Shown here piece by piece: positions 1-48,667 of a stretch of DNA of 48,667 nucleotides. The position numbers were made by a program, and so were the translations under genes. The notes under the pieces were generated by a model that worked only from the letters and a program-made list of their open reading frames with translations, did no database searches and had not been told where the DNA came from. Positions within the stretch are counted from its first letter, which is position 1, and each line of letters begins with the position of its first letter. The DNA comes from an uncultured Rhodospirillales bacterium (lineage in GTDB: Bacteria > Pseudomonadota > Alphaproteobacteria > Acetobacterales > Acetobacteraceae), in NCBI GenBank assembly GCA_903927465.1, contig CAIYMY010000039.1:1-48667 (forward strand), written 5' to 3'.

Positions 1-1
1 C

Positions 2-292
2 TATACCACCACCAAGCATTCCATCACGGGGCTGACGAAATCCCTCATGCTCGATGGCCGCAAATACGATATTTGCGCGGGGCAGATTGATATCGGCAAT
101 GCCGCAACGCCCATGACGCAGCGCATGACGCGCGGCGTGAAGCAGGCGGATGGCAGCGTGGCGGTTGAACCCACCATGGATGCCGCGCATGTCGGCAATG
201 CCATTCTGCACATGGCCAATCTGCCGCTGGAAGCGAATATCTTCACGCTGACCATCAAGGCAACCAAGATGCCCTTCGAAGGGCGCGGCTGA
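2..292 (+). CDS. Short-chain dehydrogenase/reductase, C-terminal part (cut by window start)
   Basis: The window opens inside a reading frame that runs in frame from base 2 to a TGA at 290-292. The first visible residues are Y-T-T-T-K, which match the catalytic YxxxK of classical SDR enzymes. [15 protein letters not shown] and the stretch around [14 protein letters not shown] follow, as in SDRs that oxidise or reduce small hydroxy or keto substrates with NAD(P). The Rossmann half lies outside the window. The substrate cannot be inferred. The next gene starts 6 bp downstream on the same strand, so the two are probably co-transcribed. Confidence 0.85.
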
Positions 293-298
293 AGCGTT

Positions 299-1210
299 AT
301 GGCCACTCATCAGCTCAAGGTTCAGGAACCCTTCCGCGCGCTGTTTTATGCGCCGTTCTATGCCGCACTTGCGCGCGGCGATTATGCGGCGGAAGGGGTG
401 GAGGTAACACTGCTGCCCGGCGCCGTGCCATCGCTTGCGAAGGATTCGGTATTGGACGGCACGGCGGACCTCGCCTGGGGTGGGCCGATGCGTCTGTTGC
501 TGGCACATGATGCCGATCCCGCCTGCCCTTTGCGCCTGTTCGGCGCAGTGGTGATGGGCGATCCCTTCTTCCTGGTCGGGCGGCAAGCCAACCCCGGCTT
601 CAAGCTGCGCGATTTGGCGCAAATGAAGCTTGGCACCGTGAGCGAAGTGCCAACCCCCTGGTGGACATTGCAGGACGATATCCGCGCGGCAGGGATTGAT
701 CCTGCAGCGATCAAGCGGGTCACGGACCAGACCATGCCGGCCAATGCAGCAGCCGTTGCGTCTGGTGCGTTGGATGTGGCGCAGCTCTTTGAGCCTCTGG
801 TGAGCCAGATGGAAGCCGCCGGCACCGGCCATGTCTGGTATGCGCAGGCAAGCCGTGGTCCTACTTCCTATACGGCCTTTTATGCCCGCACGGATGTCAT
901 CGCCGCCAAGCGCGCGGCCATGGAAGCGATGGTGCGCGGGCTGGGGCGGACGCTTCGTTGGTTTGCTGCTGCCTCACCTGAAGAAATCGTCGCTTGCATC
1001 GCGGCGTTTTTTGAAGGCGGCGATCACGCGCTGATGGCGCGCGCCATTGCGCGCTACAAATCCGTGAAGCTTTGGACCGATACGCCGCACTTCCCGCCGG
1101 AAGCGCTGGCACAATTGGAACGCGGCATGCTTTCCGCCGGCGCCATCAAGCGCACGCCTGGCTTTGCTGGGTTGGTCGCGGAAGATGTGACGGAAAGCGC
1201 GCTCTGTTAG
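299..1210 (+). CDS. NMT1/THI5-like ABC-transporter substrate-binding protein without signal peptide
   Basis: 303 aa. The N-terminal pattern (FRALFYAPFYAALARGDYAAEGVEVTL) and the later GTADLAWGGPMRLL are typical of NMT1/SsuA-type type-2 periplasmic binding folds, which bind small organic ligands such as pyrimidines or sulfonates. The protein begins MATHQLKVQEPF with no hydrophobic signal segment, so it may be cytoplasmic or its start may be misjudged. No better upstream start exists, because the SDR stop is only 6 bp away. The CCCFC motif of true THI5 pyrimidine synthases is absent. No permease or ATPase gene is adjacent. The TAG stop is formed at the left edge of the 103-bp repeat element. 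The ligand is unknown. Confidence 0.75.
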   Translation: MATHQLKVQEPFRALFYAPFYAALARGDYAAEGVEVTLLPGAVPSLAKDSVLDGTADLAWGGPMRLLLAHDADPACPLRLFGAVVMGDPFFLVGRQANPGFKLRDLAQMKLGTVSEVPTPWWTLQDDIRAAGIDPAAIKRVTDQTMPANAAAVASGALDVAQLFEPLVSQMEAAGTGHVWYAQASRGPTSYTAFYARTDVIAAKRAAMEAMVRGLGRTLRWFAAASPEEIVACIAAFFEGGDHALMARAIARYKSVKLWTDTPHFPPEALAQLERGMLSAGAIKRTPGFAGLVAEDVTESALC

Positions 1211-1311
1211 AGCGGTTTCCGTTCACGTGCGTTCACGGGAACCGCTCTAACCCATTGTTTGGTAGCATTTTCCGAGCCGCCAAGTGATTCCACTTGGCTT
1301 GAAAATGCTCC
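1209..1311 (+). repeat. 103-bp two-hairpin RIME-like intergenic element, copy A
   Basis: Hairpin 1 (1209-1248, 40 bp) has arms AGAGCGGTTTCC / GGGAACCGCTCT with one G-T wobble. A 16-bp linker containing ATTGTTT follows. Hairpin 2 (1265-1308, 44 bp) has outer arms GCATTTTC/GAAAATGC, inner arms GCCAAGTG/CACTTGGC and an ATTC loop. A 3-bp tail TCC ends it. The upstream gene's TAG stop at 1208-1210 uses the first two bases of the element. It lies between convergent genes and could act as a bidirectional terminator. The layout resembles rhizobial RIME1 as I remember it (about 106-109 bp, two palindromes). Confidence 0.9.
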
Positions 1312-1315
1312 AACT

Positions 1316-2491
1316 TCACCCGCGCGGCAGTAACTGTTCGGTCAGCGTCGCCCAATAGGAAGCGCCAACCGGCAGGATATTGTCGTTGAAATCATAAAGC
1401 GGGTGATGCACCTGTGCTTCATTCGGCCCGCGCCCGCCGCCTAGCATCAGATAAGCGCCTGGCTTGGCATTGAGCATGAAAGAAAAATCCTCACCGCCCA
1501 TGGTGGGTTTTGCCATGGGCACTACGCGGGCTTCACCCTGCACGGCGCGGGCGGCCTTGGCGGCCAAATGCACGCTTTCCACTTCATTGATCGTCGCGGG
1601 ATAGGCGCGGGCGAATTCGGCGGTGGCAGTCGCCCCCATTGCGGCGGCGATGCCGGTCACGGTTTCCTTGAAGCGACGTTCCAGCAAATCGCCAATCTCT
1701 GGCGCGAACCAGCGCGCGGTGCCCAGCATGCGCACGGTCTCGGGGATCACGTTGAAAGTATGCCCACCAGCGATATGGCCAATGGTGATCACGCCCGCTT
1801 CCACCGGTTCCACATTGCGCGCGACAATGGATTGCAGCGCCTGCACAATGGCGGCGGCGACAACAATGGGGTCCGTGCCATTATGCGGCATGGCGCCATG
1901 CGCCCCTTTGCCGGTGATATTCACTTCAAGATTGGCCACCGCCGCCATTACCGGCCCTTCGCGCCACAGGAAGGTGCCTTCCGGTGCGCCTGGCCAATTA
2001 TGCATGCCAAAGACGCGTTCCATGGGAAAGCGCGTAAACAGCCCTTCCTTCACCATCAATTCGCCGCCCGCCAGGTTTTCTTCCGCCGGCTGGAAAATCA
2101 CATAAACCGTGCCGTCGAAATTCCGCGTTTCAGCAAGATACTTCGCGGCGCCGAGTAGCATGGTGGTATGCCCATCATGGCCGCAGGCATGCATTTTCCC
2201 CGGAATTTTCGAGGCATAAGGCAGGCCGGTTTCTTCCAGGATCGGCAGCGCATCAATATCGGCGCGCAGGCCAATGGCGCGGCCATTATCAATGCGCCCA
2301 CGGATCACGCCGACAATCCCGGTCTTGGCGATGCCGGTCACCACCTCATCACAGCCGAATTCACGCAGCTTTTCAGCGATGATGCCGGAAGTGCGCACCT
2401 CCTCCAGCCCCAATTCGGGGTGTTCATGAAAATCGCGCCGCCAGGCGGTCATTTCGGGATGGAATTCGGCAATGCGGTTGATGATCGGCAT
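1316..2491 (-). CDS. M20-family amidohydrolase (hippurate hydrolase / N-acyl amino acid hydrolase type)
   Basis: 391 aa, the usual length for this family of cytoplasmic metal-dependent amidohydrolases that split N-acyl amino acids or similar amides. Diagnostic stretches are RRDFHEHPELGLEE near residue 20, GLRADIDALP near 75-83, the metal motif HACGHDGHTTMLLG (residues 101-114) and FQPAEEN with its acidic pair (about 134-139). A HHPLYDFND stretch lies near the C-terminus. The start is preceded by AAGGAAG. It follows the NmrA-like gene by 12 bp and is probably the last gene of a three-gene minus-strand operon with the sugar-acid dehydratase. The precise substrate cannot be read from the sequence. 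Confidence 0.9.
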   Translation of the reverse strand: MPIINRIAEFHPEMTAWRRDFHEHPELGLEEVRTSGIIAEKLREFGCDEVVTGIAKTGIVGVIRGRIDNGRAIGLRADIDALPILEETGLPYASKIPGKMHACGHDGHTTMLLGAAKYLAETRNFDGTVYVIFQPAEENLAGGELMVKEGLFTRFPMERVFGMHNWPGAPEGTFLWREGPVMAAVANLEVNITGKGAHGAMPHNGTDPIVVAAAIVQALQSIVARNVEPVEAGVITIGHIAGGHTFNVIPETVRMLGTARWFAPEIGDLLERRFKETVTGIAAAMGATATAEFARAYPATINEVESVHLAAKAARAVQGEARVVPMAKPTMGGEDFSFMLNAKPGAYLMLGGGRGPNEAQVHHPLYDFNDNILPVGASYWATLTEQLLPRG

Positions 2492-2503
2492 GGGAAGTCT
2501 TCC

Positions 2504-3358
2504 TTACTTCTTTTCGGTAGGGGCGAAGGTCAGCGCCAACCCCTGTTCCAGCGGGATCGGTGAAAGGCCAAGAATATCGCGCATGGGCGCAATGTCGAAA
2601 GCCTTGTCTTCCGTCAAGCGACGAATTTCATCGGCGCCAATCGATGGCAGGCCTGGAATGACGCGCGTAAACCACGCCAAGCCACGCAGCAACCCAAGCG
2701 GCAGCGGCAGCACCGGGCGCGCACCGAGCCCCGCAGCGCGCACCACAGCGGCGAGGAAATCGCGATAAGGCACGGGTTCCGGCCCCGCGATCACAATGCT
2801 GGTGGGGCCTTTCCAGGGATGGCGCGCGGCGGCGAGCAAGGCGCGCGTCACGTCGCTTTGATGGATGGGCTGCACCAGGGACAGCCCTCCCCCAGGCAGG
2901 GGCGCAAAGGGCAAGCGGCGCAAAAGCGCGGCCAGGCGCTGGACATTATCTTCGCCCTCTGCGCCATAGACCATGGTTGGGTGCAGCATGACGCCAGCGC
3001 GCCCGCTGGCAAGCAAGGCGGCCTCACCCGCGCGCAAGCCATCCCCATGGGCATCCGCCCAGCGCGAATAGCGCCTTGTGGAGCCCATCAGCACAAAGCG
3101 CGCATCGGCCGGCGTGGCGGCCAGGATGGCGGGAGCATGGCGCGCATGGGCAGTGCTGATGACAAGCGCAGTGCCTTCAAGTGCAGCGCGTAGCGCGGCG
3201 GCATCACCGAGTTCAGCGATGCGCGGCACCCCCGGCAAGCCAAGCGCCGCCCATTTCGCCGCATCGCGCACCACCGGCGTGAAGGGCGTGCGTTCAGCCA
3301 GCAAAGCGCGGGCGAGTGCCGCGCCGCTCCGCCCCGAAGCGCCAATCAGCGTAATCAA
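2504..3358 (-). CDS. NmrA-like / atypical SDR NAD(P)-binding protein
   Basis: 284 aa. It starts MITLIGASGRSGAALARALL, the glycine-rich nucleotide-binding loop of atypical (extended) SDR proteins. HPTMVYGAEGEDNVQRLAALLRR in the middle is typical of NAD-dependent epimerase or NmrA-like proteins. The YxxxK-like Y sits in VYGAEGED, but a clear catalytic lysine is not visible, so it may be a sensor-like or quinone-reductase-like member. The ATG overlaps the dehydratase stop as ATGA (3355-3358), indicating translational coupling. Function unknown. Confidence 0.8.
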   Translation of the reverse strand: MITLIGASGRSGAALARALLAERTPFTPVVRDAAKWAALGLPGVPRIAELGDAAALRAALEGTALVISTAHARHAPAILAATPADARFVLMGSTRRYSRWADAHGDGLRAGEAALLASGRAGVMLHPTMVYGAEGEDNVQRLAALLRRLPFAPLPGGGLSLVQPIHQSDVTRALLAAARHPWKGPTSIVIAGPEPVPYRDFLAAVVRAAGLGARPVLPLPLGLLRGLAWFTRVIPGLPSIGADEIRRLTEDKAFDIAPMRDILGLSPIPLEQGLALTFAPTEKK

Positions 3359-5052
3359 GGCGCGGCGCGCAAAAACGCCAAATCAGCGCCAAGCGGTGCC
3401 TGCGTCACCTGATCATAAACCAGCTTGTCCCAGCCGCGCTTGGGCGCCGGGGCGGGTTGCCAGGCAGCGCGGCGGCGGGCCAATTCATCTTCCGCCACCA
3501 ACAAATCAAGCTTACGGTCCTTCACCGAAAGCCGGATGCGATCACCGGTTTGCACCAAAGCAAGCGGCCCACCAACTGCCGCTTCCGGGGCAATATGCAG
3601 CACAATCGTGCCGAAGGCCGTGCCGGACATGCGGCAATCGCTCATGCGAACCATATCCTTCACGCCGGCGCGGGCGAGCTTCTTCGGGATGGGCAAATAA
3701 CCCGCTTCCGGCATGCCAGAGGGCGAACGTGGCCCGGCATTTTTCAGCACCAAAATATCCTGCGCGGTGACATCCAATGCCGGGTCGTCAATGCGGTTGG
3801 CCAAATCCTCCAACCCATCAAACACCATGCAGCGCGCTTCAGTTTCAAACAGCGTGGGCGTGGCAGCGCTGCGCTTGAGAATCGCACCATCTGGCGCGAG
3901 CGAGCCAAATAACGCCACCAGGCCGCCGACCGGGGAGACAGGTTCGCTGAACGCGCGGATGATGCGCCGATCCACGAAATGGCTGCCATCACCAATCCGG
4001 TCCGCCAGGCTCACGCCATCCAGATCAATCGTCGTCAGGTCAAGCAAATCGCGCAATTCCCACAGCAATGCGCGCATGCCGCCAGCCGCGTGGAAATCTT
4101 CCATATAGCCATCGCCGGTTGGCTTCAGATCCACCAGTACCGGCGTTTCCTCGGACAGCGCATCCAGCCGCTTGAGGTCAAGCGAAAGCCCCGCGCGCCC
4201 GGCAATAGCGGCCATATGCACCACCGCATTGGTGGAACCGCCCAAGGCCAGCAGCACGCGCACGGCATTATCCAGATTGCCCTGCGTCATCATCTGGCTG
4301 GGCAGGATGGGGTTCTTGATCAGCCGCACGGCCTGCGCGCCGGCTTCTTCCGCAATGCGAAGCCTATCGGCATGCACGGCGGGCGCACTCGCGCCGGCCA
4401 ATGGCATGAAGCCAAGGGTCGCGGCAATGCAGGCCATGGTGGAAGCCGTGCCCATCACGCCGCAAGTGCCGGCGGTGGTGGCAAGCTTGCCTTCCAATTC
4501 GCCAATCCGCGCCTCGGTCACTTCCCCGGCGCGATAACGTGCCCAATAGCGCCGACAATCCGTGCAGGCGGAAAGCCGCTCACCTTCAAAGGCCTGCGCC
4601 AGCATAGGGCCGGTGACGAGCATTACTGCCGGAATATTCGCCGAAATCGCCGCCATAAGCTGCGCCGGCACAGTTTTGTCGCAGCCGCCCACCAGCACCG
4701 CCGCATCCATCGGCTGGGCGGAAAGCATCGCTTCCGTATCAAGCGCCATCAGATTGCGATAATGCATGGAACAGGGGCTGAGCGATGGCTCACATAGGCT
4801 CACGGTCGGGAAGCCAAGCGGCAAAGCGCCTTCGGAAAGCACGCCGCGGCGCACGGCTTCGATCAGTTCCGGCACGGTGCGGTGGCAGTTATTGTAGTCG
4901 CTCGCGGTATCGGCGATGCCGACCACGGGTTTGTCCAGCATGCGCTGCGAATAACCCATGGATTTGGCGAAGGACCGCCGCAGGTACAACGCAAAATCGC
5001 GATCCCCGTAATTAGATGTATTGCGGGACAGGCCGTGGGGTTTGTCGCTCAT
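3355..5052 (-). CDS. IlvD/Edd-family dehydratase, probably a sugar-acid dehydratase
   Basis: About 565 aa from the chosen start MSDKPHGLSRNTSNYGD. A longer in-frame start at 5091 exists, but 5052 has a GGAAG ribosome site about 10 nt upstream. Iron-sulfur cysteines are visible in VGGCDKTVPAQ, SACTDCRRYW and the TAGTCGVMGTASTMAC stretch. The later SDCRMSGTAFGTIVLHIAPEAA is the usual C-terminal signature. NYGD at the N-terminus and the overall form resemble arabinonate/xylonate-type dehydratases more than branched-chain IlvD, which would suit sugar-acid catabolism (inference). It heads a minus-strand operon diverging from rplM. Confidence 0.88.
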   Translation of the reverse strand: MSDKPHGLSRNTSNYGDRDFALYLRRSFAKSMGYSQRMLDKPVVGIADTASDYNNCHRTVPELIEAVRRGVLSEGALPLGFPTVSLCEPSLSPCSMHYRNLMALDTEAMLSAQPMDAAVLVGGCDKTVPAQLMAAISANIPAVMLVTGPMLAQAFEGERLSACTDCRRYWARYRAGEVTEARIGELEGKLATTAGTCGVMGTASTMACIAATLGFMPLAGASAPAVHADRLRIAEEAGAQAVRLIKNPILPSQMMTQGNLDNAVRVLLALGGSTNAVVHMAAIAGRAGLSLDLKRLDALSEETPVLVDLKPTGDGYMEDFHAAGGMRALLWELRDLLDLTTIDLDGVSLADRIGDGSHFVDRRIIRAFSEPVSPVGGLVALFGSLAPDGAILKRSAATPTLFETEARCMVFDGLEDLANRIDDPALDVTAQDILVLKNAGPRSPSGMPEAGYLPIPKKLARAGVKDMVRMSDCRMSGTAFGTIVLHIAPEAAVGGPLALVQTGDRIRLSVKDRKLDLLVAEDELARRRAAWQPAPAPKRGWDKLVYDQVTQAPLGADLAFLRAAP

Positions 5053-5142
5053 GCGGGCGGTTCTTCCGAAAAGGTTGCCGTAAGGCGCCAAATAAGCATT
5101 CTGGCGCGGTCGAGGGTAGGGCCAAGCGAGATTGCGGTATCA

Positions 5143-5157
5143 TGTTACCACATAACA
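5143..5157. promoter_or_regulatory. Candidate operator: perfect inverted repeat TGTTA-N5-TAACA
   Basis: TGTTA CCACA TAACA forms a perfect 5-5-5 inverted repeat in the intergenic region between the divergent dehydratase gene (start 5052) and rplM (start 5238). It sits 16 bp upstream of the rplM -35 box. Half-sites of this kind are common for dimeric repressors. No regulator gene is adjacent, so the binding protein is unknown. Confidence 0.4.
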
Positions 5158-5173
5158 AAATCCGGCTTTGCGC

Positions 5174-5202
5174 TTGACTTTTCGGCGCCTGGCCCGGATA
5201 AG
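5174..5202 (+). promoter_or_regulatory. Sigma-70-type promoter for rplM-rpsI
   Basis: TTGACT (5174-5179), a 17-bp spacer and GATAAG (5197-5202) match the housekeeping consensus well. They lie 36 bp upstream of the rplM ATG. This is the best promoter match in the gap and would drive the ribosomal protein operon. Confidence 0.6.
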
Positions 5203-5237
5203 CCCGCTTCCTTTCCATAGGTTTATTCGGAACCACC

Positions 5238-5723
5238 ATGATTGCCACGCAAACCCGCTCGCTGAAGCCGGCGGAGGTCAAGAAGAACTGGGTGTTGATT
5301 GATGCGGATGGGCTTGTGCTCGGCCGCCTCGCCACCCTGGTCGCCAATCGCCTTCGCGGTAAGCATAAGCCGCAATTCACGCCCCATGTGGATTGTGGTG
5401 ACCATGTTGTCATCATCAATGCGACGAAGGTACGTGTCACCGGCGCCAAGGCGGAACAGACCGTGTTCTATTGGCACACCGGTTATCCGGGCGGCATCAA
5501 GGGCCGCACCATCCGCGAACGCATGGAAGGCCGTTTCCCGGAACGCGTTATTGAAAAGGCGGTTGAGCGCATGATCAGCCGCGGCCCGCTTGGCCGGGCG
5601 CAGATGCGCAACCTCCATGTTTATGGCGGGGCCGAACATCCCCATGCCGGTCAGCAGCCTGCTGCCCTGGATGTGGCTGCGCTGAACCGTAAGAATTCCC
5701 TCGCAGTGAAGAAGGTGGTCTGA
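5238..5723 (+). CDS. rplM: 50S ribosomal protein L13
   Basis: 161 aa, normal for alphaproteobacterial L13, an early-assembling 23S rRNA-binding protein. Recognisable stretches are [52 protein letters not shown] and [21 protein letters not shown]. It is followed after 4 bp by rpsI in the nearly universal rplM-rpsI operon. A promoter with TTGACT/GATAAG lies just upstream. Confidence 0.98.
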
Positions 5724-5727
5724 GGCT

Positions 5728-6219
5728 ATGAGCGGCGAAACCAAGACCCTCGCGGACCTCAAGGAAATCGTGGCCGGCACGCCTGCTGCCACGGTGGAAG
5801 CGGCGATCAAGCTAGAACCCAAGCGCGATGCACAGGGCCGTTCCTATGCCACTGGCCGGCGCAAGAACGCGATCGCCCGCGTCTGGATCAAGCCGGGCAA
5901 GGGCCAGTTCACCATCAACGACCACCCTGCGTCGAAGTATTTCGCCCGCCCGGTGCTGCGCATGTTGATCACCCAGCCCTTCCTGGTTGCGGATCGCTAT
6001 CAGCAATTCGATGTCATCTGCTCGGTCGTGGGCGGCGGTTTGTCCGGCCAGGCCGGTGCGGTGCGTCATGGCATCAGCCGCGCGCTTTGCTATTTTGAAC
6101 CGGATCTGCGCTCCATCCTGAAAAAAGCCGGCTTCCTGACGCGCGACCCGCGCGTGGTGGAACGCAAGAAGTATGGGCGCCCGAAGGCACGACGTTCCTT
6201 CCAGTTCTCCAAGCGCTGA
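5728..6219 (+). CDS. rpsI: 30S ribosomal protein S9
   Basis: 163 aa. S9 binds the 3' major domain of 16S rRNA, and its C-terminal tail contacts P-site tRNA. The sequence has [37 protein letters not shown], and the basic end [10 protein letters not shown] that is typical of S9. The N-terminal extension of about 35 residues is common in alphaproteobacteria. It is co-transcribed with rplM and followed by a strong intrinsic terminator-like hairpin at 6268-6295. Confidence 0.98.
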
Positions 6220-6267
6220 CGCCAGCGGACCGGCGTCGCGCCGGTTCCGTCTTGGAATCTTCATCAA

Positions 6268-6295
6268 AGGGGCGGGTCCGCAAGGGTCCGCCCCT
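6268..6295 (+). terminator. Intrinsic terminator-like hairpin after rpsI
   Basis: A 12-bp stem (6268-6279 with 6284-6295; AGGGGCGGGTCC / GGGTCCGCCCCT, with two central G-T wobbles) is closed by a GCAA tetraloop and followed by ATTGCATTT. The U-run is weak but the stem is very stable. It separates the ribosomal protein operon from argC. Confidence 0.75.
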
Positions 6296-6334
6296 ATTGC
6301 ATTTGGACAGGTTTAGCGCCGCAATGCGGCGATT

Positions 6335-6437
6335 AGTGTGTGTCTCGTTCTCATTCGTTCACGTGACACACACTAAGACTTTGTTTGCTCGCATTTTCCG
6401 AGTCGCCAAGTGAAATCACTTGGCTTGAAAATGCTCT
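6335..6437 (+). repeat. 103-bp two-hairpin RIME-like element, copy B (in the argC leader)
   Basis: Hairpin 1 (6335-6374) has perfect 10-bp arms AGTGTGTGTC/GACACACACT. A 16-bp linker with CTTTGTTTG follows. Hairpin 2 (6391-6434) has the same arms as the other copies but an AAAT loop. The tail is TCT. Bases T (6334) and A (6438) flank it. The GTTCAC motif sits at positions 23-28 of hairpin 1, as in all copies. Unlike copies A, C and D it is not at a convergent gene junction. It lies between the rpsI terminator and argC, ending 2 bp before the argC ribosome site. Confidence 0.9.
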
Positions 6438-6452
6438 ACGGGAGATCGTACC

Positions 6453-7403
6453 ATGGCAAAGACAGCGAAGATTTTTATTGATGGCGAAGCCGGCACCACG
6501 GGTCTGCAAATCCGTGACCGTATTGCCGCCAATCCGCATGTTGAATTGCGCTCCATCGCGGCGGAACACCGCAAGGATGCCAATGCCCGGCGTGAGATGA
6601 TGGCCGGCGTTGACCTGGTGATCCTATGCCTGCCGGATGATGCGGCGAAGGAAAGCGCGGCACTCGCGGCTTCGTTGGGTGCGCAGGCGCCGAAGCTGCT
6701 GGATGCGTCAACCGCCTATCGGGTTGATCCCGATTGGGTTTATGGGCTGGCGGAACTGACGCCCGATCAGCCGGGCGCCATTGCAGCGGCATCGCGCGTT
6801 TCCAACCCCGGCTGCTACCCGACCGGCGCCATTCTGATGCTGCGCCCGCTAATTGATGCTGGCATCATGGCGCCTGATTTTCCCATCACGGTGAATGCGG
6901 TGTCGGGCTATTCCGGCGGCGGCAAATCCATGATCGCGGCTTATGAAGCACGGACCGCACCGGATTTTGAGCTTTACGGCTTGGGGCTGGAACACAAGCA
7001 TGTCGCGGAGATGCAGAAATATACAGGCCTGACGCGTCGGCCCATTTTCGTGCCCTCGGTCGCGGATTACGCGCAGGGCATGATCGATTCCATCCCGCTG
7101 CATCTGGATATGCTGAAGGGCAGTGTAACGCCGGCTAATCTGGAAGCGCTGCTGATGAAGCGTTACGCCGGCAGCGATGTGGTGCGGGTGGTGTCAGCGG
7201 AAGCCAATGGCAAGCTGGAGCCCGAGGCGCTGAACGGCACCAATGGCCTTGAAATCCGCATCTATGGCAATGAAAAGCGCGGCCAGGCCGTGCTGGTTGC
7301 GCGGTATGATAATCTGGGCAAAGGCGCTTCCGGTGCGGCGGTGCAGAATCTTGGCTTGATGCTGGGCATTCCTGTTTCCGCTGATCTGCCGAAGGCGGCG
7401 TAG
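6453..7403 (+). CDS. argC: N-acetyl-gamma-glutamyl-phosphate reductase (type 2)
   Basis: 316 aa. It reduces N-acetylglutamyl phosphate to the semialdehyde with NADPH in arginine synthesis. The short type-2 form is shown by [18 protein letters not shown] at the N-terminus and the catalytic cysteine in [11 protein letters not shown] (Cys121). [13 protein letters not shown] follows. The ATG is preceded by GGGAG within ACGGGAGATCG, only a few bases after repeat copy B, so the repeat's second hairpin forms most of the leader. It is followed by the carbonic-anhydrase-like gene, whose Shine-Dalgarno overlaps the argC stop. Confidence 0.96.
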
Positions 7404-7414
7404 GAGGTACCGAT

Positions 7415-7972
7415 ATGGACATGCAACAACCCACCAACCGCGGCCCGCTTTATGTGTTTGAAGGCGTCTGGCCGACACTGCATGAAAGCGTGTTTATCGC
7501 GCCCACCGCCGCCGTGATCGGCAATGTCACGATCGGGGAGCAATCCAACATCTGGTATCACTGCGTGCTGCGCGGTGATTCCAACTTCATCACCATCGGC
7601 AAGCGCGTGAATATCCAGGATGGCACCATTGTGCATGTGAATGCGGGGAAGGAGCCCACGATCATCGGTGATGACGTCACCGTGGGCCACGCCGCCATTG
7701 TGCATGCCTGCACGCTGATGGACCGCGCCTTTGTCGGGATGGGCGCGACGGTGCTTGATGGCGCGGTGATTGAAGAAGGCGGCGTGATTGCCGCGGGTTC
7801 CGTGCTGCCGCCTGGCAAGCGCATCGGCACCATGGAGCTTTGGATGGGCAATCCAGCCAAGCTTGTGCGCGTGCTGACGGAAGAACAGCGCGCGGGGTTT
7901 GATCGCACTGCCAAGAATTACGTGCAGCTTGCTGGACGCCACAAACTCTCGCTATCGCCTGATCCCGTCTGA
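7415..7972 (+). CDS. Gamma-carbonic-anhydrase family left-handed beta-helix protein
   Basis: 185 aa, hexapeptide-repeat protein of the gamma-CA/YrdA type. HESVFIAPTAAVIGNVTIGEQSNIWYHCVLRGD is the family hallmark. Histidines in GTIVHVN and VGHAAIVHAC are at the expected metal positions. Members are trimeric zinc or iron enzymes or enzymatically silent relatives. Activity cannot be decided here. The start at 7415 has AGGAGG (7402-7407) at 7-nt spacing, overlapping the argC TAG, so coupling to argC is likely. The last codons form the left arm of a 16-bp terminator stem, and the TGA stop lies in its loop. Confidence 0.92.
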   Translation: MDMQQPTNRGPLYVFEGVWPTLHESVFIAPTAAVIGNVTIGEQSNIWYHCVLRGDSNFITIGKRVNIQDGTIVHVNAGKEPTIIGDDVTVGHAAIVHACTLMDRAFVGMGATVLDGAVIEEGGVIAAGSVLPPGKRIGTMELWMGNPAKLVRVLTEEQRAGFDRTAKNYVQLAGRHKLSLSPDPV

Positions 7973-7996
7973 GGGATCAGGCGATAGCTTGGTTTT
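7951..7996 (+). terminator. Intrinsic terminator built into the end of the carbonic-anhydrase-like gene
   Basis: A perfect 16-bp inverted repeat (7951-7966 with 7973-7988, GCTATCGCCTGATCCC and its complement) has a 6-nt loop GTCTGA and is followed by TTGGTTTT. The left arm encodes the last residues of the upstream protein and the TGA stop (7970-7972) is in the loop. Confidence 0.88.
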
Positions 7997-8054
7997 GAGC
8001 GGCTGATTCACCGCTCCGGCCTTCAGCCTCCGCGGATCAGACGCTCGCCGGGGG

Positions 8055-8082
8055 CTGACGGCGCGGCATTTTCGTTCATAAT
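8055..8082 (+). promoter_or_regulatory. Possible sigma-70 promoter for the acyl-CoA ligase operon
   Basis: CTGACG (8055-8060), a 16-bp spacer and CATAAT (8077-8082). The expected transcript start near 8089 falls inside the left arm of the hairpin at 8084-8107, which matters for whether that hairpin forms in the RNA. Confidence 0.4.
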
Positions 8083-8083
8083 G

Positions 8084-8107
8084 TCTCCTCGGGAAACGCC
8101 GAGGAGA
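8084..8107 (+). promoter_or_regulatory. Hairpin that buries the ribosome-binding site of the acyl-CoA ligase gene
   Basis: TCTCCTCGG (8084-8092) and CCGAGGAGA (8099-8107) form a perfect 9-bp stem with a GAAACG loop. The right arm contains the GAGGAG Shine-Dalgarno (8101-8106), 6 nt ahead of the GTG start at 8113. If the whole hairpin is transcribed it would hide the ribosome site. Confidence 0.55.
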
Positions 8108-8112
8108 TAAGC

Positions 8113-9621
8113 GTGAACGCAACCTTGAATGCCCTTCTGACAAGCGGCGCCGCCAGTGCGCCGGCCATCCGTGCCCTAGGCCGACCAGCGCTTTCCTATG
8201 CCGGACTGCGCGACCTTGCCGCCGCCACCATTGCGCGCCTGAACGGCATTGGCATTGGCCGCAATGACCGTGTCGCGATTGTGCTGCCCAATGGTCCGGA
8301 AATGGCCGCAGCCTTCATCGCCATTGGCGCCGGCGCCACCACCGCGCCGCTCAACCCTTCCTATCGCGCGGATGAATTCAGTTTTTATCTGACCGATCTG
8401 AAGGCCAAGGCGCTGGTGGTGCAAAAGGGTGTCGCCACCGAAGCGCGCGATGTTGCGGCGAAGCTTGGCGTTGCCGTGCTGGAATTGGTGCCCGGTGAAC
8501 ACGCGGGCAGCTTCACCCTGGAAGGCGGCTCACCCGCCAAGGCCGTACAGCCCGGCGCGGCAGAGGCTGGCGATATCGCGCTGGTGCTGCATACCTCCGG
8601 CACCACGGCGCGGCCCAAGATTGTGCCCTTGTCCCAGGCGAATATCTGCGCCTCGGCACGGCATATCGGCGCGACGCTGGCGCTTTCGCCCGCTGATGCG
8701 TGTTTGAACATCATGCCTTTGTTCCATATTCACGGGCTGATCGCGGCGGTGCTTTCTTCCCTCGGCGCAGGTGGCGCGGTGATTTGCACGCCAGGTTTTG
8801 ATGCTTTGCGCTTCTTCCGCCTGTTGGATGAGGAAAGGCCAAGCTGGTACACGGCGGTGCCGACCATGCACCAAACCATCCTGACGCGCGCGGACCGCAA
8901 TGCGGAAATCATTGCGCGTGCGAAGCTCCGCTTCATCCGTTCATCCTCGGCATCCTTGCCTGGGCCGGTGATGGAACAATTGGAGGCTGTGTTTGGCTGC
9001 CCGCTGGTCGAAAGCTATGGCATGACGGAAGCCTCGCATCAGATGGCATCCAACCCGCTGGCCGGGCCGCGCAAGCCTGGCTCCGTTGGTCGCGCTGCTG
9101 GACCGGAAGTCGCGATCATGGATGATGACGGCATCATCCTGCCCCAGGGTGAGATCGGCGAAGTCGTCATCCGCGGCCCCAATGTGACCGCGGGCTATGA
9201 AGCCAACCCCGATGCCAATGCCAAAGCCTTCACCCATGGCTGGTTCCGCACTGGCGATCAGGGCGCCTTTGATACGGAAGGTTATCTGACACTCACAGGC
9301 CGCTTGAAGGAATTAATCAATCGCGGTGGTGAGAAAGTGAGCCCGCTGGAAGTGGATGGCGTTCTTTCCGCGCATCCCGCAGTGGCGCAGGCGCTGACTT
9401 TCGCGATGCCGCATGCGAAGTTGGGCGAGGAAGTGGCCGCTGCCGTGGTGCTGCGCGAAGGGGCTGTCTGCACCGAACGCGAATTGCGTGATTTCGTGGC
9501 GCAACAGCTCGCGGATTTCAAAGTGCCGCGCAAGGTGGTGTTTCTGCCAGAAATCCCGAAGGGCGCGACGGGCAAGCTGATGCGGATTGGGCTTGCGGAA
9601 AAGCTTGGGCTGACGGGTTGA
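8113..9621 (+). CDS. AMP-dependent acyl-CoA synthetase/ligase
   Basis: 502 aa ANL-superfamily enzyme: it adenylates a carboxylic acid and transfers it to CoA. The P-loop-like motif LHTSGTTARPK is at about 160-169. ESYGMTEASHQM is motif A5, WFRTGDQGAFDTEGYLTLTGR the hinge, and PKGATGK ends with the catalytic lysine. Its shortness and YGMTEASHQMASNPL resemble oxalyl-CoA or small-acid ligases, but the substrate is an inference. The GTG start is supported by GAGGAG at 6-nt spacing. It is coupled to the following reductase gene (stop and start share base 9621). Confidence 0.9.
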   Translation: MNATLNALLTSGAASAPAIRALGRPALSYAGLRDLAAATIARLNGIGIGRNDRVAIVLPNGPEMAAAFIAIGAGATTAPLNPSYRADEFSFYLTDLKAKALVVQKGVATEARDVAAKLGVAVLELVPGEHAGSFTLEGGSPAKAVQPGAAEAGDIALVLHTSGTTARPKIVPLSQANICASARHIGATLALSPADACLNIMPLFHIHGLIAAVLSSLGAGGAVICTPGFDALRFFRLLDEERPSWYTAVPTMHQTILTRADRNAEIIARAKLRFIRSSSASLPGPVMEQLEAVFGCPLVESYGMTEASHQMASNPLAGPRKPGSVGRAAGPEVAIMDDDGIILPQGEIGEVVIRGPNVTAGYEANPDANAKAFTHGWFRTGDQGAFDTEGYLTLTGRLKELINRGGEKVSPLEVDGVLSAHPAVAQALTFAMPHAKLGEEVAAAVVLREGAVCTERELRDFVAQQLADFKVPRKVVFLPEIPKGATGKLMRIGLAEKLGLTG

Positions 9622-10604
9622 TGGCTATGAAAATCTGCATCTTCGGTGCCGGCGCCATTGGTGGGCTGATGGGCGCGAAGCTTGCCGCCAAGGGTGATGT
9701 GGATGTCACCTTCATCGCGCGCGGCCCGCATTTGGCTGCGATGCGCGAAAACGGCGTGAAGCTGATCAGCGAAGGCACCGAACAGATTGTGCATCCGCGC
9801 TGCGTTGAAAGTGCTGAGGAAGCCGGCCCGCAGGATTATGTGCTGGTGACGCTGAAGGCGCATTCTCTGCCTTCCGCTGCCAAGCAAATGCAGCCCTTGC
9901 TTGGCCCCGATACCGCGATTGTGAGTGCGGTGAATGGCATTCCCTGGTGGTATTTCCACGGCCTTACCGGCGCTTATGAAGGGCGCATTGTGCAAAGCGT
10001 GGACCCGGATGGTCAGGTTTCCGCGCTGCTGCCGCCTTCACGCGCCATAGGCTGCATTGTCTATCCGGCGGCCGAGGTCACTGCACCCGGCGTGATTGAC
10101 CACAGCTATGGTGATCGTTTCAGCCTGGGTGAGCCTGATGGCAGCCGTAGCCCGCGCGCGCAGGCGCTATCTGAAGCGCTGATCGCTGCCGGCTTCAAGG
10201 TACCGGTGCGCCCAAAGATTCGTGACGAGTTATGGGTAAAGCTTTGGGGCAATATGGCCTTCAACCCGATCTCGGCGCTCACCACCGCGACACTTGATGT
10301 GCTGACGGGCGATGAAGGCCAGCGCAGTGTCGCGCGTGCCATGATGCTGGAAGGCCAGCGCGTGGCGGAAGCGCTGGGCGTACGTTTCGCGATTGATGTG
10401 GATAAGCGCATCGCCGGCGCAGCGGAGGTTGGCGCGCATAAAACCTCCATGCTGCAGGATCTAGAACGCGGCAGACCGATGGAGATTGAGGCGCTGCTCG
10501 GCGCCGTGGTGGAATTGGCCGATTGGGTTGGTGAGGCCGCGCCGATTTCGCGCAGCGTGCTGGCGCTGGTGCGCGCCAGGGCACGGGCGGCGGGGTGCCT
10601 ATAG
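9621..10604 (+). CDS. 2-dehydropantoate 2-reductase family protein (ApbA/PanE)
   Basis: About 327 aa. KICIFGAGAIGGLMGAKLA is the NADPH-binding loop. DYVLVTLKAHSLPSAA, AVNGIPWW and the C-terminal ELWVKLWGNMAFNPISALT / HKTSMLQDLERGRPMEIEALLGAVVE stretches are characteristic of PanE-like reductases, which convert ketopantoate to pantoate or act on other 2-keto acids. Starts at 9621 or 9627 (MKICIFG) are both possible. Its position behind an acyl-CoA ligase rather than other pan genes suggests a catabolic paralogue (inference). Its 3' end overlaps the convergent homoserine dehydrogenase gene by 6 bp. Confidence 0.88.
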   Translation: MAMKICIFGAGAIGGLMGAKLAAKGDVDVTFIARGPHLAAMRENGVKLISEGTEQIVHPRCVESAEEAGPQDYVLVTLKAHSLPSAAKQMQPLLGPDTAIVSAVNGIPWWYFHGLTGAYEGRIVQSVDPDGQVSALLPPSRAIGCIVYPAAEVTAPGVIDHSYGDRFSLGEPDGSRSPRAQALSEALIAAGFKVPVRPKIRDELWVKLWGNMAFNPISALTTATLDVLTGDEGQRSVARAMMLEGQRVAEALGVRFAIDVDKRIAGAAEVGAHKTSMLQDLERGRPMEIEALLGAVVELADWVGEAAPISRSVLALVRARARAAGCL

Positions 10605-11891
10605 CGCCTCAATCCTGATCAGCGCTGGCTTTTCCATCACGGTATTCAGTTCCGCAATGCGCTTGAGTGCGGCGCGCACGGAAGCCTCGCTGGTTTCATG
10701 CGTGGTCAGCACCACAGGTACGGCCTCACCAGGGGCGCGGCCACGTTGCAGCATGGATTCAAGGCTGATCGCATTATCGCGCAAAACGCCCGTGACATCA
10801 GCAATCACGCCGGGGCGGTCCACCACCATCAGGCGCAAATAATAGGCGCCCGTATGGCGATCCATCGGGAAGGAAGGCTCGGGCTTCAGCGCAGCGGCTT
10901 CCGCGCCCCACACCGGCGTGAAGCGCCCACGCGCAATGTCAATCACATCAGCCACCACGGCTGAGGCTGTCGGGCCTTCGCCAGCGCCGCGGCCTTCCAT
11001 CATTACGCGGCCAACGAAATCACCTTCCGCCACCACGGCATTGAACACGCCATCCACCCGCGCGATGGGGGCGGAGATCGGCACCATGCAGGGATGCACG
11101 CGGGTTGAAATGCCGCCATCTTCGCGCCGCGCAATGCCCAGCAGCTTGATGCGATAACCAAGTTCTTCGGCCAGCGCGATATCAAGCGCCGAGACATCGC
11201 GGATGCCTTCCACATGCACCGCGCTGAAATCCACTGGCCGGCCAAAGGCGAGTGCGGCCAGGATCGCGAGCTTATGCGCGGCATCAATGCCATCAATATC
11301 GAAGGATGGATCGGCTTCCGCATAGCCAAGCTTTTGTGCCTCAGCCAGCACTTCGGCGAATTCGCGCTTTTGTTCGCGCATCACGGTCAGGATGTAATTG
11401 CAGGTGCCGTTCAGAATACCGGCCACACGCTGGATGCGATTGGCGGCCAAGCCTTCGCGTAGCGTCTTGATCGCGGGAATGCCACCGGCCACCGCCGCTT
11501 CAAACGCCAAAGCCACGCCGCGCGCCTCGGATGCCTGCGCCAAGGCAGCGCCATGCACGGCAAGCAGCGCCTTATTCGCCGTCACCACATGCTTGCCGGC
11601 GGCAATCGCGGCTTGCACCAAGGCACGCGCCGGGCCTTCAGACCCGCCGATACATTCCACCACCACATCCACTTGCGGATCAGCGGCGAGTGCCACGGGG
11701 TCTTCATACCAGCGCAGCCCGGAAAGGCTGATGCCGCGATCACGATTGCGTTCGCGCGCGGAAACCGCGGTGATGGCGATGGGCCTGCCCGCGCGTGCCG
11801 CGATGATATCGGCATTCGCGCGCAGCAATTTCACCACGCCGGCGCCAACCGTTCCAAGGCCGGCAACCGCAATCGCAAGGGGGCGGGTCAT
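10599..11891 (-). CDS. hom: Homoserine dehydrogenase
   Basis: 430 aa. It reduces aspartate semialdehyde to homoserine for threonine and methionine. The N-terminal Rossmann motif is AVAGLGTVGAGVVKLL. The catalytic region contains GGIPAIKTLREGLAANRIQRVAGILNGTCNYIL and the substrate stretch AEADPSFDIDGIDAAHKLAILAAL. A C-terminal ACT domain (about 350-430, YYLRLMVVDRPGVIADVTGVL) implies threonine feedback control. The ATG overlaps the aminotransferase stop by 4 bp, so the two genes form an operon. Confidence 0.97.
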   Translation of the reverse strand: MTRPLAIAVAGLGTVGAGVVKLLRANADIIAARAGRPIAITAVSARERNRDRGISLSGLRWYEDPVALAADPQVDVVVECIGGSEGPARALVQAAIAAGKHVVTANKALLAVHGAALAQASEARGVALAFEAAVAGGIPAIKTLREGLAANRIQRVAGILNGTCNYILTVMREQKREFAEVLAEAQKLGYAEADPSFDIDGIDAAHKLAILAALAFGRPVDFSAVHVEGIRDVSALDIALAEELGYRIKLLGIARREDGGISTRVHPCMVPISAPIARVDGVFNAVVAEGDFVGRVMMEGRGAGEGPTASAVVADVIDIARGRFTPVWGAEAAALKPEPSFPMDRHTGAYYLRLMVVDRPGVIADVTGVLRDNAISLESMLQRGRAPGEAVPVVLTTHETSEASVRAALKRIAELNTVMEKPALIRIEAL

Positions 11892-13108
11892 GCGTTCACC
11901 ATGTCAGAAGAAGTATCCTGCGGCGCGGCATTGTCGCCACCCAGGAAGGTTTTGATGCCACGCAAAGCCTGGCGGATGCGGTGGCTGTTTTCCACCAGCG
12001 CAATGCGCACATGTTCATCACCATGCTCACCAAAGCCAAGGCCAGGTGCCACCGCGACCTTGGCCTTTTCCAGCAGCAGCTTGGAAAACCCGACCGAGCC
12101 CAAATGCCGGAAACGCTCGGGGATTGGTGCCCAGAGGAACATGGAAGCCTCTGGCGACGGCACATCCCAGCCCGCGGCATGCAGCCCCTTCACCAACACT
12201 TCGCGGCGTTCCTTGTACAGGACACGCATTTCCTCAATGCAATCCTGCGGGCCATTCAACGCGGCGGTGGCGGCCACTTGAATGGGCGTGAAGGCACCGT
12301 AATCCAGATAGGATTTCACCCGCGCCAAAGCCGCGATCAGGCGCGGATTGCCCGCGGCAAAACCGATGCGCCAGCCTGGCATATTGTAGGTTTTCGACAT
12401 TGAGGTGAATTCCACCGCGATGTCCTTCGCGCCTTCAACTTCCAAAACGGAAGGCGGCGGGGCGTCGCCGAAATAAAGCTCGGCGTAGGCAAGATCAGAC
12501 AGGATGAACAATTCATGCCGGCGGCAAAGGGCGACCAATTCGCGGTAGAATTCAATCGGCGCCGTCAGTGCGGTTGGGTTTGACGGGAAATTCACAATCA
12601 CCGCATTCGGCTTCGGCACGGAATGCCGCACGGCACGGTCAATCGCCTCAAGCATCGCGTCATCGGGCGTATAGGGAATGCTGCGCACCGAAGCGCCGGC
12701 GATGATGAAACCGAATTGATGGATGGGGTAGGAAGGATTGGGCACCAGGATGGTATCGCCCGGGCTAGAGATGGCCTGCGCCAAATTCGCCAACCCTTCC
12801 TTCGACCCGAGTGTGGCCACCACTTCGGTCTCAGGATCAAGCTTCACGCCAAAGCGCCGGTCGTAATAGCCAGCCAATGCCTTGCGCAGACCGGGAATAC
12901 CCTTGGACATGGAATAGCGATGCGTGCGCGGGTCCTGCACGGCTTCGATCAGCTTCGCCACAATATGCGGCGGTGTCGGCGTATCGGGATTGCCCATGCC
13001 AAGGTCGACAATATCCTCCGCCGCCGCGCGCGCCTTGGCCTTGGCCGCATTCACCTCGGCAAAGACATAGGGCGGCAGGCGCCGGATACGGTGGAAATCC
13101 TCGGTCAT
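11888..13108 (-). CDS. PLP-dependent class I/II aminotransferase (AlaC/DapL-like annotation group)
   Basis: 406 aa fold-type I aminotransferase. The PLP lysine is Lys239 in FTSMSKTYNMPGWRIGFAAGN. NFPSNPTA (about 174-180) contains the PLP-binding asparagine and LSDLAYAE the aspartate. RYSMSKGIPGLR near 64-75 is typical of the group annotated as alanine transaminase AlaC or LL-diaminopimelate aminotransferase. In alphaproteobacteria this gene is often directly upstream of hom, as here, where the overlap is ATGA. True amino-acid specificity is uncertain. Confidence 0.93.
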   Translation of the reverse strand: MTEDFHRIRRLPPYVFAEVNAAKAKARAAAEDIVDLGMGNPDTPTPPHIVAKLIEAVQDPRTHRYSMSKGIPGLRKALAGYYDRRFGVKLDPETEVVATLGSKEGLANLAQAISSPGDTILVPNPSYPIHQFGFIIAGASVRSIPYTPDDAMLEAIDRAVRHSVPKPNAVIVNFPSNPTALTAPIEFYRELVALCRRHELFILSDLAYAELYFGDAPPPSVLEVEGAKDIAVEFTSMSKTYNMPGWRIGFAAGNPRLIAALARVKSYLDYGAFTPIQVAATAALNGPQDCIEEMRVLYKERREVLVKGLHAAGWDVPSPEASMFLWAPIPERFRHLGSVGFSKLLLEKAKVAVAPGLGFGEHGDEHVRIALVENSHRIRQALRGIKTFLGGDNAAPQDTSSDMVNA

Positions 13109-13153
13109 GGCTTCAGTCTCGATGATTAAGGGGTGGGCTTATAGACCAGCCCG

Positions 13154-13735
13154 TCACGGCCGGCGAGGCGCTTCACGCAAAACAGGTGGCGGCGGGGGGC
13201 CGGCGGGGGCCAGCACGGGCGGGGCTGGGATGCCGGCGGGGGCGAGGACCGGCGGGGCGGGAATGCCGGCCGGTTCCGGGGCGGCTTGTTGAGGCGTGCT
13301 TGGCGCGACAGGCGAAGCCGGAGCCGCGATGGCCGGGGCAGGGATAGCCATGCCCGCCAAAGCCGGGGCCAAAGCGGGCGGCGGTGGGGCGCCGCGCGGG
13401 GCGCCGCCTGGCAAGGCGCCAAGCGGTTCGCGGCTTGCTTCCCTTTGCTGCACCAGCCCGGCGGCCAAAGCCTCGCGCGCTGCCATATCCGGGGTTTGTG
13501 GCCTGGGCGGCACGGTGCCCAGATTGGGAAAGGGCACGCCAGCGCCGGGCGGGGCGGGGCGGCCTTCATTGGCCGGTCCCAAGGCGCGATCCCAGAATTT
13601 TCCCACCGTCTGGCCCGGTTCCGTTGAGCAGCCGGCAAGCAGTAGCGCCAGCAGCGCACAAAGCTGTGCTTGATTGGCTATGCGCCGCCACCTAGGTTGA
13701 GGATTGGTTCCGGTTGTCTCGCGATGCTCGCTCAT
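13154..13735 (-). CDS. Proline/alanine-rich lipoprotein
   Basis: 193 aa from the ATG at 13735. LLLAGC gives a clear lipobox (Cys36) after a hydrophobic stretch, although about 20 polar residues (MSEHRETTGTNPQPRWRR) precede it, which is long for a signal n-region. After the cysteine come TEPGQTVGKFWDRALGP and then a low-complexity Pro/Ala half with two GIPAPPVLAPA copies and GPPPPPVL. The tail could span the periplasm or be unstructured. A CCCCTG/CAGGGG inverted repeat (13739-13757) sits just before the start and includes the only SD-like bases. No known family recognised. It is divergent from phaC. Confidence 0.7.
   Translation of the reverse strand: MSEHRETTGTNPQPRWRRIANQAQLCALLALLLAGCSTEPGQTVGKFWDRALGPANEGRPAPPGAGVPFPNLGTVPPRPQTPDMAAREALAAGLVQQREASREPLGALPGGAPRGAPPPPALAPALAGMAIPAPAIAAPASPVAPSTPQQAAPEPAGIPAPPVLAPAGIPAPPVLAPAGPPPPPVLREAPRRP
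13201..13266. repeat. 33-bp tandem repeat inside the lipoprotein gene
   Basis: Two 33-bp units (13201-13233 and 13234-13266) differ at a few positions and are flanked by decayed partial units. The unit is a multiple of three and encodes the 11-residue GIPAPPVLAPA repeat on the minus strand. Copy number may vary between strains. Confidence 0.75.
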
Positions 13736-13813
13736 GCGCCCCTGCCTACCACAGGGGTAGCCTGAAACGGGCGTGGCGCGAAGCGCCGGGCAGAAATTTG
13801 CCAGGAAGCCCCG

Positions 13814-15595
13814 ATGGCCGAAAGCGACCCGCCCCATTTCCGCCTGCCCGACCCGGCACTGGTCAGCCGTACCATGGCCAATGTGGCGGAACGCAGCCAG
13901 CGCATCGTCGCGGATTTCCTGAAGCGCCAGGCGGATACGCCCGGTGAGGCCGACCCGCTGCATATCGGCAATGCGTTCCTGGACATGACATCACGCCTGA
14001 TGGCCAATCCGGCGCGCCTGGTGCAGGCGCAGATCGGCTTTTGGCAGGATTATCTCACGCTATGGCAGCATACCGCGCGCCGCATGATGGGTGAACCTGC
14101 GCCCGACGTGATCGCGGAAGACCAGAAGGACAAGCGCTTCAAGAATGAGGCGTGGCGCGAGAATGAAGTGTTTGACTTCATCCGGCAGAGTTATTTGCTT
14201 TCCGCACGCTACATGCAGCGCCTGGTGCATGACGCCGAGGGGCTGGATGAAAAAACCGCGCAGAAGGTGGATTTCTACACCCGCCAATTCGTGGATGCGA
14301 TGAGCCCCACGAATTTCGCCCTGACCACTCCGGAAGTGCTGCGTCGTACTGCCGAAACCGGTGGCGAGAATCTGCTGAAGGGCTTGTCCAATCTGCTGAC
14401 CGACCTTGAACGCGGGCAGGGCAACCTTCGCATCCGCATGACGGATGAAAGCAAGTTCAAGGTGGGCGAGAATATTGCCGTAACGCCTGGCAAGGTTGTT
14501 TATCAGAATGATCTGATGCAGCTGATCCAGTATACGCCCACCACTGAAAAAGTGCTGAAGCGCCCGCTGCTGATCCTGCCGCCCTGGATCAACAAATATT
14601 ACATTCTTGACCTGCGCCCGAAGAATTCCTTCATTCGCTGGGCGGTGGATCAGGGGCATACGGTTTTTATGGTTTCCTGGGTCAATCCGGATGAGCACCT
14701 CGCCGAAAAGGGCTTTGAGGATTACATGCTGGAAGGCCCCTATGCGGCGCTGGACGCGATTGAAAAGGCAACCGGCGAAAAATCCGTGAATGCGATTGGC
14801 TATTGCCTGGGGGGTACGCTGCTCTCAGCAACTCTTGCGCATATGGCGGTTAAGAAAGACACCCGCATCAAATCCGCGACCTTCTTCACCACCCTGGTGG
14901 ATTTTACTGAATCCGGCGAACTTGGTGTCTTCATTGATGAAGAACAATTGAAGGCGCTGGAGACAAAGATGCAAAAGCGCGGCTATCTGGAGGGCCGCGA
15001 AATGGCGACCACCTTCAATATGCTGCGCGCCAATGACCTGATCTGGTCCTTTGTGGTGAATAATTATCTTTTGGGGCAGGACCCTTTCCCCTTCGATCTG
15101 CTTTATTGGAATGATGATTCAACGCGCATGCCGGCGCGGATGCATTCCTTCTACCTGCGCCGCATGTATCAGCAGAATGATCTGATCAAGCCGGGCGGGA
15201 TTGAATTGCTTGGCGTGAAGCTGGACCTACGCAAGATCAAGCTGCCGACCTACATTCTTTCAACACGGGAAGATCACATCGCGCCCTGGGCTTCCACCTA
15301 TCGCGCGACGCAGACCTATACGGGCGATATCCGCTTTGTGCTGGCGGCGTCAGGGCATATCGCCGGCGTGGTCAATCCGCCGGATGCAGGAAAATACAGC
15401 CATTGGGTGAATACTGAGCTGCCGGCGGAAGCTGAAGCCTGGTTGGCAAGCTCAACGGAATTGGCCGGTTCCTGGTGGCCGGATTGGCAGCGCTGGGTGA
15501 CTGGGCAGGACCCGGCGCAGGTACCCGCGCGCAAGCCGAAGAACGCGATTGAAGACGCGCCGGGCAGCTATGTGAAAGTCATGGCGCAGGATTGA
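13814..15595 (+). CDS. phaC: Class I poly(3-hydroxyalkanoate) synthase
   Basis: 593 aa, standard for class I synthases, which polymerise hydroxyacyl-CoA (mostly 3-hydroxybutyryl-CoA) on the granule surface. The lipase-like box is GYCLGG with nucleophile Cys331. The rest of the triad is Asp487 in STREDHIAP and His515 in ASGHIAGVVNP. The N-terminal PhaC_N domain is present (DKRFKNEAW, FYTRQFVDAMSPTNFALTTPE). The start at 13814 follows CAGGAAGCCCCG. No phaA, phaB or phasin gene is adjacent. The following SDR could supply or remove hydroxyacids, but that is inference. Confidence 0.97.
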   Translation: MAESDPPHFRLPDPALVSRTMANVAERSQRIVADFLKRQADTPGEADPLHIGNAFLDMTSRLMANPARLVQAQIGFWQDYLTLWQHTARRMMGEPAPDVIAEDQKDKRFKNEAWRENEVFDFIRQSYLLSARYMQRLVHDAEGLDEKTAQKVDFYTRQFVDAMSPTNFALTTPEVLRRTAETGGENLLKGLSNLLTDLERGQGNLRIRMTDESKFKVGENIAVTPGKVVYQNDLMQLIQYTPTTEKVLKRPLLILPPWINKYYILDLRPKNSFIRWAVDQGHTVFMVSWVNPDEHLAEKGFEDYMLEGPYAALDAIEKATGEKSVNAIGYCLGGTLLSATLAHMAVKKDTRIKSATFFTTLVDFTESGELGVFIDEEQLKALETKMQKRGYLEGREMATTFNMLRANDLIWSFVVNNYLLGQDPFPFDLLYWNDDSTRMPARMHSFYLRRMYQQNDLIKPGGIELLGVKLDLRKIKLPTYILSTREDHIAPWASTYRATQTYTGDIRFVLAASGHIAGVVNPPDAGKYSHWVNTELPAEAEAWLASSTELAGSWWPDWQRWVTGQDPAQVPARKPKNAIEDAPGSYVKVMAQD

Positions 15596-15635
15596 AACGC
15601 GCGCATTTGGCGCGCCCAGGGGAAGGAAACACATC

Positions 15636-16385
15636 ATGGCGGGAAGATTGGCGGGTAAGCTTTGTTTCGTGACGGCAGCGGGCCAGGGCATTGGCCGCGC
15701 CACAGCGCTTGCCATGGCCGCCGAAGGGGCGCGCGTGGTGGCAACGGATCGCGATGCGGCGCTGCTGGCGACACTCGCTGGCCCCAGCATCACCACGGCA
15801 GCGCTTGATGTGCTGGATGATGCCGCCATTGCCGCCGCCGCCAAGAACGCGGGGCCCGTGGATATCCTGTTCAATTGCGCGGGCTTTGTGCATCAGAACA
15901 CCATCCTGACCTGTACGGATCAGGAATGGGATTTCGGCTTTGGGCTGAATGTGCGCGCCATGTGGAAGGTGGCGCAGGCCTTCATCCCCGGCATGCTGGA
16001 ACGCCGCCGCGGCAGCATTGTGAACATGTCTTCCGCCTGTTCATCCGTGAAGGGCGCGCCCAATCGCTTTCTGTATGGCACCACCAAGGCCGCCGTGGTG
16101 GGCCTCACGAAATCAATCGCGACTGAGTATGTCAGCCAGGGCATTCGCTGCAATTGCCTCTGTCCTGGCACGGTGGATACACCATCGCTTCATGACCGAA
16201 TCGCCGCCAATGCCGCCGCTGCCGGGTCCGTAGAAGCGGCCCGTGCTAGCTTTGTGGCGCGGCAGGCGATGGGAAGGCTGGCGACGGCCGAGGAAATGGC
16301 CGCGCTGGTGCTTTATCTGGCGTCCGATGAGGCCGCTTTCGTCACCGGCCAGGCCGTTGTGATTGACGGCGGCTGGACATTGTAG
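15636..16385 (+). CDS. SDR oxidoreductase of the BDH2 / 2-keto-3-deoxy-L-fuconate dehydrogenase type
   Basis: 249 aa classical SDR. The cofactor loop is TAAGQGIGRATALA (about 14-27) and ATDRD following strand 2 suggests NAD(H) preference. The catalytic serine is in NMSSACSSVKG and the Y/K pair in YGTTKAAVVGLTKS. CPGTVDTPSL and the C-terminal TGQAVVIDGGWTL are also present. Enzymes of this subgroup oxidise 3-hydroxybutyrate or 2-keto-3-deoxy-L-fuconate. The FAH-family hydrolase two genes downstream favours the sugar-acid role, while phaC upstream would fit the 3-hydroxybutyrate role. Confidence 0.85.
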   Translation: MAGRLAGKLCFVTAAGQGIGRATALAMAAEGARVVATDRDAALLATLAGPSITTAALDVLDDAAIAAAAKNAGPVDILFNCAGFVHQNTILTCTDQEWDFGFGLNVRAMWKVAQAFIPGMLERRRGSIVNMSSACSSVKGAPNRFLYGTTKAAVVGLTKSIATEYVSQGIRCNCLCPGTVDTPSLHDRIAANAAAAGSVEAARASFVARQAMGRLATAEEMAALVLYLASDEAAFVTGQAVVIDGGWTL

Positions 16386-16419
16386 GAAGCCCTAAATCGC
16401 TTTCGTGAAGGAGAATGAA

Positions 16420-16656
16420 ATGGCCAGTGAATTTGCCGTACCGATGATGGGTGCGATGGGTGCCGTAATCCTTGCCGGCATCAATGAGGATATGGCGATG
16501 CCCGCCTATATGATGCTGGGATGCATCGCCATGTTGATGGCGCTGCTGCTTGCTGCGGGCGCGGTGACTCTACCGAATAATATGGTGCATGCGCTGGCAT
16601 TCGCTGCCGCAGGCTTCGCGCTTTTCGGGCATGTGCGTGCCCGCCGTTCAAATTGA
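16420..16656 (+). CDS. Small integral membrane protein, unknown function
   Basis: 78 aa from the ATG at 16420, which has AAGGAG (16408-16413) at 6-nt spacing. An upstream in-frame GTG (16405) lacks such a site. The protein is almost entirely hydrophobic: a possible helix near residues 6-22 (PMMGAMGAVILAGI), a strong one near 28-51 (PAYMMLGCIAMLMALLLAAGAV) and a third near 56-72, ending in basic ARRSN. It sits 12 bp ahead of the FAH-family gene in the same operon. I do not recognise the family. A transporter accessory or an anchor is possible. Confidence 0.7.
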   Translation: MASEFAVPMMGAMGAVILAGINEDMAMPAYMMLGCIAMLMALLLAAGAVTLPNNMVHALAFAAAGFALFGHVRARRSN

Positions 16657-16667
16657 AGGAGGCTTAG

Positions 16668-17516
16668 ATGAAGCTGCTGCGTTACGGCCCTGCGGGCCAG
16701 GAAAAGCCGGGCATTCTTGATGCCGCCGGCGCCATTCGTGATCTTTCCGGTGTTGTGCCTGACCTCACCGGTGATGTGCTCTCCCCCGCCGCGCTGGCTA
16801 AGATTGCCGCGGTGGATGTGAATAGCCTGCCCAAGGTCGCCGGCAATCCGCGCCTTGGCTCGCCCGTCACGGGCATGAAGAATTTGATTTGCATCGGGCT
16901 GAACTATGCCGATCACGCGGCGGAAACCGGCGCGCCGATCCCGAAGGAACCGATTGTGTTCCTGAAATCGCTCAATGCGCTGCAAGGGCCGAATGATGAT
17001 GTTGTCATTCCGCGCGGATCGGTGAAGACCGATTACGAAGTGGAGCTTTGCATTATTATCGGCACGCGCGCCAAATATGTCTCGGAAGATCAGGCGCTGG
17101 ATCATGTTGCTGGCTATGCCGTTGGCAATGACGTGTCTGAACGTGAATGGCAGGCGGAACGCGGCGGCGCTTGGGATAAGGGCAAGGGGTTCGATACTTT
17201 CGGCCCGCTCGGCCCCTGGCTGGTGACGAAGGATGAAATCCCTGATCCTCAGAACCTTGCCATGTATTGCGATGTGGATGGCGTGCGCGAACAGAATGGC
17301 TCCACCAAGACCATGATCTTCGGCGTGAAGCAGATTGTGTCCTATGTCAGCCAATGCATCACGCTCAATCCGGGCGATGTGATCTTCACCGGCACGCCGC
17401 CAGGTGTGGGGCTCGGCAAGAAGCCGGTGCCGATCTTCCTGAAGGCCGGCCAGACCATGAAGCTTGGCATTGCCGGGCTTGGCGAGCAGACGCAGAAACT
17501 TGTTGCCTCCGCCTGA
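16668..17516 (+). CDS. Fumarylacetoacetate hydrolase family protein
   Basis: 282 aa. The Mg-dependent FAH fold is shown by LICIGLNYADHAAETGAPIPKEPIVFLK, DYEVELCIIIG (metal-binding E-x-E type) and GDVIFTGTPPGVGLGKKP. The N-terminal domain MKLLRYGPAGQEKPGILDAAG is typical of the group annotated as ureidoglycolate lyase or 2,4-diketo-3-deoxy-L-fuconate hydrolase. Paired with the SDR at 15636 it suggests the last two steps of non-phosphorylative deoxy-sugar breakdown to pyruvate and lactate (inference). The start is preceded by GGAGG. The YdhR-like gene overlaps its 3' end. Confidence 0.92.
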   Translation: MKLLRYGPAGQEKPGILDAAGAIRDLSGVVPDLTGDVLSPAALAKIAAVDVNSLPKVAGNPRLGSPVTGMKNLICIGLNYADHAAETGAPIPKEPIVFLKSLNALQGPNDDVVIPRGSVKTDYEVELCIIIGTRAKYVSEDQALDHVAGYAVGNDVSEREWQAERGGAWDKGKGFDTFGPLGPWLVTKDEIPDPQNLAMYCDVDGVREQNGSTKTMIFGVKQIVSYVSQCITLNPGDVIFTGTPPGVGLGKKPVPIFLKAGQTMKLGIAGLGEQTQKLVASA

Positions 17517-17829
17517 TAGCCAGACGCTGGTGATCTTCGACTTCCCCGCCAGGAAAGCTGGCGGGGAGGAACAGCGGCACGCTTTGCGCGCGCTGGCGGA
17601 AGACATCGCTGCCGAGCCTGACCTGCTTTGGAAAATCTGGACCGAGGATAAGGCAGCCGGGCGTTCCGGTGGGATTTATCTGTTCCGCAACCGCGCCGCA
17701 GCGGAAGCCTATCACGCCAAGCATGCCGCGCGGCTGACCGCGGTAGGTGTGACGGGAATTGAGGCTGTTTATCGCAGCTACAATGCCGAACTCACCGCGA
17801 TCACGCGCGGGCCTGTCAGCGCAAGCTAA
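17503..17829 (+). CDS. YdhR-family putative monooxygenase (dimeric alpha-beta barrel)
   Basis: About 108 aa. Strand 1 (LVIFDFPA), PDLLWKIWTEDKAAGRSGGIYLFRNRAAAEAYHAKHAARL and a following VTGIEAVYRSYNAEL stretch match the YdhR family of small ferredoxin-fold proteins. In E. coli YdhR is a putative monooxygenase of unproven activity. The start is uncertain: TTG at 17503 overlaps the FAH stop, TTG at 17464 is longer, and GTG at 17530 is shorter. Its TAA stop and the TAG stop of the convergent aldolase gene share the bases CTAA (17826-17829). Confidence 0.75.
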   Translation: MPPPDSQTLVIFDFPARKAGGEEQRHALRALAEDIAAEPDLLWKIWTEDKAAGRSGGIYLFRNRAAAEAYHAKHAARLTAVGVTGIEAVYRSYNAELTAITRGPVSAS

Positions 17830-18467
17830 CCCCGCCCATAGCCCGCGAAATGCTTGGCCGCTTCGGCCAATTGCGCTTCGGTCAACATCACGGGCTTCAA
17901 CCCCGCCGCCAATAGATCAAGATATTGGCCCGCGAGGTTTTCAACCTCCAAAGCCAGCGCATGCGCTGCCCCCAGCGTCGCCCCCACCGCCACCACACCA
18001 TGATTGGCGAGCAATACCGCCCGCCGTCCCGCCATGGCACTAAGCGCGTTTTCTGCCAGCGCTTGCGTGCCGGCAGTCGCGTGATCCGCGCAGGCAATCG
18101 CCCCGCCAGCCAGCAGCACCATGTAATGAAAGGGCGGAATACCCTTACGAGCACAGGAAAGCGCGGTGGCGCGCGGGGAATGCGTATGCACCACGGCCAT
18201 TACCTCAGGCCGCGCCGCGTAAATCGCCGCATGCAGCCGCCATTCGGAAGAAGGCCGATGCTTCGCACGGCCAAGCGGCGTGCCATCCATGCCCGTTGTC
18301 ACCAGATCAGCAACCGTGGTCCGCGCATAAGGCAGGCCCGCCGGCGTGATGATAAAGCCCTTCGCATCGCGCGCCGAGACATTGCCGGATTTGGAGGGCA
18401 TCATCCCCGCCTGATCCAGCGCTTGCGCGATGCGCAGAATCTCCCGCTTCGTCTCCACGCGGGTCAC
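17826..18467 (-). CDS. Class II aldolase/adducin family protein
   Basis: 213 aa, similar in length to L-fuculose-phosphate aldolase. It has the zinc-binding set: Glu75 in SSEWRLH, His94 and His96 in VVHTHSP, and a third histidine in LLANHGVVAVG (near 155). SGNVSARDAKGFIITPAGL is the substrate phosphate-loop region. Members cleave or decarboxylate sugar phosphates or sugar acids. It overlaps the upstream UxaA-type dehydratase gene by 4 bp, which supports a shared sugar-acid pathway. Confidence 0.9.
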   Translation of the reverse strand: MTRVETKREILRIAQALDQAGMMPSKSGNVSARDAKGFIITPAGLPYARTTVADLVTTGMDGTPLGRAKHRPSSEWRLHAAIYAARPEVMAVVHTHSPRATALSCARKGIPPFHYMVLLAGGAIACADHATAGTQALAENALSAMAGRRAVLLANHGVVAVGATLGAAHALALEVENLAGQYLDLLAAGLKPVMLTEAQLAEAAKHFAGYGRG

Positions 18468-19999
18468 ATGGTGGCTCCCAGCATCCAGGGTGCGAATTCC
18501 TGCGCGCCGAAGCCAAGCGCTTCGCTTTTTGTGGGCTCGCCGGAAGCGGTGCGCAGCATCAACTCAAAAATGCGCTCACCACATGCCTGCACGCTTTCAC
18601 CACCCGTCAGCACCGTGCCGCAATTGATATCCATATCTTCCGACAAGCGATCATACATGGTGGTATTGGTGGCAAGCTTGATGGATGGCGCGGGCTTCAT
18701 GCCAAAAACGCTGCCGCGCCCGGTGGTGAAGCACACCAGATTGGCGCCCCCCGCAACCTGGCCAGTCGCCCCCACCGGGTCATAGCCAGGCGTGTCCATG
18801 AACACGAAACCCTTGGTGGTAACGGGTTCGGCATAGCGATAAACCTCCACCAGATTGGTGGTGCCGGCCTTGGCCATGGCGCCAAGCGATTTTTCCAGAA
18901 TGGTCGTGAGCCCACCCGCTTTATTGCCCGGCGAGGGATTGGCATTCATCTCGGCACCTTGGCGCGCCGTGTAATCCTCCCACCAATGCATCACATCAAC
19001 AAGTTTCTGGCCGACGTCGCGAGATACCGCGCGGCGAGTCAGCAAATGTTCAGCGCCATAGGTTTCAGGGCTTTCGGAAAGGATCACCGTGCCGCCATGG
19101 CGCACCAGTAAATCAGACGCCACGCCCAAGGCGGGATTGGCAGTGATGCCGGAATAGCCATCCGAACCGCCGCATTGCAGCGCCACGCAAAGTTCTGAAG
19201 CAGGCACGGCTTCGCGCTTGGCGGTATTGGATTCCGCCAAAACCTCTTTCACAAAATCAATGCCCTTCATAACCGTGGCGCGCGCACCAAAATCTTGAAT
19301 ATCCATGCTGCGCAGCCGCCCCGTCAGGCGCTGTTCTTCCAGCATCGGGCCAAGCTGATTGACTTCACAGCCAAGGCCAATCGCAATCACATGGGAAAAA
19401 TTCGCATGCCGCGCGAAACCCGCCAAGGTGCGGCGCAGCAGCCGCAGCGGTTCATCCATGGTCATGCCGCAGCCGGTTTTATGCGTCAGCGCCACCACGC
19501 CATCCACATTGCCCCAACCCGACAGCGGATCATCACCGGTGATCGGGTTCTTTTCAAACTGTCGCGCGATCAATTCCGCGACATGGGCGGAGCAATTCAC
19601 GGAGGTGATGATGCCGATGTAATTGCGCGTGGCCACACGGCCATCGGCGCGGCGAATGCCCATGAAGCTGGCAGGTACATCAACATAATCGGTCGGCTTC
19701 GCATCCAGGCCCCAGGCGTAATCCCGCGCGAAATCACCCATTTCGCAATTATGCGTATGCACCCAGGCGCCAGGTTCAATCGCATCCGTGGCAAAGCCAA
19801 TAATCTGTCCATAGCGGCGAATGGGCTCGCCCTTCGCATGCGGGCGGATCGCGACCTTATGGCCAGGCGGGATGCGCCTTTCGCCCACGCTGATGCCGGG
19901 CGCGACTTCCGTCCCCGGGGTCAGTGGAATGCGCGCAATTACCACGCCATCACCGGGATGCAGGCGAATGACGGACGGCAGGGCAATGGTGCTGGACAT
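18464..19999 (-). CDS. UxaA-family sugar-acid dehydratase (altronate/galactarate dehydratase type)
   Basis: 511 aa. An N-terminal SAF-like domain (IRLHPGDGVVIARIPLTPG to GAWVHTHNCEM, residues about 9-105) is fused to the catalytic domain, as in full-length altronate dehydratase. The catalytic part contains TSVNCSAH, VVALTHKTGCGM, LCVALQCGGSDGYSGITANPALG and FVFMDTPGYDPVGATGQVAGGANLVCFTTGRGSVFG. These Fe-dependent enzymes remove water from hexonates or hexarates. The exact substrate is unknown. It is followed by the class II aldolase and diverges from the TPP-riboswitch transcript. Confidence 0.92.
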   Translation of the reverse strand: MSSTIALPSVIRLHPGDGVVIARIPLTPGTEVAPGISVGERRIPPGHKVAIRPHAKGEPIRRYGQIIGFATDAIEPGAWVHTHNCEMGDFARDYAWGLDAKPTDYVDVPASFMGIRRADGRVATRNYIGIITSVNCSAHVAELIARQFEKNPITGDDPLSGWGNVDGVVALTHKTGCGMTMDEPLRLLRRTLAGFARHANFSHVIAIGLGCEVNQLGPMLEEQRLTGRLRSMDIQDFGARATVMKGIDFVKEVLAESNTAKREAVPASELCVALQCGGSDGYSGITANPALGVASDLLVRHGGTVILSESPETYGAEHLLTRRAVSRDVGQKLVDVMHWWEDYTARQGAEMNANPSPGNKAGGLTTILEKSLGAMAKAGTTNLVEVYRYAEPVTTKGFVFMDTPGYDPVGATGQVAGGANLVCFTTGRGSVFGMKPAPSIKLATNTTMYDRLSEDMDINCGTVLTGGESVQACGERIFELMLRTASGEPTKSEALGFGAQEFAPWMLGATM

Positions 20000-20108
20000 G
20001 GGCGTTTCCCTTTGGCGAATGCTACGCCCCTTCTACCCCGTTGCGCGCCCCCCGCGCCACCGCTGGGCTTGCGCAAGCCTGCGTGAGGGCGCAATTAATT
20101 AGCTGAGA

Positions 20109-20198
20109 CACCTGGGGGAGCCCTTTTGGGGCTGAGAGGCGGGCTTCACCCGCGACCCCTGGAACCTGACCCGGTTCGGACCGGCGTAGGGAACGGTG
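20109..20198 (+). promoter_or_regulatory. TPP riboswitch (THI element)
   Basis: The conserved core is plain: GGGGCTGAGAGGCGGG, then GACCCCTGGAACCTGACC, then GGCGTAGGGAACGG. P1 is closed by CACC (20109-20112) with GGTG (20195-20198). After the aptamer, CCGTT near 20204 can pair with AACGG of the P1 side, and GCCCC-TTAGCG-GGGGC (around 20221-20237) forms a hairpin, giving a plausible switching region. A weak promoter TTGCGC/CAATTA (20069-20097) precedes it. The controlled gene is the family-5 binding protein at 20299. Confidence 0.95.
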
Positions 20199-20298
20199 CA
20201 TCGCCCGTTGCCTCGCGTTTTGCCCCTTAGCGGGGGCAGCGCGTGCTGGGCCAAAGCCCCTTTCCCGCGTTATCCGACAGGAAATGAAGGAATTGGGG

Positions 20299-21876
20299 AT
20301 GCAGCGCCGCACACTTCTCGCCACCGCCTTGGCCGCGCCTTTGGCGCGCCCCGCTTTGGCGCAAACCAACCGCGCGCGGACGCTGCGCTTCATGCCGCAG
20401 GCGGCACTTGCCAATCTGGACCCGATCTTCAGCCCCAGCACCATCATCACCACGCATGGCTATTGCGTGTTTGATACACTCTATGGCGCCAATCGCGCGC
20501 TGCAGCCGCGCCCGCAAATGGCGGAAGGCCATAGCGTGGAGGATGACGGCAAGCTCGTGAAAATCCGCCTGCGCGATGGCTTGCGCTGGCATGATGGAGA
20601 GCCCGTGCGTGCCCAAGATTGCGTGGCCAGCATCAAGCGCTGGGCCAGCCGCGACGGCTTCGGCCAAATCCTGATGCGCGCGACGGCTGAGCTTTCCGCC
20701 GCCGATGACCGCACCATCCAATTCCGCCTGCATCGACGCTTCCCCGCGCTGTTTGATGCTTTGGCCAAACCGGGCGCTTCGCCCTGTTTCATGATGCCGG
20801 AACGTATTGCAAGCCTGCCCGGCGATCGGTCCTTGGGGCTGGAACACATGATCGGCAGCGGGCCGTGGCGCTTCATTGCCAGTGACTATGTGCAAGGCAG
20901 CCGCAGCCATTATGCGCGGAATGACGCCTATGTGCCGCGGGATGAACCCGCCGAAGCCGCTTCCGGCGGCAAGCGCGTGCATTTTGATCGGCTGGAGATG
21001 ATCTGGATTCCAGATGGCGGCACGGCGGCGGCGGCACTCCGCACCGGGGAGATTGACTGGATCGAATACCCTTTGCCGGATTTGGTGCCGGTGCTGGAAC
21101 GGGACCGCAATACGCAAACCCAGATTTATGACCCAAACGGGTTTTTGGGTTTTCTGCGCTTCAATCATTTGCACCCACCCTTCAATGATGTGCGGGTGCG
21201 CCGCGCCATTCGTGATGTGATCGTGCAATCGGATTTCATGTCGGCGGTGGCGCTGCAAGGTGACTGGCAGGAATGCCACGCCATGTTCCCTTGCGGCCTG
21301 CCAGGCGTGGTGGAATTCCCCCCCGCTGCGCGCGGCGAAGCGGCCATGGAACGCGCCCGCGCGGCGTTGCGTGAAGCCGGCTATGCCGGGGAGCCCATTA
21401 TCCACATCAACCCAAGCGATTTTCCCGCCGTGACGCAGCAAGGCCGCCTGACGGTGGAACTGATGCGCAAGCTTGGCGTGAATATCCAGCCGATTGAAGC
21501 GGATTGGGCCACCATTCTGGCGCGGCGCGCCAATCGTAACCCGCCCGCGCAGGGTGGCTGGCATTTGCACAATACCAATGGCCCGGCAGCGACCATCGCC
21601 AATCCGGCCGTGAGCTTCGCCATTCGCATGAATGGGCTGGCTGCCTGGCCTGGCTGGCCAACAGATGCGGAAGCCGAAGCGCAGGTGGAAGCCTGGATCG
21701 CCGCGGATGGTCAGGCGGCGCAGGATGCTGCGATGCGGCGCTTGCAGGAAATCACCTGGGAATCGCTGCCCTTCGCGCCGACCGGGCTGTTCCGTCTGCG
21801 CACGGCCTTCCGGCGTGAATTATCCGGCGTGCTGCAAGGGCCGAACCCCTTCCTTTGGAATCTGCGGCGGGCTTAG
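20299..21876 (+). CDS. ABC-transporter family-5 solute-binding protein, under TPP riboswitch
   Basis: About 525 aa, the peptide/nickel/opine SBP_bac_5 class. The start MQRRTLLATALAAPLARPALA gives a twin-arginine-like signal peptide. AAGGA lies 7 nt before this ATG, which makes it preferable to the ATG at 20284. Family stretches are LDPIFSPSTIITTHGYCVFDTLYG, LRDGLRWHDGEPVRAQDCVASIKRW, IGSGPWRF and DVRVRRAI. No permease or ATPase gene follows, so it must borrow a transporter or act alone. The riboswitch suggests the ligand is thiamine, a thiamine precursor or a degradation product (inference). The TAG stop coincides with the left end of repeat copy C. Confidence 0.88.
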   Translation: MQRRTLLATALAAPLARPALAQTNRARTLRFMPQAALANLDPIFSPSTIITTHGYCVFDTLYGANRALQPRPQMAEGHSVEDDGKLVKIRLRDGLRWHDGEPVRAQDCVASIKRWASRDGFGQILMRATAELSAADDRTIQFRLHRRFPALFDALAKPGASPCFMMPERIASLPGDRSLGLEHMIGSGPWRFIASDYVQGSRSHYARNDAYVPRDEPAEAASGGKRVHFDRLEMIWIPDGGTAAAALRTGEIDWIEYPLPDLVPVLERDRNTQTQIYDPNGFLGFLRFNHLHPPFNDVRVRRAIRDVIVQSDFMSAVALQGDWQECHAMFPCGLPGVVEFPPAARGEAAMERARAALREAGYAGEPIIHINPSDFPAVTQQGRLTVELMRKLGVNIQPIEADWATILARRANRNPPAQGGWHLHNTNGPAATIANPAVSFAIRMNGLAAWPGWPTDAEAEAQVEAWIAADGQAAQDAAMRRLQEITWESLPFAPTGLFRLRTAFRRELSGVLQGPNPFLWNLRRA

Positions 21877-21977
21877 AGCATGTTGCGTTCACATAGGTTC
21901 ACGCAACCCGCTCTAGAGCTTTGTTTTTCGAGCATCTTCACGCGTTCAGATGATTCCATCTGAACGCGATCTGCTCT
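21875..21977 (+). repeat. 103-bp two-hairpin RIME-like element, copy C (diverged sequence, same architecture)
   Basis: Hairpin 1 (21875-21914) has AGAGC/GCTCT ends and a TTGCGT/ACGCAA inner stem. The 16-bp linker contains CTTTGTTTTTCG. Hairpin 2 (21931-21974) is quite different in sequence from the other copies but keeps the 44-bp length, a 12-bp inner stem CGCGTTCAGATG/CATCTGAACGCG and the ATTC loop. The tail is TCT. GTTCAC is again at positions 23-28. TAG stops of both convergent genes (21874-21876 and, on the minus strand, 21978-21976) are formed at its two edges. Confidence 0.88.
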
Positions 21978-22824
21978 AGCAACCGCCCGGCGCGTCTTCC
22001 AGCTTCATCAGCTTGGCGCGTACGGTGAAGTCGCCGAAATCCATGATCATGTCATCCGCCACGCCATTTTCGAAGTAGCGGAGCGAGACTTCATAGGATG
22101 GCGTGCTCGCCCCGTCAGCTTGCTCGGCATCGGGTTCAAAAAAGGCGATGCGCATGCGCGATGAACCGAGCGTGGAAAGGCTCGGCGCTTCAGGCACGGG
22201 CTGAGGCCCCTGCCAGGGCGACAAAACTGTCGTCGTCTGCTGCGCGCCATCAGCGGTGGTGCCATCGAAAATCGGCGCGACCAGCAGGCGTTGGCCGGCG
22301 CGGGCTGCGTTCAGCGCGGCGATGGTATGCGTATTGGGCAGCAGCGTCCCGGCTGGGATGGGCAATTCCTTCACTTCCGGTTCGCTGTAGCGCGCGACAC
22401 CACTGCCATCCGCAGTCAGCTCCGCCTGGCCGACCACGCGACTGCTGACAGCGCCTTGCCTCATATGCGTCAGGCTGAAACGCAAATTCCGGCCATCCAT
22501 GGATTCCAGCGTGGCGTAATCAGAACCTGTTTCAAGTTCTGTACCTTCGCGGTTGCGCAGCGTCATGGTGAAGCGCTGGCGCGACGCCCAGCTTTCGCAG
22601 GCGTCAATTATTTCAAATAGCATCGCGCCAGAGACATCAACAATGGTCGCATTCTCCCGCGCACGATCCAGCGTCAGCGCATAGATGCCGCGATGGGATG
22701 CGAGCGCACGCGCCGTGAGTGGCGCGAGCGGCGCGGTGGCAGCCGGCGCATCCTTCGCCCCCTGGGTCAGGCCAGGGGTGGCGGGCAGGATCAGCGCAAG
22801 GGCCAGCAGGGCAGAAAACCGCAT
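21976..22824 (-). CDS. eipB: EipB-family (DUF1849) periplasmic cell-envelope protein
   Basis: 282 aa with a signal peptide (MRFSALLALALILPATPGLTQG). LASHRGIYALTL at 41-52 is the family signature. EipB is a periplasmic beta-spiral protein conserved in alphaproteobacteria and linked to envelope integrity in Brucella. Two cysteines, Cys76 in IIDACESW and the C-terminal Cys282, match the family's long-range disulfide pair. The C-terminal cysteine is immediately followed by TAG, which uses the edge of repeat copy C. The gene stands alone on the minus strand. Confidence 0.9.
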   Translation of the reverse strand: MRFSALLALALILPATPGLTQGAKDAPAATAPLAPLTARALASHRGIYALTLDRARENATIVDVSGAMLFEIIDACESWASRQRFTMTLRNREGTELETGSDYATLESMDGRNLRFSLTHMRQGAVSSRVVGQAELTADGSGVARYSEPEVKELPIPAGTLLPNTHTIAALNAARAGQRLLVAPIFDGTTADGAQQTTTVLSPWQGPQPVPEAPSLSTLGSSRMRIAFFEPDAEQADGASTPSYEVSLRYFENGVADDMIMDFGDFTVRAKLMKLEDAPGGC

Positions 22825-22919
22825 CGGATACTCCGGGCGGCAGAGGCCGCTTTCGTCTGATATAGCCGATTCCGGCGGATCAGAATTGATCTTTCACAAT
22901 AAAATTTCGCGGTGCCCGA

Positions 22920-24725
22920 TCAGCCCGGCTTGCTACCCTTCACTGGCGGCAGATCCAACTTGATGTGCAATTCCTTGAGCCGTTCTGGCGGCACCGGGGC
23001 CGGGGCGCCCATCATCAAATCCTCGGCCTGCTGGTTCATCGGGAACAGGATCACCTCACGAATCGCGGGTTCATCGGCGATCAGCATCACAATCCGGTCA
23101 ATGCCGGGGGCCGAGCCACCATGCGGCGGCGCGCCATAGCGGAAGGCATTCAGCATGCCGCCAAAGCGATGTTCCACTTCTTCCGCCGGATAGCCCGCGA
23201 TTTCAAAGGCGCGGATCATGATGTCCGGGCGATGGTTGCGGATGGCGCCTGACGAAAGCTCAATCCCGTTGCAGACGATGTCGTATTGGAAGGCCTTGAT
23301 GTCCAAGGGGTCCATGGAATTCAGCGCCTCCAGCCCGCCCTGCGGCATGGAGAAGGGGTTGTGGCTGAATTCGATCTGGCCGGTATCTTCATTCCGTTCA
23401 TACATCGGGAAATCCGTGACCCAGCAGAAGCGGAAGGCGTTTTCTTCAAGTAATCCAAGGTCACGCCCCACACGATTTCGCACGGCGCCGGAGAATTTCC
23501 CGGCCTCCGCTGCCTTATTCGCCACAAAGAACACGGCATCGCCCGCGCCCAGGCCGCAAGCGGCAGCAATGGCGGCCACGCGATCAGCTTCTAAATTCTT
23601 AGCAATCGGTCCCTTCGCGCCATCGGCATCCCAGGCGATATAGCCAAGCCCGCCCTGGCCTTCCGCGCGCGCCCATTCATTCAGCCCATCAAAGAAAGAC
23701 CGCGGACGGCCCGCCGCGCCAGGTGCTGGAATGGCGCGTACCACGCCACCCGAAGCAGTGACTTTCGCAAACAAACCAAAGCCGCCACCCGCGAAATGCG
23801 CACTCACATCGGTGATCTTGATTGGGTTGCGCAAATCCGGCTTGTCCGAACCATATTCCAGCATCGCCTGCTGATAAGGGATGCGCGGGAAGGGCGCTGG
23901 CGTCACGGCGCGCTTCGTGCCGGACCAATCGGCGAATTCCTCAAACACGCCAGCCAGCACCGGTTCAATCGCAGCGAAGACATCTTCCTGCGTCACAAAA
24001 GACATTTCGAAATCAAGCTGGTAGAATTCGCCTGGGCTACGATCCGCGCGCGAAGCCTCATCACGGAAGCAGGGCGCGATTTGGAAGTAGCGATCAAACC
24101 CCGCCACCATGCAAAGCTGCTTGAATTGCTGCGGTGCCTGCGGCAGCGCGTAGAACTTGCCCGGATGCAGCCGTGCCGGCACCAAGAAGTCCCGCGCACC
24201 TTCAGGGCTGGAAGCCGTCAAGATCGGGGTTTGGAATTCCGTAAAACCCTGATCAATCATCCGCCGGCGGATGGAAGAAATCACTTGGCTGCGCAGCATC
24301 AGATTGCGATGCTGCCGCTCCCGCCGCAGATCTAAAAAGCGATAGCGCAGGCGCAATTCTTCAGGGAATTCGGCATCACCCGCCACTTGAATGGGCAGCA
24401 CTTCGGCGGCGGATTGCACTTCCACTTCACGCACGCGAAGTTCAATCGCGCCCGTCGGCAGCTTGGCATTCACCGTGCCGGCTTCGCGCGGCACCACATC
24501 ACCCGTGACGGTAATCACGCTTTCGGGGCGGAGTTCTTCCAGCAGCTTCAGCACGGGCGAACCCTGCGCCACCACGCATTGCGTCATGCCGTAATGATCG
24601 CGCAAATCAATGAACAGCAAGCTGCCATGGTCGCGCTTCCTGTGCACCCAGCCGGAAAGCCGCGCGGGGGAGCCGGCATCGGAAGCGCGGAGTGCGCCGC
24701 AATGATGGGTACGATAGGCATGCAT
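22920..24725 (-). CDS. aspS: Aspartyl-tRNA synthetase (bacterial type)
   Basis: 601 aa class II synthetase. The N-terminal OB-fold anticodon-binding domain contains [24 protein letters not shown]. Motif 2 is [25 protein letters not shown], and motif 3 contains [27 protein letters not shown]. The bacterial insertion (GAD) domain lies between. Many alphaproteobacterial AspRS enzymes also charge tRNA-Asn. Whether this one does depends on GatCAB, which is not in the window. It diverges from rnd across about 110 bp. Confidence 0.98.
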
Positions 24726-24835
24726 GGCAAAAATTCATCCTAAGTGGCGGAAAGGCGGGGGAAAGCGCCCCAGGGAGGGGTTTCTGTCAACCCCACCGCT
24801 TTCCCGGGACCCTGCGCCCCTGTATGGAACCTGTC

Positions 24836-26023
24836 ATGAACCGTCGCCATGCCGTCCCGGCAGCCGAACAAAGCCCCGCCCTGATCACCGATACAGGGAG
24901 CCTCGCCGCGCTTTGCGACAGGCTGCAGCATGAGCCCTTCGTCACCGTGGATACTGAATTCATGCGTGAACGCACCTATTGGCCAGAACTCTGCCTGGTC
25001 CAATTGGCCGGCCAGCATGAGGTTGCGCTGGTGGATGCCCTGGCGCCGGGGCTCGATCTTGGCCCCCTCGGCGAATTGATGGCGCAGCCACATGTGGTGA
25101 AGGTCTTCCACGCCGCGCGGCAGGATGTGGAAATTTTTCTGCTGAAATTCGGCGCAGTGCCCCACCCGATTTTCGATACGCAAATCGCTGCCATGGTGGC
25201 CGGTTTCGGGGATCAGGCGTCCTATGATTCTCTTTGCCGGTCACTCGCCGGGGTGCAGATAGACAAGGCCCATCGCTTCAGCGATTGGTCCGCCCGGCCC
25301 TTATCCGATAGCCAATTGGCCTATGCGGCGGCGGATGTGACGCATCTGCGCAAGATTTTTGTCTCCCTCACGCTAAGCCTGGAACGGGAAGGCCGGATCG
25401 ACTGGGTGGGGCAGGAAATGGGTGCGCTGGCCGACCCCGCGACCTATTTGACCGACCCGGACACCGCTTGGGAAAAGCTTCGCCCGCGCACGTCAAACCG
25501 GCGGTTTTTGGGCGTTTTGCGCGCCATCGCCGCCTGGCGGGAACGCGAAGCCCAGCGCATCAATATCCCGCGCCAGCGGCTGGTGAAGGATGACACGCTG
25601 CTGGAGATCGCCGCCACCATGCCCGATGGCCCGGCGGAATTGGCCCGCGCGCGGGGGATTTCGGAGAACTTCGCCAAGGGCAAAAGCGGTGAGGGGCTGC
25701 TGGCGGCCATCCGCCAGGCCCGCGCTTTGCGCGAAGAAGAATTGCCGCAATTGCAGAAGGAAAAGGTCGGCCCGCCACCTTCCCCAGCGCTGGTGGCGCT
25801 GCTCAAGGTGCTGCTGGCCGCGAAGTCCGAGGAGCACGATGTCGCACCCCGCTTGCTCGCTTCCAGCGATGATCTGGAAAAGCTGGCCACCGGGCAGGAA
25901 GATGTGTCGGCACTGCATGGCTGGCGGCGGGAAGTGTTTGGGGAGGCCGCTTTGGCGCTGCGGTCCGGCCAATTGGCGCTTGGGGTGGATGGCAGGCGGG
26001 TGAAGCTGATCCCGGCGGGTTAG
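24836..26023 (+). CDS. rnd: Ribonuclease D
   Basis: About 395 aa. The DEDDy 3'-exonuclease motifs are present: FVTVDTEFMRER (Exo I), KVFHAARQDVEIF (Exo II) and LAYAAADVTHL (Exo III). A C-terminal HRDC-type region follows (REREAQRINIPRQRLVKDDTLLEIA). RNase D trims tRNA and other stable RNA 3' ends. Starts at 24836 (MNRRHAV) and 24824 (MEPVMN) are both possible; GGAAC upstream favours 24836. The protein ends IPAG, and its TAG stop lies at the left edge of repeat copy D. Confidence 0.94.
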   Translation: MNRRHAVPAAEQSPALITDTGSLAALCDRLQHEPFVTVDTEFMRERTYWPELCLVQLAGQHEVALVDALAPGLDLGPLGELMAQPHVVKVFHAARQDVEIFLLKFGAVPHPIFDTQIAAMVAGFGDQASYDSLCRSLAGVQIDKAHRFSDWSARPLSDSQLAYAAADVTHLRKIFVSLTLSLEREGRIDWVGQEMGALADPATYLTDPDTAWEKLRPRTSNRRFLGVLRAIAAWREREAQRINIPRQRLVKDDTLLEIAATMPDGPAELARARGISENFAKGKSGEGLLAAIRQARALREEELPQLQKEKVGPPPSPALVALLKVLLAAKSEEHDVAPRLLASSDDLEKLATGQEDVSALHGWRREVFGEAALALRSGQLALGVDGRRVKLIPAG

Positions 26024-26124
26024 TGCGCGTCCCGTGCACATTCGTTCACAGGACACGCACTAAACTTTTGTTTTGTCGCATTTTCCGAGTCGCCAAGTGA
26101 TCTCACTTGGCTTGAAAATGCTCT
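26022..26124 (+). repeat. 103-bp two-hairpin RIME-like element, copy D
   Basis: Hairpin 1 (26022-26061) has arms AGTGCGCGTCC/GGACACGCACT with one mismatch and GTTCAC at 23-28. The 16-bp linker is followed by hairpin 2 (26078-26121) with the common arms and an ATCT loop. The tail is TCT. The rnd stop TAG (26021-26023) and the convergent gene's TAG (26125-26123 on the minus strand) are both made at its ends. The sequence immediately outside is palindromic: CCCGGCGGGT on the left and ACCCGCCGGG on the right. Confidence 0.92.
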
Positions 26125-26473
26125 AACCCGCCGGGTTCCAGTCAAAAAGAATTATCGCGGCCGCCGCCAGGCCCAACACGCTGAACACCATGGACAGCAT
26201 GGGCCAGGCATCGCGCGGGCCGCGCATGGCAATCACAGCATTGCCAACCAAGGATACCATCACCGCCGCAATCGGCTGGGACCAATGCAATTCCCGGAAC
26301 CCCCAGACAATCAGTGCAATCCAGGTGACAAACGCCGCGCGTGACAGCCAAACCCAGAAGGTGGACGCGACTTCGGAAGCCGGGCGCATTTCTGGCGCAG
26401 GGCTTTTGGAATGGATGAAGGCGCCGATCGAAAGCAGCACCATGGCGGTGAAATACAGGGTCACCCCCCTCAA
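26123..26473 (-). CDS. Small membrane protein with about four transmembrane helices, unknown function
   Basis: 116 aa. Hydrophobic segments are near residues 4-20 (VTLYFTAMVLLSIGAF), 38-60 (TFWVWLSRAAFVTWIALIVWGF), 67-83 and 92-110. It ends DWNPAG. The start is uncertain: TTG at 26473, GTG at 26464 next to a G-rich run, or ATG at 26443. I recognise no family. It is divergent from the glycosyltransferase pair and convergent with rnd, and its stop is formed by repeat copy D. Confidence 0.6.
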   Translation of the reverse strand: MRGVTLYFTAMVLLSIGAFIHSKSPAPEMRPASEVASTFWVWLSRAAFVTWIALIVWGFRELHWSQPIAAVMVSLVGNAVIAMRGPRDAWPMLSMVFSVLGLAAAAIILFDWNPAG

Positions 26474-26555
26474 ATGCCGAACCCGAGCCCTGCCTGCAAG
26501 GGCTTTCCTGCGCGCAAAGGTCGCCCTTAGCGCTATTCCGCGCTAACGCTACGCC

Positions 26556-27689
26556 ATGACGGCCCAACCCCCCGCCCTATTGCAGGTGCTGCCCGCGCTC
26601 CGCTCCGGGGGTGTGGAACGCGGCACGCTTGAGATTGCCGAGGCGCAGATAGCCGCGGGGTTTCGCGCCATTGTGGCCTCTGCGGGTGGGGAAATGGTGC
26701 CGGCCTTGGAAGCGCTGGGCGCCAAGCACATCACTTTGCCGCTCACCGCCAAATCGCCCTTCACCCTTTGGCGCAACGCGGCTTCACTCACGGCGCTGGC
26801 GCGGGCGGAAGGGGTGGCGCTGATCCATGCGCGTTCGCGCGCGCCGGCCTGGTCGGCGCTGATGGCGGCCAGGCGCGCGGGGCTGCCCTTCGTCACCACC
26901 TATCACGGCGCTTATAATGAGGGCTTTCCTGGCAAGCGCTTCTATAATTCCGTCATGGCGCGCGGGGACCGCGTGATCGCCATCAGCCATTTCATTGCCG
27001 ATCTGATCCGGACCCGGCATGGGGTGGAGGAGGCTAGGCTTCGCGTGATCCCGCGCGGTGTTGACCCTCGGCGCTTCGATCCTGGCTTGGTGAGTGCCGA
27101 AAGGCTTGCCGCGCTGCGCAATGCCTGGGGCCTGCCTGAAGGCAACCCGATCATCATGCTGCCGGCGCGCGTGACGCGCTGGAAGGGGCAGATGGTGCTG
27201 GTTGAGGCCATGGCCCGCCTGCCAGGAGATTCGCTCGCGCTATTGGTGGGTGATGCGGAGGAACGCCCGGCCTTTCGCGCGGAATTGGAAGCCCGCATTG
27301 AAAGCCTGGGGCTGAAAGACCGCGTGCGCCTGGTGGGCCACGCCCAAGACATGCCGGCGGCGCTGCTGCTGGCGGATGTCGTGATCCATGCCTCCACCGA
27401 TGCGGAAGCCTTTGGCCGCACGGTGATTGAAGCCCAGGCCATGGCGCGCCCCGTGATTGCGAGTGACCTTGGCGCGCCGCGCGAAACCGTGCGCGAGGGT
27501 GTGACCGGCTGGCGCATCCCGCCCGGCGATGCAGCTGCACTGGCAGACGCCATCGGCAAGGCGCTTGCCCTGCCGCCCGCCGAACGCGCGGCGCTTGGCG
27601 CAAGGGCGCGGGCGGCAGTGCTTTCGGGCTACACGACTGCGGCCATGCAGGCAGCGACCATCGCCGTTTATCGGGAAGTGCTGCGATGA
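26556..27689 (+). CDS. Glycosyltransferase family 4
   Basis: 377 aa GT-B enzyme. LRSGGVERGTLEIAEAQIAAGF is the N-terminal donor-fold signature. VIPRGVDPRRFDP links the two domains. EAFGRTVIEAQAMARPVIASDLGAPRETV holds the EX7E motif of GT4 retaining transferases. ALIHARSRAPAWSALMAARRAGLPFVTTYHG suits enzymes of lipopolysaccharide core or capsule synthesis. It is coupled by ATGA (27686-27689) to a heptosyltransferase-like gene, supporting a core-oligosaccharide role. Confidence 0.92.
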   Translation: MTAQPPALLQVLPALRSGGVERGTLEIAEAQIAAGFRAIVASAGGEMVPALEALGAKHITLPLTAKSPFTLWRNAASLTALARAEGVALIHARSRAPAWSALMAARRAGLPFVTTYHGAYNEGFPGKRFYNSVMARGDRVIAISHFIADLIRTRHGVEEARLRVIPRGVDPRRFDPGLVSAERLAALRNAWGLPEGNPIIMLPARVTRWKGQMVLVEAMARLPGDSLALLVGDAEERPAFRAELEARIESLGLKDRVRLVGHAQDMPAALLLADVVIHASTDAEAFGRTVIEAQAMARPVIASDLGAPRETVREGVTGWRIPPGDAAALADAIGKALALPPAERAALGARARAAVLSGYTTAAMQAATIAVYREVLR

Positions 27690-28612
27690 AGCCACGTATC
27701 CTGGTGATCAAGCTGGGTGCATTGGGGGATTTCGCCCAAGCCTTTGGGCCTTTTGCGGCGATCAGGGCGCATCACCCGGGGGCGGAGATCACGCTGTTGA
27801 CCACGCCGCCCTTCGCCCCCCTTGCGCGGCAGGCGCCGTGGTTTGACCTGGTGTGGGAGGATGGCCGGCCAAAGGGCCTCGCCGCGCTTTGGGCCTTGGG
27901 GCGGAGGCTGCGCGCGGCGCGCTTTGGTCGCGTTTATGATTTGCAGACCTCTGACCGGTCCTCGCGCTATCGCTGGCTGGTCGGGCGCGGGGTGGAATGG
28001 TCCGGCATTGCCGCCGGCGCTTCCCACCCACATGCCAATCCGCGCCGCGATTTCATGCACACGGTGGAACGCCAGCGGGAGCAATTGGCGATGGCCGGGA
28101 TCGGCCAATTCCCGGCGCTCGCGCTTGATTGGCTTGATGCCGATATCACGCGCTTCGCCTTGCCGGATCGCTTTGCGCTGCTGATCCCCGGCGCGTCACC
28201 CGGCAGGCCGGCCAAGCGTTGGCCGGTGGAGAATTTTGCGGCCTTGGCGGCGGCGCTGGATATCCCGGCCGTCATCCTGGGTGGCCCGGCAGAAGCCAGC
28301 CTGGGCACGGCCATCACGGAGACTGCCCCAGGCGCGCGTGACCTGACGGGCAAGACAAGCTTTGCCGATATCGCGGCCCTCGCCCGCCGCGCTGCCTTTT
28401 GCATCGGCAATGATACAGGCCCGACGCACCTTGCCGCCGTGGCTGGCTGCCCGACCCTGGCGCTGTTCGGTGAGGATAGCGACCCCGCGCTTTGCGCCCC
28501 GCGCGGCCCGCGTGTGGCCGTGCTGCGGCGCCAGCCCTTGGGCAGCCTGCTACTCGCCGATGTGCAGGGCGCCCTTCGGGATTTGATCAACCAAACCGCC
28601 GTAACGGCTTGA
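27686..28612 (+). CDS. Glycosyltransferase family 9 (heptosyltransferase-like)
   Basis: 308 aa. It begins ILVIKLGALGDFAQAFGPFAAIRAHHPGAEITLLT, the standard GT9 N-terminus with the catalytic aspartate in GD. The nucleotide-sugar site is CIGNDTGPTHLAAVAGCPTLALFG, and LIPGASPGRPAKRWP is the phosphate-binding loop. GT9 enzymes add heptose or related sugars to lipid A-core in the cytoplasm. It is translationally coupled to the GT4 gene upstream. thrS starts 57 bp downstream. Confidence 0.93.
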   Translation: MKPRILVIKLGALGDFAQAFGPFAAIRAHHPGAEITLLTTPPFAPLARQAPWFDLVWEDGRPKGLAALWALGRRLRAARFGRVYDLQTSDRSSRYRWLVGRGVEWSGIAAGASHPHANPRRDFMHTVERQREQLAMAGIGQFPALALDWLDADITRFALPDRFALLIPGASPGRPAKRWPVENFAALAAALDIPAVILGGPAEASLGTAITETAPGARDLTGKTSFADIAALARRAAFCIGNDTGPTHLAAVAGCPTLALFGEDSDPALCAPRGPRVAVLRRQPLGSLLLADVQGALRDLINQTAVTA

Positions 28613-28669
28613 CCCGGAAGGGGCCTCTGCCCATGGTCCGGCCTGCTTTCAACCAATAGGACGCTGTTC

Positions 28670-30604
28670 ATGCCCGCGATTACCCTGCCCGATGGTTCCA
28701 TCCGCCAATTTGACGGCGCGGTGACGGGCACCACTATCGCGGCGGCGATTGGCCCTGGCCTGGCCAAGGCGGCACTTGCCATGGAAGTGGATGGCAAGCT
28801 GCGCGATCTTTCGGCCAGCATCACCCAGGACGCCAAGCTGCGCTTCATCACGCGCCGCGACCCAGAAGCGCTTGAGATGATCCGCCATGATTGCGCCCAT
28901 GTGCTGGCCGAAGCCGTGCAGGCGCTTTATCCCGGCACGCAAGTCACGATCGGCCCTTCGATTGAAAACGGCTTCTATTACGATTTCGCGCGCAATGAGC
29001 CCTTCACGCCGGATGATTTCGCCAAGATCGAGGCGAAGATGCGCGAAATCATTGCGCGCAATGATGCCTTTATGCGCGAAGAATGGGACCGTGAGGATGC
29101 GATCCGTTTCTTCTCCGACAAGGGTGAACGCTACAAGGCGGAATTGATCCAGGATTTGCCGAAATCCGAAATCATCAGCATCTACAAGCAAGGCGCTTGG
29201 ACCGATTTGTGCCGCGGTCCGCATATGCGCGGCACGGGCGATATCGGCACTGCCTTCAAGCTGATGAAGGTGGCCGGCGCATATTGGCGCGGCGATCATC
29301 GCAACGCGATGTTGAGCCGGATTTATGCCACCGCCTGGCGCGACCAGAAGGAACTCGACGCCTATCTTTTGCAGTTGGAAGAAGCGGAAAAGCGCGACCA
29401 CCGCAAAATCGGCAAGGAAATGGGGCTGTTCCATCTGCAGGATGAGGCGGTGGGCTCGGTCTTCTGGCACCCCAAGGGCTGGCGGCTTTATCGCACCGTG
29501 GAAGCCTATATGCGCCGCCGCCTGGATATCGCCGATTATCAGGAAGTGAAGACGCCACAATTGGTGGATCGCAAGCTTTGGGAAGCTTCCGGGCATTGGG
29601 AAAAATTCCGCGAAAACATGTTCGTGGCGCGCGTGGAAGATGAAGACGAAAAAGACCGCGTGCTGGCGCTGAAGCCGATGAATTGTCCCTGCCATGTGCA
29701 GATTTTCAATCAGGGCTTGCGGTCTTACCGTGAATTGCCATTGCGCATGGCGGAATTCGGCGCTTGCCATCGCTATGAACCCTCGGGCGCGCTGCACGGC
29801 ATCATGCGCGTGCGCAGCTTCGTCCAGGATGATGCGCATATCTTCTGCGCTGAAGAACAGATCGCCGATGAAACGGTGCGCTTCGTCGCCTTGCTATCTT
29901 CCATCTACCGCGATTTCGGCTTTACCGAATTCCGCGTGAAATTCTCAGATCGCCCGGCGCGGCGCGCGGGGACGGATTCGGTCTGGGATCAGGCGGAAGG
30001 CGCGCTGAAGGATGCCTGCCGCATTGCGGGCGTTGAATATGAATTGAACCCCGGTGAGGGCGCGTTTTACGGCCCCAAGCTGGAATTCGTGCTGCGGGAC
30101 GCGATTGGCCGCGATTGGCAATGCGGCACGCTGCAAGTGGATTTCGTGCTGCCAGAGCGGCTGGATGCAGAATATGTCGCGGAAGATGGCTCCCGCCGCC
30201 GCCCCGTTATGCTGCACCGCGCCATCCTGGGGTCTTTTGAACGCTTCCTTGGCATATTGATCGAAGAACATGCCGGGCGCTTCCCGCTTTGGCTCGCCCC
30301 GGTTCAGGTGGTGGTGGCGACCATTGTGGATGAGGCCGCGCCCTTCGCCCGCCAAGCCGCCGCCGCTTTGCAAAAGGCCGGGGTCGCGGTTTCGCTTGAT
30401 CTCAGAAACGAGAAAATCAACCGCAAGGTGGTGGATCACATTGAACAGCGCGTGCCCATCCTGGCCGTGATTGGCCGGCGAGAGGCTGAGGAAGGCACCA
30501 TCGTGCTCCGCCGCCTGCCAGGGCGGGATCAAGAAACGCTGAAGCTTGCCGATGCCGTGGCTTTGTTGGCCGCGGAGGCGACGCCGCCGGATTTGCGGGC
30601 CTGA
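28670..30604 (+). CDS. thrS: Threonyl-tRNA synthetase
   Basis: 644 aa. An N-terminal TGS domain ([13 protein letters not shown]) leads into the editing domain with its [11 protein letters not shown] motif (HxxxH-type). The class II catalytic core has zinc ligand Cys in [10 protein letters not shown], motif 2 ([31 protein letters not shown]) and motif 3 ([23 protein letters not shown]). A C-terminal anticodon-binding domain is present. It is followed by infC, the common bacterial arrangement. A short CCGCCC/GGGCGG hairpin follows the stop but without a U-run. Confidence 0.98.
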
Positions 30605-30659
30605 GCGCTATTTTGTCTGGGATTTCCGCCCTTCATGGGCGGCAAAGCCAAGGGAAAAC

Positions 30660-30688
30660 TTGCAGACGGCTCCCCAAAAGCCCATAAA
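30660..30688 (+). promoter_or_regulatory. Candidate promoter for infC
   Basis: TTGCAG (30660-30665), a 17-bp spacer and CATAAA (30683-30688), 35 bp upstream of the likely AUA start. It would let infC be expressed independently of thrS. Confidence 0.45.
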
Positions 30689-30722
30689 TACGCCGTTCTG
30701 ATAACCACGACAGGAGAGTACC

Positions 30723-31268
30723 ATAGCTCGACCCCCTATGCCCGCCGCCCAGCAGGCCCCCGCGCGTGAAGGCCCGCGTATCAATGATGAAATCCGTGTC
30801 CCTCAGGTCCGCCTGATTGATGACGCCGGAGAGATGCTAGGCGTCATGTCTGCCCGCGAAGCGCTGATCCGCGCTTATGATCTCGGCCTGGACCTGGTGG
30901 AAATCTCGCCCAATGCTGTGCCGCCCGTCTGCAAGATCCTGGATTACGGGAAGTACAAATACGAGCAGCAGAAAAAGGCGAATGAGGCGCGCAAGAAGCA
31001 GAAGGTCGTCGAAATCAAGGAAATCAAGGTTCGCCCGAATATTGATGATCATGATTACGATGTGAAGATGAAGCAGATGAAGAACTTCATCGGCGAAGGC
31101 GACAAGGTGAAGGTGACACTTCGCTTCCGTGGCCGAGAAATGGCGCACCAGGAATTGGGCGTGAAGGTGCTGGAACGCATTCGCAGCGACCTGAATGAAT
31201 TGGTGAAGGTCGAACAAATGCCCAAGCTTGAAAACCGCCAGATGGTGATGGTGGTTTCACCGAAATAG
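30723..31268 (+). CDS. infC: Translation initiation factor IF-3, probable AUA start codon
   Basis: 181 aa from ATA at 30723 (ATA GCT CGA CCC CCT ATG). The first ATG (30738) is five codons later and 21 nt from the ribosome site, while AGGAG (30712-30716) lies 6 nt before the ATA. Non-standard starts in infC let IF-3 limit its own translation in E. coli (AUU). The N-domain ([33 protein letters not shown]) and the linker and C-domain ([27 protein letters not shown]) are complete. A strong terminator follows at 31286. The rplT and rpmI genes that often follow infC are absent here. Confidence 0.95.
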
Positions 31269-31285
31269 GCCGTGCCGACGCGGCG

Positions 31286-31317
31286 GCGTGATTCAGCAAG
31301 CTGGATCACGCTTTTTT
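31286..31317 (+). terminator. Intrinsic terminator after infC
   Basis: An 11-bp stem (31286-31296 with 31301-31311, GCGTGATTCAG/CTGGATCACGC, one G-T pair) with a CAAG loop is followed by six T residues (31312-31317). It is the most canonical rho-independent terminator in the window. Confidence 0.92.
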
Positions 31318-31397
31318 GCGCATATCGGGACGGACGGATACCCTGAACCCGGCCGGCCATAAGCTTCATTCACCTTTGGCAACCCCCGAGCCACCCC

Positions 31398-33272
31398 ATG
31401 CCCGAAAGCGCCCTTGCCAGCCTTGAACTCGCCGCCGCCCGCAACCCAGCGGGGGCGATGGATCTATTGCTTGTGACGGTGCGGCGGATTGCTGCCGGGA
31501 CCAGTCTAGAAGAACTCGCCACTCCAGAGGCGCCGCAACTGACTGAGGTGCTGGCGACGCGGCTTGCCGCAGCCACGGCGCGCATCCTGACCGATCCTGC
31601 TGTTGCGTTTAATGACAGCGTTGCGCTGCGCCTGGCTGCCATTGGTCGCGTTTTGGATCACGTGCATGCCATCAGCGGCTTTGGCAGCTCGGACCATATT
31701 CTGCGCATGCTCGGCGCCGGCGATACTCACGGGCTGCGGCGCCTTTTCCAGGAAGACAGGCGGGCTTTTTCGAGGGCTTGGCTGCTGTTTTCCGTGGATT
31801 CGGCACTGCCCATTGATGTCGGTGCCCTGTTGGAAGCACCCGCGCCGCTCGCGCTGCTGGTGGCGATGGGCCTGGTTTCGCAAAAACCCATCCTCACCGA
31901 AGCCGGGCATCGCCGGCGCGAAGAATTGGTGAGCCTCGCCGGGCGGCTCAGGCCCGTGCCGCTACCGCTTTCGGTGGATCATTTGGTGCTGCTCTCAGCA
32001 GCCTGGATGCTGTGTTCCTATGCCGGGGCGCGCGACAAGCATGGCATCAAGCCCGTACTGAACCGCGTGCTGCGCCAATGGGCTGAGGGGATTGGCATCA
32101 GCGATGCGGCGTTGCCCCCGATCCGGGCGCTGAAGACGCGCCCGACCTTGTTGATCGCGGCCGAGATCATGCATTCCAACCACGTGCAGTATCGCTATTT
32201 CGGGCAGTATCTGCGTCAGCTTCGCCAGCGTTTCCGCCTGGTGCTGGTGACCGAGGAAGCCCAGGCCGATAGCAGCGTGCGCATGTTGTATGATGAGGTT
32301 CATGCTTTCAAGCGCGAAGGCGGAACGAGTTATTTCAACAATTTGGCAGACACGATCAAATCCATCGCCCCGGATGTGATCTTTTGGCTGAGTGTTGGCA
32401 TGCGCCATTGGGGGCCGGTGCTCGCTAATTTCCGCCTGGCACCCATTCAATTGGCCGGGCTTGGGCATTCGGCCTCCACCTTCTGCGACACCGTGGATTA
32501 CTACTTCACCGAAGAAGGTTATGTCGGCGACCCGGGCCTATTGTCCGAACAAGTGGTGCTGCTGCCAGATGAGAGCCTGATTTTTGAGAGATCACCGCAT
32601 TACACGCCGCTGCCTCCCATTATTCGCGAAACCGCACAGCCCTTGCGCGTCGTGCTGCCTTCCAACCTATTGAAGCTCAATCCGCATTTTATCGGCGTCT
32701 TGCGGCGTATTCGCGAAAAGGCCGGCCGGCCGTTGGAATTTCGCGTCTTCCCGAATGTCTCAGGCCTTGAGCTCATGGCGACCAAGCGCGTCTTTGACCA
32801 GCATTTGCCCGGCAGCATCGTGTATCCCGTCATGGCCTATAACGCCTATCTGGCAGAGCTGAACGCTTGTGATCTGAACCTGAGCCCCTTCCCCTTTGGC
32901 GGCCTGCATAGCGTTGTTGATTCGCTACGCCAGGGCATTCCGGTGGTAGCACTGGAAGGGCTTGATCTGCATGCGCGCACGGATTCCATGTTGCTGCGCC
33001 GTCTTGGCATGCCGGAATGGCTGATTACCCAGAACGAGGATGAGTATATCACCGCAGCATTGCGTGTAATTGACAATGACGAGGAACGGATTGCGCTGAG
33101 CCGCCAGGCGCTGGCGCTCGATGTCGACCGCGTCTTGTTTGGTGATGCGACCACGCCGCTCCGCGGCGATGTGGTGGATGCGATGTGGTGGGTTTACCAG
33201 AATCATGATGCGATCAAGGCCTCTGGTCGCAAGGTGTTTCGCGCCGCGGATCGCACGCCGTCTCCCGCATAA
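31398..33272 (+). CDS. HMW1C-like GT41-family glycosyltransferase (putative protein N-glucosyltransferase)
   Basis: 624 aa. The C-terminal two-thirds follow the HMW1C/NGT pattern: AEIMHSNHVQYRYF (257-268), LAPIQLAGLGHSAST, EEGYVGDPGLLSEQVVLLP, LLKLNPHF with Lys426 at the UDP-sugar-binding position, NACDLNLSPFPFGGLHSVVDSL (489-510), HARTD (525-529) and LGMPEWLITQNEDEY. The N-terminal helical part suits the all-alpha domain of that family. HMW1C enzymes work in the cytoplasm, placing glucose on Asn of adhesins. No adhesin is nearby, so targets are unknown. It starts 80 bp after the infC terminator. A nucleocytoplasmic OGT-like O-transferase is a less likely alternative. Confidence 0.85.
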   Translation: MPESALASLELAAARNPAGAMDLLLVTVRRIAAGTSLEELATPEAPQLTEVLATRLAAATARILTDPAVAFNDSVALRLAAIGRVLDHVHAISGFGSSDHILRMLGAGDTHGLRRLFQEDRRAFSRAWLLFSVDSALPIDVGALLEAPAPLALLVAMGLVSQKPILTEAGHRRREELVSLAGRLRPVPLPLSVDHLVLLSAAWMLCSYAGARDKHGIKPVLNRVLRQWAEGIGISDAALPPIRALKTRPTLLIAAEIMHSNHVQYRYFGQYLRQLRQRFRLVLVTEEAQADSSVRMLYDEVHAFKREGGTSYFNNLADTIKSIAPDVIFWLSVGMRHWGPVLANFRLAPIQLAGLGHSASTFCDTVDYYFTEEGYVGDPGLLSEQVVLLPDESLIFERSPHYTPLPPIIRETAQPLRVVLPSNLLKLNPHFIGVLRRIREKAGRPLEFRVFPNVSGLELMATKRVFDQHLPGSIVYPVMAYNAYLAELNACDLNLSPFPFGGLHSVVDSLRQGIPVVALEGLDLHARTDSMLLRRLGMPEWLITQNEDEYITAALRVIDNDEERIALSRQALALDVDRVLFGDATTPLRGDVVDAMWWVYQNHDAIKASGRKVFRAADRTPSPA

Positions 33273-33311
33273 CCGAAGCGGGTGCTTTCAGCCGGGCGGC
33301 GTAGGCATTAC

Positions 33312-34757
33312 ATGCAGGCCATGCCCAAGCCTGCCCTTCTTTGGTTCCGCCAGGATCTGCGCCTTGCCGATAACCCGGCGCTGCATGCCGTGGCCGACCG
33401 CCCGGTCCTGCCGGTCTTCATCCTGGACCCGGAAGCCGCCGGCACCTGGGCGGAAGGCGGCGCTTCGCGCTGGTGGCTGCATCATAGCCTTGTTTCGCTT
33501 TCGCGTGACCTGAAAGCCGCCGGCGCGCCGCTTCTGGTGCTGCGTGGCGCCGCGCTTGACCTGCTGCCCAAGCTTGCGGCTGAGATCGGCGCCGATGAAA
33601 TCCATGCCGGGCGCCTGACAGAGCCCTGGGCGCGGGCGCGCGACGCCAAGCTGGCTGAAACCCTGCAAGGGACGGGGCAAAAGCTGGTGCTGCATCGGTC
33701 TGCCTTGCTGCATGAACCGCATCAGGTGCGTACCGGGGCTGGCAAGCATTACGCGGTCTATACCCCGTTTTCCCGAACGCTATTCGGTTTTGGCGACCCC
33801 GCCGCGCCGATCCCGGCGCCGAAGCGCCTGCATCCCGCGTCCGGCGCGCCCGCTGGTCTGGAAATTGCGGCCCTTGGCCTGCTGCCGCGCCCGCCTGAAC
33901 CAGATTGGGCGGGTGGGTTCGGTGCGGTGTGGCAACCGGGGGAAGTTGGGGCCGCGCGGCGGCTCACTGATTTTCTTGCCTCGGGCGTCAATGCCTATGC
34001 CGACCGGCGCAATGAACCAGCGGCCAAGGGGGGCACCTCCGGCCTTTCGGCGCATTTGCATTTTGGGGAGGTTTCGCCCCGCCAGGTCTGGGTGGCGGCG
34101 CGGGAAGCCGCACCCCATGGGGGCGCGGGGCTGGAGACCTTCCTGAAGGAGGTGCTCTGGCGGGAGTTTTCGCATCATTTGCTCTGGCACCGCCCGGAAA
34201 TGCCCGAAGCACCGCTGCGTGCCGATTTCGCGGCCTTTCCCTGGGCGCCGGATGCCGGGATGCTTCGCGCCTGGCAGAGGGGGCAGACAGGCTACCCTAT
34301 TGTGGATGCCGGCATGCGCCAGCTTTGGCGGATCGGCTGGATGCATAACCGCGTGCGCATGATCACGGCTTCGTTTCTCGTGAAACATTTGCTGCAACCC
34401 TGGCAGAAAGGTGAGGCCTGGTTCTGGGATACGCTGGTGGATGCGGACCTCGCGGCCAATAGCGCTTCCTGGCAATGGGTTGCGGGCTGCGGGGCGGATG
34501 CGGCGCCCTATTTCCGCATCTTCAACCCAGTGCTGCAGGGCGAGAAATTCGACCCCGACGGCGAGTATATCCGCACTTGGTGCCCGGAATTGGCCAAGCT
34601 GCCAGCGCGCTTCATCCATAAGCCCTTTGAGGCGCCGGAGATGATCCTGCGCGGTGCTGGGGTGACGCTTGGGCAGAATTACCCGAAGCCGGTGATTGGC
34701 TTGGCGGAAGGCCGCGCCCGAGCGTTGGCTGCCTTTGCGGGGCTACGCGGCGGATGA
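33312..34757 (+). CDS. phrB: Class I deoxyribodipyrimidine photolyase
   Basis: About 481 aa. It starts near MQAMPKPALLWFRQDLRLADNPAL, the antenna-binding alpha/beta domain. The FAD domain is recognised by FLKEVLWREFSHHLLWHRPEMP, GQTGYPIVDAGMRQLWRIGWMHNRVRMITASFLVKHLLQPW and DADLAANSASWQWVAGCGADAAPYFRIFNP. These enzymes split cyclobutane pyrimidine dimers using blue light. ATG at 33321 is an alternative start. Its stop overlaps the start of the phosphoesterase gene (ATGA). A second, unrelated photolyase type lies at 39113. Confidence 0.95.
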   Translation: MQAMPKPALLWFRQDLRLADNPALHAVADRPVLPVFILDPEAAGTWAEGGASRWWLHHSLVSLSRDLKAAGAPLLVLRGAALDLLPKLAAEIGADEIHAGRLTEPWARARDAKLAETLQGTGQKLVLHRSALLHEPHQVRTGAGKHYAVYTPFSRTLFGFGDPAAPIPAPKRLHPASGAPAGLEIAALGLLPRPPEPDWAGGFGAVWQPGEVGAARRLTDFLASGVNAYADRRNEPAAKGGTSGLSAHLHFGEVSPRQVWVAAREAAPHGGAGLETFLKEVLWREFSHHLLWHRPEMPEAPLRADFAAFPWAPDAGMLRAWQRGQTGYPIVDAGMRQLWRIGWMHNRVRMITASFLVKHLLQPWQKGEAWFWDTLVDADLAANSASWQWVAGCGADAAPYFRIFNPVLQGEKFDPDGEYIRTWCPELAKLPARFIHKPFEAPEMILRGAGVTLGQNYPKPVIGLAEGRARALAAFAGLRGG

Positions 34758-35512
34758 TCTCAGCGCGGAGGCTGCGTGACGCGGGCTTTTCCGGCCTGCG
34801 CGTGGTCGGCGATGTGCATGGTGAGGCCGAGGCTTTTGAATCCGCCCTTGCGGGGGCGGAATCGCTCGGCCTTTTCATCATTCAGCTTGGCGATCTGGTG
34901 GATTACGGGCCGGATAGCCCGGGCGTGCTGCGCCGCGCTTTTGCCATGCTCGACGCGCGGCGCGGGGTGTTCCTGTTGGGCAATCACGAACACAAGCTCC
35001 GCCGCGCGCTGATTGGCCATGCGACTGCCAAGCTGTTCGTGGCGCCGGAGGGGCTTGGCCGCACCTTGGAGCAATTGCAGGGAGCGCCAGATGGCACGGC
35101 GCTGACGGCGCGCGCGGTGGCCGAAATTGCCCGCGCGCCGGCCTGGCTGCGGCTGGGTCAGGCCATGTTCATCCATGCCGCCTATCACGATGCCATGCTG
35201 TTCCGCGCGCCCCCCGAAGATGCCGGGGTGCGCCGCCCGGATGGCCCGCTATCCCGCGCACTTTACGGCGAAGTGACCGGCCAGCGCAGCGCGGATGGCT
35301 ACCCCATGCGCGCCACGCGCTGGGTGGGGCGCATTCCGCATGGCATCACGGCTTATGTCGGGCATGATAATCGCTCCAGCAATGGGCGGCCGCATGAAAT
35401 GCGCGGCGCGCTTGGTGGGCGGGCGATTTTCCTTGATACCGGCGCAGGGAAAGGCGGCGCGCTGGCTTGGATTGATGTGCCGTTTGAGGCGCTGGAGTCT
35501 GAGGCCGGGTAG
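34754..35512 (+). CDS. PPP-type metallophosphoesterase
   Basis: 252 aa. The metal motifs are in order: GDVHGE (about 19-24), GDLVDYG (about 46-52), GNHEHK (about 76-81), then FIHAAYH and YVGHDNRS supplying the later histidines. It resembles bacterial PrpE/ApaH-like serine/threonine or dinucleotide phosphatases. Substrate unknown. It is translationally coupled to the photolyase gene and ends in TAG next to a decayed copy of the intergenic repeat. Confidence 0.9.
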   Translation: MISARRLRDAGFSGLRVVGDVHGEAEAFESALAGAESLGLFIIQLGDLVDYGPDSPGVLRRAFAMLDARRGVFLLGNHEHKLRRALIGHATAKLFVAPEGLGRTLEQLQGAPDGTALTARAVAEIARAPAWLRLGQAMFIHAAYHDAMLFRAPPEDAGVRRPDGPLSRALYGEVTGQRSADGYPMRATRWVGRIPHGITAYVGHDNRSSNGRPHEMRGALGGRAIFLDTGAGKGGALAWIDVPFEALESEAG

Positions 35513-35557
35513 CTGAAGTTCCAACCAAGTGGAGATACTCGGCTGGAAAACGCTTTC
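35513..35557 (+). repeat. Probable decayed copy of the repeat's second hairpin
   Basis: CCAAGTG (35525-35531), ACT.GGCT and GAAAA.GCT line up in order and spacing with hairpin 2 of the 103-bp element, but both stems carry mismatches. It lies right behind a TAG stop, between convergent genes, the same kind of site as copies A, C and D. Hairpin 1 is not visible. Confidence 0.35.
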
Positions 35558-35576
35558 AGGACCAGACGGGCGCGGC

Positions 35577-37181
35577 CTACCGAATTGCAGGCAGGCTGAT
35601 GCCCGGGGGTGGTTCTCTCACCAGGCACCATCTGGGCGGGTCACTAGACGGCCCACATCCATCCCAGCCGGAGGACCGGCAAGACCGATTCTCCTCAGTG
35701 AACCATTCGGCATTTGCGGTACAGACAGCCCAGTTCGGGTCCAAAGTGGCATCGCGGCTCAAATAAATCATTTCGAGCCAAACTTCGCCCACCGATTCGA
35801 AGGTCGGCAGCAGGTTGGTCATCCATTCCCACTTCGCCGCCTGGGCTGGCCGTGCCACGGCAATGGCGCCGCGCGACACGGCGCGCCGATAGCCCTTGAG
35901 AAAATGCGATTCAAGACGCACGCCGAACCCGCCGCTGCCAAAGCCAACCATGCTTTCGGCTACGGTCATTTCGCATTCATCCGGCAGGATCAGCGCTGTT
36001 GGGAAAGCGAAGGTGGTGCCAAGGAAAGTGCCGGCGCGGGCAAATAGGTCAACCTCGAAAAAATAACCAATCGAGCGCATCCGCGACACTGTGTCTCGCA
36101 GATGCGCGGCTTCCTGCCCCGGCGCGACACGCGCCCATCGCGTTGCAACCGCATTCCATACTTCTGCCGCCGCCGGGTAATTCGGATCACTCGCTGCCCA
36201 ATGGCGCTCAAGCTCCGCGGCGAAGCCACGCGCCTTGCCTTCACGCCAATGCGCAATCATGCGGATCAGGCTGTCCGTGGCGCCAATCGCGCCCCAGGAG
36301 ACGATATGCACCAGATGATGCGGCTTCTGGAGGGCATCCAAATAGGTTTGCAGGACATAGCCCACCCCTTGTGCACTGAGCCCGCCTTGGCTCTGGCCCG
36401 TCACAAAGACCTCGCCCCCTCCTGGGCCCGCGGTGGCATAAGCGGCGGCATCGTTGATCATGCTGAGGGCAGCGGTTGAGATGGCCTGCGCCCGCCCCAT
36501 GGTCAGACCTGAGGCCCAGGTCCTGAGATCAGGGTGGTCGAAAGTATGCGTACCCGCGATGGCATAAATCCGGTGGGGGTGCCTGCGATCCTTGGCTTCC
36601 AGCACCAGGCCGGCGAAGCCGCTATAGCGATCTGTGTAGACGCGAAGGACATCATAATGCGTAAGCGCGGCGGCGGTTGGTGAATCCTCGAGCCATGGGC
36701 GGGAATTCGGATCGGCAGGGTCGCGGTAGCGAACATCATAGGCGCGATCTGCGGCGGCGACCGTTGCCTCATCCACCTGCCAGAGCGCCGGGTGGCGGGA
36801 ACGCCGATCCTGTAGGATGGCCGCGCCATCCACCCCCGGAATGTCATGGGTTGATGGGCTGCCTTCAGGAATCTCCAAATCCCGCACATGCCGAAGATGC
36901 AATTCAACGCGCGCCTGGCGTCCGCCATCCGTGAAGTTTGCCGTGACCCGGTGGGATGCAAGAATGTCCTGCGCAAACGGCAGCGCTTGGCGAAACGCCA
37001 CATGCATATCGCGGACATGTTCCTTGGCCAGATGGGAAGCCGCCGCATCGCAGCGCGCAATATGCGCCGCGGCTTCGGCGCCGCGCGGATCAGTGGCGTG
37101 TTGCGCCCGGGCCGCGCCAATCATGAGGATCGCCATAAAAAGGCCGCTTGCGAGAAATCGGTATGGCCGTGCGACTGGCAT
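35577..37181 (-). CDS. Secreted alpha/beta-hydrolase, lipase-like, unknown substrate
   Basis: 534 aa from MPVARPYRFLASGLFMAILM, a good signal peptide with cleavage after ARA. GAAGGAAA lies upstream, so this start is preferred over 37223. The nucleophile elbow is GQSQGG in GEVFVTGQSQGGLSAQGVGYVLQTYLDAL, as in class 3-like lipases. The region before it (FAGLVLEAKDRRHPHRIYAIAGTHTFDHPDLRTWASGL) supports that fold. The C-terminal tail has several cysteines (WAVCTANAEW, RSCRSSGWDGCGP, RWCLV), suggesting disulfides outside the cytoplasm. The next gene upstream on the strand is another secreted esterase. The specific family is not recognised. Confidence 0.75.
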   Translation of the reverse strand: MPVARPYRFLASGLFMAILMIGAARAQHATDPRGAEAAAHIARCDAAASHLAKEHVRDMHVAFRQALPFAQDILASHRVTANFTDGGRQARVELHLRHVRDLEIPEGSPSTHDIPGVDGAAILQDRRSRHPALWQVDEATVAAADRAYDVRYRDPADPNSRPWLEDSPTAAALTHYDVLRVYTDRYSGFAGLVLEAKDRRHPHRIYAIAGTHTFDHPDLRTWASGLTMGRAQAISTAALSMINDAAAYATAGPGGGEVFVTGQSQGGLSAQGVGYVLQTYLDALQKPHHLVHIVSWGAIGATDSLIRMIAHWREGKARGFAAELERHWAASDPNYPAAAEVWNAVATRWARVAPGQEAAHLRDTVSRMRSIGYFFEVDLFARAGTFLGTTFAFPTALILPDECEMTVAESMVGFGSGGFGVRLESHFLKGYRRAVSRGAIAVARPAQAAKWEWMTNLLPTFESVGEVWLEMIYLSRDATLDPNWAVCTANAEWFTEENRSCRSSGWDGCGPSSDPPRWCLVREPPPGISLPAIR

Positions 37182-37252
37182 GGATTTGTTTCCTTCACTC
37201 GGCGCCCAGGATGTCTTGAGCAAACCCGTTTAGCGGTTCTCCGATGCAAAAT

Positions 37253-38167
37253 TCAATGCGTCGTTCTTGCACCGCGCGCAAAGGCAAGGATCATGGCGCT
37301 TGTCTCCAGATCTGGCGTCGCGCGGCCGAGAATCCTGAGCAGGCTAAGCTCCTCCCCACCCGGTAGGCGATGACCACCGCCCCTGACTTCATAAAGCCAT
37401 GTCGCCACCCCATGCCGACATGCCTCCGCGCGGTGTAACAGAACATCTGGCGCGTCCAAGGCGCCGCGCCGGGGCAGGGGCTCCGCCGGCGCGACACCGG
37501 TGCAGCCATTGGTCGCCTGCCAGAAGGCGAAGCTCTCCGGGATCGAGCGGCGGCGCTGCAGCATGACGGCACCAGCAAGCACAATGCTGCCATCCCAGCG
37601 CACCACCGGGTCTTCCGTGCCGGCCACAAGCATGACCGGCAAGGGCCGCGTTGGCGTACAGGGCGTGTCAGAAGCGGGCGGCATGGTTGCCTTGAACAGC
37701 ATCACCGAGGCAAGCCGCTCGGCGCGCCGGCACGCATAATGCGCGGCCATCATCCCGCCATTTGAAATCCCAACCAGGTGTATCGCCGCCGGATCAGCAA
37801 TGCCGCCCTTCACCAAATGATCAATCAGGCCATCCAGTAGGGCGACATCATCGGGGCCATAAAAGGCAGAGGGAAGTTCCCGCGCTAGTGAGGCTTCATT
37901 CCACACCAGACCCGCCGCATCGGGGAAGGCCACAACAAAGCCGGCTTCCTTCGCCAGTTGCGGCAGGGGCATCATATTGCGCGTCAAGGCGCCGCTCAGC
38001 CCGGCGCCATGCAGGACAATGATCGTCGGCAGCGGGCCATGTGCTGCCGCAGGCCGGTCAATGATGGTCTGCGCGGCGCGGGTTTCGGGATCCGCTGAAG
38101 CCACCGCGCCGGACACATTGAGCAACAAAGCGAAGGCAGTGCAAAGAAAGCGCCAAGCATGGATCAT
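37253..38167 (-). CDS. Secreted LpqC-like esterase (PHB-depolymerase/feruloyl-esterase type)
   Basis: 304 aa with a signal peptide (MIHAWRFLCTAFALLLNVSGAVASA). IIVLHGAGLSGALTRNM forms the oxyanion region, and HLVGISNGGMMAAHYACRRAERLASV holds the nucleophile GISNGG. VMLVAGTEDPVVRW carries the acid and GGGHRLPGG the histidine. This LpqC-type architecture covers PHB depolymerases, feruloyl and acetylxylan esterases, so extracellular polyester or plant-ester cleavage is a fair inference. It precedes the lipase-like gene on the same strand. Confidence 0.85.
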   Translation of the reverse strand: MIHAWRFLCTAFALLLNVSGAVASADPETRAAQTIIDRPAAAHGPLPTIIVLHGAGLSGALTRNMMPLPQLAKEAGFVVAFPDAAGLVWNEASLARELPSAFYGPDDVALLDGLIDHLVKGGIADPAAIHLVGISNGGMMAAHYACRRAERLASVMLFKATMPPASDTPCTPTRPLPVMLVAGTEDPVVRWDGSIVLAGAVMLQRRRSIPESFAFWQATNGCTGVAPAEPLPRRGALDAPDVLLHRAEACRHGVATWLYEVRGGGHRLPGGEELSLLRILGRATPDLETSAMILAFARGARTTH

Positions 38168-38229
38168 TGATGTGGGTCTTTTTTCGAAAAACGCTCTGTT
38201 TTTGGCGGCAGAACTTCAAAACTGTTGGA

Positions 38230-38994
38230 TCACCCCCATAACTTCGGGTTCGCCAAATCCCGCGCAATGCGCTCAGCCGCTGCTTCCAGCAAAGCTTCCC
38301 CCTTCGCGGCAGTGGCACTGCGCGCATCGCCGATCACGCCATTGGCGCTGAGTTCCTTGAAGGAACGCCGCCGCGCCAAAGCTGCCGGTTGGCCTTCAAC
38401 CCGCGTGCTATGCGGGCCATGCTGTTCGGAAAGGCGCGCGGGGCGCACCGCTTCGGGCATCAGGGTCATGACCATGGAAGCCTCAGCCTCACAGGCATGC
38501 AGTACATTGGATTGGCGTTCCAGAATGGGCGCGAAGGCATCGCCCGCCATGTGCCAGTAAGTGGCGGCGGCAACGGGAATGCCGCTTTCGGCTTGCGCAT
38601 CCACGGCGGCCACGGCCACCGCTTCTGAATTGCCGCCATGGCCATTCAGCAGCATCGCGCGCTTGAAGCCGGCGCGGGCTGCGGAGCGCACAATGCCACG
38701 CAACACACCACCGAAAGCGTCGTAATCCAGGGTTACCGTGCCGCCAAAGGGCACGTGATGCTCGGCCAAACCGGTCCAGACGCAGGGTGTCACCACCACC
38801 TGTTCACCGGCAGCCACCATGCGCTGCGCGACGCGATGCGCAACACCCGTGGCGCAGATGATATCAACGCCGGTCGCAAGTGCTGGGCCATGCTGTTCCA
38901 AGGATGCGACAGGGATGATCACCAATGCCCCAGCCGCGGCACGGGCATTGAGTTCTTCGGATGTCATTTTCATCCATTCGATTTCGGTCGTCAT
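38230..38994 (-). CDS. Creatininase-family amidohydrolase
   Basis: 254 aa. The metal-binding residues are visible: Glu33 and His35 in VASLEQHGPAL, Asp44 in TGVDI, the histidine in the LLNGHGGNSEA stretch and the acid in HACEAEASMV. Members hydrolyse creatinine or cyclic amides, or act in mycofactocin/riboflavin-like pathways. No creatine or sarcosine gene is near, so creatinine is not assured. GGAG lies upstream of the ATG. It appears to be a single gene or the head of the minus-strand esterase group. Confidence 0.88.
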   Translation of the reverse strand: MTTEIEWMKMTSEELNARAAAGALVIIPVASLEQHGPALATGVDIICATGVAHRVAQRMVAAGEQVVVTPCVWTGLAEHHVPFGGTVTLDYDAFGGVLRGIVRSAARAGFKRAMLLNGHGGNSEAVAVAAVDAQAESGIPVAAATYWHMAGDAFAPILERQSNVLHACEAEASMVMTLMPEAVRPARLSEQHGPHSTRVEGQPAALARRRSFKELSANGVIGDARSATAAKGEALLEAAAERIARDLANPKLWG

Positions 38995-39112
38995 GTGGTA
39001 CGCTCCGGGGTATCAGGGAAAATTGAATGAGGCCTGACAATGCCTCAATAGCTTCGCGGTTCATGCTTCCATCGGGGCGATGAATACGCAAGGGCTAGGC
39101 AAGGTTGGCGCC

Positions 39113-40654
39113 TCACCCCCGCATTTCCGGCCCATCCAAAAACGCCTGCGCCTTGGCGCGCATGGCGGCCAGTTTTTCGGGCTTGAGCTTGCGTAAGCCC
39201 ATCACTGGCATCGCCATGCGCGGATTGCGCGCAAATTCCTCCGCATGGCGGGCGATGAAATCCCAATAGAGGAAATTGAAGGGGCAGGCGCGCGGCCCCA
39301 CCGCATCCTTCGCATCATGCGCGCAGCCGCGGCAATAATCGCCCATGCGGTTGATATAGGCCGCAGACGCCGCATAGGGCTTGGACGCCATCACCCCGCC
39401 ATCGGCGTAAAGCGCCATGCCTTGGGTATTGGGCAATTCCACCCAATCAAAGGCATCGGCATAGACCGCAAGATACCAGCGATTGACCTCGGCTGGATCA
39501 AGCCCCGCGATTAGCGCGAAATTCCCCGTGATCATCAGGCGCTGGATGTGATGCGCATAGGCGTGATCGCGTGTCTGCCCAACGGCTTGCGACATGCAGC
39601 GCATGGAGGTTTCCGCACCCCAGTAAAACGCCGGCAAGGGGCGCTTGGCCGCAAGCGCATTGCCTTCCGCATAGCCTGGCATCAGCATCCAATAAAGTCC
39701 GCGCACATATTCGCGCCAGCCAATGATCTGGCGGATGAAACCCTCCACAGCGTTGAGTGGAGCCTTGTCATCGCGCCAGGCTTTCTCAGCCGCCACGCAA
39801 ATCGCGCGTGGATCAAGCAGACCGATATTCAGGCTGGTGGAAATCAGCGAATGAAACAAAAAGGGCTGCCCCGCCGCCATGGCATCCTGATAATCGCCAA
39901 AACGCGGCAGGCGATCCCGGATGAAGGCCGCAAGTGCAGCTTCGGCATCGCGCGCTGTTACTGGCCAAGCAAAGCTCTCGGCAGCGCCGAAATGCGCGCC
40001 GAAGCGTGTGCTTACAAGTGCCATCACCTCGCGCGTGATCTCATCCGGCGCAAAGCGCGGCGCGGCGGGCGGTGTCACACCGGCAGGCAGGCTGGCGCGG
40101 TTTTCGGCATCATAATTCCAGGCGCCGCCGGCGGGTTCATCGCCTTCCATCAACAAGCCCGTTTCGCGCCGCATTTCCCGATAAAAGAATTCCATCCGGT
40201 ATTGCTTGCGCCCCTTGGCCCAGGCGCGAAAGCGCGGCAGGTCGCAGATGAAGCGATGATCAGGACGGATTTCGACAGGCAGGCCGAGCGCTTTTTCCCA
40301 AGCCTCCATATCCTGCAACACGCGCCATTCGCCGGGATGGGTGGCGATGATGCGCTCAGGCCGATGCTGCGCCACCGCGCGCGCCACTTCGCCTGCAAAG
40401 CTTTGCGTATTCGCTGGATCATCCAGGCGGATGTAATCCACGGCCACGCCGCGTGCTTCCAAAGCGCGGGCGAAATGGCGCATGGCGGATAGGATCAGAA
40501 TGATCTTTTGCGGGTGATGGGGCACATAGGTGCATTCCGCCATCACCTCCATCATCAATACCCGATCCCGTTTGGGATCCAACCCTTCCAAAGCAGAAAG
40601 ACCGGGTGTCAATTGATCGCCCAGCACCACGCGTAGTGCTGCGGTTTTGCTCAT
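39113..40654 (-). CDS. FeS-type bacterial cryptochrome/photolyase ((6-4) photolyase-like, PhrB/CryB family)
   Basis: 513 aa. The N-terminal LRVVLGDQLTPGLSALEG and VMAECTYVPHHPQKIILILSAMRHFA identify the group. The four [4Fe-4S] cysteines are Cys353, Cys441, Cys444 and Cys457, with the same spacing as in Agrobacterium PhrB (350/438/441/454). NRWYLAVYADAFDWVELPNTQGMALYADGG is the FAD-site signature. Family members repair (6-4) photoproducts or act as light sensors and bind a lumazine antenna. It is the last gene of an operon with DUF6134 and SDR genes, each junction being a 4-bp overlap. Confidence 0.96.
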   Translation of the reverse strand: MSKTAALRVVLGDQLTPGLSALEGLDPKRDRVLMMEVMAECTYVPHHPQKIILILSAMRHFARALEARGVAVDYIRLDDPANTQSFAGEVARAVAQHRPERIIATHPGEWRVLQDMEAWEKALGLPVEIRPDHRFICDLPRFRAWAKGRKQYRMEFFYREMRRETGLLMEGDEPAGGAWNYDAENRASLPAGVTPPAAPRFAPDEITREVMALVSTRFGAHFGAAESFAWPVTARDAEAALAAFIRDRLPRFGDYQDAMAAGQPFLFHSLISTSLNIGLLDPRAICVAAEKAWRDDKAPLNAVEGFIRQIIGWREYVRGLYWMLMPGYAEGNALAAKRPLPAFYWGAETSMRCMSQAVGQTRDHAYAHHIQRLMITGNFALIAGLDPAEVNRWYLAVYADAFDWVELPNTQGMALYADGGVMASKPYAASAAYINRMGDYCRGCAHDAKDAVGPRACPFNFLYWDFIARHAEEFARNPRMAMPVMGLRKLKPEKLAAMRAKAQAFLDGPEMRG

Positions 40655-41256
40655 CCCATCAGCTCATAAACAACGGCGCTGCCATCCTCGCCCTTGGTCG
40701 TCAGCGCCACCCAGCGGCCTTCGGCATCATAGCGCGCCACGGCGTCAACCGCACCATTCAGGCTGAATTGCACGCCGCCGCTCGGCACCGCGCTGCGCGC
40801 GGCAGTGCCTGGGATAAGCGTGCAATTCAGTGGGCGGATCAACGGTCGGGAGAAATTCCCGCCATTCCACCAGGTAAGCGGCGCGGCATTGGCGGGCAGG
40901 CGCTGCGTGCCCTCCGGCCCCTGCGCCACCAAAGCACCACCTTCAACAGCAACGCGCGCCTCGGTCACGGTGCCATTGCGGTCATGGCGGGATGTCAGGC
41001 GTTGCAGCCGGTCATTCGCCCATTCTTCCGCAATCTCATGACGCAGGCGAAAGACGGTGAAGCCGGCCAGCTTCACCTGCAAGGCGATGTCGCTTTGCAC
41101 CGTTAGCCGCTGCGCATTGCCCGAAAGCCTTACCTGATGCGTGCCAATCTCTCGGCCTTCGCGCAGCACGCGAAACCGCACCGGGCCGGGGGCGGCGAAG
41201 ACGCTGATGGGCAGCAGCAAGCCGGGCAGGGCCAAAAAAGCACGACGCAACATCAT
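40651..41256 (-). CDS. DUF6134-type secreted protein
   Basis: 201 aa with a signal peptide (MMLRRAFLALPGLLLPISVFA). VRFRVLREGREIGTHQVRLSG and FRLRHEIAEEWANDRLQRLTSRHDRNG describe a beta-rich domain of the kind labelled DUF6134 (assignment from memory). PLTWWNGGNFSRPL is the other conserved stretch. No function is established. It is tightly coupled to the FeS photolyase gene, so a role in the same light or stress response is suggested by context only. Confidence 0.75.
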   Translation of the reverse strand: MMLRRAFLALPGLLLPISVFAAPGPVRFRVLREGREIGTHQVRLSGNAQRLTVQSDIALQVKLAGFTVFRLRHEIAEEWANDRLQRLTSRHDRNGTVTEARVAVEGGALVAQGPEGTQRLPANAAPLTWWNGGNFSRPLIRPLNCTLIPGTAARSAVPSGGVQFSLNGAVDAVARYDAEGRWVALTTKGEDGSAVVYELMG

Positions 41257-41981
41257 CCGCGGTTCCTGAGCGTGGAACGGCCGCCATCCACGGCCATGAT
41301 CTGGCCGGTGATCCAGCCCGCCTGATCTGATAGCAGAAAATCCGCGAGCGCGGCGGCATCATCACCTTCACCCAACCGGGGGATGGGGTGCTGCTTCGCG
41401 ATCGCATCCGCCATTTGCGCATTCGCCAGCAGGGGCGCGGCCATGTTGCTGCGGGTCAGCGATGGCGCGATGCAATTGATGCGAATGGAAGGCGCCAATT
41501 CGGCGGCAAGGGCGACCGTGAGCCCCTCCACCGCGCCCTTGGCCGCGGCAATCGCCGCGTGGTTGGTGAAACCCGCCCGTGCGGCGATGGAAGAAAACAG
41601 CACCACCGCGCCCCGCCCCGCCGCCAGCGCGTCCTGCGCCGCCTGTATGGCGAGCATGGCGCCGAGGGCATTCAGCCGAAAGGCGCTCATCATATCCGCC
41701 TCAGTCACGCGTTTCAGCGGCTTCAGCGCGATAGAGCCCACGCAATAGGCTAGCCCGGCCAAGGGGGTGCCGGCAGCAGCCACCGCGCCGCGCAGTGCCG
41801 CCGCGTCTTCCACATCGGCCGGGATCGCGACGCTTCCAGGGATTTCCGTGGCAAGCGCGGCCAGCCGCGCGGCGTCGCGCGCCACCAGTACGGGCCGCAA
41901 GCCACGCGCTGCCACGCGCCGCGCCAGCGCCGCCCCCACCGCGCCGGTTGCGCCCAGGATCAGGATTGATGCTTCAGCCAT
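41253..41981 (-). CDS. SDR oxidoreductase in the FeS photolyase operon
   Basis: 242 aa classical SDR. The cofactor loop is LILGATGAVGAALARRVAARG. The catalytic serine is in LFSSIAARAGF, although the usual tyrosine position reads FTNHAAIAAAKGAVEGL, where H replaces Y before the AAAK lysine. This is unusual and may mean altered or absent dehydrogenase activity. The C-terminal QAGWITGQIMAVDGGRSTLRNRG is standard. It is the first gene of the operon with DUF6134 and the photolyase, starting divergently from the SixA-like gene. Confidence 0.85.
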   Translation of the reverse strand: MAEASILILGATGAVGAALARRVAARGLRPVLVARDAARLAALATEIPGSVAIPADVEDAAALRGAVAAAGTPLAGLAYCVGSIALKPLKRVTEADMMSAFRLNALGAMLAIQAAQDALAAGRGAVVLFSSIAARAGFTNHAAIAAAKGAVEGLTVALAAELAPSIRINCIAPSLTRSNMAAPLLANAQMADAIAKQHPIPRLGEGDDAAALADFLLSDQAGWITGQIMAVDGGRSTLRNRG

Positions 41982-42063
41982 GCTGCCCTCCTATGTTCTG
42001 TCTCCAAATGGTCACGCGCGGCGAAAGCGGGAGGGGCGCGACAAACCAGCCGCATTGTGCGAG

Positions 42064-42069
42064 TATAAA
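42064..42069 (+). promoter_or_regulatory. -10 box suggesting a leaderless sixA-like transcript
   Basis: TATAAA (42064-42069) ends 6 bp before the ATG at 42076, so the expected transcript start is at or next to the A of the start codon. No Shine-Dalgarno is present. No clear -35 box is seen at the right distance. Confidence 0.4.
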
Positions 42070-42075
42070 TTCGCG

Positions 42076-42606
42076 ATGCGTCAACTCCTTCTGCTGCGCC
42101 ATGCCAAATCCGCCTGGGATGACCCGGCGCTTGCCGATCATGCGCGGCCCTTGAATGGCAGGGGAAGGCGCGCGGCGGCAGCCATGGCGAATGCGATGCG
42201 CGGGCTGGGGCTATCGCCCGATGTAGTGCTGGTTTCTTCCGCCAGGCGCACGATGCAAACCCTGGAAGCGCTTTTGCCCCTGCCCGATAGCCCAATCATT
42301 GAACCGATGGATGAGCTTTATCTGGCATCCTGGCAGAACCTGCTCGGCCTTTTGCACCGCGTGCCGGAAACCGCGCGGAGCGTGTTGCTGATTGGCCATA
42401 ATCCCGGCCTGCATGACCTGGCGCTTGCACTTTCTGGCGCGGATTCAATGGCCCGCAACCCGGAAGCGCGCCGCATGGCCGGCGCCTTCCCCACGGCAGC
42501 TTTGGCAGAATTCAGTATTTCAAGCCCCTGGCCCGGCCTGGCAGAAGGCGGCGGGCGCCTGGTGCGCTTCATGATCCCCGACGATCTACCGGAAATGGCA
42601 GAATGA
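42076..42606 (+). CDS. SixA-like histidine phosphatase
   Basis: 176 aa. The phosphohistidine RHG-type motif is LLLLRHAKSAWDD with His9. VLVSSARRTMQTLEALL and LLIGHNPGLHDLALAL give the second catalytic arginine and histidine. SixA-type phosphatases remove phosphate from histidine-phosphorylated phosphotransferase proteins. The ATG lacks a Shine-Dalgarno, and a TATAAA box lies just ahead, implying leaderless translation. It overlaps the CYTH/CHAD gene by ATGA (42603-42606), a pairing that suggests a link with phosphate or polyphosphate metabolism (inference). Confidence 0.92.
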   Translation: MRQLLLLRHAKSAWDDPALADHARPLNGRGRRAAAAMANAMRGLGLSPDVVLVSSARRTMQTLEALLPLPDSPIIEPMDELYLASWQNLLGLLHRVPETARSVLLIGHNPGLHDLALALSGADSMARNPEARRMAGAFPTAALAEFSISSPWPGLAEGGGRLVRFMIPDDLPEMAE

Positions 42607-44156
42607 CCGATCAAGAGCGTGCGGAAGCCAAGGCAGTGCCGGAAGCGCCGGAGATGACAGTGGCGCCGGAGCCTGCGGTGCTTGAGCTTGAATTCCGTAT
42701 GGCAGTTGAGGACATTACGCTTCTTTCGCATTTGCCCATTCTGGCTGCCCTTCGAAAGGGCCGTATTTCCTCGGTTGCGGAGGAAATAAGGTGGCTGGAT
42801 ACGCCCGGCGGCGCGGTTATGGGATCAGGCAAGCTGATCGAAGTGCCCCGGCGTGGCCCAAAGCGATTGGTCACCTTGCACCCGGCGGATGATGCCCCTT
42901 GGCATCCCGGGATGGTGCTGCCTTCGTCTGCCCTGCCGAGCCCTTCCCAGGAACAAGCCGTTGGCGGCGTGGAGGCGCTGATCCCGCTTGCTGCCTTTTC
43001 TGGCAGGCGGCGCCGTCAGACCCTGGTCCTGGGCGACGCCATGGTGCAGCTCCGCGTCCTGCATGGGCATTTGCGGACGGTCATGGCCGAACGCGAAGTC
43101 GCGCGGGTAAGCCTTCTGGGTCCGCCAGAGGCAGTTCTGGATCTGGCCCAACGCTTGGCTGCAGTATGCCCGCTACTGCCATCAAGCCTCAGTCTGGCTG
43201 CCGAAGCCTTGAGCCTTGCCACCGGACAGCCCCCGGCCCCGCGCCGGCGCGGGGCGCCGGATACCTCCGGCACCGATACGCTGGAGGCCTGCTTCACGCT
43301 TGCCATTGGTCATTTGCTGGAGGTGGCGTCCCATTACGCGCCCATCGCCCGCGCTGGCACTGCGATGGAGGGCGTGCATCAATTACGGGTCGCGATGCGG
43401 CGCCTGAGATCAGTTCTCAAGGTCTTCCGCCCGGTCACGGATGCGCCGCAAGGCCGCGCCCTGGATGAAGCTTTGCAAGGGTTCTTGAAGCTACTTGGGC
43501 CGGCACGGGATTGGGATGTGTTTTTGGCCGGGATCGGGGCGGAGATGGCCGATCTTTTGCCGGATGATCGCCGCATGCGGGCCTTGCTGCGTGCGGCAGA
43601 AGCGGAACGCCAAACAGCCTATAAGGGTCTTGCTGAAGCGCTGGACGGGCCGGCCTGGCGCGCCTTGCTGCTTGCCGGCATCGCCTTCTTGCTCCGCAAA
43701 CCCTGGCGTGACGGGGCTGATCCCGAAAGGCTTGAGCGTTTGGACGCCCCACCGCAGGATTTTGCCGCGCAGGTGTTGGGGAAGCGCTGGCGCAAATTGC
43801 GCAAGGCAGGCGAAGACATCGAGGAGCTTGAGCCCGAAGCGCTGCATGAGCTTCGCCTTGATGCAAAGCGCCTGCGTTATGCCGCCGAGGTCATGGCCCC
43901 GATCTTCCCGAGCAAGGCGACACGCCGGTTCCAGCGCAATCTTTCTGCATTGCAGGAGGAATTGGGGCTGAGCAATGATGCCTCGGTCGCGCGCGGGTTG
44001 GTGCGGCATCTTGACCGCGACAAGGATGCGGGCCGCGCCTGGGCGATTGGCCTTGTGGAAGGCTGGTGCCTGGCACGAACCACGGCGGATCGCGAAGCCA
44101 TTCTGGAGATTTGGGACAAGCTTGATACCAAAGAATCATTCTGGTCAGCGGATTAG
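42603..44156 (+). CDS. CYTH-CHAD domain protein with altered CYTH motif
   Basis: 517 aa. The N-terminal region (about 25-205) looks like a triphosphate-tunnel CYTH domain, but its ExExK motif reads E28-L-E30-F-R32 and the later charged strands are poorly kept, so catalysis is doubtful. The C-terminal CHAD domain (about 225-505) carries the basic helix VHQLRVAMRRLRSVLKVF and the second HELRLDAKRLRYAAEVM. CHAD binds inorganic polyphosphate and can go to polyester granules. phaC elsewhere in the window makes that possible. Coupled to the SixA-like gene. Confidence 0.9.
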   Translation: MTDQERAEAKAVPEAPEMTVAPEPAVLELEFRMAVEDITLLSHLPILAALRKGRISSVAEEIRWLDTPGGAVMGSGKLIEVPRRGPKRLVTLHPADDAPWHPGMVLPSSALPSPSQEQAVGGVEALIPLAAFSGRRRRQTLVLGDAMVQLRVLHGHLRTVMAEREVARVSLLGPPEAVLDLAQRLAAVCPLLPSSLSLAAEALSLATGQPPAPRRRGAPDTSGTDTLEACFTLAIGHLLEVASHYAPIARAGTAMEGVHQLRVAMRRLRSVLKVFRPVTDAPQGRALDEALQGFLKLLGPARDWDVFLAGIGAEMADLLPDDRRMRALLRAAEAERQTAYKGLAEALDGPAWRALLLAGIAFLLRKPWRDGADPERLERLDAPPQDFAAQVLGKRWRKLRKAGEDIEELEPEALHELRLDAKRLRYAAEVMAPIFPSKATRRFQRNLSALQEELGLSNDASVARGLVRHLDRDKDAGRAWAIGLVEGWCLARTTADREAILEIWDKLDTKESFWSAD

Positions 44157-44248
44157 CTGCATCTCTTCGCGTTTTGCGTGAGTGTGACACAATTTTTTTA
44201 CATCTTTGGCAGTTGTAACACGGCGAAAAATTCGGTTAACAGCGAATT

Positions 44249-44800
44249 GTGCGCGAACCGAGACGTATCTTTAAAGGCAAGCAACTAAGTCCCCGCTTTG
44301 GCGGTTCCGGGCTAGGTATTGCTTGCGCGGTGATTGCGGCGCTTTTCCTTGGCTTTGGCTTGCCGTCCAATCTGTTTGGCTCTGCCCCGGCGGATCGCCC
44401 GATCACTGCTGAGGCGGCGCAAATCCGCGTTTTTGATGGTGAGACGCTCGGCCTTGGGGATCGCATCATCCGCCTTTCCGGCATTGCCGCACCAGCACGG
44501 GGTGAGGCTTGTGGCGAAGACGCCTCACGCGGTGATTGCGGCGCGGCGGCGGCGGCGGCGCTCGCACACCTGGTTCATGGCCAAAACATCACCTGTCGGA
44601 TTGAAGGCCATGATGGCTTCCGCCGCGGGCTTGGCCGCTGCATCGTCGGTGGGCGCGATGTGAATGCGGCCATGGTGGAATCGGGTTATGCGCTGGCATC
44701 GGTATCCGTTCTGCGCCCCCTGGAAGTGGCGGCGCGGGATGGCCGGCGAGGGCTTTGGGCCGATGCCAGCCAGATGCCAGCCGATTGGCGTCGGCGTTGA
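44249..44800 (+). CDS. Membrane-anchored thermonuclease-like (SNase fold) protein, catalytic residues degraded
   Basis: 183 aa from a GTG start with no good ribosome site. One transmembrane anchor is near 21-38. The SNase-like domain shows RVFDGETLGLGDRIIRLSGIAAPARGEACG and later FRRGLGRCIVGGRDVNAAMVESGYA and RRGLWADASQ. Family nucleases normally read R-L-x-G-I-D-A-P-E. Here the Asp and Glu positions are Ala (GIAAPA), so the calcium site is probably lost. It may bind nucleic acid or serve another role outside the membrane. A single gene between the CHAD gene and gltA. Confidence 0.8.
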   Translation: MREPRRIFKGKQLSPRFGGSGLGIACAVIAALFLGFGLPSNLFGSAPADRPITAEAAQIRVFDGETLGLGDRIIRLSGIAAPARGEACGEDASRGDCGAAAAAALAHLVHGQNITCRIEGHDGFRRGLGRCIVGGRDVNAAMVESGYALASVSVLRPLEVAARDGRRGLWADASQMPADWRRR

Positions 44801-44907
44801 ACGCCTTTGCCTATTTCTGAAAAGGGCCGGGTGCTGCGTTTTACACCCATCTTCAAGGGCGATTTACGCTTTGGCGTTAGGCTTTGCCCGACTGCCGATC
44901 ACTCGGT

Positions 44908-44936
44908 TTGCCAATCTGCCCGCTCCGCCCCTATCT
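44908..44936 (+). promoter_or_regulatory. Candidate promoter for gltA
   Basis: TTGCCA (44908-44913), a 17-bp spacer and CTATCT (44931-44936), 67 bp before the start codon. A small inverted repeat TTACGC-TTTG-GCGTTA lies about 30 bp upstream and could be an operator. The rest of the 203-bp gap shows nothing else. Confidence 0.45.
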
Positions 44937-45003
44937 TGCACCGCACCATTATTTAGCGCCCCCGCTTGTGCTGGTGGCGTGACCGTTTTTGAGGAAGACA
45001 AGC

Positions 45004-46311
45004 ATGACCACAAAGCCCCAGGGGTCCATTACCATCACGTTGGATGGCACAAACAAAAGCACGACGTTGCCCCTGCTGGGCGGCACGCTGGGGCCGCAGG
45101 TTGCTGATATTCGCAAGCTTTATGGCGATCTTGGGATTTTCACCTTCGACCCCGGCTATGGCGCGACCGCTGCCTGCGAAAGCACCATCACCTATATTGA
45201 TGGCGATGCCGGCATCCTGCTGTATCGCGGCTATCCCATTGATCAATTGGCCGAAAAATCGAGCTTCCTGGAAATTTCCTATCTGCTGCTGAATGGCGAT
45301 CTGCCCAATGCCGCGCAGTATGAGGAATTTCGCAAGGGTGTGACCTATCACACCATGCTGCACGAACAGCTCCGCCGCTTCTTTGATGGCTTCCGCCGCG
45401 ACGCGCACCCGATGGCGATAATGTGCGGTGTGGTTGGCGCGCTGGCGGCCTTCTATCATGACAATCTGGACATCAATGATGCGCGCCAGCGTGAAATCGC
45501 TGCCTTCCGCCTGATTGCGAAAGTGCCGACCATTGCGGCTTGGGCCTATAAATATTCCATCGGCCAGCCCTTCATGTATCCGCGCAATGATCTGAGCTAT
45601 GCGGAGAACTTCCTTTATATGCTGAACGCCGTGCCGGCTGAGCCCTGGGTGAATAACCCTATCCTGGCGCGCGCCATGGACCGCATCATGATCCTGCATG
45701 CGGATCACGAACAGAACGCGTCCACCAGCACGGTGCGGCTGGCGGGTTCAACCGGCGCCAACCCCTTTGCCTGCATCGCGGCGGGTATCGCAGCCCTTTG
45801 GGGCCCGGCGCATGGTGGCGCCAATGAGGCTGTGCTGAAGATGCTCGCCGAAATTGGGCATCCCGAGAATATTCCTGCCTTCATTAGCGAAGTGAAGGAC
45901 AAGAACAGCCACACCAAGCTGATGGGCTTCGGCCATCGGGTCTATAAGAATTTCGACCCGCGCGCGAAGATCATGAAGGAAACCTGCCACGAAGTGCTGG
46001 CGGAACTCGGCATCAAGAATGAGCCGTTGTTGGATATGGCGATGGAAATGGAACGCATTGCGCTTTCCGATGATTATTTCGTCAGCCGCAAGCTTTACCC
46101 GAATGTGGATTTCTATTCGGGCATTATCCTGAAGGCGATGGGCATTCCGACCCATATGTTCACCGTGCTGTTCGCCGTGGCACGCACAGTGGGCTGGGTG
46201 AGCCAGTGGAAGGAATTGATCGAAGACCCAAGCCAACGCATCGGCCGCCCCCGCCAGGTTTATAGCGGCGCCGCGGAACGGCCCTTCGTGCCGATGGCGC
46301 TGCGGCCCTGA
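45004..46311 (+). CDS. gltA: Citrate synthase (type II)
   Basis: 435 aa, starting [15 protein letters not shown] with GAGGAAG upstream. A longer TTG start at 44989 would bury that site and is rejected. Citrate synthase condenses acetyl-CoA with oxaloacetate. The catalytic histidines are in [12 protein letters not shown] and [14 protein letters not shown], with the aspartate near the C-terminal [47 protein letters not shown] is the usual large-domain signature. Allosteric NADH regulation is typical of this Gram-negative type. A clear terminator follows. Confidence 0.98.
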
Positions 46312-46321
46312 GTTACGATTT

Positions 46322-46354
46322 GCCTCCCTCTGGTTGATACCGGAGGGAGGCTTT
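46322..46354 (+). terminator. Intrinsic terminator after gltA
   Basis: GCCTCCCTCTGG (46322-46333) pairs with CCGGAGGGAGGC (46340-46351) with one G-T pair, a TTGATA loop and a following TTT. It begins 10 bp after the gltA stop. Confidence 0.88.
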
Positions 46355-46359
46355 AACCT

Positions 46360-46432
46360 CGTGTCAGCACAAAACAGCCCAATTTTTTAAGGCCTTCCAT
46401 GCAATTATGGGTGTATGGAAGCCGCTGACACG
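46360..46432 (+). promoter_or_regulatory. Nested inverted repeats, possible structured leader or operator
   Basis: CGTGTCAGC (46360-46368) pairs with GCTGACACG (46424-46432), a perfect 9 bp. Immediately inside its right arm, ATGGAAGCC (46415-46423) pairs with GGCCTTCCAT (46391-46400) with one bulged base. The left side carries a 22-nt bulge including AATTTTTTAA, and the loop is 14 nt. The two stems would stack. It lies 100 bp before the small gene at 46535. Confidence 0.5.
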
Positions 46433-46534
46433 ATCAACCAGAAGCCGAAGATCAGACTAAAATTGACGCCCCTTGTGCAAAAGGGCGGCCCGTCGTTAAC
46501 CTTTAATTCATCTTTACGGCCTAATCTATTCAGC

Positions 46535-46738
46535 ATGCTCAGCTTAAATTCCATCGCATCCGTCTCCCAGGAGGTCTCGGCAAACGCCGGGGTCATCCAA
46601 GCACGTTCCCCGGTACAGCCGGTGGATGTGTTGCGCGGTAATGGTCAGGGGCAAAGCGCTCAGCGCTCCCTGGAAGCCGTCCCGCCGGAGCCGTCAAAGC
46701 CGATGCCGCGCGGGTCACTACTCGACCTTCGGGTTTGA
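46535..46738 (+). CDS. Small hypothetical protein
   Basis: 67 aa, MLSLNSIASVSQEVSANAG to RGSLLDLRV. Ser, Gln and Pro rich, no membrane segment, no known domain. A TAATCT box (46522-46527) ends 7 bp before the ATG, so the message could be leaderless; no Shine-Dalgarno is seen. A longer start at 46415 (107 aa) is possible but lies inside the inverted-repeat structure. Expression needs proof. Confidence 0.45.
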   Translation: MLSLNSIASVSQEVSANAGVIQARSPVQPVDVLRGNGQGQSAQRSLEAVPPEPSKPMPRGSLLDLRV

Positions 46739-46783
46739 AATCGGCTCCAGCCCTAAATTCTTTTTTGTTGAATAGTGGCGCCG

Positions 46784-47449
46784 TTACTTGCCGTTGAGCG
46801 CCGCGATCACGCCCGCCATAGCAGACTGAAACATTTCAGGCGTCAGCCGCCGGGTTGAGGTATTGTAACGGCTCACATGATAGGAATCGGCCAGGATCAG
46901 CCCATCGGGCAGGCGATGCCGCGCGCCATGGGTGAAGGCAAAGCGCGAAGCCGGAATGCCCTTGGCGCGGAGCAGCGCGTTATGCGCCACCACCCCCAAA
47001 GCGAGCACCACACGCAGGGCCGGCATGCCAGCAAGTTCGGCCTTCAAGAAGTCATTGCAGGCGCGGATTTCTACCGGTAGCGGCAGGTTTTCCGGTGGCA
47101 CGCAGCGCACCGCATTGGCAATGCGGCAGCCGGTCAACTCCATGCCATCCTTCGGGTCTTCGCCATAGGCGCCGCGGGCCAGGCCATATTCCAGCAAGGT
47201 CGTGTAAAGCAGCTTGCCGGCATAATCCCCGGTGAAGGGCCGCCCGGTCCGATTGGCGCCACGCACCCCGGGCGCCAAGCCCAGCACCAAAAGTGGCGCC
47301 TGTCGCTGGCCCCAGGAAGGCACGGGCGCGTTATGCCAGCCGGGTTCCTTCGCCCGATTGGCGGCGCGATATTCGGCAAGCCTTGGGCAAAGCGCGCAAT
47401 CGCGCCCGGGTGCTGACGCCTGTCCGCTTCGCGACCGCTCAGCAGACAC
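46784..47449 (-). CDS. Uracil-DNA glycosylase, family 5-like (iron-sulfur type)
   Basis: 221 aa from a GTG at 47449. Iron-sulfur ligands appear in RDCALCPRL (Cys18, Cys21), NAVRCVPPEN and RACNDF. The active-site loop is LGLAPGVRGANRTGRPFTGD, with the thermophile/actinobacterial UDGb-like G-A-N-R-T-G pattern. The C-terminal DNA-intercalation loop is SYHVSRYNTSTRRLT. It removes uracil (and often hypoxanthine or ethenocytosine) from DNA. There is no ATG before the first cysteine motif, so the start lies inside the degraded hairpin 1 of the repeat array, which encodes the first dozen residues. A downstream GTG/TTG start would remove only a few residues. Confidence 0.9.
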   Translation of the reverse strand: MSAERSRSGQASAPGRDCALCPRLAEYRAANRAKEPGWHNAPVPSWGQRQAPLLVLGLAPGVRGANRTGRPFTGDYAGKLLYTTLLEYGLARGAYGEDPKDGMELTGCRIANAVRCVPPENLPLPVEIRACNDFLKAELAGMPALRVVLALGVVAHNALLRAKGIPASRFAFTHGARHRLPDGLILADSYHVSRYNTSTRRLTPEMFQSAMAGVIAALNGK

Positions 47450-47744
47450 GTGCTAAACCATTGTCTGATCGCATTTTCCGAGTCGCCAAGTGATTCCACT
47501 TGGCTTGAAAATGCTCAAGGTTTGATCGCATTTTCCGAGTCGCCAAGTGATTCCACTTGGCTTGAAAATGCTCAGGATTTGATCGCATTTTCCGAGTCGC
47601 CAAGTGATTCCACTTGGCTTGAAAATGCTCAGGGTTTGATCGCATTTTCCGAGTCGCCAAGTGATTCCACTTGGCTTGAAAATGCTCAAAGTTTGATCGC
47701 ATTTTCCGAGTCGCCAAGTGATTCCACTTGGCTTGAAAATGCTC
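47415..47744 (+). repeat. Tandem array: degraded hairpin 1 plus five copies of hairpin 2 at 57-bp period
   Basis: Hairpin-2 units begin at 47471, 47528, 47585, 47642 and 47699, exactly 57 bp apart. The 46-bp core from GCATTTTC to GCTC is identical in all five, while the 11-bp spacers ending TTTGATC vary at two or three positions. The first copy keeps the 16-bp linker (47455-47470) and a decayed hairpin 1 (47415-47454, ending GACACGTGCT). The array separates the NYN and UDG genes. Identical cores with variable spacers suggest recent or continuing tandem duplication. Confidence 0.95.
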
Positions 47745-47759
47745 AGGCCCAGCGCTCAT
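47439..47759 (-). CDS. Repeat-encoded open reading frame (five 19-residue repeats), doubtful gene
   Basis: 106 aa, starting MSAGPEHFQAKWNHLATR and repeating a 19-residue unit five times because the DNA period is 57 bp. Its ATG overlaps the NYN gene's TGA as ATGA (47756-47759), so ribosomes finishing the NYN protein could restart here. It ends GLARVC inside the UDG start region. Composition (His, Lys, Arg, Trp) is set by the palindrome rather than by any known fold. Most likely a by-product of the repeat; translation is possible. Confidence 0.25.
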   Translation of the reverse strand: MSAGPEHFQAKWNHLATRKMRSNFEHFQAKWNHLATRKMRSNPEHFQAKWNHLATRKMRSNPEHFQAKWNHLATRKMRSNLEHFQAKWNHLATRKMRSDNGLARVC

Positions 47760-48415
47760 TCAGGCTCGATATCCGGCGCCTCACCATAAGGGTCGGCGGG
47801 GGTGATGCGGCTTGGCCGGGCCACCGCAGCAGGGGGCGGCGCGGGGGCGCGCGGGCGGGCTTCGGCGGGGGCGCGGCGGGCGATCTCTGGCCCGATATCG
47901 GCCAGTTCCAGAAAGGCGTCAGCCTGGCGGCGCAATTCATCGGCGATCATGGGCGGCTGGCTTTCCATGGTGGATACCACCGTCACCTTCACCCCCATGC
48001 GCTGCACAGCCTCCACCACGCGGCGGAAATCGCCATCGCCGGAAACCAGCACCGCATGATCCAGATGCGGCGCCAATTCCATCATATCCACCGCCAATTC
48101 GATATCCATATTGCCCTTGATGCGCCGGCGCCCGGTGGGGTCCGCCTGTTCCTTGGCGGGCTTGGTCACCACGCGCCAGCCATTATAGGCCAACCAATCG
48201 GTCAGCGGGCGAAGCGGGGAGTAATCCTCGGTCTCAATCAGCGCGGTGTAGTAGCAAGCGCGCACCAGATAGGTGGAGCCGCCGAAAAACCGCAGCATGG
48301 CGGCGAAATCCATCTCGAACCCGAGGGCCCTTGTGGCGTAATAGAGATTGGCGCCATCAACAAACAGGCCAACGCGTTCCGGGCCAGCCTGGCGCCGAGC
48401 AACATGAGCAGACAT
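47756..48415 (-). CDS. NYN-domain (LabA/DUF88-like, PIN-fold) protein
   Basis: 219 aa. The start ATG at 48415 has GAGGAT upstream; 48418 is a TTG without extra support. The conserved acidic residues of NYN putative RNases are in VGLFVDGANLYYAT, KGNMDIELAVDMMELA and AVLVSGDGDFRRVVEAVQ. RRRIKGNMD is the LabA-type basic stretch. The C-terminal 45 residues are Pro/Ala rich and probably disordered. Such proteins are predicted metal-dependent ribonucleases. A promoter with TAATAA lies at 48463. Downstream on the transcript come the repeat array and the UDG gene. Confidence 0.92.
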   Translation of the reverse strand: MSAHVARRQAGPERVGLFVDGANLYYATRALGFEMDFAAMLRFFGGSTYLVRACYYTALIETEDYSPLRPLTDWLAYNGWRVVTKPAKEQADPTGRRRIKGNMDIELAVDMMELAPHLDHAVLVSGDGDFRRVVEAVQRMGVKVTVVSTMESQPPMIADELRRQADAFLELADIGPEIARRAPAEARPRAPAPPPAAVARPSRITPADPYGEAPDIEPE

Positions 48416-48462
48416 CAAATGATCCTCAATGGGTTGAAATCAGCGATCAAATACGAGCAGTT

Positions 48463-48491
48463 TTATTACACTATAAATTCTGCGCTGTCAT
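48463..48491 (-). promoter_or_regulatory. Candidate promoter for the NYN gene
   Basis: On the minus strand: ATGACA (48491-48486), a 17-bp spacer and TAATAA (48468-48463), in an AT-rich patch about 50 bp upstream of the start codon. The inverted repeat array lies just upstream of it. Confidence 0.5.
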
Positions 48492-48506
48492 GCCCAGCGC
48501 GCCGGA

Positions 48507-48667
48507 GCATTTTCAAGCCAAGCGGTATCGCTTGGCGGCTCGGAAAATGGGACCAAACAGACGGAAGCATTTTCAAGCCAAGCGGTATCGCTTGGCGGCT
48601 CGGAAAATGCGACCAAAAATCAAGCATTTTCAAGCCAAGCGGTATCGCTTGGCGGCTCGGAAAATGC
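48507..48667 (-). repeat. Inverse-oriented array of three hairpin-2 units with altered inner stem
   Basis: Three 44-bp units (48507-48550, 48567-48610, 48624-48667) run in the opposite orientation to the other copies. They keep the outer arms GCATTTTC/GAAAATGC, but the inner stem is CCAAGCG/CGCTTGG instead of CCAAGTG/CACTTGG: a T-A pair has become C-G on both arms. The loop is GTAT on this strand. Unit spacing is 60 and 57 bp. The first unit ends ATGG instead of ATGC. The array reaches the window end, so more copies may follow. Confidence 0.93.

Follow-up and report, generated by a model that had tools for sequence, protein, structure and literature searches.

The element dispersed through the window (the whole 48,667-nucleotide stretch of contig CAIYMY010000039.1 analysed here, from an uncultured Rhodospirillales bacterium) is best read as a MITE, a further representative of the CIR/RIME type that has already been described in Caulobacter and rhizobia. 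In the full reading, to which we assign a probability of roughly 0.8, the element is non-autonomous, depends for its movement on IS630-family transposases acting in trans and has its two palindromes maintained as DNA, an influence of CcrM being the weaker part. The first-pass annotation had left three functions open, namely a mobile MITE, a structured RNA and a terminator; the first is borne out by empty alleles in relatives and by TA duplication, and neither a structured sense RNA nor a terminator stood up to analysis.

Copies, boundaries and gene context

Four copies of one constant length, each composed of two hairpins whose arms differ by paired changes, had been described in the window, and this description holds, since all four align without gaps and, as claimed, carry GTTCAC at positions 23-28 of hairpin 1 (numbering from 1209). 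The limits originally given were slightly too narrow: the copies lie where they had been placed, and their natural ends extend the element to 107 alignment columns with the termini TTAG...CTAA, or a mutated form of these, comprising a 101-bp core flanked by two TA positions (Table 1). Compared with 200 shuffles, the two-hairpin fold of each of these four copies has a z-score between -5.3 and -6.5. Beyond the four, a fifth copy continues into a tandem array, and because the contig ends inside another hairpin-2 array, repeats of this sort are probably points at which the assembly breaks, and the copy counts given here are low estimates.

Table 1 Element copies and hairpin-2 arrays in the window.
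Feature	Position	Strand	Remarks
Full element, subfamily A	1207-1313	+	TA at 1208-1209; right TA mutated to CA; GANTC at 1286
Full element, subfamily A	6333-6439	+	Between a probable rplM-rpsI pair and argC; GANTC at 6400
Full element, subfamily B	21873-21979	+	GANTC at 21952
Full element, subfamily A	26020-26126	+	GANTC at 26087
Fifth copy, hairpin 1 degenerate, opening an array	47413-47519	+	
Five tandem hairpin-2 units, 57-bp period	47463-47747	+	Ten GANTC sites
Oppositely oriented array of three or more hairpin-2 units, up to the contig end	48505-48667	-	GANTC: none

Within the window, the element coincides with stop codons at 1207, 21873 (both sides) and 26020: the first copy provides the TAG stop (1208-1210) of ORF 299-1210, the second fills the exact gap between the stops of the convergent ORFs 20284-21876 and 21976-22824, and the third provides the TAG stop of the ribonuclease D gene (24692-26023). 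The names rplM and rpsI beside the copy at 6333 are our presumption from ORF size and order. ORF 20284-21876, the end of which falls in the element at 21873, encodes a substrate-binding protein and has a TPP riboswitch just upstream (RF00059, 69 bits; 20104-20210, plus strand). This riboswitch is the only Rfam match at gathering scores in the window, with none at the element copies.

Copy number and covariation in the genome

A covariance model (R1) built from the four window copies was searched against the 3.78-Mb genome, with 150 of 851 candidates scored and a cut-off of E<=0.001. In the same Roseomonas-like genome, this search, which the first-pass annotation had named as a check, gave 140 matches, some of them overlapping or array pieces. 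The four window copies themselves were recovered at E values of 4e-27 to 3e-20 as the training set, so the independent support for the family is provided by the remaining matches, outside that set. As only part of the candidates was scored in each search (135 per genome in the 29-genome search described below, and 9 or 10 in the class and phylum searches), all match counts are lower bounds.

The proposed covariation of the stems was examined statistically on an alignment of 83 matches, 77 of them distinct and a few being array pieces. None of 500 shuffles attained the covariation score or as many doubly changed cells, and double changes were found in 25 of 33 pairs, a number reached by 5 of the 500; the shuffle statistics retain relatedness, and this alignment, like the 41-copy one described below, is fitted to the model structure. 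Paired cells amount to 86% in the 83-match alignment, as compared with only 31-43% in slid structures. Of the two outcomes that the first-pass annotation had named as refuting its reading, a genome-wide search returning these four copies alone and a lack of significant covariation, neither was observed. Chance palindromes were rejected on the fold z-scores and on covariation against shuffles.

The hairpin-2 motif separates 71 aligned copies into two subfamilies: A, with 56 copies and a mean identity of 0.74 (0.65 in hairpin 1 and 0.88 in hairpin 2), and B, with 15 copies and a mean identity of 0.91, a high value that suggests recent spread. A further hairpin-2 unit follows 8 of the 71 copies (counted by eye). 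Subfamily and flank lists, several copy sequences and the IS and MITE ends considered below were likewise read by eye.

Strong folding and compensatory change (25 of 33 pairs in the genome, 31 of 33 class-wide) are also what would be expected of a structured RNA, or of a pair of mRNA-processing hairpins under selection at the transcript level, and ERIC repeats influence mRNA stability according to a review (PMC2229807). Selection acting on a plus-strand transcript predicts an excess of G-U over A-C mispairs, against which we counted 40 G-U versus 71 A-C in hairpin 1 and 39 versus 48 in hairpin 2 within the genome, and 25 versus 28 and 24 versus 21, respectively, class-wide. Together with the patchy presence of the element and the lack of an Rfam match at its copies, these counts make a transcript-level function quite unlikely. 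A sense-RNA role was rejected on the ground that G-U is not favoured over A-C. With G-U not above A-C, the palindromes look as if they are kept as DNA, either for recognition or because one arm is corrected from the other.

Empty sites and TA duplication

Joined-flank queries were made for 24 of the 71 aligned copies against eight related genomes, and the 30 loci returned were read at base level. All 30, representing 11 of the 24 sites queried, are empty alleles crossing the junction, and a single TA stands at the junction in 23 of the 30 loci and 8 of the 11 sites; three of the 11 empty sites have no TA at the junction, and several alignments contain small gaps beside the TA. Some other joined-query matches were split in two pieces, as expected if the site is filled in the relative too (for example 26020 in G008). 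Site 26020 has an empty allele with TA in all five relative loci read, site 1207 is empty in four, with TA in two of these, and site 21873 is empty in one, with TA and a 10-base insertion. Among 16 close-relative loci of the rpsI-argC site at 6333, including two from one MAG, two are filled (L089 and L097) and the other 14 unfilled. In the genome itself, 58 of the 71 copies retain the left TA, and only 23 have an intact right TA.

Stop-codon TAs carry an excess of insertions, and there the G that opens the core restores TAG in either orientation. The left TAG terminates an open frame of at least 80 codons in 18 of 49 cases, as compared with 6 and 3 in the shifted frames, and the right-end TAG does so in 9 of 20 cases, as compared with 2 and 3.

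The precise position of the copy at 21873 between two convergent stops, and the T-rich TTGTTT following hairpin 1, would suit a bidirectional transcription terminator placed between genes. Against this function, the stop-codon cases are about equally common on the left (18/49) and right (9/20), the same sites are element-free in relatives, and a terminator scan of 1100-7000 called neither hairpin of the two copies in that region, giving only a 6-pair hit that overlaps the left end (1200-1214). The scan returned 4 sites versus 6.6 in shuffles, and a separate terminator-like hairpin candidate lies at 6268-6295 in the rpsI-argC region. A terminator was rejected because the scan does not call the element hairpins, and we regard such a role as very improbable.

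Hairpin geometry that is kept despite sequence change, and hairpin-2 units arranged head to tail, also recall REP/BIME elements, whose movement would proceed via a single-stranded hairpin and a RAYT (Y1) transposase. The empty sites show TA duplication, and to our knowledge Y1 enzymes make none, so that we give this route hardly any credence.

GANTC sites in the element

Of the 71 own-genome copies, 52 contain the CcrM site GANTC, as compared with a mean of 24.7 and a maximum of 37 in 200 shuffles; most of these sites fall at two fixed positions of hairpin 2, namely the apex (39) and the inner loop (23). Class-wide, it is found in 31 of 41 copies (shuffle mean 16.4, maximum 24). Its density is 8.56 per kb in the 71 copies versus 0.92 in the rest of the window, about ninefold, and no other of the 16 pentamers of the same form is as strongly enriched; TCNGA comes next (6.8-fold) and owes its enrichment to a conserved stretch. 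The window as a whole is depleted of GANTC, with 58 sites versus a mean of 149 in 20 shuffles. CcrM is encoded in the genome, as shown by a RAMA domain and by matches to 6pbd (CcrMI) at 1.8e-142 and to NF050803 at 3.9e-179, the latter lying under the curated cut-off. For alphaproteobacteria, both GANTC depletion and a GANTC excess in intergenic DNA are reported in a published study (PMC3973325), and the element copies could account for part of that intergenic excess.

From the enrichment at two fixed places within a depleted window, it might be supposed that the elements are placed CcrM sites, serving as marks on the chromosome and kept for that purpose, with mobility belonging to their past. 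GANTC is, however, absent from 19 of the 71 copies and from the entire array at 48505-48667, TCNGA is enriched too, and the distribution is patchy between close species, as for a parasite; moreover, similar sites in IS ends, described below, could explain those of the element by descent. Maintenance as chromosome marks thus appears unlikely.

Distribution in Alphaproteobacteria

The family is class-wide and not peculiar to the genome of the window. The host had been guessed to be a member of Acetobacteraceae, which agrees with the nearest named contigs, those of Roseomonas-type MAGs followed by Neoroseomonas. A model of the 71 copies (R2) matched 12 of 20 genomes in a search of relatives; among 385 genomes of the class, it matched 26 at E<=1e-5. 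Both counts include the own genome. The R2 class hits, copies from nearer relatives and three own copies were combined into a class-wide alignment of 41 copies, in which double changes occur in 31 of 33 pairs, the covariation is 0.581 versus 0.193 in shuffles, all five covariation measures were reached by none of 500 shuffles, and slid structures score far lower.

Searched in the 29 genomes to which named loci belong, the model derived from this alignment (R3) matched 19 at E<=1e-4. Copy number is patchy in related species, with 99 matches in Neoroseomonas soli versus 2 in N. alkaliterrae; N. eburnea has 95, Falsiroseomonas selenitidurans 79, a Caulobacter MAG 17 (best 1.8e-15) and a Rhizobiaceae MAG 9, and R3 matches were absent from two Paracoccus, a Bombella and a Kiloniella. 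In the phylum search, 49 of 398 genomes matched (own included), all of them being the own genome or belonging to the same family or the same class. On Sinorhizobium meliloti pSymB (NC_003078.1), R3 gave 14 matches at E<=0.01 (best 6.7e-10; one short), and on pNGR234a (NC_000914.2) a single match at the same cut-off. At least two of the pSymB matches (L228 and L229) and the pNGR234a match (L221) resemble a second two-palindrome family of rhizobial plasmids, which lies around 1501-1607 in these three loci, has the ends CTACTGCATG and is, we assume, perhaps RIME2. When plasmids were searched with the 107-bp query, one Novosphingobium record was returned, with hairpin 2 alone (NZ_CP140001.1, 205359-205404; 89%).

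A candidate mover among IS630-family transposases

The TA duplication pointed to IS630, the family to which the transposase search was confined. A search with PF13358 found only two IS630 fragments and no intact IS630 partner in the own genome, an assembly of 220 contigs, and gave matches in 13 of 16 other genomes. In several of these IS630, the ends are TAGAGC or close to it. Those so identified are two of G565 (1051 and 1047 bp) and one of G733 (about 1045 bp), together with a single end each from G005, G757, the Caulobacter MAG and each of two G007 IS. GANTC stands at 22-24 and 53-58 in all six transposase-side ends read (four genomes), as compared with none of five opposite ends. All three transposases tested matched NF033545 (IS630 family).

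Relatives of the query transposase were found in 971 plasmid records. Among 40 hits listed, 14 were examined, and 11 with both ends resolved were retained (L371, L373 and L374, which have no resolved end pair, were left out). These 11 span 1038-1068 bp, and one is annotated as ISRm2011-2. Ten of the 11 start with TAGAG (L381 being read after a 5-base shift), a proportion that is not an independent sample because the query itself was a TAGAGC-type IS. On the transposase side, GANTC is located at about 23 in 10 of 11, about 58 in 10 of 11 and about 35 in 5 of 11, and two (L381 and L382) have GANTC at the other end. The arrangement with GANTC at about 23 and about 58, and in some at about 35, was seen at the transposase-side end of L342, L344, L345, L346, L355, L356, L372 and L375-L383. 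L384 has TAGAGC ends and no GANTC, and of three IS630 with other ends (L348, L349 and L369) one has GANTC within 80 bases of its ends (two sites at one end).

ISRm2011-2-type IS630 thus share with the element the TAGAGC ends and GANTC near one end, and differ from it in being about 1050 bp long, encoding a transposase and lacking the two-hairpin body. From the first base on, IS end and MITE end agree over 17 bases in the Caulobacter MAG; for one of the two G565 IS, the shared stretch is 11 bases. Most pairs share only the short end TAGAGC, and in four of six genomes, as well as for the second G565 IS, the agreement within a genome, assessed with one or two MITE copies per genome, is no better than that between genomes. 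The right end of subfamily B, used as a probe for a full IS, hit 20 places in the genome, all within R1 matches.

Discussion

On the reading preferred here, the element would be a non-autonomous transposon of about 103 bp, in which a core of the form GAGC...GCTC is inserted at TA with duplication of the TA. Its mover in trans would probably be IS630-family transposases of the ISRm2011-2 type, to judge from their likewise TAGAGC ends. The hairpins would be kept as DNA palindromes and not as sense RNA, serving transposase recognition or being maintained as one arm corrects the other through template switching. Given that GANTC occurs both in the element and at set positions of the transposase-side IS end, we infer, less firmly, that CcrM methylation, and with it the replication cycle, may affect expression of the transposase or transposition; Dam acts on IS10 in a comparable fashion.

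It is worth comparing the element with the repeats already known. CIR, the Caulobacter CcrM-associated intergenic repeats, were reportedly described by Chen and Shapiro in 2003. In a 2007 review, CIR are described as about 110 bp long with two long inverted-repeat arms, a linker and TA termini, with GANTC at or in the terminal loop and with many alphaproteobacterial copies, and more information on their movement is called for, the mechanism being left open (PMC2229807). In the same review, RUP of pneumococcus and Correia/NEMIS of Neisseria are described as about 107 bp long, with TA ends and target duplication, RUP being ascribed to an IS630 (PMC2229807). Size, TA ends and target duplication are shared by our element with these two, but they form, as described there, a single stem by pairing of the 5' and 3' ends, have no two arms with a linker, and differ in host and sequence. 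With CIR, the element has in common its size, the two arms and linker, the TA ends, GANTC in hairpin 2 and 17 matches in the Caulobacter MAG, a likeness that refers to the description in that review and not to the sequences of CIR1-CIR4. As differences, two copies in the Caulobacter MAG read by eye carry no GANTC, and TA empty sites have been seen for the window element.

RIME1 and RIME2 are intergenic repeats of S. meliloti said to have been described by Osteras et al. in 1995. RIME1 consists of two large palindromes in about 106-109 bp, was named rhizobium-specific, being reportedly restricted to Rhizobiaceae, and has its type site between chvI and chvG. The likeness to RIME1 that had been noticed from the sequence is right as to kind, with two large palindromes at about 108 bp and the 14 model matches on pSymB, at least two of which look like members of the other family. 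The window family is class-wide, in contrast to the reported restriction of RIME1, and the closest description found is that of CIR. As for the type site, a search for ChvG-type loci in 30 genomes other than that of S. meliloti yielded 29 loci, with two weak matches to the element (2.4e-4 and 0.0059), neither of them convincing. RIMEs are mentioned in PMC2573895 and PMC2245857; a targeted search of open-licence literature found no paper on RIME1 palindromes or alphaproteobacterial MITEs.

The link to IS630, combined with the fixed CcrM sites, is the part that may be new. In the titles and abstract openings of open-licence literature, nothing was found that links GANTC or CcrM with IS630 ends (PMC9296519, in which the words GANTC, CcrM and IS630 occur, not being included) or CIR/RIME-type repeats with an IS. 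More tentatively, and with rather more doubt than confidence on our part, RIME1, CIR and the window element might constitute one class-wide MITE superfamily carried by ISRm2011-2-type IS630, in which the IS, through GANTC at two or three set positions of the transposase-side end, and the MITE, through GANTC in its hairpin loops, are alike wired to CcrM and transposition in Alphaproteobacteria is gated by the cell cycle. For CIR, the question of mobility now becomes directly testable, given TA empty sites resolved to the base, a specific IS630 type as candidate and CcrM sites at set positions in its end.
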